Origin: Astrocystis sublimbata
Taxonomy: Eukaryota > Ascomycota > Sordariomycetes > Xylariales > Xylariaceae
NCBI GenBank assembly: GCA_022453515.1
Contig: JAJNNY010000054.1
Coordinates: 186,001 to 250,000 of the forward strand
Direction: 5' to 3'
DNA: 64,000 nucleotides
Positions 1-64,000 of this stretch are shown here, piece by piece (position 1 is the stretch's first letter; each line of letters starts with the position of its first letter). A program made the translations under genes and the position numbers. Below the pieces are notes generated by a model. That model searched no databases, was not told the origin of the DNA, and was given only the letters and a program-made list of their open reading frames with translations.

Positions 1-473
1 CAGGTCCTTGGGTCGCCAAGAATGCGCATCACTAGTGTGCCTACCGAATACACGTGTTGTTTATCTCTGCAATCCATTTGAGGAATGATACTATACTGAA
101 CGAAGTTACAGAGCAGCATGTCTGCAGAGCTAGCCATTATCGTGTCCCAATATTGATACATGGTTCGCATCGCAAAGCGGCTCTTGAAGCGCGTTGATTC
201 GCGTGCCAATGCGTTCGTCATCGACTAGAGGATTGCGAAATACGCCCTGATAGGAGCAGTCGGGGTGGGAATCCGGCACTTGTGATGCCCCTCACTCCAA
301 TCACGCCATCGTCGAACATGGCCGTGTTCGGGGGCGGACCCCACGGATAAATTAATGGCAGGGTATAGACAACGTGGGAAAAGGTGACGGGGACTTGTGC
401 AACTCGACGATCGCGTTTCGTTTCAATCATAGTCTTTAACCTGATATCCAAAAATTTCAAGCAGAATTCCATA
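1..473. other. Left-edge spacer and upstream region of the dioxygenase gene
   Basis: No convincing coding sequence is visible. The stretch before the first gene presumably carries its promoter and 5' UTR. Short open frames here lack family motifs or a sensible codon pattern. Confidence 0.5.
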
Positions 474-1755
474 ATGGCGGCAGCAGCAGTCAGTACTCCA
501 ACCCAGGCTTCAGGCTTGCCGACCTATCAACAATTCCCCGAAACCAAATACGAACGTAAGAAACCCGAAATCATTCCTATAAAATCTAAAACATGCAAGA
601 CTAACATGTGATCAAATTAGTGGATTGGGCCGATCTTGTGACACTCGATCTTTCCCAGTTCGAGCAACCAGGGGGCAAGCAAAGGCTCGCCAACCAACTC
701 TTCGAAGCGATACAAAAGATCGGTAAGACTCATCAAATTTAGAAGCAAAAAAGGCAGCTAACATTATTCAAAGGTTTCTTCTACGTCATCAACTTCGGCT
801 TGACGCAGGAGCAGGTCGACGAACAATTTGCTATTGGCAAGGAGGTGTTCAAATTGTCAACAGAAGAAAAGCTCAAGTTCCGCGCCGACCTCGAGAACGG
901 GGGATACAATGGCTATAAGCCTCTCGGTCTTCGCGAAGTCCGTCCCGGCATCTTCGACAACACAGAAATTTACAATATCCCAAAGTTCATCCCGGAGCTC
1001 GAGAGGACGCACCCGGAGGTGATCAACGAGAACCGCCCCAAGATCGAGTCTTTCGCCAGGACAATTCATGAGAATGTGGCGGGCAAGCTGCTTACTCTGT
1101 TTGCGATTATATTAGAGCTCCCGGAAGACTTCTTCCTAGAGCGACATCGCTACGATGTCCGATCGGACTGTCACTTGAGATACATGAAGTATCATCACCG
1201 TACAGCTGAGCAAAACGAGGCAAGTTACCTGCGTTTTTCGCACGCATTACATAATCACCTACTGACTATGTGTTCCAGGCGCTTGAAAACGTATGGGTCA
1301 AGGGCCACACTGACTTCGGGTCTCTGACTCTCCTATTCCGACAACCCGTGGCCGCACTACAAGTCCGCACGCCCGAGGAGGAGTGGAAATGGGTCAAGCC
1401 GTACCCTGGCAGCATCACCGTCAACCTCGCCGACTCCCTCGAGTTTCTCACAAACGGGTTTCTCAAAAGCAGCATTCACCGCGTCGTCGCGCCTCCACCT
1501 GACCAAGTCGAGCTAGACCGCCTTGGAGTTCTCTACTTTGTCAGGCCGGAAGATAGTCTTGAGTTGAAGCCGGTGGTGAGCAGTGTGCTTGAGCGACTGG
1601 GTTACAACAAGGTCACCGATAGCGGGGCCGTCGGCATCACGGCCGGAGAGTGGGTGAAAGCGCGTGTGGCCAAGGGTGTGGCCAAGTCCAAAGTCAGGAG
1701 CGAGCAGGCTGAGGAGGAGATCATTAAGGGAAAGTCTGCGAAGTACTATGACTGA
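474..1755 (+). CDS. 2-oxoglutarate/Fe(II)-dependent dioxygenase, isopenicillin N synthase-like fold
   Basis: Predicted 368-aa soluble oxidase with four exons: 474-555, 621-722, 774-1219 and 1279-1755. The N-terminal DIOX_N region contains IGFFYVINFG, the usual entry motif of this superfamily. The C-terminal double-stranded beta-helix carries the iron ligands: H220 and D222 in GHTDFGSLT, and H277 in SSIHRVVAPP, followed by the Arg that normally binds 2-oxoglutarate. Length and motif order match plant-like 2OG oxygenases (flavonol synthase, gibberellin oxidase and thymine dioxygenase relatives), which oxidise small molecules using O2 and 2-oxoglutarate. The substrate cannot be read from sequence. 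Introns 1 and 2 are GT-AG; intron 3 starts GCAAGT and ends CCAG, so it is a GC-AG intron, forced by the reading frame (NE joined to ALENVWVKGHTD). No partner pathway gene is adjacent. Confidence 0.88.
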
Positions 1756-2120
1756 TTCGACGCTCTCTCTGTCTGGAATCACGTAGCGCGGCATATTGAA
1801 TCATTTTTTGATACTTTTCTATGAAACCTCTCAAATAAATTCTTAAGTAACTACCTAGTAGGTGAGGTTTAAAGGCTATAATGCTGAATTTTAAGTGTTT
1901 AGGCATATCAACTTCAGTTACACTGTTGGAAAATAAAGCAATCGATTTCAGCTCGGAGTTTGCGTGTTTAGTTTAGTTGCATGAGCTGACTCCAGCTGAC
2001 GCCCAACGTCAAGCGCACAATCCGCCCCCGCACAAGAACCTAAACGCCTAACACATCAATTGCGACTCTCGTAAAGTTCATTGCAGTTTCTCTCATATTC
2101 CCTGAGCTGCAAGCACCAAT
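1756..2120. other. Spacer between dioxygenase and HET genes
   Basis: AT-rich 3' flank of the first gene followed by the upstream region of the HET gene. No gene or repeat seen. Confidence 0.5.
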
Positions 2121-4219
2121 ATGTCGCACGGGCGCCCCTACGAAACAAATGAAAGTGTATTGTGCGAGCAATGCCACTTTCTCTTCTCGACCAAAGGCTT
2201 CAACCAACTCACATCTACAGGCAAGTTCCGCCACTCGCAGCTCGGTACTTTCGCAAATCGACTTGGCTGTCGTTTCTGCTGCTATCTATGGAACGACGAC
2301 TTGCTCGGGGCTTCCAGTCAAGTTTACAAGATTCGGCGCCTGCGAGACCTGCTCTCCCCGGCATCCGGGAATTCGAGGAAACATGAAGAGCTGCGGCAAT
2401 GCTGGGTAGTGATAACCCGACCCGTGATGAAGAATTACATCATGGGCTTGAACGGCAATGTCGTAAGTCTCGAGCCGTATACACTCGCCCGCGAGCTCGT
2501 CAACGAAAAGGCAGTGGATAGGTTCTTCGTGGGTGTCGAGACGGAGAAGGGACAGCTGAAGTGGCAGGGGTTCAGTCCCTTGAGGTTATCCGTACCGAAA
2601 TGTAAAGTTGTGACTTATACTCCCTGGGATAGACATCAATCACTACCGTGCGGAACACACGTAGCATAAGCTAATTGTCGGCGACAGCTAGCCCGCTTGC
2701 GAAATACACAAATTTTCGACAGGTTACGTGGGATGGCTTGACAGACCAGTGGGCGATGGATATCAAAACCATGCTTCAGTGGTGTACTACATCCCATCCC
2801 CAATGCCAGCAAACTCGACCAAGAGTGCTGCCAACTCGGCTTTTGCATATCAGGGGAGACAGCGCAGCCAACCTGCATGTGCAACTAATCGCCACTCCAA
2901 AGGGCCAACTCCTTGAATACGCCGCGCTTAGTTATTGCTGGGGCGGACCGCAGTTATTGCAGTTGACCAAGAACACTGTCCAAAGCTTGCTTCAGCAACC
3001 GATAGAGAGCCGAAATCTCCCGCAGGGCTTGATTGACGCAGTCCAAGTTGTCTCATCTTTGGGACTTGAGTATCTCTGGGTGGACGCCTTGTGCATCGTA
3101 CAAGACGACCCAGATGATAAGAAGACTGAGATTGGCCGAATGGGCGCCATCTACCAGAACTCCTTCGTCACCATCGCCGCAGCCACATCCAGCTCCGTGA
3201 ACGACAGCTTTCTCAGCAACACTCTGCCGCTGAACACCAAGTACTCTACTTGCGATGTGCCATTTACTCAGAACGCCAACCAAACTAATAGCTCCGATGC
3301 CCCCAGCAGCATCACAGTTTCGCCCATACACGCCCACCGATCCGACATCTTCCCCCTGAACAAGCGCGGATGGGCGTTCCAAGAAGCACTACTCCCAACA
3401 CGCCTCCTCGTATTCGGGGATCTCGAGCCCTTCGTGCGCTGCCGGACCAAGAACGTGATCCAAAAGTCGGCGAGCTGCATCGACTACGCCATGACGGCCG
3501 TGCACCCCCGACGCATGATCGACAGCCTCGCCAACAGCCAGGCCCACGAGAGCGGGCTGTTCACCGATACCAAGGCGAGCAACTTGGACTCGCTCTGGCG
3601 CGAGATCGTGGAGCAGTACACGCTGCGCGAGCTGAGCATTACGGAGGACAGGCTGCTCGCGATCGGCGGAGTCGTTGACCTGCTCGCTGAAACGTTCGGT
3701 GATGAATGTTGTTTCGGAGTGTGGATGTCTTGTGCTGTTGAGTGTCTGTTGTGGAAGACGGAGGTGTTCGAGGGGAGGACTGTTCTACTTGATGTCCCGA
3801 CTTGGTCGTGGATGTCGGTCACTGGCCCCGTTGATCTGGAGAGCATGGTGTACTTTGACCGGGCGGAATCGTCTGTAGAATGGGATGAGACTGATGAGTC
3901 GCACTCTCGATTACTAGTGACGTGCTGTGTCCTCAAGGCTGAAAGCGTATATGGTCTTACTCATGACGACGGTCAGGAGGTCTTGGTCGAAGGTTGGCCA
4001 GATGTCATACCGTCGTCGGCGACATCGACTCGACAGCCAACGTTCGAAACTGTCGAAGAATGCGCGTTTCTCGTGCTTGGACGCTCGACGCACGGACGAT
4101 ACTTTGCTATTATTGCTACTCATGAAGAAGGGGGTGTCTACCACAGGTGCGGACTTGCCGAATTAAATCTCACAGACACTTGGCGCACGCAACCAAAACA
4201 ACAAGTCGTTATCGTCTAA
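2121..4219 (+). CDS. HET-domain (heterokaryon incompatibility) protein
   Basis: Predicted 670-aa protein from two exons, 2121-2601 and 2688-4219; the intron joins SVPK to SSPLAKY and keeps frame. The HET domain occupies roughly residues 238-395, opening with YAALSYCWGG, followed by LEYLWVDALCIVQDD and IGRMGAIYQNSFVTIAAA, the three conserved blocks of the family. The N-terminal part has Cys pairs (CEQCHFLF, GCRFCCYL) that may bind zinc, as in many HET proteins. The rest has no recognised domain; NACHT, WD40 or ankyrin modules are absent. HET domains are known to trigger programmed cell death in non-self recognition between fungal strains, with TIR-related folding. Whether this copy acts in incompatibility is not known. 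Filamentous fungi carry tens of such genes. Confidence 0.92.
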
Positions 4220-4747
4220 AGTGCGATTTACCTAGCTTACCAAAGTACCAAGCGATAAAATCTGTACAAATTAATGAGGCATCTTTGCCGTCGACCAGCC
4301 TCAACTCGACCTGAGTCCCGACCCCAAAGCTTGCTTGGCATAGTCACCGATCATGAACAGTATAACACAACTTCACTTATAGGGCTGTATGTGCGAGGGT
4401 GGGGGTCGTCTTCCCATTCCGAGTAGGTATTCAAAGAAGGCAATAGTGGTAGAGAGTGATAAGCGGGCGTGTCGATGGAGACATAGAGATCTTCCACCAG
4501 TCGGCCCGCAGATGATAATCTATCTATCAACTATACATGAGCACCGATCTCGAGATGCGGGGAAACGCATGGTTTTGGAGACCACAGGTGGAATCAGGTT
4601 TTGGACGTGATAAGGTCCACTTCCTCTGCAACTTCGAGCTTAAAGGAAAAGAGAAGCTTTGATGCTGAGCTCTCCCTCCTCTATTCTGTTCTTCTATTTG
4701 TTGCATCTGGAAGAGCCAAACCACTGTGTTGGGACTCGTACTTTGCG
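4220..4747. other. Spacer and upstream region of the GH127 gene
   Basis: The frame of the downstream gene stays open upstream to about 4601, but contains no earlier in-frame ATG, so it is treated as untranslated. Nothing else recognised. Confidence 0.5.
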
Positions 4748-7111
4748 ATGGATTGGCTCAGCCTACGCCAGCTGCTCCGGCAGTTCATATTCGGCGTCAT
4801 CGCACTTATTGGAATTGGAGTCATCCGAACCGATGTCTTGGCAACAGACCTCGGCCCAGGCTCTACAGCACCCGTGCGACCGTTCCGTCTCGACCAAGTG
4901 CAACTGGGCAATGGCTTATTACAGGAGAAGCGAGACCGGATCAAGGCTTTCATTCAGTCTTACGACGAGAGAAAGTTTCTTGTTCTCTTCAACAACCAGG
5001 CCGGACGGCCGAATCCGAGCGGCGTCACGCCGCCTGGCGGTTGGGAAGATGGCGGATTGCTGAGCGGGCACTGGACTGGCCATTACATGACCGCTCTCTC
5101 TCAAGCCTACGTCGATCAGGGAGAACAAGTCTTCAAAACTAAGCTCGACTGGATGATAGACGAACTAGATGCTTGTCAAAAGGCTATAACCGCTCGCATG
5201 AAAGGCTCAGCGGCCACGGGTGCGGCAAGTTGGGTCCCTACGCACCCGGGCTACCTCGGTGCCCTCCCCGAAGACACAGTATTGCGTCTGGGCCCCCCTC
5301 GTTGGGCTATATACGGATCAGATCTCGATACCAACACCTGGGCACCCTGGTATACGCAACACAAGATCCTACGGGGATTGCTAGATGCGTATTACAACAC
5401 CAACAGCTCCCAGGCCCTTGGCATCGCCACAAGAATGGCAGATTGGGCGTACCTCGCCCTCACCATAGGCGACAAGAACCATCCCAAGTACGCAGGGAAC
5501 TTGACGCGGGACGACCTGAACTACATGTGGGATCTCTACATCGGCGGAGAGTACGGTGGTGCCAACGAGGTGTTCTCGGAGATCTACCAGATCACCGGCG
5601 ACGCGCGGCATCTAGAAACAGCCAAGGCCTTCGACAACAGAGAGTCGCTATTTGGCGCCTCCGTGGCCAACCAGGACATATTAGTAGTAGGCAAGGACAA
5701 AGTCCCCGGCCGGCGACGACCGTACCGCCTGCATGCCAACCAGCACATTCCGAACTTCATCGGCTACCTGCGCGTCTTCGAGCAAGGCGGCGACGACTCG
5801 TATCTCACCGCAGCGAAGAACTTCTACTCATGGCTCGTGCCGCACCGGCAGTTCGTGACCGGTGGTTTCGGCGGCAGCTACGCCGGCACAGACGGCAACG
5901 GCGAGCTCTTCCAGAACCGCGACAACATCGCCAACGCGCAGGCCTCAAGCGGCGCCGAGACCTGCACGACGTACAACGTGCTCAAGCTCGCGCGCAACCT
6001 GTTCTTGCACGCGCACAACGCCAGCTACATGGACAGCTACGAGCGCGGGCTATTCAACCAGATCACCGGCTCGCGCGCCGACACCAGTAGCAGCACGCAA
6101 GACCCGCAACTCACGTACTTCCAGCAGCTCACGCCCGGCACGCCGCGCGACTTCGGCAACACGGGCACCTGCTGCGGCGGCACCGGCATGGAGAGCCACA
6201 CCAAGTACCAGGAGACCATCTACTTCCGCGCGGCGGACGATTCTGCGCTTTGGGTCAACCTCTATATCCCATCTACGCTTAATTGGGTTGAAAAGGGCTT
6301 TGTAGTCAAACAAGAGACGGATTTCCCGCGCGGCGATACCGCAAAACTGGTCGTCGAGGGCCAGGGGCTGCTGGATGTCAAACTACGCGTGCCTGCGTGG
6401 GCCCGTAAGGGATTTACAGTCAGCGTCAACGGACAAGCCCAGAGTGAGGAAGCGGCGCAGCCTGGCACTTACGTGACCCTGAGTCGAACGTGGCAGAAGG
6501 GCGATGTGGTCGAGGTCGAGATGCCGTTCAGCATGCGCGTCGAACGCGCCGTCGATCGTCCGGATACACAAGCCGTCATCTGGGGTCCGATTGTGCTGCA
6601 GCTTGTCGGCAAGCCGGATAATGCTAACGATGGCTATTACGGATTGTCTCTTTATCAGTACCTGAAGCGCGATGGTGATTATTCGAAGATGGCTATCAAG
6701 CAGACAGGAATCTCTGATGCCGGAGACCCGATGTTCAAGGTGGCGAATGGCAGCTTGACTGCGCGACCATACTACATCGGCGACTCGCAGGTCGTTTCAT
6801 CTTACTTCCGACGTGTCGAGACCAAGGTCGTCTTTGGCACACTGGATACGGGCGTGCCGAATCGGAAGCGCGATGACGGGTTACCCGACTACGACGTTCC
6901 CGTGGCTGGAATCAGCTCACCAGGCACGGATGGGCCAACGTTCCTTGACCTGGTCTGGGACCAGGCGCCTTTCTCTACGCATGACAAGTTTGTCAAGGCC
7001 GTGACATCTATGGCGGAAGAGTTCGTTGCTGCGGGCACGTATAGTGCCGAAGAGAGAGATGCGATTGTTTCGACCGCGGGCAAGGCCGAGAAAGAATTGA
7101 CGCCGAATTGA
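4748..7111 (+). CDS. GH127-family glycosidase, beta-L-arabinofuranosidase-like (DUF1680)
   Basis: Intronless 787-aa protein. The first in-frame ATG gives an N-terminal hydrophobic segment (residues about 13-32, FIFGVIALIGIGVI) before VLATDLGPG, fitting a signal peptide or signal anchor. The mature part has the GH127 pattern: GGWEDGGLLSGHWTGHYM near the start of the alpha/alpha barrel, GAETCTTYNVLKLARNLF, and GNTGTCCGGTGMES. E404 and C406 (ETC) with C475 and C476 (TCCG) correspond in order and spacing to the Glu/Cys set that binds zinc in bacterial HypBA1, where the second Cys group supplies the nucleophile. A beta-sandwich C-terminus follows. Known members remove beta-L-arabinofuranose from plant cell-wall glycans or hydroxyproline-rich proteins, so a secreted plant-polymer role is likely. 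The strongly GC-rich middle has many open antisense frames, which are shadows. Confidence 0.9.
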   Translation: MDWLSLRQLLRQFIFGVIALIGIGVIRTDVLATDLGPGSTAPVRPFRLDQVQLGNGLLQEKRDRIKAFIQSYDERKFLVLFNNQAGRPNPSGVTPPGGWEDGGLLSGHWTGHYMTALSQAYVDQGEQVFKTKLDWMIDELDACQKAITARMKGSAATGAASWVPTHPGYLGALPEDTVLRLGPPRWAIYGSDLDTNTWAPWYTQHKILRGLLDAYYNTNSSQALGIATRMADWAYLALTIGDKNHPKYAGNLTRDDLNYMWDLYIGGEYGGANEVFSEIYQITGDARHLETAKAFDNRESLFGASVANQDILVVGKDKVPGRRRPYRLHANQHIPNFIGYLRVFEQGGDDSYLTAAKNFYSWLVPHRQFVTGGFGGSYAGTDGNGELFQNRDNIANAQASSGAETCTTYNVLKLARNLFLHAHNASYMDSYERGLFNQITGSRADTSSSTQDPQLTYFQQLTPGTPRDFGNTGTCCGGTGMESHTKYQETIYFRAADDSALWVNLYIPSTLNWVEKGFVVKQETDFPRGDTAKLVVEGQGLLDVKLRVPAWARKGFTVSVNGQAQSEEAAQPGTYVTLSRTWQKGDVVEVEMPFSMRVERAVDRPDTQAVIWGPIVLQLVGKPDNANDGYYGLSLYQYLKRDGDYSKMAIKQTGISDAGDPMFKVANGSLTARPYYIGDSQVVSSYFRRVETKVVFGTLDTGVPNRKRDDGLPDYDVPVAGISSPGTDGPTFLDLVWDQAPFSTHDKFVKAVTSMAEEFVAAGTYSAEERDAIVSTAGKAEKELTPN

Positions 7112-8285
7112 GAAAGGGGTAGCATTGATCTCGAGATTTGAGACGAGGACCAGTTGTGCCATGTTCGATTAACTACAGGAGACTTTGCACGAAATACTTT
7201 ATTATGTACTTGCTGTATAGCCAGTTGGAACTGAGTTCGATTTAAGTGTACCTAAATAGCGCGAATAATAAGTTAATGGGTCAGTCCCTGGATCAGTCTC
7301 AATGTCGATAGCAATTCATAGATGACGCTCAACAACTAGTTAGCAATCGTCGTTCCAGGAACACATAGAACGTAAAAGCTCCGTTAGCATGTTTATTCAT
7401 AGCAAGGTTCCAAAGTTGTCAATAACGCACTTCACATTAAATAGGCAGCTTGATCACCAGACGAACCCGTCCTACCCCTCCGCCAGAAGAGGAAACCATA
7501 TACTTGTAAGTTACTTACTGTCGATAAAATCGTCTCAATGCCTAGGCGGCGGGGGTTCGATTCCCTCGACGGCCAAACTATCTTTTTCTTTTCTCTTTTT
7601 TTGCTTCATCTCGTGTCTACCGCAGTTATGAGCATCCATGTATTTGTAAATATCGCCCCCATCGTCCCGCAACCACAACTTGGTAGTGCATCAAGCATTC
7701 TTGTGAGATATAGATAGTTACGTGTAAAAGCGCCGATCATGATCAGACTTACCGACAGCGAGCTACTAAAAAGCGAGGCAAATCTGGCTCGATCTTTCCC
7801 TCCCTACAGTACTCCGCCACTCATATGCTCTATAGCCCGACCTTTCGTCGGGAGTGAACCAGGTTGTGACTTACAATTCTAAGGCCTCATATGCACCCAA
7901 GCTCAACGAGATAATGGTAAAGCTTTTTTGGTGCCATAAAATCGCGATACTGTCTCATTCCATTATACAAGAGTAGCCTATCAACTCAACTTTGAGCGTG
8001 GTTGCGATGAAAGGCCCAAAAATCATCATGGAGGGTTGGATAGCGAGTAAGAGAAGGTTAGTCTGTAGGAACATCTAGAGATTCCCCGCTCACTCGATCA
8101 TCGTGTCATCGCAAATACGTCAAGAGATGAAATTATTCCATTCTTCAACCATTAGCCATACGTATTGTACTTCAATCGCCAGTCGTTTTGTTGTTACAGC
8201 CCCGAGGCAACAAGCCTGATACTCCTCCAACGCCGTTCAAGTGCAATGCAATCTTTGCGCCCACCCGTCACGGGGTCCACCCAAT
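7112..8285. other. AT-rich spacer
   Basis: No protein gene is supported. It contains a tRNA 3'-half-like sequence near 7.5 kb (listed separately) followed by T-runs. The rest is unremarkable 3' flank of GH127 and of SEC62. Confidence 0.5.
7520..7575 (+). other. Orphan tRNA 3'-half-like sequence
   Basis: GGGGGTTCGATTCCCTC forms a five-pair T stem (one G-U) around a canonical TTCGATT loop and is followed by GACGGCC and an A, the expected acceptor strand plus discriminator base. Within about 25 nt come T-runs that would terminate RNA polymerase III. No matching 5' acceptor strand (GGCCGTC or a G-U variant) or D arm was found in the 150 nt upstream, so this looks like a truncated or degenerate tRNA copy and not a working gene. 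A class II tRNA with a long variable arm is possible. Confidence 0.3.
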
Positions 8286-9701
8286 CTAGTCGTCGCCGAG
8301 TTCTTCCACTTGCGGCGCCACGTAGCCAGCCCTGTGTTGAGGCGCAGTCTGTACCTGGGTCTCGGTGGCCGTTGTCATAGCAGTAGCGGGAGCCGCTTCG
8401 CCCAGGGAGCCTGCAAAGTGAGCGGCCGACTCATGGTTCATGGCAGAGTTCTTCTTCTTCTTCTTAGGTTTCGCAGTCTAGGAGTATGTTAGCTTGATAC
8501 TTTTTTGTTTTACATAGCGCGCAGGGAATACTGACCTCGTGCCAAGCCCAGACGGGTCTGAAACTGTCCATGAAGGACACATCCTCCCATAGGTTGGGGT
8601 ACAGCCACAATCCGGGAGAGGCGACAAAGTAGGTGACAGCAAACAGAATAACACGGAAGATAGCCATAAGGAAGAAAAGACCGAGCAGACCCAAGAAGCC
8701 CCAGGACAGATAATAGACGCCCTGTCGCAAAACGAGTGGCCACAGCGGATATAGAACAACGATGAAGATGACGACCAGAGCAAGGGCAGCATAGACCTTG
8801 CGCATAATCTGGCTGCCTTCGTAAAGCCAGACGTAGTACATGTCGTCGGCAGCCTCTTGCTGGGGCTCTACTTTGACGGTCCATAGACCCTTTTGGCGCT
8901 TCGCCTTCTTGGCGGGTGCGTGGTTATGTCCCTCATGCGGGTCGACCTTGTTGACTCGTAGTGCCAGCATGGACATGGGGAGGAGTTTGAAGGTGTTCTC
9001 GAGCGATGCGCGGTCTTTGATCTCGGGCAGAGCCGGGTTCTTGGCGCGGGCTTTGGCGTAGGCGGGGGATTGCAGGGCGCGAAGGGCTCGCTTGACTGGA
9101 CAACGTGTTAGACATGCAGGTGTCGAGGCGCGACATTGGCTAGACACGTACCTCTGAACAACTCCTTGCGGTCTCCGTTCATGATACAGGTCCGTGGCTT
9201 CAGGGGCTGGCCGCGCAGGAAGTTGGCGAGGGCGATGGCGACGGGGTTCGGCGGCCCAGGTCTAATGGGCTGAGGCTGTCCCGGCGGAGGCATGCCGGGT
9301 CGCATGCCGGGCGGTGGTCCCGGACGGGCGCCCTGAGGTCCTCCTTGGGGCCCTCCTGGAGGCCCTCCTGCTTGTCCTTGCTGTTGCTGGATCTGTTGCT
9401 GTTGTTGCATTTGCTGGATCTGGGCCATTCGCTGGGCTTTGATGTGTTCGACGAACTGGGGGACGGTCATGCCGTGCTTCTGGGCTTCGGCAGCGAGCTG
9501 GGCCTGCATGGCTTGTATCTGCTGAGGCGTGGGCATGGGCATTCCGTTCGGTCCCATGGGAATCTGCTGAGGGCCTCCAGGACCGCCAGGACCGCCAGGA
9601 CCTCCGGGACCAGGTTGGCCAGGTTGACCAGTAGGCGGTGCTGTGGGAGGGCCGGTGGCAGGACCTTCAGGTCCCGCGGGACCAGCATTTGGGTTCTGCA
9701 T
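8286..9701 (-). CDS. SEC62: Sec62, ER protein-translocation subunit
   Basis: Predicted 433-aa membrane protein in three exons on the minus strand: 9152-9701, 8536-9095 and 8286-8477. The N-terminal third is Gly/Pro/Gln-rich (collagen-like GPGGPGGPGG and poly-Gln runs). The Sec62 core follows: ANFLRGQ, DRKELFRVKRALRAL, WTVKVEPQQEAADDMYYVWLYEG, two membrane segments (ALALVVIFIVVLYPLWPLVL and LSWGFLGLLGLFFLMAIFRV), then GLWLYPNLWEDVSFMDSFRP. The last exon restores the usual basic tail (KPKKKKKN) and an acidic end. Sec62 works with Sec61 and Sec63 in post-translational import of secretory proteins into the ER. Splice frames agree at both junctions (ELFR-VKRAL, WAWHE-TAKPKK). The Gly/Pro/Gln extension is longer than in yeast. 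Confidence 0.95.
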
Positions 9702-11214
9702 GGTTTACTCGTGCAGATACGTGCGTACTGCTGACGACGGTTTTGCGATTGGCTGCCTACACGATGTCTCTGGCTTTTGGAGGCGAGACTATGCAACAAT
9801 AGAGGACGCAAGACACCAAAAAGAAAGATGGTTAGAAAGTGAGTGCCATATAGAAGGAGGATCGCCCAACGTTGTCGCGACGTAATCCTCAATTTACATG
9901 GGGTGATGGACTTAACAGCCTGTCATTCTCGCACGCCAGTCTTGGCGAATACCCGACCCGCTTACCTAAGCCCGTACCTTGGGGTGAATGCATAAAGGCG
10001 CTATTATGCTGATACAGAGGGATAGCTCAAGGGGGGCACCTGATGAGCCTAAGAGCTGCCTTTCTAGGTATCTCCCTAGGCAGGCAACAGGGTGGCAGGG
10101 CAGTAATCAATCTTATTGACGCACGAGCTGGTAAATCGACAATCATTCCAAGAACCTGGCGGATAACGCTTATTCTTCTCCTCGTCTTCCCATCTCAGGC
10201 ATACCTCGGTCGTTCAACAGTATATCATATCGCCCTCTGCAGTTTGCGCCTTCAATGGCGAAATTGTTCCAGCCCCCAAAACAAAGACAGACAAATAAAT
10301 CGCAGTGCTTCCATTCACATGCTGTTGAGGCGAACACTGAATTGCCCTATGCAAGGGACATAGCATTTGGACTTCGATATTCAACCCCAGTACAACAAGA
10401 GAGATTCTGAAAGCCCCAATGCGAAAACTCAGACTTCTATCTGCACTGAATTGGGTGCTCTAATGAGATATTTACTACTAATCGTAGTGCTTAAAGCAGA
10501 ATATCTATCGTTGCAACAGTAGTCCAATACCGCTTGATACGAGTAGGTACTCCTAGGTGCGTGTAGGGACAAGTTGAGTTCTTATTCGATGTTCTCGACG
10601 GTAGTTGGTTTGATATCTTTTCATAGAGAAAAGCTGTCCATTTCCAGCCATGTGGACCAGGTACTCATCACCTGACCTTTCGCAGTTGAGCAATACCAAG
10701 TTTTCAGCAAGACTACCAAGTTTTTAGTCAAAGTGTACCGGGTATTCAGTGAGACCACCAAGTGAGTTCCAATACTAATAAAACAGGCAGCAAGGTCTAT
10801 CGTGCTCCAATGCCGCATCTGTTGTAGGTTGCTGTCCAGCTGGTAGGTTGTTATACACCTCGTGCAAATGATACGTCGCCGTTTCAGTCACCTATGACCC
10901 CGATTAGATCCTAGACCCCCCCTGCCCATTAGAAATATTTCGTCTCAGATGGCAATACCAAACATCGTGTCAAAGGCTGGGTGATCCCGATGAGGCTGGC
11001 TTTGATACCACATTAAAGGGTCTTCGTGCCTCTGATAAAATTTGGTGTTGAGGGGCTGCCAAGTAAGCTTGGGATCGAGTCAAGTGACGATGCTGCCTCA
11101 TGCCGATGGTATGGTATGTATATCAATCATCAGGAAGACCTCATGATGGTTTCCTCGAACAGTACATCACCAAAGTCCGCTCTTTGACTCTGGCTACCCC
11201 ATTCGTTTCCAACC
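9702..11214. other. Spacer between SEC62 and the SGNH gene
   Basis: Divergent upstream regions of SEC62 and of the esterase-like gene. A 106-codon open frame on + at 10043-10363 has no motif or start context and is not called. Around 10.69-10.76 kb there are three loosely spaced ACCAAG boxes. Nothing else seen. Confidence 0.45.
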
Positions 11215-12586
11215 ATGTTTGTTTTTTCGAAGTCTCTCGTTACGGCTCTCGTCGCTTTCTTAGCAGTTCTCCCAAACAATCTAGCTTCACCTCTCTATCA
11301 TAAGACTGCAGAAATTGCACGTCTTCTTGGCCGAGATGCCTTCGAATGGACCGCGCTCGGAGATTCCTACGCCTCGGGTGTCGGAGCTGGGGACTATGCC
11401 AGCAACTCGTATCGTTGCCTTCGCTACGACCACGCCTATCCCGTTCTTATAAGTGGTGACTCTAGGCTCACAAAGGGTGATTATTATCAGCTCAACAATG
11501 TTGTTTGCTCTGGATCCAGCACGGAAGACGTGCAGAAATATCAATTCTATGATAAGGACACTTATGGTCAGCCGGATTGGCAGTTCGGTATGTACCTAGT
11601 CTGAAAGCTGCTTTGTATCCGACTTAGCCGCTATATGCTAAGATCAGGTATCTCTAGGCAATAGGCCAAAGTTCGGAAACCCAAGCATGGCTACCCTCAG
11701 CATCGGCGGCAATGACATTGACTTTCCTGGTATCATTTTCAACTGTATCTTGGAGCTAAATCTCCCGTTCAACGCCGGTCCTCTCCAGAGAACCTGTGAC
11801 GAGCAAAGAATGGTCTCTTGGGAATTGATCAAGTCTCCAAACCTAGTCGAAAATATCGACAACACAATCAAAAAGGTTGTTGAAAAAGGTCGAAAAGGTA
11901 CCATTGGTAATAGATTCAAGCTCTACGTTACTGGTTTCCCGCAGTTCTTCAACGCGGATACGGAGGAGTGTAACGAGGTTACGTTTGCCCGGACGGCAAA
12001 CCCTTTCCACGACGGCGCTGAGCACACGAAGTTGACACAGGAGCTCCGGACGGAATTCAACAGCATGAGTGTCCAACTCAACAAAGCTATCGAAGATGCA
12101 GTATCAAGGAACGAAGACCGAGGAGTCCGATGGATTTCCATCGATGGCGAAATGGAAGGTCACAGATACTGCGAGAAAGGAATCCACGAACCAGATCAGC
12201 ACAACAATGACCTCTGGCTTTTCCACTATCCTTACAACGAGCCCGATATCGCGGGGATTGAGGGCCCTCTACTTAAGGCTTATGAAAAGGTCACTGCCAG
12301 TGTTGATATCAAGACATCATTCAAGACGTACAACGACTACCAAAATGCGGTATTTGACGCCATCGAAAATGCAATGGGGATTCAGGATGGCATTTGGAGC
12401 TCTGTTGGCCATAGAGTTAAGACCTTCCACCCTCGAGCTCCCCTGCACGAGAGGATTCGGGATCTGGTCCTGGAGAAATATATGGACGACTTAGCGCTGC
12501 CACCTCCTCTTACCTTTGATGAGAAACCTGAATGTTACGGCATCAATGGCGACTACTGGGTTTTATCGCGCGACAACGCTGTCTAA
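11215..12586 (+). CDS. SGNH/GDSL hydrolase, secreted; catalytic portion, probably truncated
   Basis: Two exons, 11215-11587 and 11658-12586, give a 433-aa open product. A signal peptide is clear (SLVTALVAFLAVLPNNLAS). Block I is WTALGDSYASGVGAGDY with the nucleophile Ser; block III is LSIGGNDIDF with its Asn; a candidate catalytic His lies in SVGHRVKTFHP near the end of the domain. These are marks of SGNH esterases/lipases of the kind often fused to long C-terminal regions in filamentous fungi. The stop TAA after RDNAV is followed in the same frame by family-like sequence (NAGAYCSQKDKTVKYN), so the stop is premature relative to the ancestral gene. The esterase domain itself is unbroken and might still fold and be secreted. 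Substrate unknown. Confidence 0.75.
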
Positions 12587-13345
12587 AATGCCGGGGCATA
12601 CTGCAGCCAGAAAGACAAGACTGTCAAGTACAATATCAACTCGGTAAACGAGCTGAAACTGTCGGCTAGGTTCCTAGCCGCTAGGAACCTGAGCGACAAC
12701 ATCAAGGATCCCACTGATGCCCCGAGTTGCATCGATCGCTTCCGCGACGCCGTCATCGACGGCTGCGATGGCGACGGTCTTGGTGAAAAACCTGCACAAC
12801 TACAAGTTCGAGTCAACATTCAGTGCCGAGGACGGCTGGGAATAGAAGATGACGCCGCTAAGCAAGCAAGTGAACGCGATCAGATGTAGCGTAGCACCTC
12901 ATACAAATTCCTCTTCGACTCATTCGAGAGCCGCGGCAATAACTTCGTCCCAGCCAAGTTTGGCGCCAACGGCGAAGGCCTCAAGAGACAGCTGAAAGGC
13001 TGCGGGGCCCTCATCAAGTGGAAGTTCGAGGAGACGCCCGACGACGCAAGGTTTCAGTGGTAGATGCCAGGCCGCCTTCCTGGTAGGGCTCTGGTCAGTA
13101 CTGGTGGTGCTGGACCGAACAACTGCAACGGCGTGGGAAAGCGTGCAGCAAACGGTCGACGGCAGTCATTTGATAGCGAGGGTTGGCCCGGCTACGGCGA
13201 CGAAGACAGGCATTTTTTCAAAGATGATGCAGCCGAATGAGATTAAGCACTCGGAGGGGCTCAAGTTCTCAACAACGATGTGAAAATATCGGAGCCACCC
13301 CCTTTTTCGTGCGAGGAGGCATGGGTCCCAGCAGCGCATAACCCT
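12587..13345 (+). pseudogene. Decayed C-terminal part of the SGNH hydrolase gene
   Basis: Recognisable coding remnants continue for about 750 nt past the TAA at 12584-12586, but in shifting frames. In order: NAGAYCSQKDKTVKYN to DGCDGDG (frame of the gene); a one-base shift near 12776-12784; YKFESTFSAEDGWE, an in-frame TAG, then KMTPLSKQVNAIRC; a frameshift exactly at a 5-bp tandem duplication (GTAGC at 12886-12890 and 12891-12895); SYKFLFDSFESRGNNF to ARFQW, another TAG, MPGRLPGRALVSTGG and EGWPGYGDEDRHFF; then further shifts before KISEPPPFSCEEAWVP. Removing one GTAGC copy would join RC to STSYKF. The number of independent lesions (at least three stops and three or four frameshifts) argues against sequencing error. 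Confidence 0.75.
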
Positions 13346-14296
13346 AGTATAAGTAATTAGGATGGTATTATTTAAGTGATAATATGTTCTTACATATCCC
13401 CCAAGGTCTCAACTTGAAGTTGCACATCTCTTTTCTTCAGGTTAAAATAGGTACCTAATGTTTTAGATATTTTGTTGCATTGCCGTGCTGAGGTATTTAA
13501 AGGGTCCGACGCGACTCCCGAATCTACTTCCTTACATGATTGGGTTAAATTCGATTTATGTCACATCTACCATAGGACTTTATTTCACATATTATTAGCA
13601 GCTCATCGAGTTGTTACTGTTTCACAGTGCATACTTTATCACATAATAATGTATTTAAATGGACACAGACATGGGCGTATACAGTCCCAGCTCTGCAACA
13701 TAAAATGTCAGTTGGGGTCCTGCGCTGCTGTGGCATTTGGTGTCCTGACCAGTTCACGAATGAGCTCATTTGCGCACCGACGGACGTCATCGTTGTATCC
13801 AAAGCTCGACATAGCGCTTGAACACGCCGCAATATCGGCGTAGACGACAAATCCTCGCATGTCTTGGGAGACGTCATGTTGGCTCTGGCTTGGGCTTTTG
13901 CGGGACGTCGTTGACTCGAATTAACATCGCTTTCTTTCTTGAGAACAATCTGGCGCTGGGCTGTTGGGGGTTTGCAGTACGGGCGGCCAACTGAGTTGAG
14001 GATTACTGCTCCCTTATAGACATGTTCAGGGATATTTGCGTTATTTGTTGGCTGCTAGACACCTGCACATAGGCAGACACCCAGCCTCCCCTCTCCCGTC
14101 ACTTGTTGTCCTGCAACTGTGTAATCACCCAACTGCATAGAGATACAAGACCGTGCTTTTTGCGAGGAGAATAACGGCAGGCCCTTCGGATTGTCCCCCA
14201 ACTACATTCTACTCGCCTTATAAGAAAGCCCAATCACTCGAAGTGTGGTACCAATTCACAATACCGCACCACGAACCTTTTGGATATTTTTGCAAC
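13346..14296. other. Spacer upstream of the GNAT gene
   Basis: AT-rich at its left end. Overlapping short open frames on both strands near 13.5-13.9 kb have no domain or splice support and are not called. The right part is the upstream region of the acetyltransferase gene. Confidence 0.45.
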
Positions 14297-15073
14297 ATGC
14301 CTTATCTTCTCCAGGAGGTGAAAGATGCAGGGGGTTTCGATGAGATTCTAGCAATGCTCCATACCGCGTTTGAGGAGCCTTACAATCCTCTGCACCGTTG
14401 GTTCATGCCTGTTTACACAACAACCGAAGCCGCAATCGAAGCGACAAAGCAAAGGATCATCAAACACTGGAGCCACGACGAGAACCTTTACTGGTTTAAA
14501 GTCACGGACACAGAGACGGGAAAGATTGTTGGAGCAGCGGAATGGGCGATACGCGAGCGGATTAACCATCCGGGAGAAGTGCAGAAACCCATCGAAGCTC
14601 AATGGCACCCAGAGGGATCCGACGAGATGATTTTTGCAGGGAAACTGGTGACAAGCCTCAAGAGCTTCATGAAGGAGAGGATGACACAACCACATGTCGG
14701 TAAGTGACTGGAAGAATCCGGGATAGGAAAATGAACCGATCCATTAATACCAAAACAAGAGCTTGAGCAGTTAGTAGTTGCCAAAGAACACCGTCTGAAA
14801 GGTGTGGCCACACTTCTGATGAACTGGGGTAAGCAGAAGGCTGATGAGCTCGGAATCGACTCGTGCGTCGAATCGGTTCCAACCGCGGTACCCGCCTACG
14901 AGAAAATGGGGTACGGGAACGTTGACAGTCTTCGTCCCGACGTTGCAATTCAGGATCCTAGTGAAAAGTACCAGGAGTATGCAAAAGAGGAATTGCGCGT
15001 CTTCTTGATGTGGCGTCCAGCTGGACATGATTACGATGGGTTGAAGGATAAGGCACATTGGAAAAGTGTCTAG
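14297..15073 (+). CDS. GNAT-family N-acetyltransferase
   Basis: Two exons, 14297-14699 and 14760-15073, encode 238 aa; the start MPYLLQEV is the in-frame ATG closest to the conserved region. Acetyl-CoA-binding motif A is LVVAKEHRLKGVATLLMNWG, with R-x-x-G-V-A taking the place of the usual Q/R-x-x-G-x-G/A pyrophosphate loop; the following PTAVPAYEKMGYGNV is motif B, where the YEKMGY turn is typical. The N-terminal half (AFEEPYNPLHRWFMP, IVGAAEWAI) matches the fungal subgroup of small cytosolic GNATs whose acceptors are mostly uncharacterised. The intron falls just before motif A and preserves frame (PHV-ELEQL). No neighbour suggests a substrate. Confidence 0.88.
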
Positions 15074-17445
15074 ACAGCACAGCCTTTAGAAGCTCCGTCA
15101 CCTTATGGTAGTATTAAAGATACCTAGCCCGAATAAATGTAACCATTTCATATAGTACGTTCTTCCATATTGAAATTTCCGACCCAGTCGCCCGTGAGGG
15201 AAGGGGTAATCTTACTTCTTTCTCAGAGGCTCAAGAATATAACCGAACCCGATGGTGAGCTTAATAGATGACTGAGTAATTCTTGCAAATTCTAGCTATA
15301 TGTTTAGATGGATAAGAGATTAGTACGTTGGTGGGACGATTATGCTTCAGCCATACATTGGAGGTACAACACCAAAGCCATGTAGATCGGGCGCGTGGGA
15401 TGGCGTTGGACGCTTTTGACAAGACACTCGAGCGCGTATGCAAGCTGGAGCTCAATTGCGTATGGGCACCCGCCGGGCCGGTGGAATAGGAACGAAATGG
15501 GGGCGGCTGAGAGGCTTCGAATCAGAGGTATTCCACGAAGTACTCGTGATAGAGGGTAATGTAATGGTGCCCGAGACTGTATTTCAACTGACTCGCAAGA
15601 CACATATAAATTTATATAAGCGGCTCCCGTTTCAAACGTTTAAAGATTGAGCCGCTTAATAGTTTGAGCCGTATATTTGCGGCTTATTATTTTGAGCTGA
15701 ATCTTTGCGGCTACCCCGACTTTAATCCGCTAAGCTGACTAATAACTGGCTGAGCTGAGCCTGAGAAATGGCGGTAAATGCGCTAATCCCAATCTGTCGT
15801 GCTCTAGGACTGCAGTGGCAGAAGATACTGAGCACGAGCCAAGTTCTTCTCGAGTGGCACAACCTACAAGTACCGAGAACTGAAGCCCAAGTTCCAGCAG
15901 GTGCCTGCATGTCAATATAGCGTGTTTCTGACTGAGCCAGACAGGCCGCCTCACATCGAATCAATCCATCCTCACTTCATCATGTTATTCCATTTCTCCC
16001 CAGACAGCCACGACAGAATGAAACGTGACAAGATCTAGACGGAGACCTAGACCCAAGCCCAGACAGGCATTCATATATGTACGAGGCCTGACCCCTTGGG
16101 TTTCGTTTTCTTTTCATTGGGTGCGCCTGCACAGCTCTGACAATCTGTCAGCATCCGATTGTCTCGTCCCAAGATGTCGACCACGCCTCGCTTGCGACGA
16201 GTACGAGTATGTGTCTGTCTACCAAAGGAGGTGAGGTAGGTATATATATATGATATTTCCATTTACGCTCTTGCGCAGAAAGCGAACAATGCCTATTGGA
16301 CCCAAGGTCATAACTGCAAAACGATGACAACGCACGCGTACATACATACTGCACATTTTGTACCTCAAGCTAAGGTCACTTGCTACTCTAGTTCGAGTGG
16401 CTATCCGACTGTTTTGCAACATTGCAGGAGCGCCTATGTGGTGATACAACACATGCAAAGCGAGTGCGTGCAAGATGCGCGCAGCAAAGACAAACATAAA
16501 CACAGGCCGGGCTGTTCATCGTCTTGCGCTACCTAGGTGTAACACTCGAACAACATGTAATTGTCCGTCCGGCTCAAATGATGAGCGCTAGTAGCACAAC
16601 GCCGAGCGGTTCTCTCGCCGCAGTCGCTGCAGTTGTGGCAGTTGTGTGTGTGTGTGTGTTCGAGTCTACTACCCCTCGCACGATCCTCTGGCTCTGTGTT
16701 CCTGGGCCCGGGTGGGGAGTATGATGCTATTTCCATGCACGCGTATCGACCACTCGACTCGGCACGACGGGCTTCGGGGATGACGAGAGACCATTCGCTC
16801 CTGCGCGCTCCTGCGCAGGCAGTCCTGACATCGCAGATGCGACCCACGATGACCAACCTCTGCGACCCACGAGACACACCCCCTCCTGCTGCGTTGTGGC
16901 AAGATGACCACACAGGACCGCGAGGGTGGGCTACTAAGCCCTTTTAGAGGAAACAAAACCAAGGCATTCTAAGACATTGTACTGGCTGTGAAGCCTTAGC
17001 CATCTGACAATGTGGTGGGGCCTGCACGCTGGTGCGTGCCGCCAGCCATCGCCTCTTGCGGCGACACCCCGGTCCCTACGCGCCGACTGGCTTCTGACTG
17101 GCCCTCCACCAAATACCACCAGCGCTGCACAGCCTATCAATGCCTCGGGCCGGCACATCCAGAGAAACCATCGACGGGAAGCGTCGTCGAAGGGGCCATC
17201 GCAACGTGAGGCCCGAATCCCTCCCCGACCCTCAGCTGCCTCAGGCCTAAAAGTGAAAATTTATGCAACGTGAAAAGCGCAGCGGGACGTGCCATGGCAT
17301 GAATGATGGATGCTGATTTAATACCCCCGGATCGCCATGATCCATCTTCGTGCTTGTGTGCTTGTCGTATTCCCCCATCCATCTATATTCGATCGCTGGC
17401 CGTCCACTCTTTTCCCGCCGGCTCGACCATGTCGCTGTTACTATC
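15074..17445. other. Large spacer with simple repeats and AGCCGC boxes
   Basis: About 2.4 kb without a supported gene. It has a cluster of AGCCGC/GCGGCT boxes at 15.6-15.7 kb (listed separately), a GT dinucleotide tract at 16643-16659, and pyrimidine-rich sequence upstream of the next gene. Several 60-120-codon open frames overlap each other on both strands in GC-rich parts, as expected by chance. Confidence 0.45.
15618..15712. repeat. Cluster of inverted AGCCGC/GCGGCT boxes
   Basis: AAGCGGCTC at 15618-15626 and its exact reverse complement GAGCCGCTT at 15649-15657 form a 9-bp inverted repeat with a 22-nt spacer. Within the next 55 nt come GAGCCG, GCGGCTTA and GCGGCTA, alternating in orientation and separated by A/T-rich 10-15-nt spacers (the motif TTTGAGC recurs). 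It could be a hairpin-forming regulatory element or the end of a small degenerate transposon. Function unknown. Confidence 0.5.
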
Positions 17446-18927
17446 ATGAACGCACTCAGTGAGATATTAGGTTCATGGTCCCATTGCATTGCCCAGTTCT
17501 GCCGACCCATGACCCCCCATCATCTCGACGAAAAGACCCAATGCCATGATTTTAATCATAATTCATTCTCTATAATCCGTGACGAACCATCATTTACGCA
17601 TATGCCCCGACAAAGCGCCATGCCATCAAGAAATACTCCGGAAGTATTCGAAGACAAGAGGGCGTCGAAGAAGAGGAGGGGGTTCGGGTGGAGCTACTGC
17701 GCAGCCAAAAAGCGGCTATCGTCCAAAACATCGTCATCGCGCCGGCCGCAAATATCGGCACCATCTGACTTTCGTCATGTCTATTCAGACTCGTTTCATG
17801 TTCCAGGGAGCAGGTTATATCAGACTAAACTGCCGCCAACGTCTTTCTTTCCCCTTGATTCCAACCTGAGCGTGTCGGACACTCAGCTGCCACCCAACCT
17901 TCCTCGAGTGAATCGTCCCAGAGCTCTCGTCACACCACCACCGCGAGCTTATGCCACTCCGAGTCCCTGTTTCTCCGATAGATCCGCCATCTCACATCAG
18001 CGAAGTGATTCGGCACAGTCCTTTAGAATACCTCGTCGGCCCGTGCCTGGCGGTTTAGTGTTCGACGCATCCCGCTCCAACACGCCGACGCCAGAGCAGC
18101 TTCGGCCAGTGAGGATGAGACCCGTGAGGGGGAGAAGCCGCAGATCTCCACCGCCGCCGAGTCCCATCATGGAGGATCTGGTAGAAAGAGTTGCCAACGC
18201 CATGTTGGAGCGCGACAGGCTGCAAGAGAAGATCGACGATATGGTGGAAAAGGAATATTTCTACACCAGCGGGAGTAGCAGGCCCTCCACCGATACCGAT
18301 GACGGACAGCCAGGTTTGTGCAATCAGCTCACCAAAGAGTTGTGCCAACAGCATGGACTAACCGTCGCAGTAGGAATGGAGCCCATGCCAGAAACACTAG
18401 CCCGGCCTCCCAATGCGCCATCATTCAGTGAGCGACTCAGCTCCGACCGCGTGCAACAAAACGCATCAGCCCAAGTGCCAGCTCGCGCACGGTACGAGGC
18501 CAATTCATCGCGCAAGATGACAGGACGGGCTCCTCCGCCGCCACTGCCGCTTCGGCTACGGCCCCCTCTGCGCAAGAAGAAGTCGTTCTCCCGGGTGTCG
18601 AGGGTGTCGAGCTGGCTGTTTCCCACCACAGCAGCTCACAAGAGAGAGATCAGTCTTGACTCGATTACCAACGCGCCTAAGCCGGTGACAAGCAACCAAG
18701 GCTTCTACGAGGTCGCGTTACCGGAAGCGAACCATCGCTCTAGCTTTGATAGCGAGAGCACCGTCTCCGACTGGACGGTCGAGGAGCAGACGGCTTTCAC
18801 CAGTCTCTCGCCGAGCAACGCGTCCTCCCCAAGGGCTATGGCAGGACCATCCAAGGGGCAGACTTATGGCGCGCAAGAGCCCATTCATCATTTCGAGCAT
18901 CGCCAGGCTGTGGGCATCGCGTTTTAG
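17446..18927 (+). CDS. Disordered fungal protein of unknown function
   Basis: Single-exon frame of 493 aa from the first in-frame ATG; a later start at 17602 (MPRQSAM) is possible. The protein is rich in Ser, Pro and Arg and mostly low complexity, with poly-Pro segments (RRSPPPPSP, APPPPLPLRLRPP). One ordered piece is visible: MEDLVERVANAMLERD followed by RLQEKIDDMVEKE, a predicted coiled-coil helix of a type seen in uncharacterised Pezizomycotina proteins. Basic clusters (DKRASKKRRG, LRKKKSFSRVSR) could act in nuclear or membrane targeting. The C-terminus is acidic with STVSDWTVEEQTAF. Amino-acid use and length of the open frame support a real gene, but I recognise no catalytic domain. Confidence 0.7.
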   Translation: MNALSEILGSWSHCIAQFCRPMTPHHLDEKTQCHDFNHNSFSIIRDEPSFTHMPRQSAMPSRNTPEVFEDKRASKKRRGFGWSYCAAKKRLSSKTSSSRRPQISAPSDFRHVYSDSFHVPGSRLYQTKLPPTSFFPLDSNLSVSDTQLPPNLPRVNRPRALVTPPPRAYATPSPCFSDRSAISHQRSDSAQSFRIPRRPVPGGLVFDASRSNTPTPEQLRPVRMRPVRGRSRRSPPPPSPIMEDLVERVANAMLERDRLQEKIDDMVEKEYFYTSGSSRPSTDTDDGQPGLCNQLTKELCQQHGLTVAVGMEPMPETLARPPNAPSFSERLSSDRVQQNASAQVPARARYEANSSRKMTGRAPPPPLPLRLRPPLRKKKSFSRVSRVSSWLFPTTAAHKREISLDSITNAPKPVTSNQGFYEVALPEANHRSSFDSESTVSDWTVEEQTAFTSLSPSNASSPRAMAGPSKGQTYGAQEPIHHFEHRQAVGIAF

Positions 18928-19621
18928 ATGCGCATTTGTTGTAGCATGCATAGAGTTCTTTTTTCTTTTTCATGATCACGACGCCGAGATACCAACTTTT
19001 CCTCTTTTACTTACATTTCATGAAACCGCCCGGGGGCGGCAGGCAAACAATTGGAGTTGAAAGGATACCGGGCGCTGGAAGGGAAGCCTGGAAGGATGGA
19101 TGAATGGATGGACGGATAGAGGCCGGCCTTGTTGCTTTCTTGATACCATTGGTCCCGGCTTTGACGATGGGATCGCCTGCGTAGACAGGCTTTAGGCGCT
19201 GGGGGATTTAGATCATTACTTACATTGGCTGGCTACATTGGTGCAGTACATCTGACACAGACAGACAGGCATACCTAATGAAGATTCATGCATGATCATG
19301 AGATTTCAATATCGAGTTTGAGTTTGGTGTGCATGCTCAGTTACGAAGATGAGCGAGCATTGAGTGGAATTAGCTAGAACACCTGTGAGATCGGCAACCA
19401 GCAACCACCGGGGCAGTTGGACGGCGATCTGAGCGGGCCGCTGGCGGCTGACACGGCAGTTAGGTACTAAGTAACGCCAAGAAGGTTCCAACCAGGTCCC
19501 CGACTCCCCGGCCGTGCGCGTCACCCTTTATATCTCCATTTCCCGGTACCGCTTTGAGTTTCATCGCTCAATACCACATGATGTGACGTGGAATGGACTG
19601 GTAGTCAACCTCGAATGCACC
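18928..19621. other. Spacer upstream of the phosphatase gene
   Basis: The phosphatase frame is open upstream to 19514, but no ATG precedes 19622 in that frame. GGATGGATGAATGGATGGACGG near 19.1 kb is a short imperfect tetranucleotide tract. No gene seen. Confidence 0.45.
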
Positions 19622-21226
19622 ATGGGTATCTCAGGACTCAAAGCTGCGGTCGCATCAACCATGAGCCGTAGAAACCATGAGTACACCGCTCTGCCCGACT
19701 TTAGCAGTAAGGAGGAGTCAGAGGCACGCGCCGAGCGCGATAAGGCGGACAGCGAGGTACAAAGGTTATTTGTCCGGCTCACTGGAGCAGCGCTACTATT
19801 AGTCGCCATCGGCTTCATTGCAATCGTCTCCTCGTGCGTCGAGCCATCCTCGTCTGCTTTTTCCACCCCAACTAACTATCGTGTTAGACGAGGAGACACA
19901 AACCCTTCTTGCGACGATGTGAAGTGGGGGTTCCAATGCGAAAACGATATATCCCACTCGTGGGGCCAGTACTCGCCCTACTACTCTGTGCCGTCTGAGA
20001 TCTCTAGTCGCACTCCGGAAGGATGCGAAGTGACCTTCGCACAGGCGTTGTCACGCCATGGCGCTCGGAGTCCCACCATGGGCAAGAGCATCATCTATGC
20101 CGAGCTCATGCTACGCATTCAAAATAGCACAACGAAATATGGTCCTCGCTACGACTTCATTAAGGACTATAAATACAATCTTGGCGCCGACGAGCTCACT
20201 GTGTTCGGTCAGCAACAGTGTGTCAACTCTGGCTTCAAGTTCTACAAGCGGTATGAAAAGCTTGCACGAAACATTTCACCCTTTGTCAGATCGGCTGGCC
20301 AGAAACGTGTTGTCGACTCGGCCGTGAACTTCACGCAGGGCTTCCACCAGGCGCGCTTGGCGGACAAAGAGGCCGAACACCCGGACGCATACCCCTATGA
20401 GATGGTATTGCTCCCGGAAATCGACGGCTTTAACAACACACTTAGCCCGATGACGTGTACCGCCTTCAAGGAGGGCCCAGATACCGGGGACGAGGCGCAA
20501 GTACCCTGGGTCGAGACTTTCGTGCCACCTATTGCAGACCGGGTCAACAAGAACCTGGTGGGAGCTAACCTATCGAACTCCGATGTTGTCCATCTCATGG
20601 ACATGTGTCCTTTCGTGACAGTGGCGAACATCAAAGGTCGCCTCTCGCCGTTCTGCTACCTGTTCGATGAGGACGAGTGGCACAGCTACGACTACTACCA
20701 ATCACTGGGCAAATGGTACGGCTACACCAACGGCAGCCCACTGGGGCCCACCCAAGGTGTTGGCTTCGTCAACGAGCTGATAGCTAGACTTACGGGGCAG
20801 CCGGTTGTCGACGACACGACGACGAACAGCACCCTGGACGCCTCTAGGAAGACATTCCCATTGGATAGCGTCCTGTACGCCGACTTTAGCCACGACAACG
20901 ACATGGGCGGCATGTTCGGTGCAATGGGTCTCTACAATGCCACGGAACCGCTCTCGAAGACGGAGAGAGAGAGTCCAAGAAAGACTCATGGCTACTCGGC
21001 CAGCTGGGTCGTGCCCTTCGCGGCAAGGATGTACGTCGAGAAGATGCAGTGCAAGGGCACCGAGGAGGAGCTTGTGCGCGTGCTCGTCAACGACAGGGTC
21101 ATCCCACTCCAGAACTGCGATGCTGATGAGCTGGGCCTCTGCACGCTGAGCAAGTACGTCGAGAGTCTGAGCTTTGCCAGACAGGGGGGGCACTGGGATC
21201 AGTGCTTTACGAATGATGATGAATAG
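19622..21226 (+). CDS. Histidine acid phosphatase (3-phytase-like), membrane-anchored
   Basis: Intronless 534-aa enzyme. The signature SRHGARSP (RHGxRxP) near residue 145 holds the nucleophilic His that forms a phospho-enzyme; [10 protein letters not shown] near residue 425 supplies the catalytic HD pair. [26 protein letters not shown] is the usual N-terminal fold of fungal phytases, and paired Cys residues along the chain fit secreted disulphide-bonded enzymes. Unlike typical secreted phytases, the protein begins with about 55 polar residues ([18 protein letters not shown]) before a single hydrophobic segment ([19 protein letters not shown]), so it is probably a type II membrane protein with its catalytic domain in the secretory lumen or cell wall. 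It releases phosphate from phytate or other phosphomonoesters. A GAAC tetranucleotide repeat begins just after the stop codon. Confidence 0.92.
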
Positions 21227-22593
21227 ACGAACGAGTGAACGAACGAACGAACGAACGAAGAACACTGATTGCGTACACGTTGCGGGTTGGGAGATAAGAC
21301 ACGGATACAGGCACAGACATTGGTCGGAAGGGGCTTGCATATCGGTGATAGAGAGGCATATACAGTAGAGGAAGAGGGCTAGAGTCTGGGCTAGAGTCGA
21401 CATGATGTGATTTCAATTTCGCTAGAGCACTGTCATTACCTCCCCCTCAATATAATTGATCGTCAAGTCAGAATCTGCATATGTTGCATCGAGAAAGAGA
21501 TCATTGCCATTATTTTGATGCTACGTAGTATACCTCTTGTAGGGCAGAGCCAATTTACGAAATTGTACGGCTCGTCCTGCCAGCTTTCAGCTCACGCACG
21601 GACCCGGATATCGCTGCCCTTTCGGCACGCACATCATATCTACAACTTGTATAATCGGATGCAGGACAACGATGGATGGTGGATGGATTGGATCATGTGA
21701 AGACGATCTCTGGAATTTGCCGCTTGGAGAAGGCCTTGCCATTGTCAGCGGCATGCATCGACCGACCGTTCACGCGGCGAGATGGACAATCCAAGGCATA
21801 TTCGACATCAAAATTCCCCATTTCCCCCTTGCTAAGTGAGACATGAAGAGGCTGCTTTCAATGCGCAGCGTGGTGGTGGCGCTGATAGGTTTGTCGGGTG
21901 AGACATTTGGAGAGGCCGTTGGAGGCTTGGACCTCCCTATAACTCAGTGTGTCAGTGTACCTAGGTACCTAAGTGTAAGTGCCCAGTAAGTGCATGTGGG
22001 CCGGGGATTGCTTGGTGTTGTGAATCAGACTGTGGACCACAGGGATCAATGCTAAATATAGCGGATCGACGCCCCTGTAGGCACCATCTCATAGTGGCTT
22101 GTCCGGCCTGACTAGCTCGACTAGTAGCATAACGTAATGGCGCAACGAAGCTTCGCCCAAACCAACGTACGACAGTACCCTTAGTGCCTTAGTAGTACCT
22201 AACCTTAGGGTGCTTGTCTACCCGAGGACCGGGTACCGACCGAGCTATCATCGAAGCGCATCTATGACCGGACAAAGACGACCTCTTGCCCGTCGATACT
22301 ACGTCTGACGCCCGACGCCTAACCACTTAACGCCTCCCCCATCTCCAACCCACTCCTCACTAAGGACTAACTAGAGATCACTACCTTTCGTGTCACTCTC
22401 CAAGACACGGACCGAGCGGACCAGCCCTCACTCCAGCTCTGTAGTTCCGACGAGCGAGTGCGTCGTGCACTCGCGGAGCTTGAGCATCTATCCATCCATC
22501 TATCTCCACCACACCTTTCCACTCACTCACTCAGTCGAGCACGGTCCGGGTCGGTTCTCGATCGCAGGGACCGCCGATCTTCCGCTGCTCAAG
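21227..22593. other. Spacer with GAAC repeat
   Basis: Contains five tandem GAAC units at 21237-21259 right behind the phosphatase gene. The remaining sequence, including several small open frames before 22.6 kb, shows no gene; the right part is a CT-rich leader of the next gene. Confidence 0.45.
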
Positions 22594-23728
22594 ATGGTCA
22601 ACGCTGTCGGCACTTTCTTCATCGTCCTCGTCGTGCTGCTGGTTGCTGCCGCTATTGGTTGGGTCGTCTTTACCCAGCTGCGCGCGAGACGTCTTGGGGT
22701 ACGTTACTTTTCCCTTTGGTTTATCTGTTCTTACGAATACCTACTACCTACCTATCTCGCGCATGCGCATGGGCATCAGGATCAGCTACGTGCGCGTCTG
22801 ACGACTTCGGACATGGCCCTATTCATCAAGCCCTCATCCGCTGATGTTCCCTTTCGGGATCTGTTGCCACTGTAAACCTTATCACACACTTTGGCAATAC
22901 GACCAATACGTCGTTGTCGCTTCGCTTCGTCCACCTTACCTACCTCCCCTCAACCCCTGCAATCGCATTGTTCGCCTTCTCTGCGAGGCCTCACCACATC
23001 GATCTACGAGACTGCCTTACTAACGTGTGACGAACCCACAGCTTCCCTCCCCGCCCCTATCCTCATACATCCCCTTCGCAGGGTCCTCGCACTCCTCCTC
23101 CTCCTACGGCGGGCCCCAGCCCCGACCATCCGGCGTGCGCGGCTGGATCAGCGACCGGTTCCAGTCGCTCAAGAACCCGCGATCAGCCGCCGGCGCATAC
23201 GAGCCCAGCGCACCCACCGGCGGCAGTCGCCGCGGCTTCGGACCCCTCGACCCAGACGAAGCCTGGGACGCGCGCGTCGGCCACGAGACGTACTACCCGG
23301 ACGAACAGGAGCTCGAGGACCGGGGAGGCTACCAAAACCATGTCTACGGCCAGGGCCAAGGAAGCAGCGGACTCGGACCATACGCGGGAGGAAACGATTA
23401 CCAGATGAACCTAGCCGGCGACGGCGCGGACGAGAACCGAGGGCGCACCCAGACCAACCCGCGCTTCGAGACTACTGTTGCGGGCGCCGACACGTCGTAT
23501 CCCTCTACTACTACTAGAGGCGCAGGAGGTGGTGGTCTGCACAGCAATCCCTTCGGCGACACGGCCGAGCCGAGCAATATGAGCATGAGAGGTGTTAGTC
23601 CGCGGCCTATAGATACGAAAAAGGCTGCGGCGTCGGCGGCGAATGCAAATAGTGCCCCTGGGGGTCCGCCGCATGATAGTCCCACGTCGGTGGCGGAGCG
23701 GAGGTCGATTTTCAGGGAGGAGATATAG
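22594..23728 (+). CDS. Single-pass membrane protein of a fungal family of unknown function
   Basis: Two exons, 22594-22698 and 23042-23728, give 263 aa. The first exon encodes a complete N-terminal membrane segment, GTFFIVLVVLLVAAAIGWVV, followed by the basic FTQLRARRLG, so the chain is probably cytosolic after the anchor. The junction reads RARRLG-LPSPPLSSYIPF in frame. Downstream, GVRGWISDRFQSLKN and RRGFGPLDPDEAWDARVGHE are conserved-looking blocks, and ERRSIFREEI closes the protein; the rest is Gly/Ser/Pro-rich and probably disordered. Fungal database entries of this shape are sometimes labelled acid phosphatase-like, but no phosphatase motif is present here. The 343-nt intron is long for this window and ends with a clear TTACTAAC branch site and CCACAG. 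Confidence 0.8.
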
Positions 23729-24581
23729 ACATGCAATGCAATGCAATGCAACTTGGGGACTTTTTTTCGATGTACGCTTTCCGATTCAGCGGTGGGATTA
23801 GTCTAGGGGCATTCTTCACACCCTTGTTACACAGTACGCCAAAATACATCCATGGGTCTGTGGACTTGAGGCGACTCAAGTACTTGGAGGCAAACAGGAC
23901 ATAAATTCTTGCTCTTTTTTTTCCTTCTTTCCCTTACAAGGTGTCCTACCATGTCTTGTTTTGTGAGAGTCTTCTTTTTTTTCTTCCCTTTTCTTCCCTT
24001 GGTAGGTGGTTCTTTGGGCAATCAATCATGGGAGGCCGGGCATGTATTTGGTAAGACAGGACAGAACAGAACAGGACAGGAACGGGACGGGATGGGATTG
24101 GCAGACGGCGGCGTTGGGGCGCAATGTCTCTTCCTTTAATTAGCCTTGGGGCAAGGGGGAAGGTGACAGATGGGACGGATGGGATGGTCTTTGCGAGAGT
24201 AAAAAGTGAAACAGAACTTTTGTTGAATAAGACTACATACAGTATGGGATTATTACGAATGCATTTTCTAGATGCAGTCCAGTCAGTGATGAGTGTTGAC
24301 ATGTACTATGTATTGTGAGGTGTTGGAAGGCTTCTGAAGCTGGATTTAATAAGCCAAGGATCCTTGCAGGGTCTCGAAGTAAGGGCAGCTTTAAGTGGAT
24401 CTGATATCTGAAGTTTAAGCCCACTTAGGCTAGCGCAGCGCGTCTAAAAATAAGAGCCGAGCCTAGCGTGTTCATACACCACCAAATATTCCGTACCCAA
24501 TGGAATTGGGGGGGGGGGAATTGAATGAAGATGACATTTGATCATCACAAAATCCGACAGCAACTTCAAAAATTTATTTGG
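23729..24581. other. Spacer left of tRNA-Arg
   Basis: Starts with a short ATGCA repeat after the stop codon. T-rich tracts near 23.92-24.00 kb and a G-run of nine at about 24.51 kb are the only features. No gene seen. Confidence 0.45.
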
Positions 24582-24673
24582 CGACCTCGGCCGGACTCGA
24601 ACCGACAATCTCTAGAGAATCAGATCATTCAGAATACCGAAATCTAGCGCCCTAGCCATTAGGCCACGAGGCC
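24582..24673 (-). tRNA. tRNA-Arg (anticodon UCG) with a 19-nt intron
   Basis: Read on the minus strand the cloverleaf is complete: acceptor GGCCTCG pairs with CGAGGTC (one G-U), D stem GCCT/GGGC around AATGGCTA, anticodon stem CTAGA/TCTAG, variable loop AGATT, T stem GTCGG/CCGGC around TTCGAGT, discriminator G. The anticodon loop begins TTTCGG, giving anticodon TCG (reads CGA, arginine). About 19 nt between position 37 and the closing C form an intron at the canonical eukaryotic site, leaving a 73-nt mature tRNA without CCA. The internal B box (GGTTCGAGTCC) is intact. Confidence 0.93.
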
Positions 24674-25619
24674 CTTTCTCCCGGTTCAGCATCACTGTGA
24701 TAACTTCTTTGCAATGCTACTTGACTATATACATCATGATGACGTATACTATCTAGGAATACTTTTCCAGAGCAACTGATTCTATATATTATTATAATAT
24801 CCATTTGCCATTGTACTTGGCTAGAAACTGCCGTGCTAGTACTTAGTCTCTGTGCCAAGGGATTGAAGACTGATTTGTGAGATCGGCAAGACTCAGGGGT
24901 TGACAAAATGTCTATGATTTACGGATACGAGATATGAGATATCAGATGAGAGGTGTTGGTTCATCAGCACGAGTTGATTGTCATGGGGAAGATGAATATC
25001 CAGCATTAGGTAAGCAGAGGCAGGCTAAGTATGTATGCATGGCACTTCTCCTTACTCTTATCAAGTTGGGAGAGATAGTTGAATGTTCAATGACTATGGC
25101 GTCTGTGACGCTTTGGATGTGACTTAAATTCATATTACCAACACTGAAAGACATTAGAAACGTTATCAAGTAGGGCTTTGACATGGACAGTCATGTTTGC
25201 ACATGTAAATCTGACGATTCATTGTTAGTTGACATTCGAGTTCAAGGGTCTTCATTTGCATCCAATTAGTCCAGTGTTGGTATAGACTGCAGGACTTTAC
25301 GCCTCCTCATGCAGTGCTGTTATAACAAGCCTTATATGTTGCTTAGACCTCAGTCGCTGTTGGTAAACTAGAAATGCGACGACTTCGGTCGTGGCTTGGT
25401 TCTACAAATTACACACTACCAATTCTCATGCGACCCTCATTGCTTAAGGTTTGTTGTCCCTCGACGTCGCCATGCTCTCTGTATGCTCTTTGTCTCACTA
25501 AACCATAGGTCAGTTAGTAGCAATTCATACCTACCTACAGAGCTATGTTAGCTTAATGCGACATACCAAATAACAAATGCTGCAATTAGTAGCCAGAAAA
25601 AAGGCGACAAAACTCGAAG
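24674..25619. other. Spacer between tRNA-Arg and the P450 gene
   Basis: AT-rich, with no supported gene or repeat. The right end is the upstream region of the P450 gene. Confidence 0.45.
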
Positions 25620-27227
25620 ATGGCAGTAGCTGATCTCCCTCCCATCGCGAAGTTTATAGCGTCAGCCCTCGCAGTCCTCATCACCGCTCTCGCGATAGAC
25701 GAGTTCCGCATACGACGCCAGTCCCTCCGCAACCTCGGATTGCTCTTCGTGCGGCCGCCCAAAGGCGTCGGCAAATGGGACTATGCCTCCATCCTCGACG
25801 ACGGAGCGCGCAAGCATCCCGACGCCCCCTTTCTCATCAGCTACTCGGGATTTGAATACGTCGTCTTCCCGCAATCGATGTGGGATGAAGTCAAGCGACT
25901 TCCGCAGTCCAAGGCCTCCACCATGGAGTTCTTCAAGCACGTATTCTTCGGAGGCTGGAATTTCCTCGGCACAGACATCAGCGCACTGCATAAGTCCATC
26001 GGAACCGATCTCACACGCGCCATTCCCACACGCACTCGGGCGCATTTCGAAAGTGCAAGGTTCGCGAGCGGGGTCGCGCTGGGGGCTTGCGCGGAATGGA
26101 AGTCTTTCAAGATGTATTGGACTCTGCAGGACGTCGTCTCCACGACGAATGCTATCGGTCTCGTGGGCGAGGAGCTGGGTAGGAATCCCCGCTGGCGCAG
26201 CGCCGTGCAACAGTTCCCGATGACCATTGTACTGGGCATCATGATATCCGGATGGGCCCCGCGGGTGCTGCGGCCGGTTGTTACGTGGTTCATTTTCTTA
26301 CCCGCATGGGCTCTCTACTGGTGGATGAGATTCCTCCTCCGCCCCATGGTGACCAAAGACATACGGGAGTACGAGGCTGCAGTCAAGGAGACCGATAAGA
26401 GCCAGCTCGGACATGCATCGCCGGACAAGAAGTTCCCCATGACGGCGTGGCTGATGGCGCGGTACCGACCTGAGGAACGCAATGCGCAGCAGGTCGCGCA
26501 TGACTTCATCGTTGCATCGTTCGAATCCACGGCCTCGACTTCGGGTACATTCTACTTCATCATGGCGGAGCTCGTTACGCGACCTGAGCTCTGCGATGAG
26601 CTACGGGAGGAGATCTTGCAGATCATGGTGGACGGGAAACTGCCGCGGACGAATTTGGCAGAGTTGAGGAAGCTTGACAGCGTGATGCGGGAGTGCTCGC
26701 GCTGGAATCCATTTGGACATAGTGCGTGGTCTTCGCTCTGCTTCTTCATGGTTTTAATTTGCACTGACGGTATATTGTTCACAGTGGCTCTCTTCCGCCG
26801 ACTCCGCGCACCCGTCCAACTATCAGTCGGGCCCGAACTACCCGCAGGCACGGTCATGAGCGTGGACATTCACAAAGTGCCCAAGTCAGAAGCGCTGTGG
26901 TCGGACCCAGACACCTTCGACCCGATGCGGTTTCTCAAGCTCCGACAACTGCCAGGCCGTGAGGATCGCCACCAGTTCACTAGCCTCGGCGCCGATACCC
27001 CTGGTTGGGGAGACGGTCCCCAGGCTTGCCCTGGCAGGGCTTTTGCGGGCAATACGCTGAAGGTTGTCCTGGCCTATCTGCTCGTCAACTACGAGTTCCG
27101 TATCCCCGAGGGCGGCGATAGGCTTAAGCGGTATTCCATGCCGAATGGTTCTTTCCGGCCGGATATGGGGGTTCGGATTGAGTTTCGCAAGCGGCAGCGA
27201 AGGGCAATAAGTGATGAATCGTTATAG
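25620..27227 (+). CDS. Cytochrome P450 monooxygenase, fungal ER-bound
   Basis: Two exons, 25620-26721 and 26785-27227, give 514 aa. The 63-nt intron is a multiple of three without a stop, so an unspliced reading is open too, but splicing joins NPFGH to MALFRRL as P450s require. An N-terminal anchor (FIASALAVLITALAI) is followed by RPPKGVGKWDY. The I helix region is VASFESTASTSGTFY, the K-helix ExxR is ECSR in LDSVMRECSRWNP, and the heme loop is WGDGPQACPGRAFAGN with Cys449 as the thiolate ligand. The usual Phe of FxxGxxxC is Trp here. The enzyme would hydroxylate or otherwise oxidise a small lipophilic metabolite with an NADPH-P450 reductase. It lies at the left end of a run of metabolic genes that includes an A-T-R reductase. 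Confidence 0.92.
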   Translation: MAVADLPPIAKFIASALAVLITALAIDEFRIRRQSLRNLGLLFVRPPKGVGKWDYASILDDGARKHPDAPFLISYSGFEYVVFPQSMWDEVKRLPQSKASTMEFFKHVFFGGWNFLGTDISALHKSIGTDLTRAIPTRTRAHFESARFASGVALGACAEWKSFKMYWTLQDVVSTTNAIGLVGEELGRNPRWRSAVQQFPMTIVLGIMISGWAPRVLRPVVTWFIFLPAWALYWWMRFLLRPMVTKDIREYEAAVKETDKSQLGHASPDKKFPMTAWLMARYRPEERNAQQVAHDFIVASFESTASTSGTFYFIMAELVTRPELCDELREEILQIMVDGKLPRTNLAELRKLDSVMRECSRWNPFGHSAWSSLCFFMVLICTDGILFTVALFRRLRAPVQLSVGPELPAGTVMSVDIHKVPKSEALWSDPDTFDPMRFLKLRQLPGREDRHQFTSLGADTPGWGDGPQACPGRAFAGNTLKVVLAYLLVNYEFRIPEGGDRLKRYSMPNGSFRPDMGVRIEFRKRQRRAISDESL

Positions 27228-27526
27228 TAAGTTCGCCGTTGGCGGGGGCTTTTACACGTTCACAACAGTAGATGTAATCTGATATTATGGTACAACATAC
27301 TCATAGTGCCGAAGTGCACGACTGCTACCCCTGATAATTACTGCTAGAATATGTGACCTGTCGCCACACCCTATCATTACATCAATGGATCAAGAGCCCA
27401 TCTCATCACGTTCAGATGTCAAGTCACTGCAAGATTTACTCTTCGGAGTTTTGAATGAAGAGATATACGGTGGAATGCTGCATGCAATGTATTCTCGCAA
27501 GACGCTACTGGGAGACTGACTTATAA
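27228..27526. other. Short convergent spacer
   Basis: Shared 3' flank of the P450 gene and the SDR pseudogene. Nothing further seen. Confidence 0.45.
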
Positions 27527-28599
27527 CTACGGATAGCCCTTGAGCCCAGCCTTTTCTCGGAGGATTCTCAAAATCTCTTCATTCGTCTCCTTGCCAACCT
27601 TTCGACTACGCTCAGTAGCCATGAACCCAGCATACCTAGCAGTTGTCAGCTCATTTAACTTGGGGTGAGCGCCTAGAGGGTTATTTCACTTACTCCGGTA
27701 GCGCGTCGTTGTACCAAAACTTGCCGTGGCTTTCGCGCCCCAGACCAGCCGCGCTCACCATTGTCCGACTGCCGTGCTCGGGATCCCTCCCGCATATGAA
27801 CTTGTAAGGAATTATTGGGAGTTTTACATACCACGGGTAGCCCCGATGTAAGTCGGTGCCTCGACACATAGCTGGACAGCAACAGTTGACGATGATGTTG
27901 GTTTTTCCGCTGGGAGAGGAGCTAGTGCACTGGGCAGCTAGCCCCTCGATGAAGTATCTCGCAGCTAATTTGACCAGATAATATTGTGAGACGTGGTCAA
28001 ATTTGGTAGAGTCGTTGGATGCGCTGCACTAGAGTCTGGTCCTCAGGGATCCATTCCCCAAGGACATCTTGTGTTGCCGAGCTATTCAGAAATGTGATAT
28101 GCGGGATGTACCCATCATCTGCCCCAGCATCGGCGGTTTCTCGTACTTTCTCCAACAGCAGAATGGCCATCAAAGCCGTCGAGAGAACGTTGACCTGGAA
28201 AGAATTTTCGTAACCCTCTGCACCGGTCGCAAACGCAGGCGCCATGATTCCAGCGCAGAGCTCGATAACATGGAGCTTGGGGATACTCTCGTTGATATCT
28301 TGCGCGAATGCTTTGACCGAGTCAAACGTAGATAAATCCACGGTTTTGACAATGATGTCCAGGCCGACCGTGACCTGGCTCGCGATCCTGGCTTTCGCTT
28401 CCTCGCCCTTGCTTGCATCGCGCACAGCGAGAACCAATGTGCTGGCCCCCAGCTGCGCGTACTTAAGGGCTGCTTGGTATCCCATCCCGGTGTTGGCCCC
28501 TGTCACCAGCACTGTTTTGCCCTTAAAGGACAGATGCGTCGGGTCAGCGGGAGGGTGCCACGCGTCCCAGATTTGTTCGCTCAAAGGCGGGGGCGGCAT
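27527..28599 (-). pseudogene. Short-chain dehydrogenase/reductase with one frameshift
   Basis: On the minus strand, 28599-27694 plus 27635-27527 carry a nearly complete SDR. The Rossmann motif is KGKTVLVTGANTGMGYQ (TGxxxGxG), then VKTVDLSTFDSVKAF; the NNAG-type motif reads LCAGIMAP, lacking its Asn. After EDQTLVQR the frame runs into a TGA, while the next frame continues NDSTKFDHVSQYYLVKLAARYF with the YxxxK pair, then HRGYPWYVKL, GSRTMVSAAGLG and KFWYNDALPE. A GT-AG intron (27636-27693) leads to EYAGFMATERSRKVGKE and the stop. Only one shift, near 28025-28035, separates this from a full-length gene, and no intron fits there. It is either a recent pseudogene or a sequence error. An upstream in-frame start at 28764 is possible but MPPPPLSEQIWDAW is the usual N-terminus. 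Confidence 0.78.
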
Positions 28600-30830
28600 T
28601 GCGTCTTTTTCTAGCAGCGTGCTCGGTGACGGATTACGAGAGGTTGAATTTAGAGGAGTGACTGTAGGTAGGCGCCGTGGAGATGGATTCGCTAGTTGGT
28701 TTTCAAAGACCGCTGCTCCAAGTTGGGCGAGACAAAGAATTCCTGATGACCTAAGCTGTATCAATTCTACTGTTAGGTAGTACAGATAATGAGTACTTGC
28801 ATGTACTTGAGGTAACCCCCAGGACGTGGAGCAAGGATGTGGAACTTTGGTTCCCTTTATTAGTACACCTTAAGTGAACAATCTTCAAAAGGCTGTACAA
28901 TAGTAATTACATGCTTCGAGATACTACTGGGTTCTGGTGGGCTTGGATGGCGTAGGCTTAACAAAATCGGCCACCATTATCGACAACGGTTTGAAGGAAG
29001 TCTACAATGTGTACGCAAAGAGGACAATTGTTGAAAAGGCAGATATCTATTTCCCATAGACTAGGCAAAACCAGGTTTCCCTCAATACCGGCGAAGAAAT
29101 CGTCCCATGGCATTATGCATGAGAGCTGTTGTTGGTTCTTAGCGCATATCATTGGAAGACCAGCTGAGTGGGCCCGAGGCGCTTCACAAAGGGGTGAAAT
29201 GGCGGGAGAGAGGGTTGCCTGAGTAAGAGCGGCAATCTTCGGAGTAAGAGGAATAGCATGCATTAGGGGGCTCGACTGAATATTTCGCTACGATGATTGC
29301 AATTGTGTTCCGTAACAGTATCTCCCAATGATGAATTTAGAGCACGGGACAAGCACTGGGTCTGATGACCACTCAATGAACGTAGTATTCAAACACTTGA
29401 CAACTTAGCTATTTATTATTCAAAAGAGACCATACGTCACCAATCTTAATGGGTTCGTCTATGGAGACCACCAAATTCATGTGTGGGATCTGAATCAGTC
29501 GAGATAACACCGGAATTGTTCCAGAAACTATCGGCGACCTATAATGATAATACAAACTCCTTTGCGCCTTTGCGGATGTTAAGTCACAAATGAAGCTCTA
29601 GAGAGATAAGTTGCTTGGGCTCTTTTCACCGCATCTTTATACACTGAGCTTGTGTGACAGTATCGTAGTTTGGCAAAGGCAATCCATCAGAGATCAGTCT
29701 ACTGTTTCCTATCTTTCTATAGCAAAATGAATTATCTCCCCTCTTGCAACAATATTTACACTTATTTACTGAATTTCTACAAATGATTTCTGTGATGATG
29801 GGATTGAAGGACGTGCTCTGCCTCATTTCTTCAAATCTGAATCGTTCCAAAAATACTACCAGATAATCCAGCGATGCCCATCATAGGCTACAGGATCAAA
29901 CATCCCCATATGAAACTCGGAGCTGGCGCAGAAAGGAAGGTTTCGTTCCTCTCCACTGGTATATTGCTCCAACTTCCACTCGCAGATCAATTCGGCAGAG
30001 GGGAACTCGATGTATTTCTTGGCTGAGCCCCGATCTCCTTTTAGAATACGGGTGTTACCCGAGCATGTGAAGTGTTCCACAGCAATTGAATGTGATACCA
30101 GACTACTATTCTCTGCTTGCTTAAACGCCTCATGCATCTGGACGGATGCGCTTCTACTCAGTTCAGGCCACTCGCATCCGATTTTCCACGGGTCACAGAT
30201 TCTCTGCTGTTACATAGTAGCCGAGTAATAATCCTGCAACGTTTCACGAAATTTGCAGATCGGCCAGTAGTGCAATAGAAGAATCTTGTTTTCTCCTCAG
30301 CGCCCTGTGCCACCTCCATATCGGTGCTGCAGGGTGATCCTTCATATGCAAGCCACAGCTTGGAAATGCAACACGGATTTGCTTCTAGCTCATTTGTGGC
30401 TTGCGCAACCAGGCACGATGATGCACTTAGTCAGCTCAAGATGAGCAATGCTACCAGACGTCTACCAATCAAGCCAATCAGGAGAACGGCATTAGGTGTC
30501 GGCGTGTGATATACAGTATGAGAACGCAAAATCATTTCTGGACGATGAGTTTCGGTCAATTGACACCCTTCCGACGACCAGCGATCACATGACCAGTCGT
30601 GTCACCCGATGTTGCCCAGACACAGGAACACAGCATACTTATCGATGTGCCTCGCCTCACCAACCTCGTACCTCACGTCGAACAAGATGGAGACGGTTAT
30701 AGCCCACGAGCGCAAGCGAACCCACCAAGACGCAGCAACATAGCGCCGGAAGCTTTGCATGCACGAGCGGGAGATATAAATAAACATCTTATAGACTATA
30801 ACCTATACTATAATGACGTGGAGAAGGGGA
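28600..30830. other. Spacer with unidentified open frames
   Basis: About 2.2 kb without a firmly supported gene. Two minus-strand frames have protein-like composition: 28958-29263, containing IMPWDDFFAGIEGNLVLPSL and a CPLCVHIVDF segment, and 29856-30190 (listed separately). Both could be remnants. No transposon ends or long repeats seen. Confidence 0.4.
29856..30190 (-). other. Possible 3' exon or gene remnant, unknown product
   Basis: Reading minus from about 30190 gives a frame without stops down to 29856, upstream of which an AACAG could serve as a splice acceptor. The peptide includes DPWKIGCEWPELSRSASVQM, FTCSGNTRILKGDRGSAKKY and FHMGMFDPVAYDGHRWIIW. Composition is like a globular protein, but I recognise no family and could not place an upstream exon. 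It may be the last exon of a decayed gene. Confidence 0.25.
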
Positions 30831-32188
30831 TCATGCACCCTCCTTCCGCTGCGGAGTATCGGCTTCCCCACTGATCCTCCACGAGAACTCCTTCATCACA
30901 CTGATGCCATTGCGGGCCTGGCCTTGGTATCCCGCATCCAGCGTCTGGGCTCTGGCGCCTTCCACTTTATACCTAGTTGCTGCACCTACACCTGCGCCAT
31001 CTTCGACATCCTCCAGCGGCACGAAGTCGTTGCCAGCATGTCTGAAGCCGGCGCGACTGGAGCGCCAGGCTTCAGCCGGGCGCGAGTCGAAAGTTTCGCG
31101 GTCGCTCAGTCTTTTCGAGGAGCCGCTGCGCAGGGTAGATGTTCGCGATATGGCGAGGAGGACGAGCGGCCAGAGGGCGGGGAGGCAGGCGCTGATGAGG
31201 ATGACGCCTGGTTCCGCGAGGGTCCAGGAGTGCAGGGGGACGGAGGTCCAGGTGTTGTCGGACAGGGCGTTGAGTTTGAAGAATATGGAGAGCCGGACGA
31301 AGGAGGCGATGCACCCGCTAATCATTACAGCACATGAGCGATTAGCATTTCCGGTGTTTAAGTGATGTGGTGTAAAGGGAGAGAAGAATAAATGAGTGAG
31401 AAGGGAAGCTTACATCGAGCCAATCAAAAACACAGCGCTCAGCGCCAGCTTCTGTCGGAGCTCAATCTGCAGATTCCAAACCATCGGCAGCGGCAAGATC
31501 AACATCGCCACGTCATGAATGACATTCGGAACGGAAATCCAGCGGTAGTACGTGAGTTGGTCGATGCACCGGCCGTCGATAGTCTTGTCCCATTGGTACG
31601 CGACGGGAGTGCATTGCACGCTAGTCGTGGTCAACTCGCTGATGCCCCAGAGCCAGATGTAAGCGATTAAGACGTAGGTCGTGAGGCGAAACCAGCGGTG
31701 GATGCGGAAGAGTCGCAGGTAGAGTAGCAAGATGGTGGTCTTCACGATGGGGAACTCGAGGCCGTATAGCAGCTCAGTTGCGAATAGCGTTTGCGCCCAG
31801 CGCGGGAAGGCGGCTGGTTCGTATTTCAGGATGTAGGCTTCGTGTCTTCCTACTCCGCCATACTTGACGCCTGTAATGATGTTTGTTAGTATAACATATG
31901 AGATTGTTCTTGCTTCTCTTTCCTCAACTTACTGCAAATCGCGTTTGCGCAGAGCCCGATCTGTAATATCCAAGCTGGCAAAATGAGCCAGTCCTCAAGT
32001 CCAGGTGACCGCCGTCCAATTCTAAGAGAGATAAATCGCAGAACGACAAACAAGGTGCAGAGAATAATGAAGAGAGAGGCCCATGCTATGAGGACGTGGC
32101 CGTCGTTGGCGTAAAGACCGCCCTCAAGCTGCGACACGTCAATGTCATCCATATTCATTTCACCAGGAAATGATAAAGTTGTGGCCAA
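30831..32188 (-). CDS. SAT4/PTH11-type rhodopsin-like integral membrane protein
   Basis: Three exons (31933-32188, 31414-31870, 30831-31317) encode 399 aa. Splices keep frame: NAICS-VKYGGVGRHEAYIL and FLIGSI-GCIASFVRL. Seven hydrophobic segments are visible, starting with VLIAWASLFIILCTLFVVLRF and including TTILLLYLRLFRIHRWFRLT, DVAMLILPLPMVWNLQI and LISACLPALWPLVLLA. GVGRHEAYIL, LRLFR and the ILPLPMVW motif before a basic loop are the diagnostic blocks of the fungal rhodopsin-like domain family (SAT4). The C-tail is long and polar. Some relatives are PTH11-like receptors, but this copy lacks an N-terminal CFEM domain and most family members have no assigned ligand. It sits between the SDR and the A-T-R gene. 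Confidence 0.9.
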
Positions 32189-33093
32189 GTTGATGAGATG
32201 TCAACACATTTGAAAGATAAAGTAGAATATAATAGAACAGGAAATAATCATGGACGTTGACCGCTCAATCACTCGGTGCAAGCCACGCATGTAATGAAAT
32301 GAGTATACCATTTGGGGCACTCTACCGAAAAGGTGGCGCATTTTCTACTCTTGAACTATAGAATCAAATGCGCCACGCATTATCGCGATACATGTAAAGG
32401 TTGCATTCTCATGTAGGTATTACTGTGATGTGTCATCGCACAGTGTAGTACGAGCCGGCGAGGGATTGCAGTGCAGACTAGTCCTGCATCTCGAATCCAT
32501 CACGGATGAGGGGTCAATGTTGAATGTTACTTAGATGTATGGGCAGGATATGGGCTCAGCTTGGGAGCCCGCCTGCAGGAATGTTCTATGCTACGGTCAA
32601 ACACCCTCGTTTCCTGAACTTGCATGCAGTGCAGTTGGCTCCGAAACGAAACAATTACAATTCCCCAGAATCAAGGATAACCCGTTAGGAAAGCTAGGTA
32701 GTTGGGTGCTTGAATTGGGCCAATCGTGTAAGACGTAGATCAGAGTGACCTGTGTCTCGGTCGCAGTTCGATGTATACTTTCTCTATGATGTATCCTCTT
32801 TGAGAGATTGGGGAGATGGGAAAATCCATCCCGCCTTTCCCACATACTTGAAAGGGGGAAGGATTGCCATGCATTACTGCGGCGCAGGTATCGCCGTCGC
32901 CATTCGCTCGTTGTGAAACGGGTGCGGCCGACGCTGCCGCTGCAGTCATCATGGGGGCTTAGAACCCAACATAGGGATGTGCATTCTCTTTGTTATCAAG
33001 CCTCGACCTAATTATTTCTCCTCACGGTAATTCTAATTCAACCTCATGTATTTTCTATTTCGCTGATTAAATCAAAGAGAGCTAGCTAACACC
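32189..33093. other. Divergent spacer between the SAT4 gene and the A-T-R gene
   Basis: A shared upstream region of two diverging genes, about 0.9 kb. No gene or clear repeat seen; a bidirectional promoter is possible. Confidence 0.45.
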
Positions 33094-36000
33094 ATGTCTT
33101 CAGAAGACGAAAATATTCTGTTGCCATCCTTCGTGGACAATCTGGCACGGTCGTCCCCGTCTCGGATCCTGTACTCGTTTGCTAAGACGAAGAATGCGGC
33201 CGAGGGCTTCAGGGATGTCAGCGCAGCCGAGTTCGCCCGGGCCGTGGACCGGGGCTCGTGGTTCATTGACCAGACCCTTGGGGGTCCGGGGAAAGACTTC
33301 CCTACCTTGATTTACATCGGCCCTCAGGACCTGAACTATGGAATCCTGGTGCTCGCCTCCATCAAAACCGGCTATAAGCTGCTCCTGGTTTCGCCGCGCA
33401 ACACGCTCGAAGCGAACCTGTCTCTGCTGCAGCAGATGAAATGCGATACCTTTCTCACGCCCCCAAATTTTCCTCTGCCGGTCGTGAAGAAGATCCTGGA
33501 CGAGCGGCCGATGCGCCATGTGGAGGTTCGCAACGTTCAAGGATGGCTTGACGATGGCGATGAAGCTGTCGCGGAATCTAAGCCATACCCTTACACGAAA
33601 ACATACGCAGAAGCAAAACAAGAACCATTCGTTGTCCTGCACTCTTCAGGCTCTACCGGCCTACCCAAGCCGATCGTACAGACACACGCGACAATAGCAG
33701 TGCTTTCGGCCATTATCAAGGAGGAGGATGCACATATCACATTTCCGAGCGTGCTCGCGGGAGACCGCGCGTATTCCATGTTCCCCCTATTCCACTGCGC
33801 CGGGTTGCACACGCTCTTACCCGGCGCTCTCTACGCGGGTTACACCGCCGTGCTAGCGTCGTTCCCGCCATCAGCTACCGTCATGAACGACGTGCACGTC
33901 CACGGGAATGTGCAGCACTCGTTACTCGTGCCTTCGGCGCTGGAAGAGCTAGCCAGAGAGCCCGAGTACCTGGACAATCTGAGCCGGCTCAAGACTATCA
34001 CCTTCGGGGGCGGCCCGGTGCCCAAGGTGGTGGGTGACCTCGTCATTACGAAGACGAAGCTTTTCAGCAACTTCGGCTCGACTGAGGCGGGTGCTATGCA
34101 GGGTCAGATCGTCGATGACCGGAGGGACTGGCAGTACACGCGCCTGCACCCGAAAATGGGGTACGAGTACCGCCCTGTCTCGGATGGTCTGTACGAGCAA
34201 GTCTTCGTTCGAGACGAGAAGCTCCTTCAATACCAGGGCATATTCGGTACCTTCCCCGAACTCACCGATTGGCCCATGAAAGACGTGTTCTCGAAACACC
34301 CGGATCCTGCCAAGGGGAACCTCTGGCTGTACCAAGGCCGATCCGACGATATCCTCGTGTATTCCACCGGCGAAAAGATATATCCCATCAAGATGGAAAC
34401 CATGATCAACGGCGACCCAGCCGTGAACTCGTGTCTTGTCGTCGGACAAGGCCGTTTTCAGTCCGCTTTGCTTGTGGAAGCCATCAACCCGCCGTCAAAC
34501 GCCGAGGAAGAGGAGCGTCTGCGGGAGGCTATTTGGCCGACTGTGCAGGAAGCGAATAAAGAGTGTCCTTCGCACGGGCGTATTCACCGCGAGATGATCA
34601 TCTTCACGACTGCCGTGAAGCCAATGTTGCGAGCAGGTAAGGGAACTCCGCAGCGACGGCTGACACTCGATCTCTACGCGCTGGAGCTCGATGCGCTGTA
34701 CAAATCAGTCACCGCGCCATCTCAGCTGTTCGGTTCGGGAAATGCTGGAAGCTATAGTAGCGTCGATGTTGCCGTCAAATCGATTGTCGCCTCTAGCAGT
34801 GATATCGATGCGCAAAACATCTCCCCAGATAACGACTTGTTCGAACTCGGTCTTGACTCGTTGCAGATCACTGCGATCGTGAGGAAGCTGAACGAGTACC
34901 TTGCCTCGAATAAGAAGCCACAGTCAGTGGCAGCAAAGACAGTGTACTCGAACCCGACTCTTGCATCTCTGATAGATACCATGGATGCCATCATCAACGG
35001 AGGAGGATCGAGCAAAGGTAGTAGCCAGGATAAGATGCAAGAGCTCTATCAGCTTCACAGCGAGAACATGCCTATCTCCGGAAGAGAGCCTGCGTCAAAG
35101 TCGCAAGTCCCTAGAGTCGTTCTCATGACTGGCTCTACAGGCTCTCTGGGCTCGTACATCCTTGACTCTCTACAGACTGAGGATCATATATCTCGAGTCT
35201 ACTGCCTCTGCCGCGGACCGGGGAGCATCAAACGCCAAGAAAGCCTTCTAGCGTCCAAAGGCCTTCGACCGCTCTCAGACAAGGTCCAGTGTCTCGACGC
35301 AGATTTAACAAAGCCGTATTTCGGCCTCCCGAAACACACCTACCGGATATTGATCGAAGAAGTCACTCATGTAATCCACAACGCCTGGCAGGTCGACTTC
35401 AATCTCTCGATAGCCTCTTTCGCCAGACACGTCGGCTTCGTGCGTCGGCTGGTAGACTTCGCATCTCATTCCCGCTTCGGCGCAGAGATATTCTTCGTCT
35501 CGAGCATCAGCGCGGTGAGTGGGATGGATGGAACCGTGCCGGAGAAGGTATACACAGATTGGTCTGTGCCTCTGGGCAGCGGCTACGGACAGTCGAAGTT
35601 CGTCTCGGAGCGCATCCTGGACGTGGCCGCTAGGGAGGCTGGCGTTCCGACTGTCGTCTGCCGAGTAGGACAGGTCGCAGGGCCGACTACGACAGAAGGG
35701 AAATGGTCCGAGAATGAATGGTTACCGAGTTTGATTGCGAGCTCTAGATATCTCGGCAAGCTGCCGGACTCTCTAGGTGCGCAGCTAGAGGCCGTAGACT
35801 GGATCCCGGTAGATAAGTTGGGGAAAGTCATTGCTGAATTGGCGATCCCGGAACAACCTCGCACGCCAATCGAGGGCGCCACTGTTTACCATACTGTTAA
35901 TCCGCATACCACTACCTGGACAGAGCTGCTACCGACCGTTTGCCGGCGTCTGAGTCAAGAGAAGGAGGTGGAAGTGGTGTCGTTGGAAGCATGGGTCAAT

Positions 36001-36204
36001 GCGCTCCGCGAGAGCGCTCCGAGAACAGAGGATATCGGTCAGAACCCAGCCGTTAAGCTACTCGACTTCTTTGAGAGCCTGCTCGATATCGGGGCCACAT
36101 CTTTGAGCACTGAGCAAACAGCAGGCGTTTCGCCGACATTGTCGAATGTTGGACCAGTTCAAGACAAGTGGATGGAGAACTGGATGACTCAGTGGGGTTT
36201 CTGA
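33094..36204 (+). CDS. Adenylate-forming reductase, A-T-R architecture (NRPS-like)
   Basis: Intronless 1036-aa multidomain enzyme. The adenylation domain (about 20-540) has VVLHSSGSTGLPKPIVQTHA (A3), NFGSTEAGAM (A5), LWLYQGRSDDILVYSTGEKI (A7-A8) and RAGKGTPQRR with the A10 lysine. The thiolation domain has NDLFELGLDSLQ with phosphopantetheine Ser589. The reductase domain (about 676-1000) starts VVLMTGSTGSLGSYIL, an NAD(P)-binding TGxTGxLG motif, and has GYGQSKFVSERIL with the YxxxK pair. Such enzymes activate a carboxylic acid with ATP, hold it as a thioester and release it reductively as an aldehyde or alcohol; no condensation domain is present, so no peptide is made. It is shorter than Lys2 alpha-aminoadipate reductase and so is probably secondary metabolism. 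Substrate specificity cannot be read by eye. Confidence 0.94.
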   Translation: MSSEDENILLPSFVDNLARSSPSRILYSFAKTKNAAEGFRDVSAAEFARAVDRGSWFIDQTLGGPGKDFPTLIYIGPQDLNYGILVLASIKTGYKLLLVSPRNTLEANLSLLQQMKCDTFLTPPNFPLPVVKKILDERPMRHVEVRNVQGWLDDGDEAVAESKPYPYTKTYAEAKQEPFVVLHSSGSTGLPKPIVQTHATIAVLSAIIKEEDAHITFPSVLAGDRAYSMFPLFHCAGLHTLLPGALYAGYTAVLASFPPSATVMNDVHVHGNVQHSLLVPSALEELAREPEYLDNLSRLKTITFGGGPVPKVVGDLVITKTKLFSNFGSTEAGAMQGQIVDDRRDWQYTRLHPKMGYEYRPVSDGLYEQVFVRDEKLLQYQGIFGTFPELTDWPMKDVFSKHPDPAKGNLWLYQGRSDDILVYSTGEKIYPIKMETMINGDPAVNSCLVVGQGRFQSALLVEAINPPSNAEEEERLREAIWPTVQEANKECPSHGRIHREMIIFTTAVKPMLRAGKGTPQRRLTLDLYALELDALYKSVTAPSQLFGSGNAGSYSSVDVAVKSIVASSSDIDAQNISPDNDLFELGLDSLQITAIVRKLNEYLASNKKPQSVAAKTVYSNPTLASLIDTMDAIINGGGSSKGSSQDKMQELYQLHSENMPISGREPASKSQVPRVVLMTGSTGSLGSYILDSLQTEDHISRVYCLCRGPGSIKRQESLLASKGLRPLSDKVQCLDADLTKPYFGLPKHTYRILIEEVTHVIHNAWQVDFNLSIASFARHVGFVRRLVDFASHSRFGAEIFFVSSISAVSGMDGTVPEKVYTDWSVPLGSGYGQSKFVSERILDVAAREAGVPTVVCRVGQVAGPTTTEGKWSENEWLPSLIASSRYLGKLPDSLGAQLEAVDWIPVDKLGKVIAELAIPEQPRTPIEGATVYHTVNPHTTTWTELLPTVCRRLSQEKEVEVVSLEAWVNALRESAPRTEDIGQNPAVKLLDFFESLLDIGATSLSTEQTAGVSPTLSNVGPVQDKWMENWMTQWGF

Positions 36205-36561
36205 AACCATCAAAATTGATACTGGTAGAGCATCGAATATTGCACCGAATCTGGAGGTTCTGTTGATCGACATGTTGAGAAAATGATACCAGCCATATAG
36301 TCGGATTTTGAATGCAGCGAGCTTCTTACATTGTCTGAGTCCGGGGCATAGTCCTTGGTTTTTTTTGCGACGACGATGGTGTTATTTCACATTGCCATAG
36401 TCGTAAACAGTAGTGGCGGCGTCCGCACGACCTTGGGTAGACAAGCTTTTCTATATAAATCAAACGCTTACACTCTCTACTGTCGTCGTCCTTTAGGACG
36501 TGTTATCAGACAGATATCCAACATTAAGTACCCAGGGTAGACATATTCCAGTCTACTCCAC
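36205..36561. other. Convergent spacer
   Basis: 3' flanks of the A-T-R gene and the NCS1 permease gene. No features seen. Confidence 0.45.
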
Positions 36562-38469
36562 TCAGTCACTGTTCCGACGTTTGTCAATGGAACTGCCATC
36601 CAGTCCATTCTCTTCATCCACCTTCTGTGGGCTGGCGGCGGTGCCGATGGTCTCGTCGTACGCAAGCCTGACCTCATCGATCTGATCGCCAACCTTGAGC
36701 CATTTGTCGCTGCAAGCCGGGATGGGTGAGATTTTACAGCTGATCCAGTATACTGCAGCGGCCACAATGAACCCTGCGAAAAAGTTGACGTTGTATATGT
36801 ATGTGGCGCCAATGGGCACGTTGCCTCCGTTGACGGCACCAGCGAATCCAACCACGTTGATCAGGATACCAGCGATGTAACCCGCGTAGGCGCGCCAGTT
36901 GAAACCATACGTGAAGTAGTAAGGGCCGCTGCGGCGAGCGTCATAAAGCTCCTTGACTCCGAGGTATCCACGTCGCACGAAGTAGTAATCGGAGACCATG
37001 ACGCCAGCAATAGAGCTCAAGAAGACGGAGTATGCCGACAGGTATGTCATGAAGTTATTGGACGAAGACAAAAACATGTAGGGACATAGCGCAAGACCGA
37101 TAGCCGCGCATAGATATCCACCTCGTCGGATGTTCATGAATCGCGGTAGCAACGCTGTAAAGTCAGTACCAGCGGAAATGGAGTTTGCAGCGATGTTGGT
37201 GCCTAGCTGTGCCAGCGCGAAGGCAAGGGCAATGACGAAGACACCGAAGCGTTGTGCAGAGCCACCATCATCACTGTTGCACAAGTTAGTCATGTCTAAA
37301 AATACTTAATTGTCCGGATTTCGATGACTTACATGAACCTCTCAAGTAGATCCAGAGGATCCCAGATGGGCTCTGTCCCGGGGTAGATGATTATAGAGCT
37401 AGACGAGACGAAGATGCCGATGAATGATGTCACGGCAAAGCCGATGGGGATAGTGAACAATTGAGACCAGAGCGCATCCTTAGGCTTCGTGGCGAAACGG
37501 GAGAAATCTGGGTCGTTGACAATGAGGGTGGCGAAGTTGGCGATGGCGCTCAATACGGCCTTGACGAACTCCCAGGCCAGGTCGCTGCCCTCCAGCTTAG
37601 CCTTCTGGTGGACGATGGGTCCGACACCCCCGGCTCTAACTAGCGCCCAGATGAAGAAGGCGATGCCAGCAGTGGGCACGAAGTATGCCTTTACGGTGAA
37701 CAGGTGACGGATCTGATGCACGGGGAACCAGATGGCTGGGAGCGAGACCAGCCAGAAAATGAAGAAAGAGGCATAGTCGGCAGTGGTGGTACCCGAATCA
37801 GCAGCGAAGGTATTGGGGATGGTGTTACGATCCCAGCTGAGCCAAATACTCCGGATCATCAGATAGACGCAGTGGCCTCCGATGTAGGCCTGCACACCGT
37901 ACCAAAAGGCCGCAAGGACGGCGCGGTTCAGCACCGGCCACAAGCTGCCCCAGATACCGAAACTGGCGCGGTTGACGACGGGGAAACCGATGTGGTAGGT
38001 CGCTCCGATGCGCCCGGTCATGCAGACGAATGCGCCGGCAATGGAATAGCCAAGCCAGACGCTGAGCCATGCTTGCCACCACGACAGACCATTTACGATA
38101 CTACTGGAGCTGATCATCCAGGTGTTGATGTTGAAGGAATCCGCAACCCAGAAACCGACAAAGTTCCAGGGGCCCCACTGCCTCCGGGCCGGCTCGACGG
38201 GTTTCAGATCATTGTTCGTTAACTAATTGGCCGAGGCATGGGGCGTCAGTGTAAGCTCGGAGAGCGGGTTGGCTGGCTGGCTGGCTGGGTGCTGTGGCGA
38301 TGGCGCAAAGATACCGGGCACGTGCTCACGATGGCACGCGTGGAGACATTGATTGTGAACAACGGAGACATACCATGAGCTGGGCTGTAGAAAGACCCTC
38401 CTCATTGTCGACAGCAACCTTATTATTCCATGACTTGGCCCGAGAGGTATGCAACCTCCTTGTGGTCAT
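36562..38469 (-). CDS. NCS1-family nucleobase/allantoin-type permease
   Basis: Three exons on minus (38374-38469, 37333-38222, 36562-37273) give 565 aa. The N-terminus is rebuilt as [14 protein letters not shown], then [26 protein letters not shown], matching the start of fungal NCS1 carriers; the second junction is [15 protein letters not shown]. Core motifs are [20 protein letters not shown] (TM1), [36 protein letters not shown] and [20 protein letters not shown] (TM8, the substrate-site Asn region), then [17 protein letters not shown]. About twelve membrane helices are expected. Known relatives (Fur, FcyB, Dal4) are proton symporters for uracil, cytosine, purines, allantoin or uridine at the plasma membrane. 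Intron 1 (151 nt) contains a GGCT tetranucleotide repeat. It converges with the A-T-R gene. Confidence 0.93.
38271..38288. repeat. GGCT tetranucleotide repeat in an intron
   Basis: Four and a half tandem GGCT units lie in the first intron of the NCS1 permease gene; length change would not alter the protein. Confidence 0.85.
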
Positions 38470-41012
38470 CTTGGCAGAGTGGTCCGTACTTAAGGAAGTG
38501 GGTTGTAAGAGGGAGGATCTCGCGGGGTTTTGGTCGAGTAATTATTTGCTAATAGTAATAGCCACAGTGGCTGGGCGCACGTAGTCTACCGCAGAGCCGG
38601 ATTCAATTAGAGTTTGGCGTGACGGAATATCAACATGCTACTGAGCTCGACTGCAGCTGAGTGATATCAATCCGTAATGATGATCGTGAAGCAAGATGAC
38701 GAGCAACACATAGGGAAAATGCGAAGAGAGCTGCAGGATATATATACGAGCGAGATAACAAGCAGAGCACCTTGCGCAACAGTGATGCTGATCATAAATG
38801 GGGGTCGCATCGAGCATGGTAAACCCGTTCCCAGCTGTATGTACATACTGTAAGTACATGTATCTGTATCTCACTTTATCTACAATACCTAACAAAACAC
38901 CCATCACCCCGGACTATCACTTACCTTATCTCAGTACAGTAGTCTGCAGGCACTTGCGACAGCCATGGCTACTACCCAGACTAATGCTGTCGCTGTTGAG
39001 TGAGTCTCATTGGCTCCGCTGCCCATCATTGGACGCTATCTGGAAGTCAGAGAGCGTGAAAGAGGCTTGAGATTGTGCTCTGTGTACATGTCGAATACAT
39101 CTGATGGTCTGGTCAATCAGCCCATGCGCCAGTGAGCGCAGGCTAGGCCAGAATGGCAGGAGCCGAGGCGAGCAGGGTTCAGCGCAAGTACCCCGCAAAA
39201 TGACCTGAATGGCTGGGGGAGCTCTGTCCTGGGCGGGGCTTGGCGTTGTGTAAAGCCCTATCTGGGCTGATAAAGCCCCCGTCCGAGCTGATAGAATTGA
39301 TAGAATTACTCGATCTCATCGAGCAACCGTTTTACCACCTCCTTGTTTGCGCCTGTTGGTCTGGCTGCTTATCAGCCGTCCCTTCCCGGCCCTTAACTCA
39401 AATCGTACTGGCTTCATCGCGGCAACGAAAACGGACGGGAGAAAAACTGTATCAATGCAAGCCACAATACGATGCAGATTGAATGCCTCTGCGCGAACAA
39501 TTAGAAATCGCATTATCCCGAGGGTGAGATTTGGCATCCATGCGAGACATCTCGACATGCTCAACATGTACAGTAGTCGCCCATTAGAGTCGTGGTTCAA
39601 GTTGCTGGTAAGCTCGTGCATATGAACCAAGCAGATGATACAAATGGTATGTGTTAGTCCAAATTACTGAAATATGACGTACACCAGCCGTATAGATCTA
39701 CAGCCTGAGTGCCCCCATGAAGCAAACGTGTTCACCCTGTCTATGTTGGGAAGCAGGTCACACTCGCAGATGTTGCGCTTGGCCATCTTGGCCATGTCCC
39801 AGATCGCCAGATACCACCACCCACACCATGTAGTGGAGATCCGAAATCCCGACCGTGGGGTTGTAGGTGAAGAAAGCGGAATTGGCAACATCTGCATCCT
39901 TATCTATCATCCATCAAGCTGGGGCTAGCGAGCCATCTTGTTTCACAAAGAGCATCTTTCCCACGGAGATGCCCTTTGCTCCTTGACGTTAATAGGCTTA
40001 CTTTCGAATGAAGTGTCTGTACATATTAATCAATGTACCCGCATACAGCTTGATAAAGTTGAGAGAATAAAAGAGCAGCTATCGTATTTGCCTATCTACC
40101 TTTCATCTTCCTATCCAAAATCTAATTCTTTCACCTCGCCACGGCATTGACGAAGAGCCTGTGCTAGGTATGATAGGAAGACTGAGCAGACAATTGGCTG
40201 AACCCCAGGCCGTGAGGTCATGTTCGTCATTGTGGCCTTGGGAAAGTATGTCACCACCTATGACTTATCTCCGAGTGATGGGGTCTTCAATCTTGAAACC
40301 TTTTTGGGGACAGAGATAATGAAAGATTGTAAGATGGAAAAAAAAAACGAAAATAAAAAGAGAAGATGACTTCATAACAACCTTTATATGTTATTTTCGA
40401 CGGAGCTGCACCATGGTACGATGTGAAGATGTCAAGGCAACAATTGCTGCCTTGGGGTTCGGCAGGCAGCAGAGGGCCCCAACATCGCTGTGTCACGCTA
40501 TTGCGCCGCTAAACCCCGGGCTAGCCCCAGCCTGATCGCCGTTCAGCCAGGCACTAAGCTGGGTGCTGGAGACGGTGTGCTATTGATGAATGTACCTGTC
40601 ACATACTGATTTGGTAGCTACGATACCTCTTTATGCAACCACGTGTTTTCGCGTTTGCAGGACGCCAATGCCTTCCCCTGGCTCTCAAAAGGAAGGGATG
40701 AGTTTTGTCTTAGAGAGGCGCAGTTGCCTGGGAAGCGACGACACGCTTGCCAAATATTTATCTTACCCTCGCTGACCGTGAACCATCACACGTCCTTGCA
40801 ATACTTCACTTCCTCAACTCAACCCTTCAGCAAGTGCAATTACACCCTCGAATGCCTCTATCCAATCCCATCTTTCAATCTCACTTTTCAATCCCATTTT
40901 CGCCGTACCTTTAGTCTGCCAGATATCCCGTCAATACCAACATTGTGTCACATTTCATCTGTGACTAAGCAGCCTCCAGTCATAGTGCAGATTGTCAACC
41001 CAAACCCAAATC
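38470..41012. other. Large spacer upstream of PARP
   Basis: About 2.5 kb with no supported gene. Small overlapping open frames on both strands near 39.3-39.9 kb have no motifs. A poly-A tract lies at about 40.34 kb. The last 200 nt are pyrimidine-rich, as expected for a fungal leader. Confidence 0.45.
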
Positions 41013-43641
41013 ATGCCTCCGAGAAGAAAGAAGGCCGCTGCCCCAGCCAGCCCCCCATTCGACGGCTTCACCATAGCCATCAGCGGCGCTTTTCCCAAAC
41101 GCACTCAGAAGTCTATTCATGAAGACTTAATTGCCCCCCTGGGTGGTGCACTGGCCACATCCGTTTCGGCTTCAACCACTCATCTCATCACAACCGAAGC
41201 CGACTACCATAAGCCGTCAGTAAAAGTCAAGGCAGCCCAGGCACAGGATATCCCCATAGTCACCTTCCAGTGGCTTGAAGACTGCTCCAGCCAGAACACT
41301 CGCCTGGACGAGGCTAGCTATCGCTTTGATAAGCCAGCCCCGGCCCAGGCAGATGGCTCCACTCAGATTGCCTCACTCAAGCGAACAGCATCAAAGGTAG
41401 CGCCGGACGACAACGATGCCCAAGTGCCCCAGCCCAAGAAGAAGGGCAAGGCCGCAGAAGAGGCGCCAAAGGAAGAGAAGGAGCCCAAGATCGCTGATGG
41501 TCAAATTGCCAAATCCATGGATGCTAAGATTCCACTCGATGAGGGCGCAGACCGTGAATTGGCCAGTTATGAAGTGTACATTGACGATGACGGGGTCATC
41601 TTTGATGCTTCCCTGAATCAAACGAATGCTGGGAGAAACAACAATAAATTCTATCGGATTCAGGTAAGCCAATAGCTTGCCTCGACTTATGTTCTCGCTC
41701 GTCTTTGTCCACTTATCCGTACACCATGCTAACACTATTTCTCAGTTGCTGCGCAATGTTGCTGGTGATTATCGTACATGGACACGATGGGGTCGTGTTG
41801 GCGAATACGGCCAATCCAAACAAGTCGGCAACGGCACCTTCAAGGATGCCTTGAAAGAATTTCACGGCAAATTCAAGAACAAATCCGGCTTGTCATGGGA
41901 CGACCGTCTCGAGCCGCCAAAGGCTAACAAGTATGCGTTCATTGAGAGATCCTATGAGCCTGACTCGGACGAAGAGGATGGGGGCGGGGATGGGGATGAA
42001 GCCGACGCGGACGTCAAGAAAGAGGAGGAACCGGAGTCCAAGCTATCGAAACCAATTCAAGACCTTATGAGGCTTATCTTCAACCAGGAGTACTTCACGA
42101 ATGCGATGAGCGATCTCAACTATGATGCGGCTAAGCTACCTCTCGGAAAGCTCAGCAAAGCCACTATCACCCGAGGTTTCCAAGCGTTGAAAGATCTTGC
42201 GGCACTCCTGGACGATCCAACTCTTGCGGCTTCACAATATGACACTAATTTTCCAAACGCAGCTGAGCAACTGTCGAATGCCTTCTTCACTATTATTCCG
42301 CACGCTTTCGGTCGTACCCGGCCGCCTGTCATTCAGTCCCAAGCCGCACTTAAGAAAGAAATAGAACTTCTCGAAAGTCTTGGAGACATGAAAGATGCGG
42401 CCCTTCTGATGAAGGCGGATAGGAAGGAGGATATAAATGAGGTGGACCGCCAATTCCGTGGACTTGGCTTGAATGAGAGTAAGTCCATCTTTCAACCCAA
42501 ACATGGGCATTGTTACCTACCTCTCGTGTTCTTTCTCGGCATAGCAACGGAACATTGATACATTTTTTACTAACGACCAGCCAGTGACACCACTAGATCA
42601 CAAGAGTGACGAATTCGTTCACTTGAAGGATTACTTGATGGATACGCGAGGGTGGACTCATAACGCCAAGTATTCAGTAGCACAGATCTTCCGGATTGAA
42701 CGAGACGGCGAATTCGGTCGGTTCGATGCAGTACACAAAACCCCTCGCGATCGGCGCCTCCTATGGCACGGCTCTCGTTGCACCAACTTTGGCGGTATCC
42801 TAAGTCAGGGACTTCGAATTGCGCCGCCAGAGGCTCCAGCTACGGGCTATGGTATGTACCCATTTCTTTTCTGTTACATTTCTACAAAGACTGGTACTAA
42901 CTCGCTACATAGTACGTACACCATTTCTCAGGCTACAGATTCACACCTTTTGCTCGGCCTTATAGATGGGGTCCTCACTGCCCGAACGACGTGCTAACCG
43001 TCTATAGATGTTTGGAAAGGGAATCTATCTAGCAGATATGTCCTCGAAGGTAAAAGGTCCCGAGTTTTCGCGAACCAGAACCAGAACCTTGGCTAACAAA
43101 CGTAATAGTCTGCCGGCTACTGCTGGCCAAACATCTCGAATGGGCATGCCCTTTTACTTCTATGTGAGGCCGAACTAGGCGATCCTTTGCAAGAATTGAC
43201 AAATGCCTCGTACAATGCCAACGATACCGCCAAAGCCAATGGCATGTTATCAACATGGGGTCAAGGTAACACCGGGCCCAATGCCTGGAAAGACGCATCA
43301 TGTGTCAATCCTGCTCTGAAGGGTGTAAAGAGTAAGCATTGCGACGGTCTCCTATCTCATTTTGCTGATGCATACGTACAATTGAGCGAATCGGCCTGTG
43401 CACGCACATTGCCTACTCTCTCGGATAGCATCAACACACAACACACGATGCTTGTGCATTCTGTCATGACCATTCTGTGATTTCTTTGCATCGATTGCTA
43501 ACATGACGCGTCACAGTGCCCGATACAACAGTGGCACCTGGCCCGACCAACATCCCCAACACTTACCTGCAATACAACGAGTACATATGCTACGATATTT
43601 CTCAAGTACGGCTGCGATATCTCTTGCGAGTCAGAATGTAG
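41013..43641 (+). CDS. Poly(ADP-ribose) polymerase, BRCT-WGR-regulatory-catalytic
   Basis: Six exons (41013-41663, 41746-42478, 42585-42850, 43008-43049, 43109-43331, 43517-43641) give 679 aa. An N-terminal BRCT domain (FDGFTIAISGAFPKRTQ to TFQWLEDC), a Lys-rich linker, a WGR domain (TWTRWGRVGEYGQSK), the helical regulatory domain (IQDLMRLIFNQEYFTNAM, PLGKLSKATITRGFQAL) and the ADP-ribosyl transferase fold follow in order. The H-Y-E triad is present: H523 in LLWHGSR, Y568 in SKSAGYCW, E660 in YNEYICYD, so poly-ADP-ribosylation is expected. It would use NAD+ to mark chromatin proteins at DNA breaks in the nucleus; the fungal relative is PrpA. The exon 3-4 junction (GY-MFGKG) only works with a nested intron at 42851-43007. 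Start chosen as the first in-frame ATG. Confidence 0.94.
42851..43007 (+). other. Nested twin intron (stwintron, D1,2 type) in the PARP gene
   Basis: The inner intron is 42852-42912: donor GTATGT, branch TACTAAC at 42895-42901, acceptor CATAG. Its removal places G42851 next to TACGTA at 42913, creating the outer donor GTACGTA. The outer intron then runs to TATAG at 43007 with branch GCTAAC at 42993-42998, 96 nt after inner splicing. Removing everything in one step from 42852 leaves an extra G and breaks the frame before ATG TTT GGA; two-step removal gives the conserved GYMFGKGIY. Confidence 0.82.
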
Positions 43642-44885
43642 GACCTTCTGTCTTACTAGCTATCCAGCTTAACGCCATATCGATGCACTCGTATCTTCGC
43701 AGAGTAGCGCGATATCTTGCTAGCTCGGTAACAGGTAAATTAGCAACCCTTGGGATGGTCTCTGTGTTGGTCTGTCCGCTCTCACGGTGAGTCCGCGTGC
43801 GGCTGAAGGAAGAACAAATGTCCCGAATCATACTGTTCATGTCGTCTAAAAGTGCTCTTATTATCAGGACCAGAGTTTCTTTCATGTGCGTTTATATATG
43901 CTCACTATGTTATCTTCGTAAATACTGCTGAGCCTCCTTTAGAAAACTTTTGCCAATACATCAAATTTCATACAAGTGTCATCTTACGTGTATAACAGTG
44001 TCCTGAAAGCCCATGTGTTTGATTTGAGAAGCTATGAACTGTCACAATGGGCTGTTATAGTGATTCAAATAGTTGAATTGGGACTTGGGTAGTAACTAAC
44101 ACTACGCTTTTAGCTTTTGGCTCCTGCTTATACTGACCTGCCCACTTTGCAGTTGCTTTTGGCTTATGTTTCGAAATGCCTCAGGATATGTAAACAAATT
44201 ACTTATCCATGATGTTCTGCTTGCTTACAGTTGTTGTTGATGTCAATGAACATTCCTCATGTACACGAGCCTTATTTACGAGTATATCCGTAGTCTATAT
44301 CTGACGGAGGCATGATCTGAGGAATAACTTCGCATCGATATTTCTTAGTCGCCATAGTACTCATCAAAATCTGGATATTGTGTAAATTCATCGCACGTCT
44401 CATGACATAGCAGCGGTCTATTAGTGCTATTCTCTTCTCTGCTCGTCTATCTAAACGTCTTCTGGAGTCCATGATTGAAAGTGATTTCCGTCAAAAGCCA
44501 TGCTTTTCAAGGGTCTGTCAGAGAGAAAAATGCTCGCGCGATGTGTGACATGACTGAATCCTACCCATAACCAACACTATTCCAGACAGCAATACTATTA
44601 CAAATCTTTGTTTGTTCTCCCTCATGCTCCGCCACCGGATGAAGCGCGTACTGTAGCAACAGCTCCGAGACACGACTCAGATGACGGGAAGAAGAGGTCG
44701 GAGAGCTTGTCGTCATGACGCTCCTGATTCGTTCAATGTCCAACATCAACATCGAGTTGACTCGAGTCTCGAGTCCCGAGTACCACTACCCAAGACTCGC
44801 TCCGACGAGACAAACACGAACAAACAAAACAACAAACTAGCCAGCCCCTCCCCTCAGGAGCTAACTAACAACCTCCTGACTTATC
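43642..44885. other. Convergent AT-rich spacer
   Basis: 3' flank of PARP and of the zinc-protein-like gene. No gene, repeat or RNA recognised. Confidence 0.45.
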
Positions 44886-46359
44886 TCACACACCCCTCAG
44901 CAGCGCCAACAAATCCTTATCACAAAACTCCCAAGGGTGGTCGTAGATTTGTCCGTCGCGATTGAGGCGCCAACCAGGCCAGCCGGCGCTGCCCTTTTCG
45001 TGTTCATGGTAGGTGGGGGCGCACGGCGTTGGAGGGGGGTTGAGCAGGTCGGCGCGCGCGCGCGGGTCGCCGCGGCTGTGGGACCCCGCCCACCATTTGT
45101 GCTGCTCCGGCGCGTCGTGCTCGCCGCGCTCGCAGCAGCTCCAGCGCCGCCCGACGTCTTCGGACGGATACATGCCGCTGGCCTCCGATTCTTCGCCGGC
45201 GCGCCAGCGTGAGTCGGTGTGGATTTTGGGGGGCGGGACGCGGAGGATACCGTGGTGCTCTGGGGAGGGTGTTAGTTAAGGATTTTCTTTTTTTGGTTCT
45301 CTTATTGTTTTTGTAGGAGATGGGAGATAGGGGGTGGGGACATAGGGCCATAGGGAGGTGGTTAGGTAAAGGGGTATATGAATATCGTTTCGTGGTGGTT
45401 TGCTTTGAGACGAGGCTTATGTGGATCGGATGTGACATTGGATGACTGGATGACTAGATGATTGATTGGTGGATTGATGGGATATAGTGTGGTGTGACGG
45501 GGGACAAGCATGCGGTAGGATTGTACTCACTCTAGCAAACCCAAGGATGCGTATTCTCCTCCCGCCTGACTTTTTTTTCACAGTGGACGCACATGAACTC
45601 GGCCGGCAGCTCACTCGGGCTCGGTGGGACCCGGTCATCGTGGCCCTCTCGTTTGAACCGGCGGGAGAACTTGCCGCTGACTCGGACGTCGGCCTCGCGC
45701 TTCTGCTTGTCGTCATTGCTCTCGTCCTTGTACTCCACCTTGTCCTTGTACTCGACCTTTCCCTTGTCCTCGACCTTGCCCTCGTCCTCCTTCCCCTTTT
45801 CCTTTTCCTTTTCCTTCTCCTTCTCCTTCTTATATCCCCGCTCGATCTCCGTCTTGGGAAAAGACTCAATCTTCGGAAGCGCATCGGCGTACGTTATCTT
45901 GGGCACTATTCTTGCTCGCGTTTCCTTGTGTTCTTCCGACTCAAGCTTGGCGCGTTTGTGGTGGTGGTACTGATGGCAAGGGTCGTGCTGCTGCTGGCGC
46001 TTCTGACTCACCCCGCCGCCGCCGCCTCGGCGCGCTGTGAAAGGGCGAGGGCGAGCCGTCGTTACCTCGGCCGGCAGTTGTTTGTCCACGTCTGTTTCCT
46101 TATCTGGACTGCTGCTTTCGTTTGTGTCATCCGAGGGCGGGGATCGGTGGTGCCAAACCCCTCCTCTGCCTCCTCCTCCTCTTTCTCCTCCTGCTGCTGC
46201 TCCTCCTCTTCCTCCTCCTCTGCGGGCAAAGAATTTGCGACTCATGTATCTATCTTCCAGGTACTTGTTGCTGTTTTCGATCAGAGTATGCGAATGCGAA
46301 TGCGAATCGATATAGGGTAACAAAGTTCGAATCAATTGACTAGCAATTGAAGGGGCCAA
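44886..46359 (-). CDS. Lys/Glu- and Gly/Arg-rich protein with Cys/His cluster; in-frame TAG at the splice junction
   Basis: Two exons on minus, 45531-46359 and 44886-45259, with a 271-nt GTGAGT...CCCCAG intron and a CTTAACTAAC branch site; phases agree. The start may instead be 46245 (MSRKFFARRGG). Exon 1 encodes an RGG-rich segment, an acidic/basic linker and a KEKEKEKEKEK stretch, then EFMCVHCEKKVRREE and HPWVC. The next codon is TAG (45532-45534), one base before the donor, followed across the junction by KHHGILRVPPPKIHTDSRW, then RRWSCCERGEHDAPEQHKWW and a C-terminal WEFCDKDLLALLRGV. The paired Cys/His suggest zinc binding, possibly a nucleic-acid-related protein given the RGG segment. 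With the TAG decoded the product is about 400 aa; otherwise it stops at 275. No family recognised. The TAG may be a nonsense mutation, an error or an editing site. Confidence 0.6.
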
Positions 46360-48528
46360 TGCTTGAGAGAGAGAGAGAAAGAGATGTGCAGAGTTACAGA
46401 CAGAAAAGAAGCCTTGTTTCTAGTAAAATTGGGCCAATTGAATGAACATGCAAAGGATGGGTGATGTTTTTGCTAATTCTCGAGAGAATGATGCATTGCT
46501 TCGATGTACGTAGGTAGGTGAGTAGGTTGGTTGGTTGGTTGGTTGGTTGGTTGGTTGGTTGCCTGCTGCTTGTTTGTTTATTGTACGATGTCGATTTGCC
46601 GAGGAACGGGAAACAAGAGAATGTATGTGATGTGTGCACGACCTTATCTACATCCACAGAACGTAGATATACACAGTACCAATAGAGGTAAATAAATAGA
46701 ATAGGTACAGTCTAGATGAAAGGTAAACAAGAAAAGTTTGCTCTTGCCTCAATAAATAGTCTATAAATAATGGGCTGCTGGAACCGCGAGGGTTTTAAAT
46801 AACGGTTAAGAAATAAACGTACTACTACTGCTTGATAAGACTAAATCGTCAAGTCATTCCAAATTTGCCACGTACCTAACCTAACTCATTGACCACAGCT
46901 CTGGTTAGGCATCAACGCGGAATCATCAACGCGGAATTTTCCAGCTTTGGATGCAACAACCCTTCAGCTTAGGCAGGTACGTAGGCGTGCCTGCCTCTGC
47001 AGCATGCATTCGAATCGTCGGACACAGCATTAGCGCGGAACGTCCTCGTAGGCTTGATCATCTGATATCGTGGTCTAAATCTTATCAAGTCGTCTGACGC
47101 GAGACTGGATGAGACGCTTGCCCTTTCCTTGCCTTCAGTTATATATACACATTAAATGCCGTGATGTATACACAGTTGTTCTTGATCATCTGATATAACT
47201 TAGGTACTTTGTGTGATCTTCCGTATAGTATTGGGGTAACAGAAACCTGTCCAAGCTGGATTAGAAGATTCGCCTATTCAAAATATGATTTAGTAATATT
47301 ATGAAAAGTAGGTAACAGGACAACCAGTGTTTAATAGACATAAATGGAAACCACCTTCCACATTTTGGAATTATATGATATATGATATATGATAAGGGCT
47401 AATAGACAGATGATTACTAATCTCGTCTCACACTAGAGCCAGGCAAAGTTTACAAACCTTCGAACATGAAAGTGCTACGCATATGGAAAGAAGAACTGGG
47501 CCATCACAAATGGGCAGAGGCGAGCGGATGAGGACATGATTGCAACTCGTAGGACAATACCATTGTATTATAACCTCGTAGGCACTACCTGGTAGATAGA
47601 GCGGTGGAAAATAAAGGTAATGCACTTCATCCGAATATTATTGCTGGCGAGGTACCACCCCTCCCCCCCTCCCCCCTTTTCCTTTCCTGTCCATGTTTTG
47701 CTCTATACAAAGGCCGGGGTATTTACCGCCATCTTAGGGTATTCCAACTGGTTTGATTGAGACGAAATCAATCGAGATGAAACAGCTGCTGGGTCTATCT
47801 CATGAGATGACCGCAGCTTACGGCATTATACTCGACATCTGATTGAAGCCGGGGAAGATGCACATGAAGTGCCATGACTACTAAATCGCGGGTGCTCTGG
47901 AATCACTACCACAACTTGACGCCTCAACGTACATGATGAGATTGGAGTTACAAGGTCACTTCTCAAGGCAACGAAGGAGGAGAATTATCTCAACTGTCAA
48001 TCACAGGGCGCGAAGCCAGATGAGGTGGCAAGCATGAGAAAGTGGACTGGTGATATTATTCTTACTGCCTATTTCGATGAATCAGACAGCTATGCAATGT
48101 ACAAAAGCCTTCCAGTTTCAATCTTATTCTGAATAAGTCTGCACAACAACAGGGGAAAAGAAGGGAAACAAAAAAACAAAAAAACAAAAAAACGAAGTCC
48201 GCTGACCATAGACTTATTGCCATCCGTGAACGCCGTCCCGTGTAATAACATGCTTGTAGTTGGAAGCACCTCTTGAGATGACTAATCCGCATACAAACTA
48301 ACAATGGTTGCCCAATGGAAAATACTTCTCCTAAAACACCGAATTTTTTCATGCAGTAGTGGAGGTAATATCGCTCTATCTTGGAGAACACATGGCGATG
48401 CGGATGCAAAAAGACAATGCTTCGTCCCCCCTAGCCATTGGTGCGGTGCTCCGTCCGCAGCCGTACGCCGAAAGATAAGAGAGAAAAGCTGGTTCGTAAA
48501 TCATGTGCTACGTGGTGTCGCCACAGCA
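46360..48528. other. Large spacer with GGTT repeat
   Basis: About 2.2 kb without a gene. Contains nine tandem GGTT units at 46525-46560 in the upstream region of the previous gene, a C-rich pyrimidine tract near 47.66-47.69 kb and an AAAAAAC-type tract near 48.17 kb. Middle part is AT-rich. Confidence 0.45.
46525..46560. repeat. GGTT tetranucleotide microsatellite (9 units)
   Basis: Nine perfect GGTT units lie about 165 bp upstream of the start codon of the minus-strand zinc-protein-like gene, within its probable promoter or leader. Confidence 0.9.
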
Positions 48529-49896
48529 TTATCGTCCTCCTTGCGCCCATCGTCGTTTGCGCTCCTCCTTTTCGCGTTTCAGTTTCGCTTCCAAGGCCTG
48601 TTCGCGTCTGTCCTCTTCCAGCGCAGCCCTTTCAGCTCTTCTTTCCTCTCCGTCGATATCGTCCATGCCCGCTTCCATGTCGCTTGATCCGTCAGAGTCG
48701 TAGTATCGAGGACCAGCATCGTCTTCGTCGTCATCATACTCGATGAAGTCGTCCAGTTCTTCGTCATAGTCATCTTCATATTTACTCCGGCGACTTGTCC
48801 GTGGCGGTCCGAGGAGTCCACCTGCACCATGTCTAGGACGCTGATCACCTCTGGAGGGGCCGTTACCTGCTGTGGTCCCGGGACGGGACCGCGCGGTTCC
48901 CGCGTAGCCAGTAGTTGCCACTGCGGCCTTCTTGACCTTCTTCTCAGCGACCTCATTTACTGCAGATGCCGGCTTTGACTTTCCGGCTGCTTTGACGTCC
49001 CTTGCAGAGCCGTTTTTGGAAGGCAGGCGCGGTGTTGCTCCTGGAGGGCCGTTGTCACGACCTGGGTTAGTGGCAGCCCGTCCAGTTCCAGTGTAAGAAG
49101 AGGGTGCTGCCTTCCCCTTGGCGGCCAAGCCCATGCCAAGTTTCTGTCCTGGCTTGGTGACTTCGCGTTCCTTCTTCACTGGAGCTTTATCCGTTGACTT
49201 ATGTTGGATTTTGCCAACCTGTCCCATAACCTCCTGAGCCTTTGCCGCACGAGCCATTATATCCTTGAAAGAGCCCTTCTTCGGCGCCTGCGATGGGTTT
49301 GAGGTAGTTGGAGTGGTTGGCGAACGCCTCGCTGGGGCCGCTCTCGCATTAGCCAAGGCTGATTGGCTCAGTTTCGGACGGCTGACTACTTCGGAAGAGC
49401 GTTTTGACTGAGTGGTGCTGGTTGATGTGGGGGGGATCTTGCCGTTGGAGGCGGATGCCACGCGTTGGCTTGTAGAAGCGGGAGATTCGCGTCGCCCGTT
49501 TATCGCCGGTGAACTGGTGCGATGCGGGAGTGTTGTCGAAGAGCTCATGGTGGAGGCTCTGCTCGGAGGAGCAACAGGTTTCACTGGTCGCGACACTGAG
49601 TATGACCGCTCCACAACCCGGCCTTCTCCATCGCGGGTAACCTTACTAGAGGAGTAAGATCCATCAGGCTGTCGCGCCTTTGTCAACTTGGTAGAAGTCA
49701 CACCGTTGGAGCCATCATCCGCCTTTCGCTTGATTCCGGCGGATGCTGATGACGCGGTCGGTTTGGGGGAGGGGGCGGATCCCGGCCCCCCCGAAATCTC
49801 TGCGAGGAGGTCACCAATCTGTCGTCGCAGCCGGGTTAGCATGGGGCACTTCTAACATGGCAGTGAGTCACGTCATCGGTTTGTACGCACCGGCAT
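48529..49896 (-). CDS. SPT2: Spt2, histone H3-H4 chaperone
   Basis: Two exons on minus: a 6-nt first coding exon (49891-49896, Met-Pro) and 48529-49818, giving 431 aa. The joined start is MP-IGDLLAEISGG, as in other ascomycete Spt2 proteins; using an ATG inside the 72-nt intron would add an unrelated leader. The long middle is Ser/Pro/Lys-rich and disordered (SYSVSRPVKPVAPPSR, GSFKDIMARAAKAQEV). The conserved C-terminal module is intact: YEDDYDEELDDFIEYDDDED, acidic, then DIDGEERRAERAALEEDRRE and KREKEERKRRWAQGGR. In yeast and animals this region binds H3-H4 tetramers, supports nucleosome recycling during transcription and promotes RNA polymerase I transcription. Nuclear or nucleolar location is expected. 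Confidence 0.92.
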
Positions 49897-51136
49897 GTTG
49901 AAGATCGGGTCTGTACGAGACTGCTCACGATGGTGCTTGGCAAGTGGGAGCAAGGGCGATGGCCATCAAAGGTCGTGGCAGGCTCGGGGAGTCATGGAGT
50001 GTTTGTTGGGACGTGGCCTGATTACGCCTGTCCCCCTGGGACCTCGAAGCCGTGGTGGACGTCAGGCAAGGGAAGCGGCGGTGCGCATAAAGAGTAAAAC
50101 TGAAAACCCGAGGCCACCTAATCGAACCACACCCTATCGAGGAGCACGGAGTTCTCACAGGCGATCAGGGAACGGATGCGGAGGCGGTGGTGGTGCACAA
50201 GCCCAGCGAACAAAGAATATGATCGAAAAGTCAAGGTTGCGCCGCCAGCCAACCTTAATAGTACTTTGTACCGGGTACTGGCTGAGTGCTACCTGCTGAT
50301 CAGATAAGACTGAGACGGCGCTGTCGTAGGCTATCAGGCCATGTCAGGTACCTGGCCTCGGGAAACGCCTACGTGGGTACCAGGCCGTGCTGGGCGGACA
50401 AACGGGCTCAAAGGGCGCAGAGCTGTGGCTGGGGTGCCCTGCGCGACGTCATTAAACCTTCGTTGATTCGTTCCTTCCCACATTGAATGCAAACCAACAA
50501 CCAACGCTGCCTGGCGGTGGAGTGGGTCCCAACAAATACAGGTGCATCGGTACCTAAGCTTGGGTGGGAGGCGCCAACAAGCAGAGGTGCTGTTGTGCCA
50601 CGAGTGCCATCCATCCCAGGTCTTCCCCAGGGCGCCAGGCACCAAGCCTCGAGTGCTGAATGGAAAGGGCACTTACGGCTGGGTGGGGCTGCACCTCCAG
50701 GGCTGCACCATGAGCTGAGCCCCGTTATATGGATAATAGCCACTACACCCTTATCGCCCACCCAGCAGACCTAGAGACCAAGAGCCCTAATCAGGTGATC
50801 ATCGCCCGCAGTCCATCGCATAGCAGCCCCACAGTACGTACAGCCGGTCCCACGAATTGCGTGCATACCAGCGCAAAAAGGCGACTAGGCTAGTGACATT
50901 TTAACGGCAACTTTTCTGAACCGCATCCCGCTTCCCGTATTCACACCCAACACCTTAGAGAACTCGAAGTCTCAGTCTCCGCCCAATTCCGCGGTTAAAT
51001 CGATTGATTACTCGTGTTCGACACATCTCCTAACTGTGAGTAGTCTTCTTGTCGATTTGAGGATTGCCGTCCGTCAAGCCTGTCGAGAGTGCATCACCAA
51101 CTGACCACGAATTGCGAAACAGCACCAACCACCAAG
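49897..51136. other. Divergent spacer between SPT2 and the P2 gene
   Basis: About 1.2 kb with the promoters of two diverging genes. Overlapping short frames on both strands at 50.3-50.8 kb are GC-driven and lack motifs. The last 200 nt before P2 are pyrimidine-rich, as usual for ribosomal-protein leaders. Confidence 0.45.
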
Positions 51137-51596
51137 ATGAAGCACCTCGCAGCTTACCTCCTTCTCGGCCTCGCCGGCAACTCGTCCCCTTCGGCCAAGG
51201 ACGTCAAGAAGGTCCTCGACTCCGTCGGAATTGAGACCGATGACGAGCGCCTGAAGTCCCTCCTCTCCGAGCTCGAGGGCAAGGACATCAACGAGGTGCG
51301 ACCATATATAGCTCATGTGGATGTGATGCGAACTTGATGACTAACCGTGTCTCTGCAGTTGATCGCTGAGGGTTCCTCTAAGCTCGCCTCCGTCCCCAGC
51401 GGTGGTGCTGGTGGCGCCCCTGCTGCTGGTGGTGCTGCCGCTGGCGGTGCCGCTGCCGCCGAGGAGAAGGCCGAGGAGAAGGAAGAGGGTACGCTCGTAC
51501 CATCAACTCTTACTTGGCGGGATCACCTATGTGCTAACACCCGCAACAGAGAAGGAGGAGTCCGACGACGACATGGGATTCGGTCTCTTCGACTAA
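51137..51596 (+). CDS. RPP2: 60S acidic ribosomal protein P2 (stalk)
   Basis: Three exons (51137-51295, 51359-51488, 51550-51596) encode 111 aa, the usual length. [15 protein letters not shown] and [22 protein letters not shown] form the N-terminal dimerisation domain typical of P2 (P1 starts differently), then an Ala/Gly hinge ([18 protein letters not shown]) and the acidic end [15 protein letters not shown], the universal stalk tail that contacts elongation factors and ribotoxins. Introns interrupt at INE-LIAEG and at EKEEE before the tail, both in frame. The protein pairs with P1 on uL10 in the cytosolic ribosome and recruits translational GTPases. Two phosphorylation-type Ser residues lie in the tail. 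Confidence 0.97.
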
Positions 51597-52886
51597 GCGT
51601 CTCATTTCAACTCTTACGCAAACGAAGTCAAACGATATTGGGGAACAGGTACAAAAATGGGCTGCGATGGTCATGCATGGTTTCCGGCGTGGAAGGGTTT
51701 GCTTTTGAACGTTCTCGGGACCGAGAGAGCCATCTGAGATATCCACAGTCGGTCATGGCCAATACATCAGGTTCTACTTCTCCAACGTTTATTCTTGCAA
51801 CTGCAAATGTGAAGGATTCGCTCGGTACCCGGTTTGTGATTCGATTGAGTGTAACGTCATTATCGGTTCCATCGGTAAGAGTAGTCACACAGCAATGAAG
51901 GAATCATACCACGCATCAGTACACCTTATGAATCTATCTTCCTGGGGTAGATGACTTTCTATCCTAAAACCCGACCAGTATTCGTGAGGTATATCAACTA
52001 CACTGTTGGTTATAAATGTGCCAAAATAGTTGGGTACGTAAACACCAAGAGCGCTGTTAGGTATTGAAGCCAAGTCACGAGGTATTGCCCACTGGCAGAC
52101 TCCTTCACTGTTGTGTTCTCTGAGCTGTTCGTTATTCTTCACTCAGGTATGTTGCAGTCTATGTAGACTGCACATGCAATATTGCCTACATACATGTGGT
52201 CAAAAAAGTCAGAGTAGATCATGCATTGATATGGACCTGCTATTTCCAGTACATTTCGGTAGATTTCACAGTATCCAACGAGAGCACCAGGCTATGGGGA
52301 TCTATTAATCCGTGGGTGTGTGGCCCATTCTCTGGCCCATGTATGTAAAACCTACCCGTGAACGCAATGCAAATGCAGCCTCGTCAGCTGCCTAGGTATG
52401 CACCCACTTGAACTGGTTGGATATTATCCTGGCACTCAAGGCTCATGGTGGCTCATTAGTTGGCCGACTGGCCACTGCATGAAGCTCATTAAAGTGCGAG
52501 TGGTTCGGTGGTGGGGTGGTGCGCTATGCATCTCACTCATTGGCTGGAGAGAACGAACTGCGGGTCATGGTTGCCCCATCAACGGCCCCAAAAATGAAAA
52601 TATGGGGACACGACGACAGATGCCCCATTACGCGCCAAACATTCAACACTCCATCTTTCAACTCGCCCTGACATGCTTACCTATCTGTAGCGACATCTCG
52701 ACAACCGACCACCGGCTTACAATGTTCTCTTCTTTTTGAACCTCGACTAGCGCCGACACCCCCCGATTGCTTTAATATCGCTACGACAGCCTTCGGATGA
52801 CCAATTCGCTCATTCGACACGCTACAACAAGTTGATTGTCTCGAACATTACATTTACAGCGCAGAAAATAAACAACACGCCCACCT
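51597..52886. other. Spacer between P2 and MPS1
   Basis: About 1.3 kb. 3' flank of P2, then AT-rich sequence and the upstream region of the kinase gene. No gene or repeat found. Confidence 0.45.
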
Positions 52887-55670
52887 ATGGCTACAGCGTC
52901 ACCCACACCGGCCGGCGCCGATCTTTGGCAATCCGATTCTCTTCTGCGGAAGCCTTCGCTACGGTCGAGTACGAGAAGGGCCATCCCTCGTCCACAGGTC
53001 AACCGCGCCGACTTGAAACCAGCGCCCAATGCCTACGCCCTGCGGCCCAAGGCCGAGATGCATTCGCAGCTCGCCGGCGATAGCTCCGACGAAGACATCC
53101 CGGTGCCCAAAGCCAGTGCACTTACCAACGAAATACTCAATCGGGGCGGAGATGCTGCCGCGAGGGACTACGGTCGTGTTCGGACAAGAGCTCAGAGTCA
53201 CCGACCATCCTCGCCGCCCGCGCAGCCCGAGCAGCCAAAGCCTATGAAGCGTCGCAGTGTCCTGACCGCTTCCGTCGCTTCAATTGATCAAGACAAGAGA
53301 CAAACGCGTGCAGCCAGTGCACGGCCATCGTCGCGACAATCATCAAGGCCATCGTCCCCAGCACGTAGCCACACCAGCAAGGATGCCAGTCCCGTACGGA
53401 AGCGAGTGGTGCGGTTGAGTAGCACATCGCAAGGCTCTGCCGCCTCCTCCGCCTCGCAATACAAACCAGCGAAAAGAAGGTCAACTTCGACATCTTTGTC
53501 AGCGTCACAGATTAGGAATGGGCCACCAAGTGTTGATGGCAGCGTGGAGGAGAAGGCCAACAACTCTGAAGTCAGGGAGAAGGAAATAAACACTCCCGGC
53601 CAGCATGGTCGCGTGGTGAGGATAGCAACAGGCTCTGGAAATAGGGGTCGCTCGACCGGCTCCTCTGCAGTCTCTTCCAAAAGAGCCGACTCAGCCTCCC
53701 GAGGGGTTGACAACGACTTGCCGGACGAACCACAGACAGCTGGTCGTCACCAGCGCGATGTCAGTTTTGAGAGCGTTTCGCGGCGAAACTCCAACCCTTC
53801 CCGGGTTCGGAATGAGGAAAACCCAGCGCCTCAAAGCTCGATGCGAGTGAAGAGGGTGGGCAAGCTTCCCGGTAGCTTTCTCAGTGGACCTGCTCGAAGG
53901 GGTGGCAGAAGACAGAGCGAAGAGGATGCCGAGGCCGAGAACGACTTGCTTAGATACAATCAAGATGTGGATGACCAGCAACCCAACGACCTCATAGACT
54001 TGGAGCCTGTCGACAACCCTGTGCCATCTTACTTAGCACCAGACCGGATCGCCTCTGGAAGCCCTGTTAGTGCTAAGTCCTCAGCACGGGCCGGTTTGTA
54101 CCGACGGTCTCCCGTGCAAGATGCAGAGGAACAACGACGACTGGATCGCAATTCTCCAGATACAGACGGGGGCGATATCATCATTCCACGCTACACGCTC
54201 CCGCCTCCCAGATCGGATATCCTACCCACCAGGAATGACCAGGAGAACGAAGCCCCGCCAACCTTCAGGAGAGAAAAGCCGGCTGGAAGCTTACTACTCG
54301 AAAAGGACTTTGTGAAGCCCGTGGTCCGCCCAATCAGCACCAACGCCAATGCTCTGCGCCCTGCTTCCCCAGAGCGAAAAGCACTGGGCTCCTTGCCCAA
54401 CAACACACCACGCCGAGCTGTTCCCCCGCCTCCGCCAAAGATGTCGATTCTCAACGCGGCTACGGCCACTGCCGGCGCAGCCACCACCTCTCAGGGTGCG
54501 GGACGGCGGCGGAACTATATGAAGGTGAATGGAAAAGCTTACACCCGTATAGACTGCCTAGGTCGGGGAGGCAGTGGCAAGGTTTACAGAGTAGCCGCCG
54601 ACAACGGTAGCATGTACGCGCTCAAACGTGTCTCGATCGAGAATGCGGACGAGAACACCGTAAAAGGATACAAAGGAGAAATCGACCTTCTCAAGAAACT
54701 CAACAAAGTCGAGCGCGTTATCACCCTTTTCGACTATGAGATGAACGACGACAAGCAGGTGCTCAGTCTGGTAAGTCTGGTTCACCCCATATGTTAGCTT
54801 TTTGGAGGATTTCGAACTAATTGGATCAAACAGCTTATGGAGATGGGCGAAATTGACCTCCACAAACTCCTCAGCCAAGCCATGTCAGCAGAGAACGCAA
54901 AGTTCAACCCTGTCTTCGTGCGCTACATCTGGCAGGAGATGCTCGAGTGTCTAGCATCCGTACACGCGCACGACATCGTGCACTCGGACCTGAAGCCCGC
55001 CAACTTCGTGCTCAAGCAAGGCCGGCTCAAGCTCATCGACTTCGGCATCGCCAACGCGATCCAGACGGACGAAACAGTCAACGTGCACCGCGAGACGCAG
55101 ATCGGCACGCCCAACTACATGTCGCCGGAATCGCTGATCGACTCCAACACGACAGGCGCCGACGGCCGCAGAATCAATACAGGAGGCTCCTACCACCCGG
55201 CGCAGGCAAAGCTGATGAAGCTCGGCAAGCCGAGCGATATCTGGAGTCTGGGCTGTATTTTGTACCAGATGGTCTACGGCCAGCCGCCCTTCGGCCACAT
55301 CGCGAACCAGATCGGCCGCTGCCACGCCATCATCGACTGGCGGCACGAGATCGCGTTTCCGGAGCGCGGCATGGGCGGCGTGCGCGTGCCGGCTTCGCTG
55401 CTTGAGACACTAAGGAATTGCTTGGATCGCGATCTGCGGAACCGCCCGACTTGTGAGGAGTTGTTGGCGCCGAGCGATCGGTTCCTCTATCCGGTCGAGA
55501 TGACCAAGGAGAGGTTGGGCAGCTTCATGTTGAGCTTTGCGAAGCTGTGTAGGGATCGCGGGAGCGTGCCGAGTGATGCCGAGGTGTTTAATTTGCTGGC
55601 GCCCAAGTACTGGGAGAAGCTTGTTGAGATGAATGGTGGCGAGGCGGGGCCTGTTGATGCTAGGAGGTGA
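52887..55670 (+). CDS. MPS1: Mps1/TTK-type dual-specificity protein kinase
   Basis: Two exons (52887-54770 and 54834-55670) give 906 aa. The first 540 residues are Ser/Pro/Arg-rich and disordered, holding docking and phosphorylation regions. The kinase domain begins at YMKVNGKAYTRIDCLGRGGS with GRGGSGKVY (Gly loop), YALKRV (VAIK lysine), HSDLKPANFVL (catalytic loop; HSD in place of HRD is characteristic of Mps1), DFGIA (DFG) and IGTPNYMSPE (activation segment). KPSDIWSLGCILYQMVYG and a RPTCEELL near the end complete it. The intron splits the hinge at VLSL-LMEMGE, in frame. Mps1 phosphorylates kinetochore Knl1/Spc105 to start the spindle checkpoint and acts in spindle pole duplication in yeast. 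Confidence 0.95.
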
Positions 55671-56971
55671 TGATTGCGTGGTTGGTTGGTGTTGTGTTGT
55701 GTTGTGGTGCGCAAACATGAGGGGTAATGTAATTGTTGAAAGACCTAACAAGAAGCAGAAGAAGGATGATCCCGGGAATGGGGGGGAGGGGATCCTGTCA
55801 CGACTATTCACGACCTGGGGGATAGAAAAAGCGGGAGTTTTTTCTTTTTTAATCATTCTTGTCATTCATTGCTGGCGGGAGGAATGATTTTGTTTCCGTT
55901 TCTTCGAAATCAGGAGAATTCGGGGTTTGATTTTGTTGTTGAATATTGTTGGTGGTGTTGATGGTGTGGTGTTGGATTAGAAGCTGGATACCTAAACCAT
56001 AGTATCTGGTCTATACCTTGTCTTGTACATTCAATCATTCAATTCGATGGTACCTACTTGGTTCATCCTGCAAACTACTTACCTAAATTTCAATCGTCTC
56101 TTGTTGTTGTTATTGCCGTTTGAGGCATCTTGTTTGGTTTGGTTCTGCTGTTGCCTTTAAAGATCCCCCCCTTGCGTTTCATGTTGAGAGGTTGGTGTTG
56201 TCGTTGAGCATGGATGGGTAGGTATATATGATACAAGAAAGACTGTCTTCGGTGCTCGCTCGTCAAACTCCTAGAAACTGAGTTTGTTTGGCGCGGGAGA
56301 TACAAATACATTTCCATTTCTAAAGCTTATTTCTGTGTGTCTTGCTGAAACAAGGAGATAAATCCAATTCGAGCTCTCGACATCCGTCTCTTTCCCTTAC
56401 GTATTCGAATATTTAGTGCCTTTTTAGATGGGGATATCTCTAGACTGAGGATGCGATATTGTCTGTCATTCATGCTGTTGATGACGTTTCTTTGACATCA
56501 CCAAAGTACCATAATGACATATCCTTGATTTGGTCATGTTCGTCTCTTCTTAAATCGCACAGATATTCATTCAGAACAAGGTAGGGTGTTTGTGATCGTA
56601 GTAATACACTGGCTTTTTCTTTATATGCAAGACACTCGTAATCGAGGCGGGATTCTAGATACATCAGCCTCTAGGTATCTATTTGGTGATACAAGTGTTG
56701 GCTACAAGGAGCTCGCAGGATGTGGATGGAGCCATAGGCCCGGTACAGCTCTGGGGAGGGTCGCCGTCTGTGCAACCCGCACATTGGAGGAATGAGTGAA
56801 TTTGTCGAATTTCATCCGTATATCGCCAATATCGATTCATCGGTTGGATGGCAACATTAGCCCGGAGTTCTGCCAACAGCCATCATTCTGCCTCTAGGCC
56901 TTTTCCATTTTCATGACAGGGTCTTCCGATTTTCGAATTCTCTTTCATCTTCATCATTCCCTTCCACCCTC
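55671..56971. other. Convergent spacer
   Basis: About 1.3 kb between MPS1 and the bL21m gene, both ending here. T- and GTT-rich runs in the 3' flank of MPS1; nothing else recognised. Confidence 0.45.
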
Positions 56972-57589
56972 TCACACGGAAGGCTCGAGCAGCTTCAGCT
57001 CGCTAATGCGCAAGATGGTGTACTTGTGCTTGCTGGTGACGCGCTGGGAGCGGCGGTTCCTCCGCTTCGTCTTGATCTTGATGCGCATGGGCTCGCTCTC
57101 GGTGCCGAGGACGGTGGCGCGGCACTCGAACAGCGAAGTGTCGATCCACGGCGTGCCCTTCAGGGTGTAGTCGCGCGAGCCCAGCACGCTGGCCCGGTCC
57201 AGCCGCAGTACATCTCCTGGCAGAACCCCCGGCATCTTGAAGGGTAGCCGCACCTGATCACCTTCGGTCACGAGGTAGGGCCGTCCGTGTAGATGTGCGG
57301 TGATGTAGTGCCGTCCCTGCGCCCGCAGCAGCGGGAAGAGCTGCGAAAGAGACTCTTTGGCTTCGGCGGCGGGAGGCGCAGTCGGGGCGGTCTTGCCTGG
57401 CTTCGGGTGGGGTTTGGCGGCTGGTATGCTGGGCGGTGAGGGTGTGGGCGAGGATATGGTTGCAGTGGTGGCCTCCTGCATCAAGGAGCTGGTCGTCGAG
57501 AGAGCGCGGGAGGGGAGGAGAAAGGTGGGCGGGAGGCGTGTGAGGGGCGCCCTCAGCTCCATGATGGAGCGCATCAATGACCTGCTCAT
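56972..57589 (-). CDS. MRPL49: Mitochondrial ribosomal protein bL21m
   Basis: Intronless 205-aa protein. The first 35 residues (MSRSLMRSIMELRAPLTRLP, then PSRALSTTSSL) are basic, hydroxylated and lack acids, a good mitochondrial presequence. A Pro/Ala linker follows, then the bL21 core: LFPLLRAQGRHYITAHLHGR, PYLVTEGDQVRLPFKMPGVLPGDVL, with the C-terminal TKRRNRRSQRVTSKHKYTIL, the RNA-binding loop where bacteria have KRRK...HRQ. It is a structural subunit of the large mitoribosomal subunit; the yeast counterpart is Mrpl49. The frame is open for about 590 nt further upstream, but that stretch lies over the divergent NSA2 promoter and lacks protein-like conservation, so the ATG next to the presequence is chosen. 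Confidence 0.93.
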   Translation of the reverse strand: MSRSLMRSIMELRAPLTRLPPTFLLPSRALSTTSSLMQEATTATISSPTPSPPSIPAAKPHPKPGKTAPTAPPAAEAKESLSQLFPLLRAQGRHYITAHLHGRPYLVTEGDQVRLPFKMPGVLPGDVLRLDRASVLGSRDYTLKGTPWIDTSLFECRATVLGTESEPMRIKIKTKRRNRRSQRVTSKHKYTILRISELKLLEPSV

Positions 57590-58135
57590 GGCGACAAAGG
57601 TAGGTATCCTACTATTCGAGGGCAATTGACGATCTGGCGATCTGGCGAGTTGGTGAGGTGGCTCGATCAAGTGGTTGGCTTGATTATTACCACTTGCAGT
57701 AGGTAGAATTGATAGTGCAAAGTGAAGCTCGAAGTTGAAGATGGCGGGCGAGCTAGACCAGCCGTACAGCGGTACATCTGCAGGGATCCACCCATCGAGA
57801 AAAATATAGTGGGGCAGTGTTATTTCTCCAGACATGACAGGCCTGCCTTGCGGATGTGCCCCACCTTTAAGGCACCAGTCGAGCCAGTGGTGAAGGGGTC
57901 GGCGTGGCTGCAGCTTGTGGTAAGTGACTTTTTTTTTGCCTGCAAGTACTTGGGTACCTTCCTCTGTGCCAACCTCGATATATAATCTGCAACACCACCA
58001 CACCACTGGCACCAACGAGGACGACGATACTCCCACAGACGCCCCAAACATACGCGACCACACCGGGGAACTTGAGACAACAAAAAACACACATTTCCCG
58101 AGTCCAAGTCCCTCTCGAGGGCACACGAATCCGCC
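57590..58135. promoter_or_regulatory. Divergent promoter region of bL21m and NSA2
   Basis: A 546-bp spacer between the start codons of a mitochondrial ribosomal protein gene (minus) and a 60S assembly factor gene (plus). A bidirectional promoter is inferred from geometry; no known ribosome-biogenesis box (such as GCGATGAG) was seen by eye. Confidence 0.5.
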
Positions 58136-59980
58136 ATGCCTCAGAACGAGTATATGGAAAAGCACCGCAAGGAGCACGGTCGCCGATTGGTATTACGACG
58201 CGCCCGTACCAGAACACTCAAAGCGCAGCAGATGCTGATGTTTTATTTCTCCAAAGGATCATGAGGAGCGCACGCGCAAGCGAGAGGCCCGAGAGGCCCA
58301 TTCCATCTCCAAGAAAGCCACCAACCTCCGTGGTTTCAAGGCCAAGAGTGAGCCACCTGCGAGCAGCATACATAGCAGCATCACGGAATACCTACGCACA
58401 AATGCTGACGAAATTTTACAGTGTTCCAGCAGGAGCGTCATAAGCACAAGATCCAGATGCGCAAGCAGATCAAAGCCTTGTACGTTTTACACCACCACCC
58501 GATTGTTTGCGACATGAGTCGAGATCGAGCGAACGAGTGAGCGAAATACTAACGGATGAATTTCCCAGGGAGGAGAAGAACGTCAAGTCGGCCGGAGACA
58601 AGGAGCCGAGCAACCCTCTGCCTAGTTACCTGCTTGACAGGAACAACCCCCAACAGGCCAAGCAGCTTTCTAGTGCTATCAAGAACCGTCGCTCAGAGAA
58701 GGTACGGCATATCTAACCCCCTCTGTTCTTGTTCCTCACACAAAAGCCAGGAGCACAAGCTGACTTAGTCGAAATGTAGAGCGCAAGATTCAATGTCCCC
58801 ATCCCGAAGGTGTCGGGTATTAGTAAGTCCCCGGTCTCTCAACGGTTTTATTATGAATCCATTGCTAACTGTTTCTAGGCGAAGTACGCTGTTCTGAGCC
58901 GCCCAGGAAATTGGCCTAGGCTAATGCAATAACAGGAAGACATGTTCAAAGTCCTTAAAACCGGCAAGCGGAGACACAAGGGTAAGAACTGCCTCCCATA
59001 TTACTTACGGGCATTGGAAAGCTGACATTATTGCCAATAGCCTGGAAGCGAATGGTCACAAAACCCACTTTTGTGTAAGTCATCCAATAGGAAGCCGATG
59101 TCACCTCGTCGGCGACCGGTGAAATACGAACTTTTTTTTCCCTCCCTTCCAACAAATAACCTACCTACCTTTACTTCAATACTAACCAGGGCATCAGTGG
59201 TCCCGATTTTACGCGTCGAATGGTCAAATTCGAAAGATTTATAAGGCCGATGTGAGAAAAGCCCAGAACCACCTACCTACAACTACTTACATGGCCAAGG
59301 GGATTGAGATACAAAAAGGCACACGTCACGCACCCTGAACTCAATGTGACCGTGCAAGTGAGTATCCCCAATTCATTCTATCTTCCACTCCATTCCCGCA
59401 TATGCCAGTATCATAACCGTAGCGGGAACACCTTCTCCTCGCGATCAATGAACGTGTATTGCTTGCTGACCGTTCCCCCTTTCTCAGCTTCCCATCATCA
59501 GTGTTAAGAAGAACCCGCACTCCCAGCTCAATACCCAACTTGGCGTGTAAGTCACCCCTGAACCCCATTTATATGACCATTTCGAAACTTTTCACCTTAC
59601 CACGGGGTTGGGAAAAAACAGAGTCTTCGAAATAGATGACTCGACCGCCCTTCTTATGAACCCGTAACTGTAACTGTAACTGTAACTGTAACTGTAACTA
59701 ACCTCTGACTCTCGGGTTCTTAGCTTGACGAAAGGTACAATCATCGAGGTCAACGTCTCGGAACTCGGTCTCACCACCGCTGGCGGCAAGGTCGTTTGGG
59801 GTCGATGTACGTTTACGTTTTCGTTTACATGCCTCCATTTGCGTATCTCCATTTACCGTGATATTACGGAGAACCAACCCTACGCTAAATTCTAATACTA
59901 ACTAATACTGCCCCGCAGACGCCCAAGTCACCAACAACCCCGACATGGACGGCTGTCTCAACGCCGTCCTGCTCACGTAA
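58136..59980 (+). CDS. NSA2: Nsa2, 60S pre-ribosome assembly factor
   Basis: Thirteen exons (58136-58189, 58257-58347, 58422-58479, 58569-58701, 58780-58822, 58879-58883, 58936-58981, 59041-59074, 59198-59251, 59300-59357, 59488-59546, 59724-59806, 59919-59980) encode 259 aa, the family length. It starts [18 protein letters not shown], continues [106 protein letters not shown] and ends GKVVWGRYAQVTNN with [10 protein letters not shown]. Nsa2 is a conserved nucleolar factor that joins late nucleolar pre-60S particles and is needed for 27S rRNA processing; its C-terminus resembles eS8. All 12 junctions keep frame, including a 5-nt internal exon. Twelve introns in a 780-nt coding sequence is unusual for this window. 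Confidence 0.95.
59664..59699 (+). repeat. GTAACT hexanucleotide repeat (6 units) in an NSA2 intron
   Basis: Six perfect GTAACT units lie in intron 11 and run directly into AACC, so that the array abuts a CTAACC branch-like sequence at 59697-59702, 22 nt before the acceptor. Confidence 0.9.
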
Positions 59981-62279
59981 TTTGGCACTTCGGGTCTTGT
60001 CTTAAATTGGGATGATGAGAGGACATGAAAAATGGTAAGGAAGTGGACCGCGAGCCAAACGATGATAAGGGGAATAGGATTAAGATCGAAATTGAAATCT
60101 TGTCTTTGAGATATATCCCTGGTTTGGTTGATTGGTCGGTTGATCGATCAGATTAGATCAGATCAGATCAGATTGAGTGACGAACAGAACAGAGAAAGAG
60201 GAGGGAGAAAAACGTATTGTTATACGCACGGATGGGCGGCGTTATGGCGTTATATCACACCGAAAAAAAACACGTCGTCAGTCAGTCAGTCAGGCACTAT
60301 ACCTTAGTCAGGTACATATATACGCGCCTCGATAGATCTGCTTGTGCGCAACCTTCGTTCCATAGCATCAAACCAGATAGGAAAAAAGATAGGGGACCCC
60401 GATGGGGATCCTGTGAAACTCGCAACCCATGTATTTTTCATCCCTGATGTCTTTCTTGTCTGATTCCATGTAAAGGAGGATAGAATCAAACCTGACTGAC
60501 ATGCATGCATATGACAAGCGAGCGAATCTACAGCTCAACTGAGGTTACCTCCCCCCTGCTCACCTGATAATACCCCACTATTTCCGAGTAGCTACAGCCA
60601 TAAGAGTACCTACTTGACGTGTCTGTAACCACAGAACCAGGCTCGCTAGAAGGGTTGGACTTCTGGGAACTCGGTCGGCGTCCCTCACAGTCTAGTCCTC
60701 GCCCCAGCCGGCCTTTTCGCAACTTTTTTTCTTTTTGATCTCAATAGGTAATATTTATAATCTGAAATATAGCTATACGGGAGTAGATTTTAATACCTAT
60801 TTTAGGCGGGCGAATATATGTAGGGATAGTCATTTTTCATTGTTCCTACGGGATAGCGTTAAGTACTCCTGTAGCTGTGAGTATATTTCGACCCCCTCGT
60901 CTTGTCTGATCACTCCAAGGGAGCGGGCCACGAAAACTACGCAAAAAAGGCTACAAAGTTACAATGAAGCACGACGAAAGCCAGCCAGCTAGCCCATCAT
61001 ATAAGTTCATCGCAAATCAATTTCAATCTCGAACTAAACAAAGTAGGAGGTACCTACCCTCGGTACTCCAGATTAACCGACATACAAAGGCATCTCCGTC
61101 TCCCTCTCTCCATCCAACCATTATTAACTAAATGAGTAAGTTGAGGTATAGCCTGGTATAAATAACTCATCGCGTCGAGTCCTGCCCAGTGCAGGCATCC
61201 CAGCATCTCTCCATTCGGCTGCTTTGCTCTGATCCGCCCTGTTCACCTCCTCAACCACACCAGACCCATCGCAAACCAATAACGAACGAAACTTGAAAGC
61301 AAACGCAGATATAAAAACCATACGACCTACTACTAATATATCTAAAGCTTTTTCGAGTCATTACCGCTTTCCTATCCTGGCCTGAATGAATATGGATATC
61401 GCTTTCGTCGAATGTGGGTGATAATCTGGGAAAAGTCTGCGCCAGCCCAGTCCAGCTTCTTGGGGGGGGAAAATCATCGCTCGACAAGACGACAGTAGGA
61501 TGAATAGGCGTGTAGATAAGCAGGTGGTGAGATATTTGAAATGCAACGCTGTTTTCCTTCCGAGGAGAAAGATATGCTTGGCCTTGCAAGCGGGTGGGCG
61601 ATAGACTGAATCGGAACGACTTCTAGAAGGCCGAGGGTGGGAGGTTCGGCCTTAGTCAATTTGTCGAGGAAAGTCAATTGATCGTCGAGAGGTTGTCTAT
61701 CTCGGAAGAGCCGCTACGACATCCAACAACAACAATGTGGGTCATTGGTATCGGAGGACGGACCCATGAGGGAGGGTTCCACACTGCATGAACGACTCAA
61801 ATTCGGTTCACTTCCTGCTGGTAGTGGGTGGTGACTGGTGCTGCTCAAGCATGCAGTCCAAGCTTATGGGTACATGTAGGCCGCAACGGAGGTTCAGATG
61901 CGAACTCCTCGGAGTTGGGCCCTACATCGCTCGCTGTCTTCTTTGAGATGAGAAATGCAAACCAGTTGGAAAAAGCAAGTCGAGAACATAGTGTTCATGT
62001 TGTGGTTCGTACCGTCGACACAGAGAGTTGAATTGAAAAGGAGAAGAAGGATATAATTCCATGTAAAACTTGAAGGTAGGTAGTTATCGTGCCACATGGC
62101 ACAATTGCTAGATTCTCATCACATTGATGAGGATCTGGCCTCGGTGGCCAACCCCGTCTCCGTGCATCACTTATGTGGCACTCGGTCGTGGTGTCGTCGT
62201 AAACCTGAACGCTCGGGTGGTAGGGAACGTTGTCAAACAGGTCCCCGAGCAAAGTGATCTCTGTTTGACTTGGGTTTGA
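59981..62279. other. Spacer between NSA2 and the NUFIP1-like gene
   Basis: About 2.3 kb of convergent 3' flank. A GATCA-type repeat lies at about 60.14-60.17 kb and a GTCA tract at about 60.28 kb. Many stops in all frames; no gene recognised. Confidence 0.45.
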
Positions 62280-64000
62280 TCAAACCTTTGGCGGTGCTGG
62301 CTTCTTGGGCGCATAGGGATTCGGCGGTAAACTAGCCACGCCCGCAGTAGTAGGCAACGTTGACGGGGGTGCGCCAACCACTGGTTTCTCTTCCACAGGT
62401 TCAGGCTTAATCTGCACCGGGACGGTTTGAGGATCAGCCAAGCGGCCGCTAGCTCGCATTTCTACGATGGCTTTGACTACGTCCATGTCGTCGTGGTCCT
62501 TATCATTTAGCAACAGTCGTTGCTTGAGGGTCATGCGGCCTCCGTTTCGTGTTCTTTCTTGGAGTGCAGCCTCACGGACAGCTGGGTCATGCTTGAAGCG
62601 ACACTTGCCCTTCTTCCCACAAGTGCCTCCCGTAGAATAATATTTGCAATGATTTGAGGGATCAGCCCGTGAAATGGGGGGAGGGGGTAAGGATGAGGTG
62701 GCCGGTTTAGCACTCGATTGGACTTCTGGCTTCTCATCGTCGGACGAGTCAGATAGGTCCGGGGATTCCTCTGCTCGCATCTCGTCTCCCTCGTCATTGA
62801 CTGCCCTCTTTCTCTTCTCAATACTTCCCTTGAGCTTACTCAACTTTTTCTCCAGTTTATCGATCTTGGCTTGTTCGATTTCTGCTTTGGAGGGAGTAGG
62901 TTTGGGCTCCTCGGTTTTCGGTAGAGCAGCTTCTTGTGCCGCTTTCTTGGCTGCTATACGAGCCTTTGTGGGATAGTTTGCCTTACGTTCTGCAATCCAA
63001 GCGGCCATATCAGTGATTCTATGAAATTCAATCAGTCATAAACGCACAAGTGGAGAGGATTGTTGGGAGTTCTTACACAGGAGCGTCTGCACCTAACGTC
63101 TCGACCAGTCGTTTCTCCTCATCCTCTGGTGCACCTTCGCCCTCACTGCTTTCATCTCCAGGCGTCAACCCGAGGGTATTCGTCTTGCGCTTCTTCTTCT
63201 TGCTGTGAACAGCAGCATCAGGCTTCTGAGAAGGATTGGATCCATGAGCTGGTCTTTGTTCCCGGCTGCGAAACTTTTCGCCTCGATTATTATGTCCTCC
63301 TCGGCCACCTTTGTGGGAATGAGCGAATCCATCACGTCCCGAGCCACCTCTATTGCCGAACCCATGGGCATTGCGCGGAGGATACGAAGGACCCGAATAT
63401 GAGGCGTCCGGAGCAGGTGGGTAGTTGTAGCCGTAGGGAGGCTGAGCATAGGGTCCTGGCTGTGGACTTGGCTGGTAAGACGATCCGTATGGGCTGGCGT
63501 TGTGGGCCCCACGGTCATTGTTGTGGTCGAATCCCATCCGTATCGCGGTTGGAGGTACTACTGTGGTGTCCGACTTATGACCACCTCGGTCACTTTGGTA
63601 TCCCCCACGGCCGCCTCTGCCCGAATACGGTGGGAAGCCCGAGCCCTGCTCCGGCCAGCGTTGTGGAGGGTGGTCATTTGTGTAGGGCGGATATGGAGCC
63701 CCGTGAGAGGGTCTTCCGGAAGCACCAGGATACTGAGACTGATATCCTTGTCCCGCTGGAGCGCTATACGCTTGGGGGCTGTAGCTGGCAGGGTAGGCAG
63801 AAGGAACGTGGGACGGGGCACTCGGTTGAGGATAGTGGGTTACCACGGGCGCACTTTGCCAATGGGCACTTGCTTGCGGAGCGGAGTAATGCCCATTAGG
63901 GGGCGAGGAGGCGTAGTCGGGCTGCTGGGAATAGAAACGGGAACCCGAGTTGTAATCATGCTGCCCTCGACCTCGACCGCCTCCACCGTAGGGTGGCTGG
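62280..64000 (-). CDS. NUFIP1/Rsa1-type snoRNP assembly factor, 5' end beyond the window
   Basis: Minus-strand gene, partial: one exon from the right edge to 63077, then 62280-63018, joined GADAPV-ITDMAAW in frame. The frame is open to position 64000, so the start is outside. The N-terminal part seen is Gly/Tyr/Pro-rich (YSPQAYSAPAGQGYQSQYPG, RGG segments), disordered. The diagnostic block is DMAAWIAERKANYPTKARIA, the NUFIP1 conserved region, followed by a coiled KAEIEQAKIDKLEKKLSKLK. A CCCH zinc finger follows, HCKYYSTGGTCGKKGKCRFK-H (C-x8-C-x5-C-x3-H). The C-terminus is Pro/Ala-rich. NUFIP1 and yeast Rsa1 act with the R2TP-Hsp90 system in assembly of box C/D snoRNPs, in the nucleus. Metazoan NUFIP1 has a C2H2 finger; a CCCH finger after the domain is common in fungal members. 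Confidence 0.85.

Follow-up and report, generated by a model that had tools for sequence, protein, structure and literature searches.

Spliceosomal twin introns (stwintrons) consist of an internal intron nested within an external one. In the [D1,2] class, the internal intron lies between the first and second bases of the external donor. More than 1,500 [D1,2] stwintrons are reported for the Hypoxylaceae in the main text of PMC9024468, where 68 of 81 unique ones occur in all or most of the species assessed. A preliminary description of the locus treated here had assigned it to a class known in ascomycetes, which stands; its remark that each case is notable has been overtaken by these numbers. 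A second [D1,2] group, the sister stwintrons, propagates within genomes and is marked by near-terminal inverted repeats that give a terminal RNA stem.

The present element lies in a poly(ADP-ribose) polymerase (PARP) gene of Astrocystis sublimbata. Positions refer to the window, the whole 64,000-nt stretch of DNA that was analysed, which belongs to contig C140. The exon model, its translation and Pfam define a PARP1/2-type gene at 41013–43641 on the plus strand (exons 41013–41663, 41746–42478, 42585–42850, 43008–43049, 43109–43331 and 43517–43641). The product of 679 aa carries BRCT, WGR, PARP_reg and PARP catalytic domains, and is closest to PARP2 among solved structures (PDB match, E 1.2e-96), with PARP1 next. 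A paralogous PARP gene on contig C46 has an intron of 100 nt at IAPP|EAPVNGYAFGKG, so the site is not common to both genes.

Between a tyrosine codon (TAT) and a methionine codon (ATG) stands an element of 157 nt in phase 0 (42851–43007, plus strand). The locus reads GGC TAT G|GTATGT...TACTAAC...CATAG|TACGTA...GCTAAC...TATAG|ATG TTT. Two nested sets of splice signals had been proposed here, and they were confirmed to the base: an inner intron at 42852–42912 and an outer one made of G42851 plus 42913–43007. At the 5' end a single G precedes a complete internal donor (G|GTATGT, 42851–42857). This G (42851) is the first base of the split external donor, and the frame shifts if it stays. The internal intron (61 nt) has donor GTATGT, branch site ACTAAC (42896–42901) 38 nt after the donor, and acceptor TAG 8 nt after the branch site. 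This acceptor is joined directly to TACGT, the remaining part of the external donor, forming a hybrid motif at 42910–42917. The remainder of the external intron (42913–43007; 96 nt counting G42851) continues from its split donor G|TACGT for 75 nt to branch site GCTAAC (42993–42998), then for 6 nt to acceptor TAG (43005–43007), followed by ATG TTT (Met-Phe). The spacing of external branch site and acceptor falls within the range allowed by the [D1,2] formula of PMC9024468. The two introns also start alike, window positions 42852–42867 reading GTATGTAC-CCATTTCT and 42912–42928 reading GTACGTACACCATTTCT. The score of their common start, GTAYGTAC(A)CCATTTCT, was equalled in 19 of 2,000 shuffles with splice signals kept. 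Such likeness is at most suggestive of a tandem duplication as the origin of the two introns, which we do not claim.

We put at roughly 0.93 the probability of the best explanation, in which the element is a [D1,2] stwintron whose two introns leave one after the other, in a set order, by separate U2 splicing reactions. (i) The internal intron (42852–42912) would leave first, bringing G42851 and TACGTA together as a donor, GTACGT. (ii) This donor would then act with the branch site at 42993–42998 and the acceptor at 43007 to join TAT to ATG. Loss of the whole 157 nt, in phase 0, leaves the BRCT-WGR-PARP_reg-PARP protein unbroken across the junction, and alignment places a GYMFGKG-type family sequence at the same point in the PARP2 of the PDB. 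The spliced translation thereby bears out the earlier claim that two-step removal, with the inner intron between donor bases 1 and 2, yields the exact family sequence. The order and efficiency of splicing are inferred. If only the distal sites were used (42852 paired with 43007), one intronic G would remain and the frame would shift; if only the inner intron were removed, translation would run into the external intron and stop. From the window DNA, the distal-site product is predicted to read GYDVWKGNL... and to end at 583 aa, and the inner-only product to read GYVRTPFL... and to end at 567 aa; the frames computed for partial splicing measure 567, 583 and 598 aa, against 679. The predicted truncated products keep the BRCT, WGR and regulatory-domain stretches and stop early in the catalytic domain. 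The catalytic residues of PARPs are the tyrosine of TGY and a glutamate near the C-terminus. Given these residues and the truncated frames, mis-spliced products would probably lack enzyme activity.

Simpler splicing was enumerated across the junction. For one GT-AG intron (minimum length 40 nt) there were 13 in-frame readings, none of which kept GYMFGKG. Readings with two introns around one micro-exon (GT or GC donors; first intron at least 40 nt, second at least 35) numbered 432 in frame; MFGKGIY was kept in 58 and GYMFGKG was given by none. Only two of the 58 combine a first donor at 42852 with a GT at the second; in both, that second donor is GTCCTC and the second intron is 37 nt long. The preliminary description had held that no phase-correct small exon with acceptable donors exists; no enumerated reading with a micro-exon gave the family sequence. 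The conserved frame returns when the entire element is taken out, and no simpler enumerated splicing achieves this. The [D1,2] stwintron is thus the only reading found, and a supported one, that would give the family protein with ordinary GT-AG sites.

The alternative that survives best is a damaged gene, with one ordinary intron at 42852–43007 and an extra G introduced by frameshift mutation or by faulty sequencing. It accounts for the strong donor at 42852 and for the fact that a single splice leaves exactly one surplus base, which breaks the frame as had been foreseen (583 aa). The rest of the gene is, however, complete and open according to the exon model and Pfam, and the nested signals would have to be a coincidence. 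When 7 bases at the start and 15 at the end were kept and the interior was shuffled, the loose formula was matched in 62 of 20,000 and the strict formula in 3 of 20,000. The same extra G would also be needed in differently named genomes, whose predicted proteins read GYDVWKG (P0021), GYDVRKG (P0062), GYDVWER (P0067) and GYDM (P0016). Damage to the gene is therefore very improbable. Slightly less probable still is a variant catalytic loop, produced by two separate introns around a small exon or by another acceptor. Two predicted proteins lend this some colour: P0001, the deposited A. sublimbata PARP, uses an acceptor within exon 4, and P0009 has an insert of 13 residues at this place. Yet every enumerated alternative deletes or inserts residues, neither of which is seen in any of the 83 listed non-Xylariales proteins, and readings that start from the strong first donor and keep MFGKGIY rely on GTCCTC, GCCTTA or GCTCGG as second donor. 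Least credible of all is one intron opening at a non-canonical GG (TAT|GGTATG...TATAG|ATG): it would give the correct protein in one step, but would need GG-AG borders next to a consensus GT and would leave the internal branch site, the internal acceptor and the reconstituted donor unexplained.

The deposited model itself bears on the stwintron reading. P0001 matches the spliced protein throughout, except that eight conserved residues, MFGKGIYL, are absent. Enumeration reproduces its junction, GY|ADMSSKS, with a single intron of 181 nt at 42852–43032. The public model is wrong at exactly the putative stwintron site, as a mis-called intron of this length would make it.

How often the motif arises by chance was assessed in the window and in the genome. 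The published formula (PMC9024468) matched the window twice on the plus strand (42851–43007 and 14699–14833) and never on the minus strand, and dinucleotide shuffles of the window (n = 30, both strands) gave a mean of 0.1 matches. In the match at 14699–14833 the external part resembles coding sequence by eye, and the match may be due to chance. Genome-wide (42.6 Mb), the strict pattern of an inner intron plus split donor was found 10 times, the PARP element included; the same pattern backwards was found once, as was a control with YAG changed to YGA. When the authors of the published formula examined a Hypoxylon genome, they found 90 of its 282 motif candidates to be authentic (PMC9024468, main text). 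The [D1,2] motif is therefore no proof by itself, and the reading frame supplies the remainder.

Among the other genome matches, one on the minus strand (L010; G000:C110:393384-393459) also makes a good [D1,2] candidate and spans 173 nt altogether. Once it is removed, a single open frame reads ...CSERSAKN|MAFQGVTPWG..., in what we take, from the sequence, to be a leucyl-tRNA-synthetase-like gene. Eight more matches (L007, L008, L009, L011, L012, L013, L014 and L016) are candidates by pattern; in L008, L012, L013 and L014 an external acceptor is present and the frame of matching phase stays open after it.

Predicted proteins of relatives offer a second line of evidence. Three protein searches, with the best 120 of each retained, yielded 165 different proteins. 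Among those listed, the GY|MFGKG junction was broken in 30 of 75 named Xylariales, in 5 of 7 unnamed Xylariales-like proteins and in none of 83 others, some of which are near copies of one another (several from Alternaria). P0021 was counted with the Xylariales despite its label, Lasiodiplodia mahajangana; it groups with Nemania (Xylariaceae) in the tree, and the genome label looks wrong. When the list was ranked on the N-terminal 280 residues alone, so that the scar could act through the length limit only, the junction was broken in 28 of 71, 5 of 7 and 0 of 42 of the matches listed for the same three groups. Among the first 144 proteins, the 73 named Xylariales all had the four conserved upstream stretches, and 56 had the stretch across the junction; two downstream stretches were present in 63 and 64, the losses (10 and 9) arising partly because models truncate. 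In the 64 other proteins of this set each upstream, junction and downstream stretch was present in 63 or 64. The figure of 30 in 75 overstates the support for a stwintron, since breaks in the Hypoxylaceae and in a Diatrypaceae-like clade probably have another cause. Four archaeal or bacterial PARP loci (L017–L020) from a prokaryote collection were left out of this comparison, and a pattern search of a viral collection for relatives' DNA at the PARP site returned one stretch and no relatives.

A tree of 89 rows was built with FastTree from residues upstream of the junction. In it 28 of 86 inner branches are weak, long branches were flagged, and the outgroup is not separated cleanly, being joined by P0069 and P0119. 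The Xylariaceae clade holds 41 models, of which 19 are broken and 22 intact. Two kinds of break are telling. Six models (P0001, P0016, P0021, P0027, P0062 and P0067) read as if one extra G followed TAT, P0027 less strictly than the other five, and four (P0061, P0065, P0066 and P0068) read GYVR and soon stop. Some independent agreement with the stwintron reading comes from these 10 rows, which read like one or the other of the two faulty [D1,2] products predicted from the window DNA; GYVR could in principle also come from a retained canonical donor GTRCGN. All 10 lie inside the Xylariaceae clade (41 of 82 rows), an outcome with a chance of 0.0005 under independence of the rows, an assumption that does not hold. 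Within the clade both types are scattered singly, with 6 and 4 changes on the tree, as many as in shuffles. The other nine broken models are not diagnostic. Four read GYG: of these, P0029 and P0081 resemble products in which GGTATG was read through, and P0049 (GYGIYLADM) is better explained by a cut immediately behind TAT than by an extra G. Five are of other kinds. The preliminary description had pointed to related fungi as a place to compare the position: in predicted proteins the 10 of 41 rows fit, the nine are undiagnostic, and the 22 intact models say nothing for or against a stwintron. From these proteins we infer that the stwintron is conserved in Xylariaceae and that its site is apparently old.

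Relatives outside this clade seem to carry different introns at the same codon, either a canonical phase-0 intron (Diatrypaceae-like) or one shifted by a single base (Daldinia). Six of nine models in the Diatrypaceae-like clade are broken. Five read GYVS, which, with codons deduced from the amino acids, is what would be translated if a canonical donor GTRAGY were retained immediately after TAT. Ten of 22 Hypoxylaceae models are broken, seven reading GYS. For Daldinia bambusicola (P0126) the letters on the 5' side fit TAT A|GT ATG, and those on the 3' side require TG TTT to be preceded by G or C rather than A; with codons deduced in the same way, these letters would place the intron one base further on. 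Three models reading VFGKG (P0048, P0057 and P0058) agree with P0126 on the 3' side, P0145 and P0060 misfit a simple one-base shift, and P0064 is ambiguous. On the view of a shifted intron, the Daldinia DNA is expected to read TATAGTATG...AG|TGTTT.

These states permit a tentative and rather doubtful proposal, that the PARP codon boundary preserves a series of introns: canonical phase-0 in the Diatrypaceae-like clade (GYVS), a phase-0 [D1,2] stwintron in Xylariaceae, and a one-base-shifted intron in Daldinia (TAT A|GTATG ... AG|TG TTT), whose donor stands at the same base as the stwintron's internal donor. Splicing of the stwintron at its distal sites, together with one compensating base loss, would have moved the intron by one nucleotide, and by a different route from the published [D1,2]/[A2,3] mechanism. 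An alternatively spliced [D1,2]/[A2,3] stwintron must be followed by an exon that starts with G, according to the relevant part of PMC5639578; exon 4 here begins with ATG, so this route is closed. If DNA confirms three clade-specific states, the boundary would be a compact test case for the origin and persistence of stwintrons and for intron shifting.

Recognition of such elements has practical weight. An unrecognized stwintron can damage the public record: the deposited PARP lacks eight residues of its catalytic domain, and many models from relatives break at the same codon. Such annotation scars may offer a cheap route to conserved stwintrons from protein databases alone.

Searches of the literature found nothing on a twin intron in an ADP-ribose polymerase, or on PARP introns in fungi or Xylaria. 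The main texts of the stwintron papers searched do not mention PARP, and in that of PMC9024468 the terms PARP, ribose, ADP, WGR and BRCT are absent. With the sister stwintrons of Xylariaceae and Hypoxylaceae (PMC12403724), the PARP element shares [D1,2] nesting and the order Xylariales. Sister stwintrons are multi-copy, similar in sequence and typically species-specific, whereas the copy number that marks these propagating elements is not seen here: a search of the same genome that skips simple repeats and very common words returned only the query itself at E up to 10. The RNA fold is not unusual (z-score −0.38); the best structure has three pairs at the 5' terminus and the centroid none. Like the lipS [D1,2] and bioDA [D2,3] stwintrons treated in PMC5639578, the PARP element appears to sit at an old site that in other fungi is taken by a standard intron. 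Those stwintrons lie in other genes and have a history drawn from DNA, with cDNA for lipS, whereas that of the PARP element is drawn from predicted proteins alone. The closest resemblance is to the unique [D1,2] stwintrons of the Hypoxylaceae, as set out in the main text of PMC9024468. Host gene and fungal family differ. Nesting, signals and spacings (search model A), occurrence as a single copy in the genome and an apparently old position are alike, and the faulty product reported there, a frameshift from use of the distal sites, is the one predicted here. Since the [D1,2] kind is abundant in Xylariales, the PARP element is best regarded as a new member of it, apparently at an old site.
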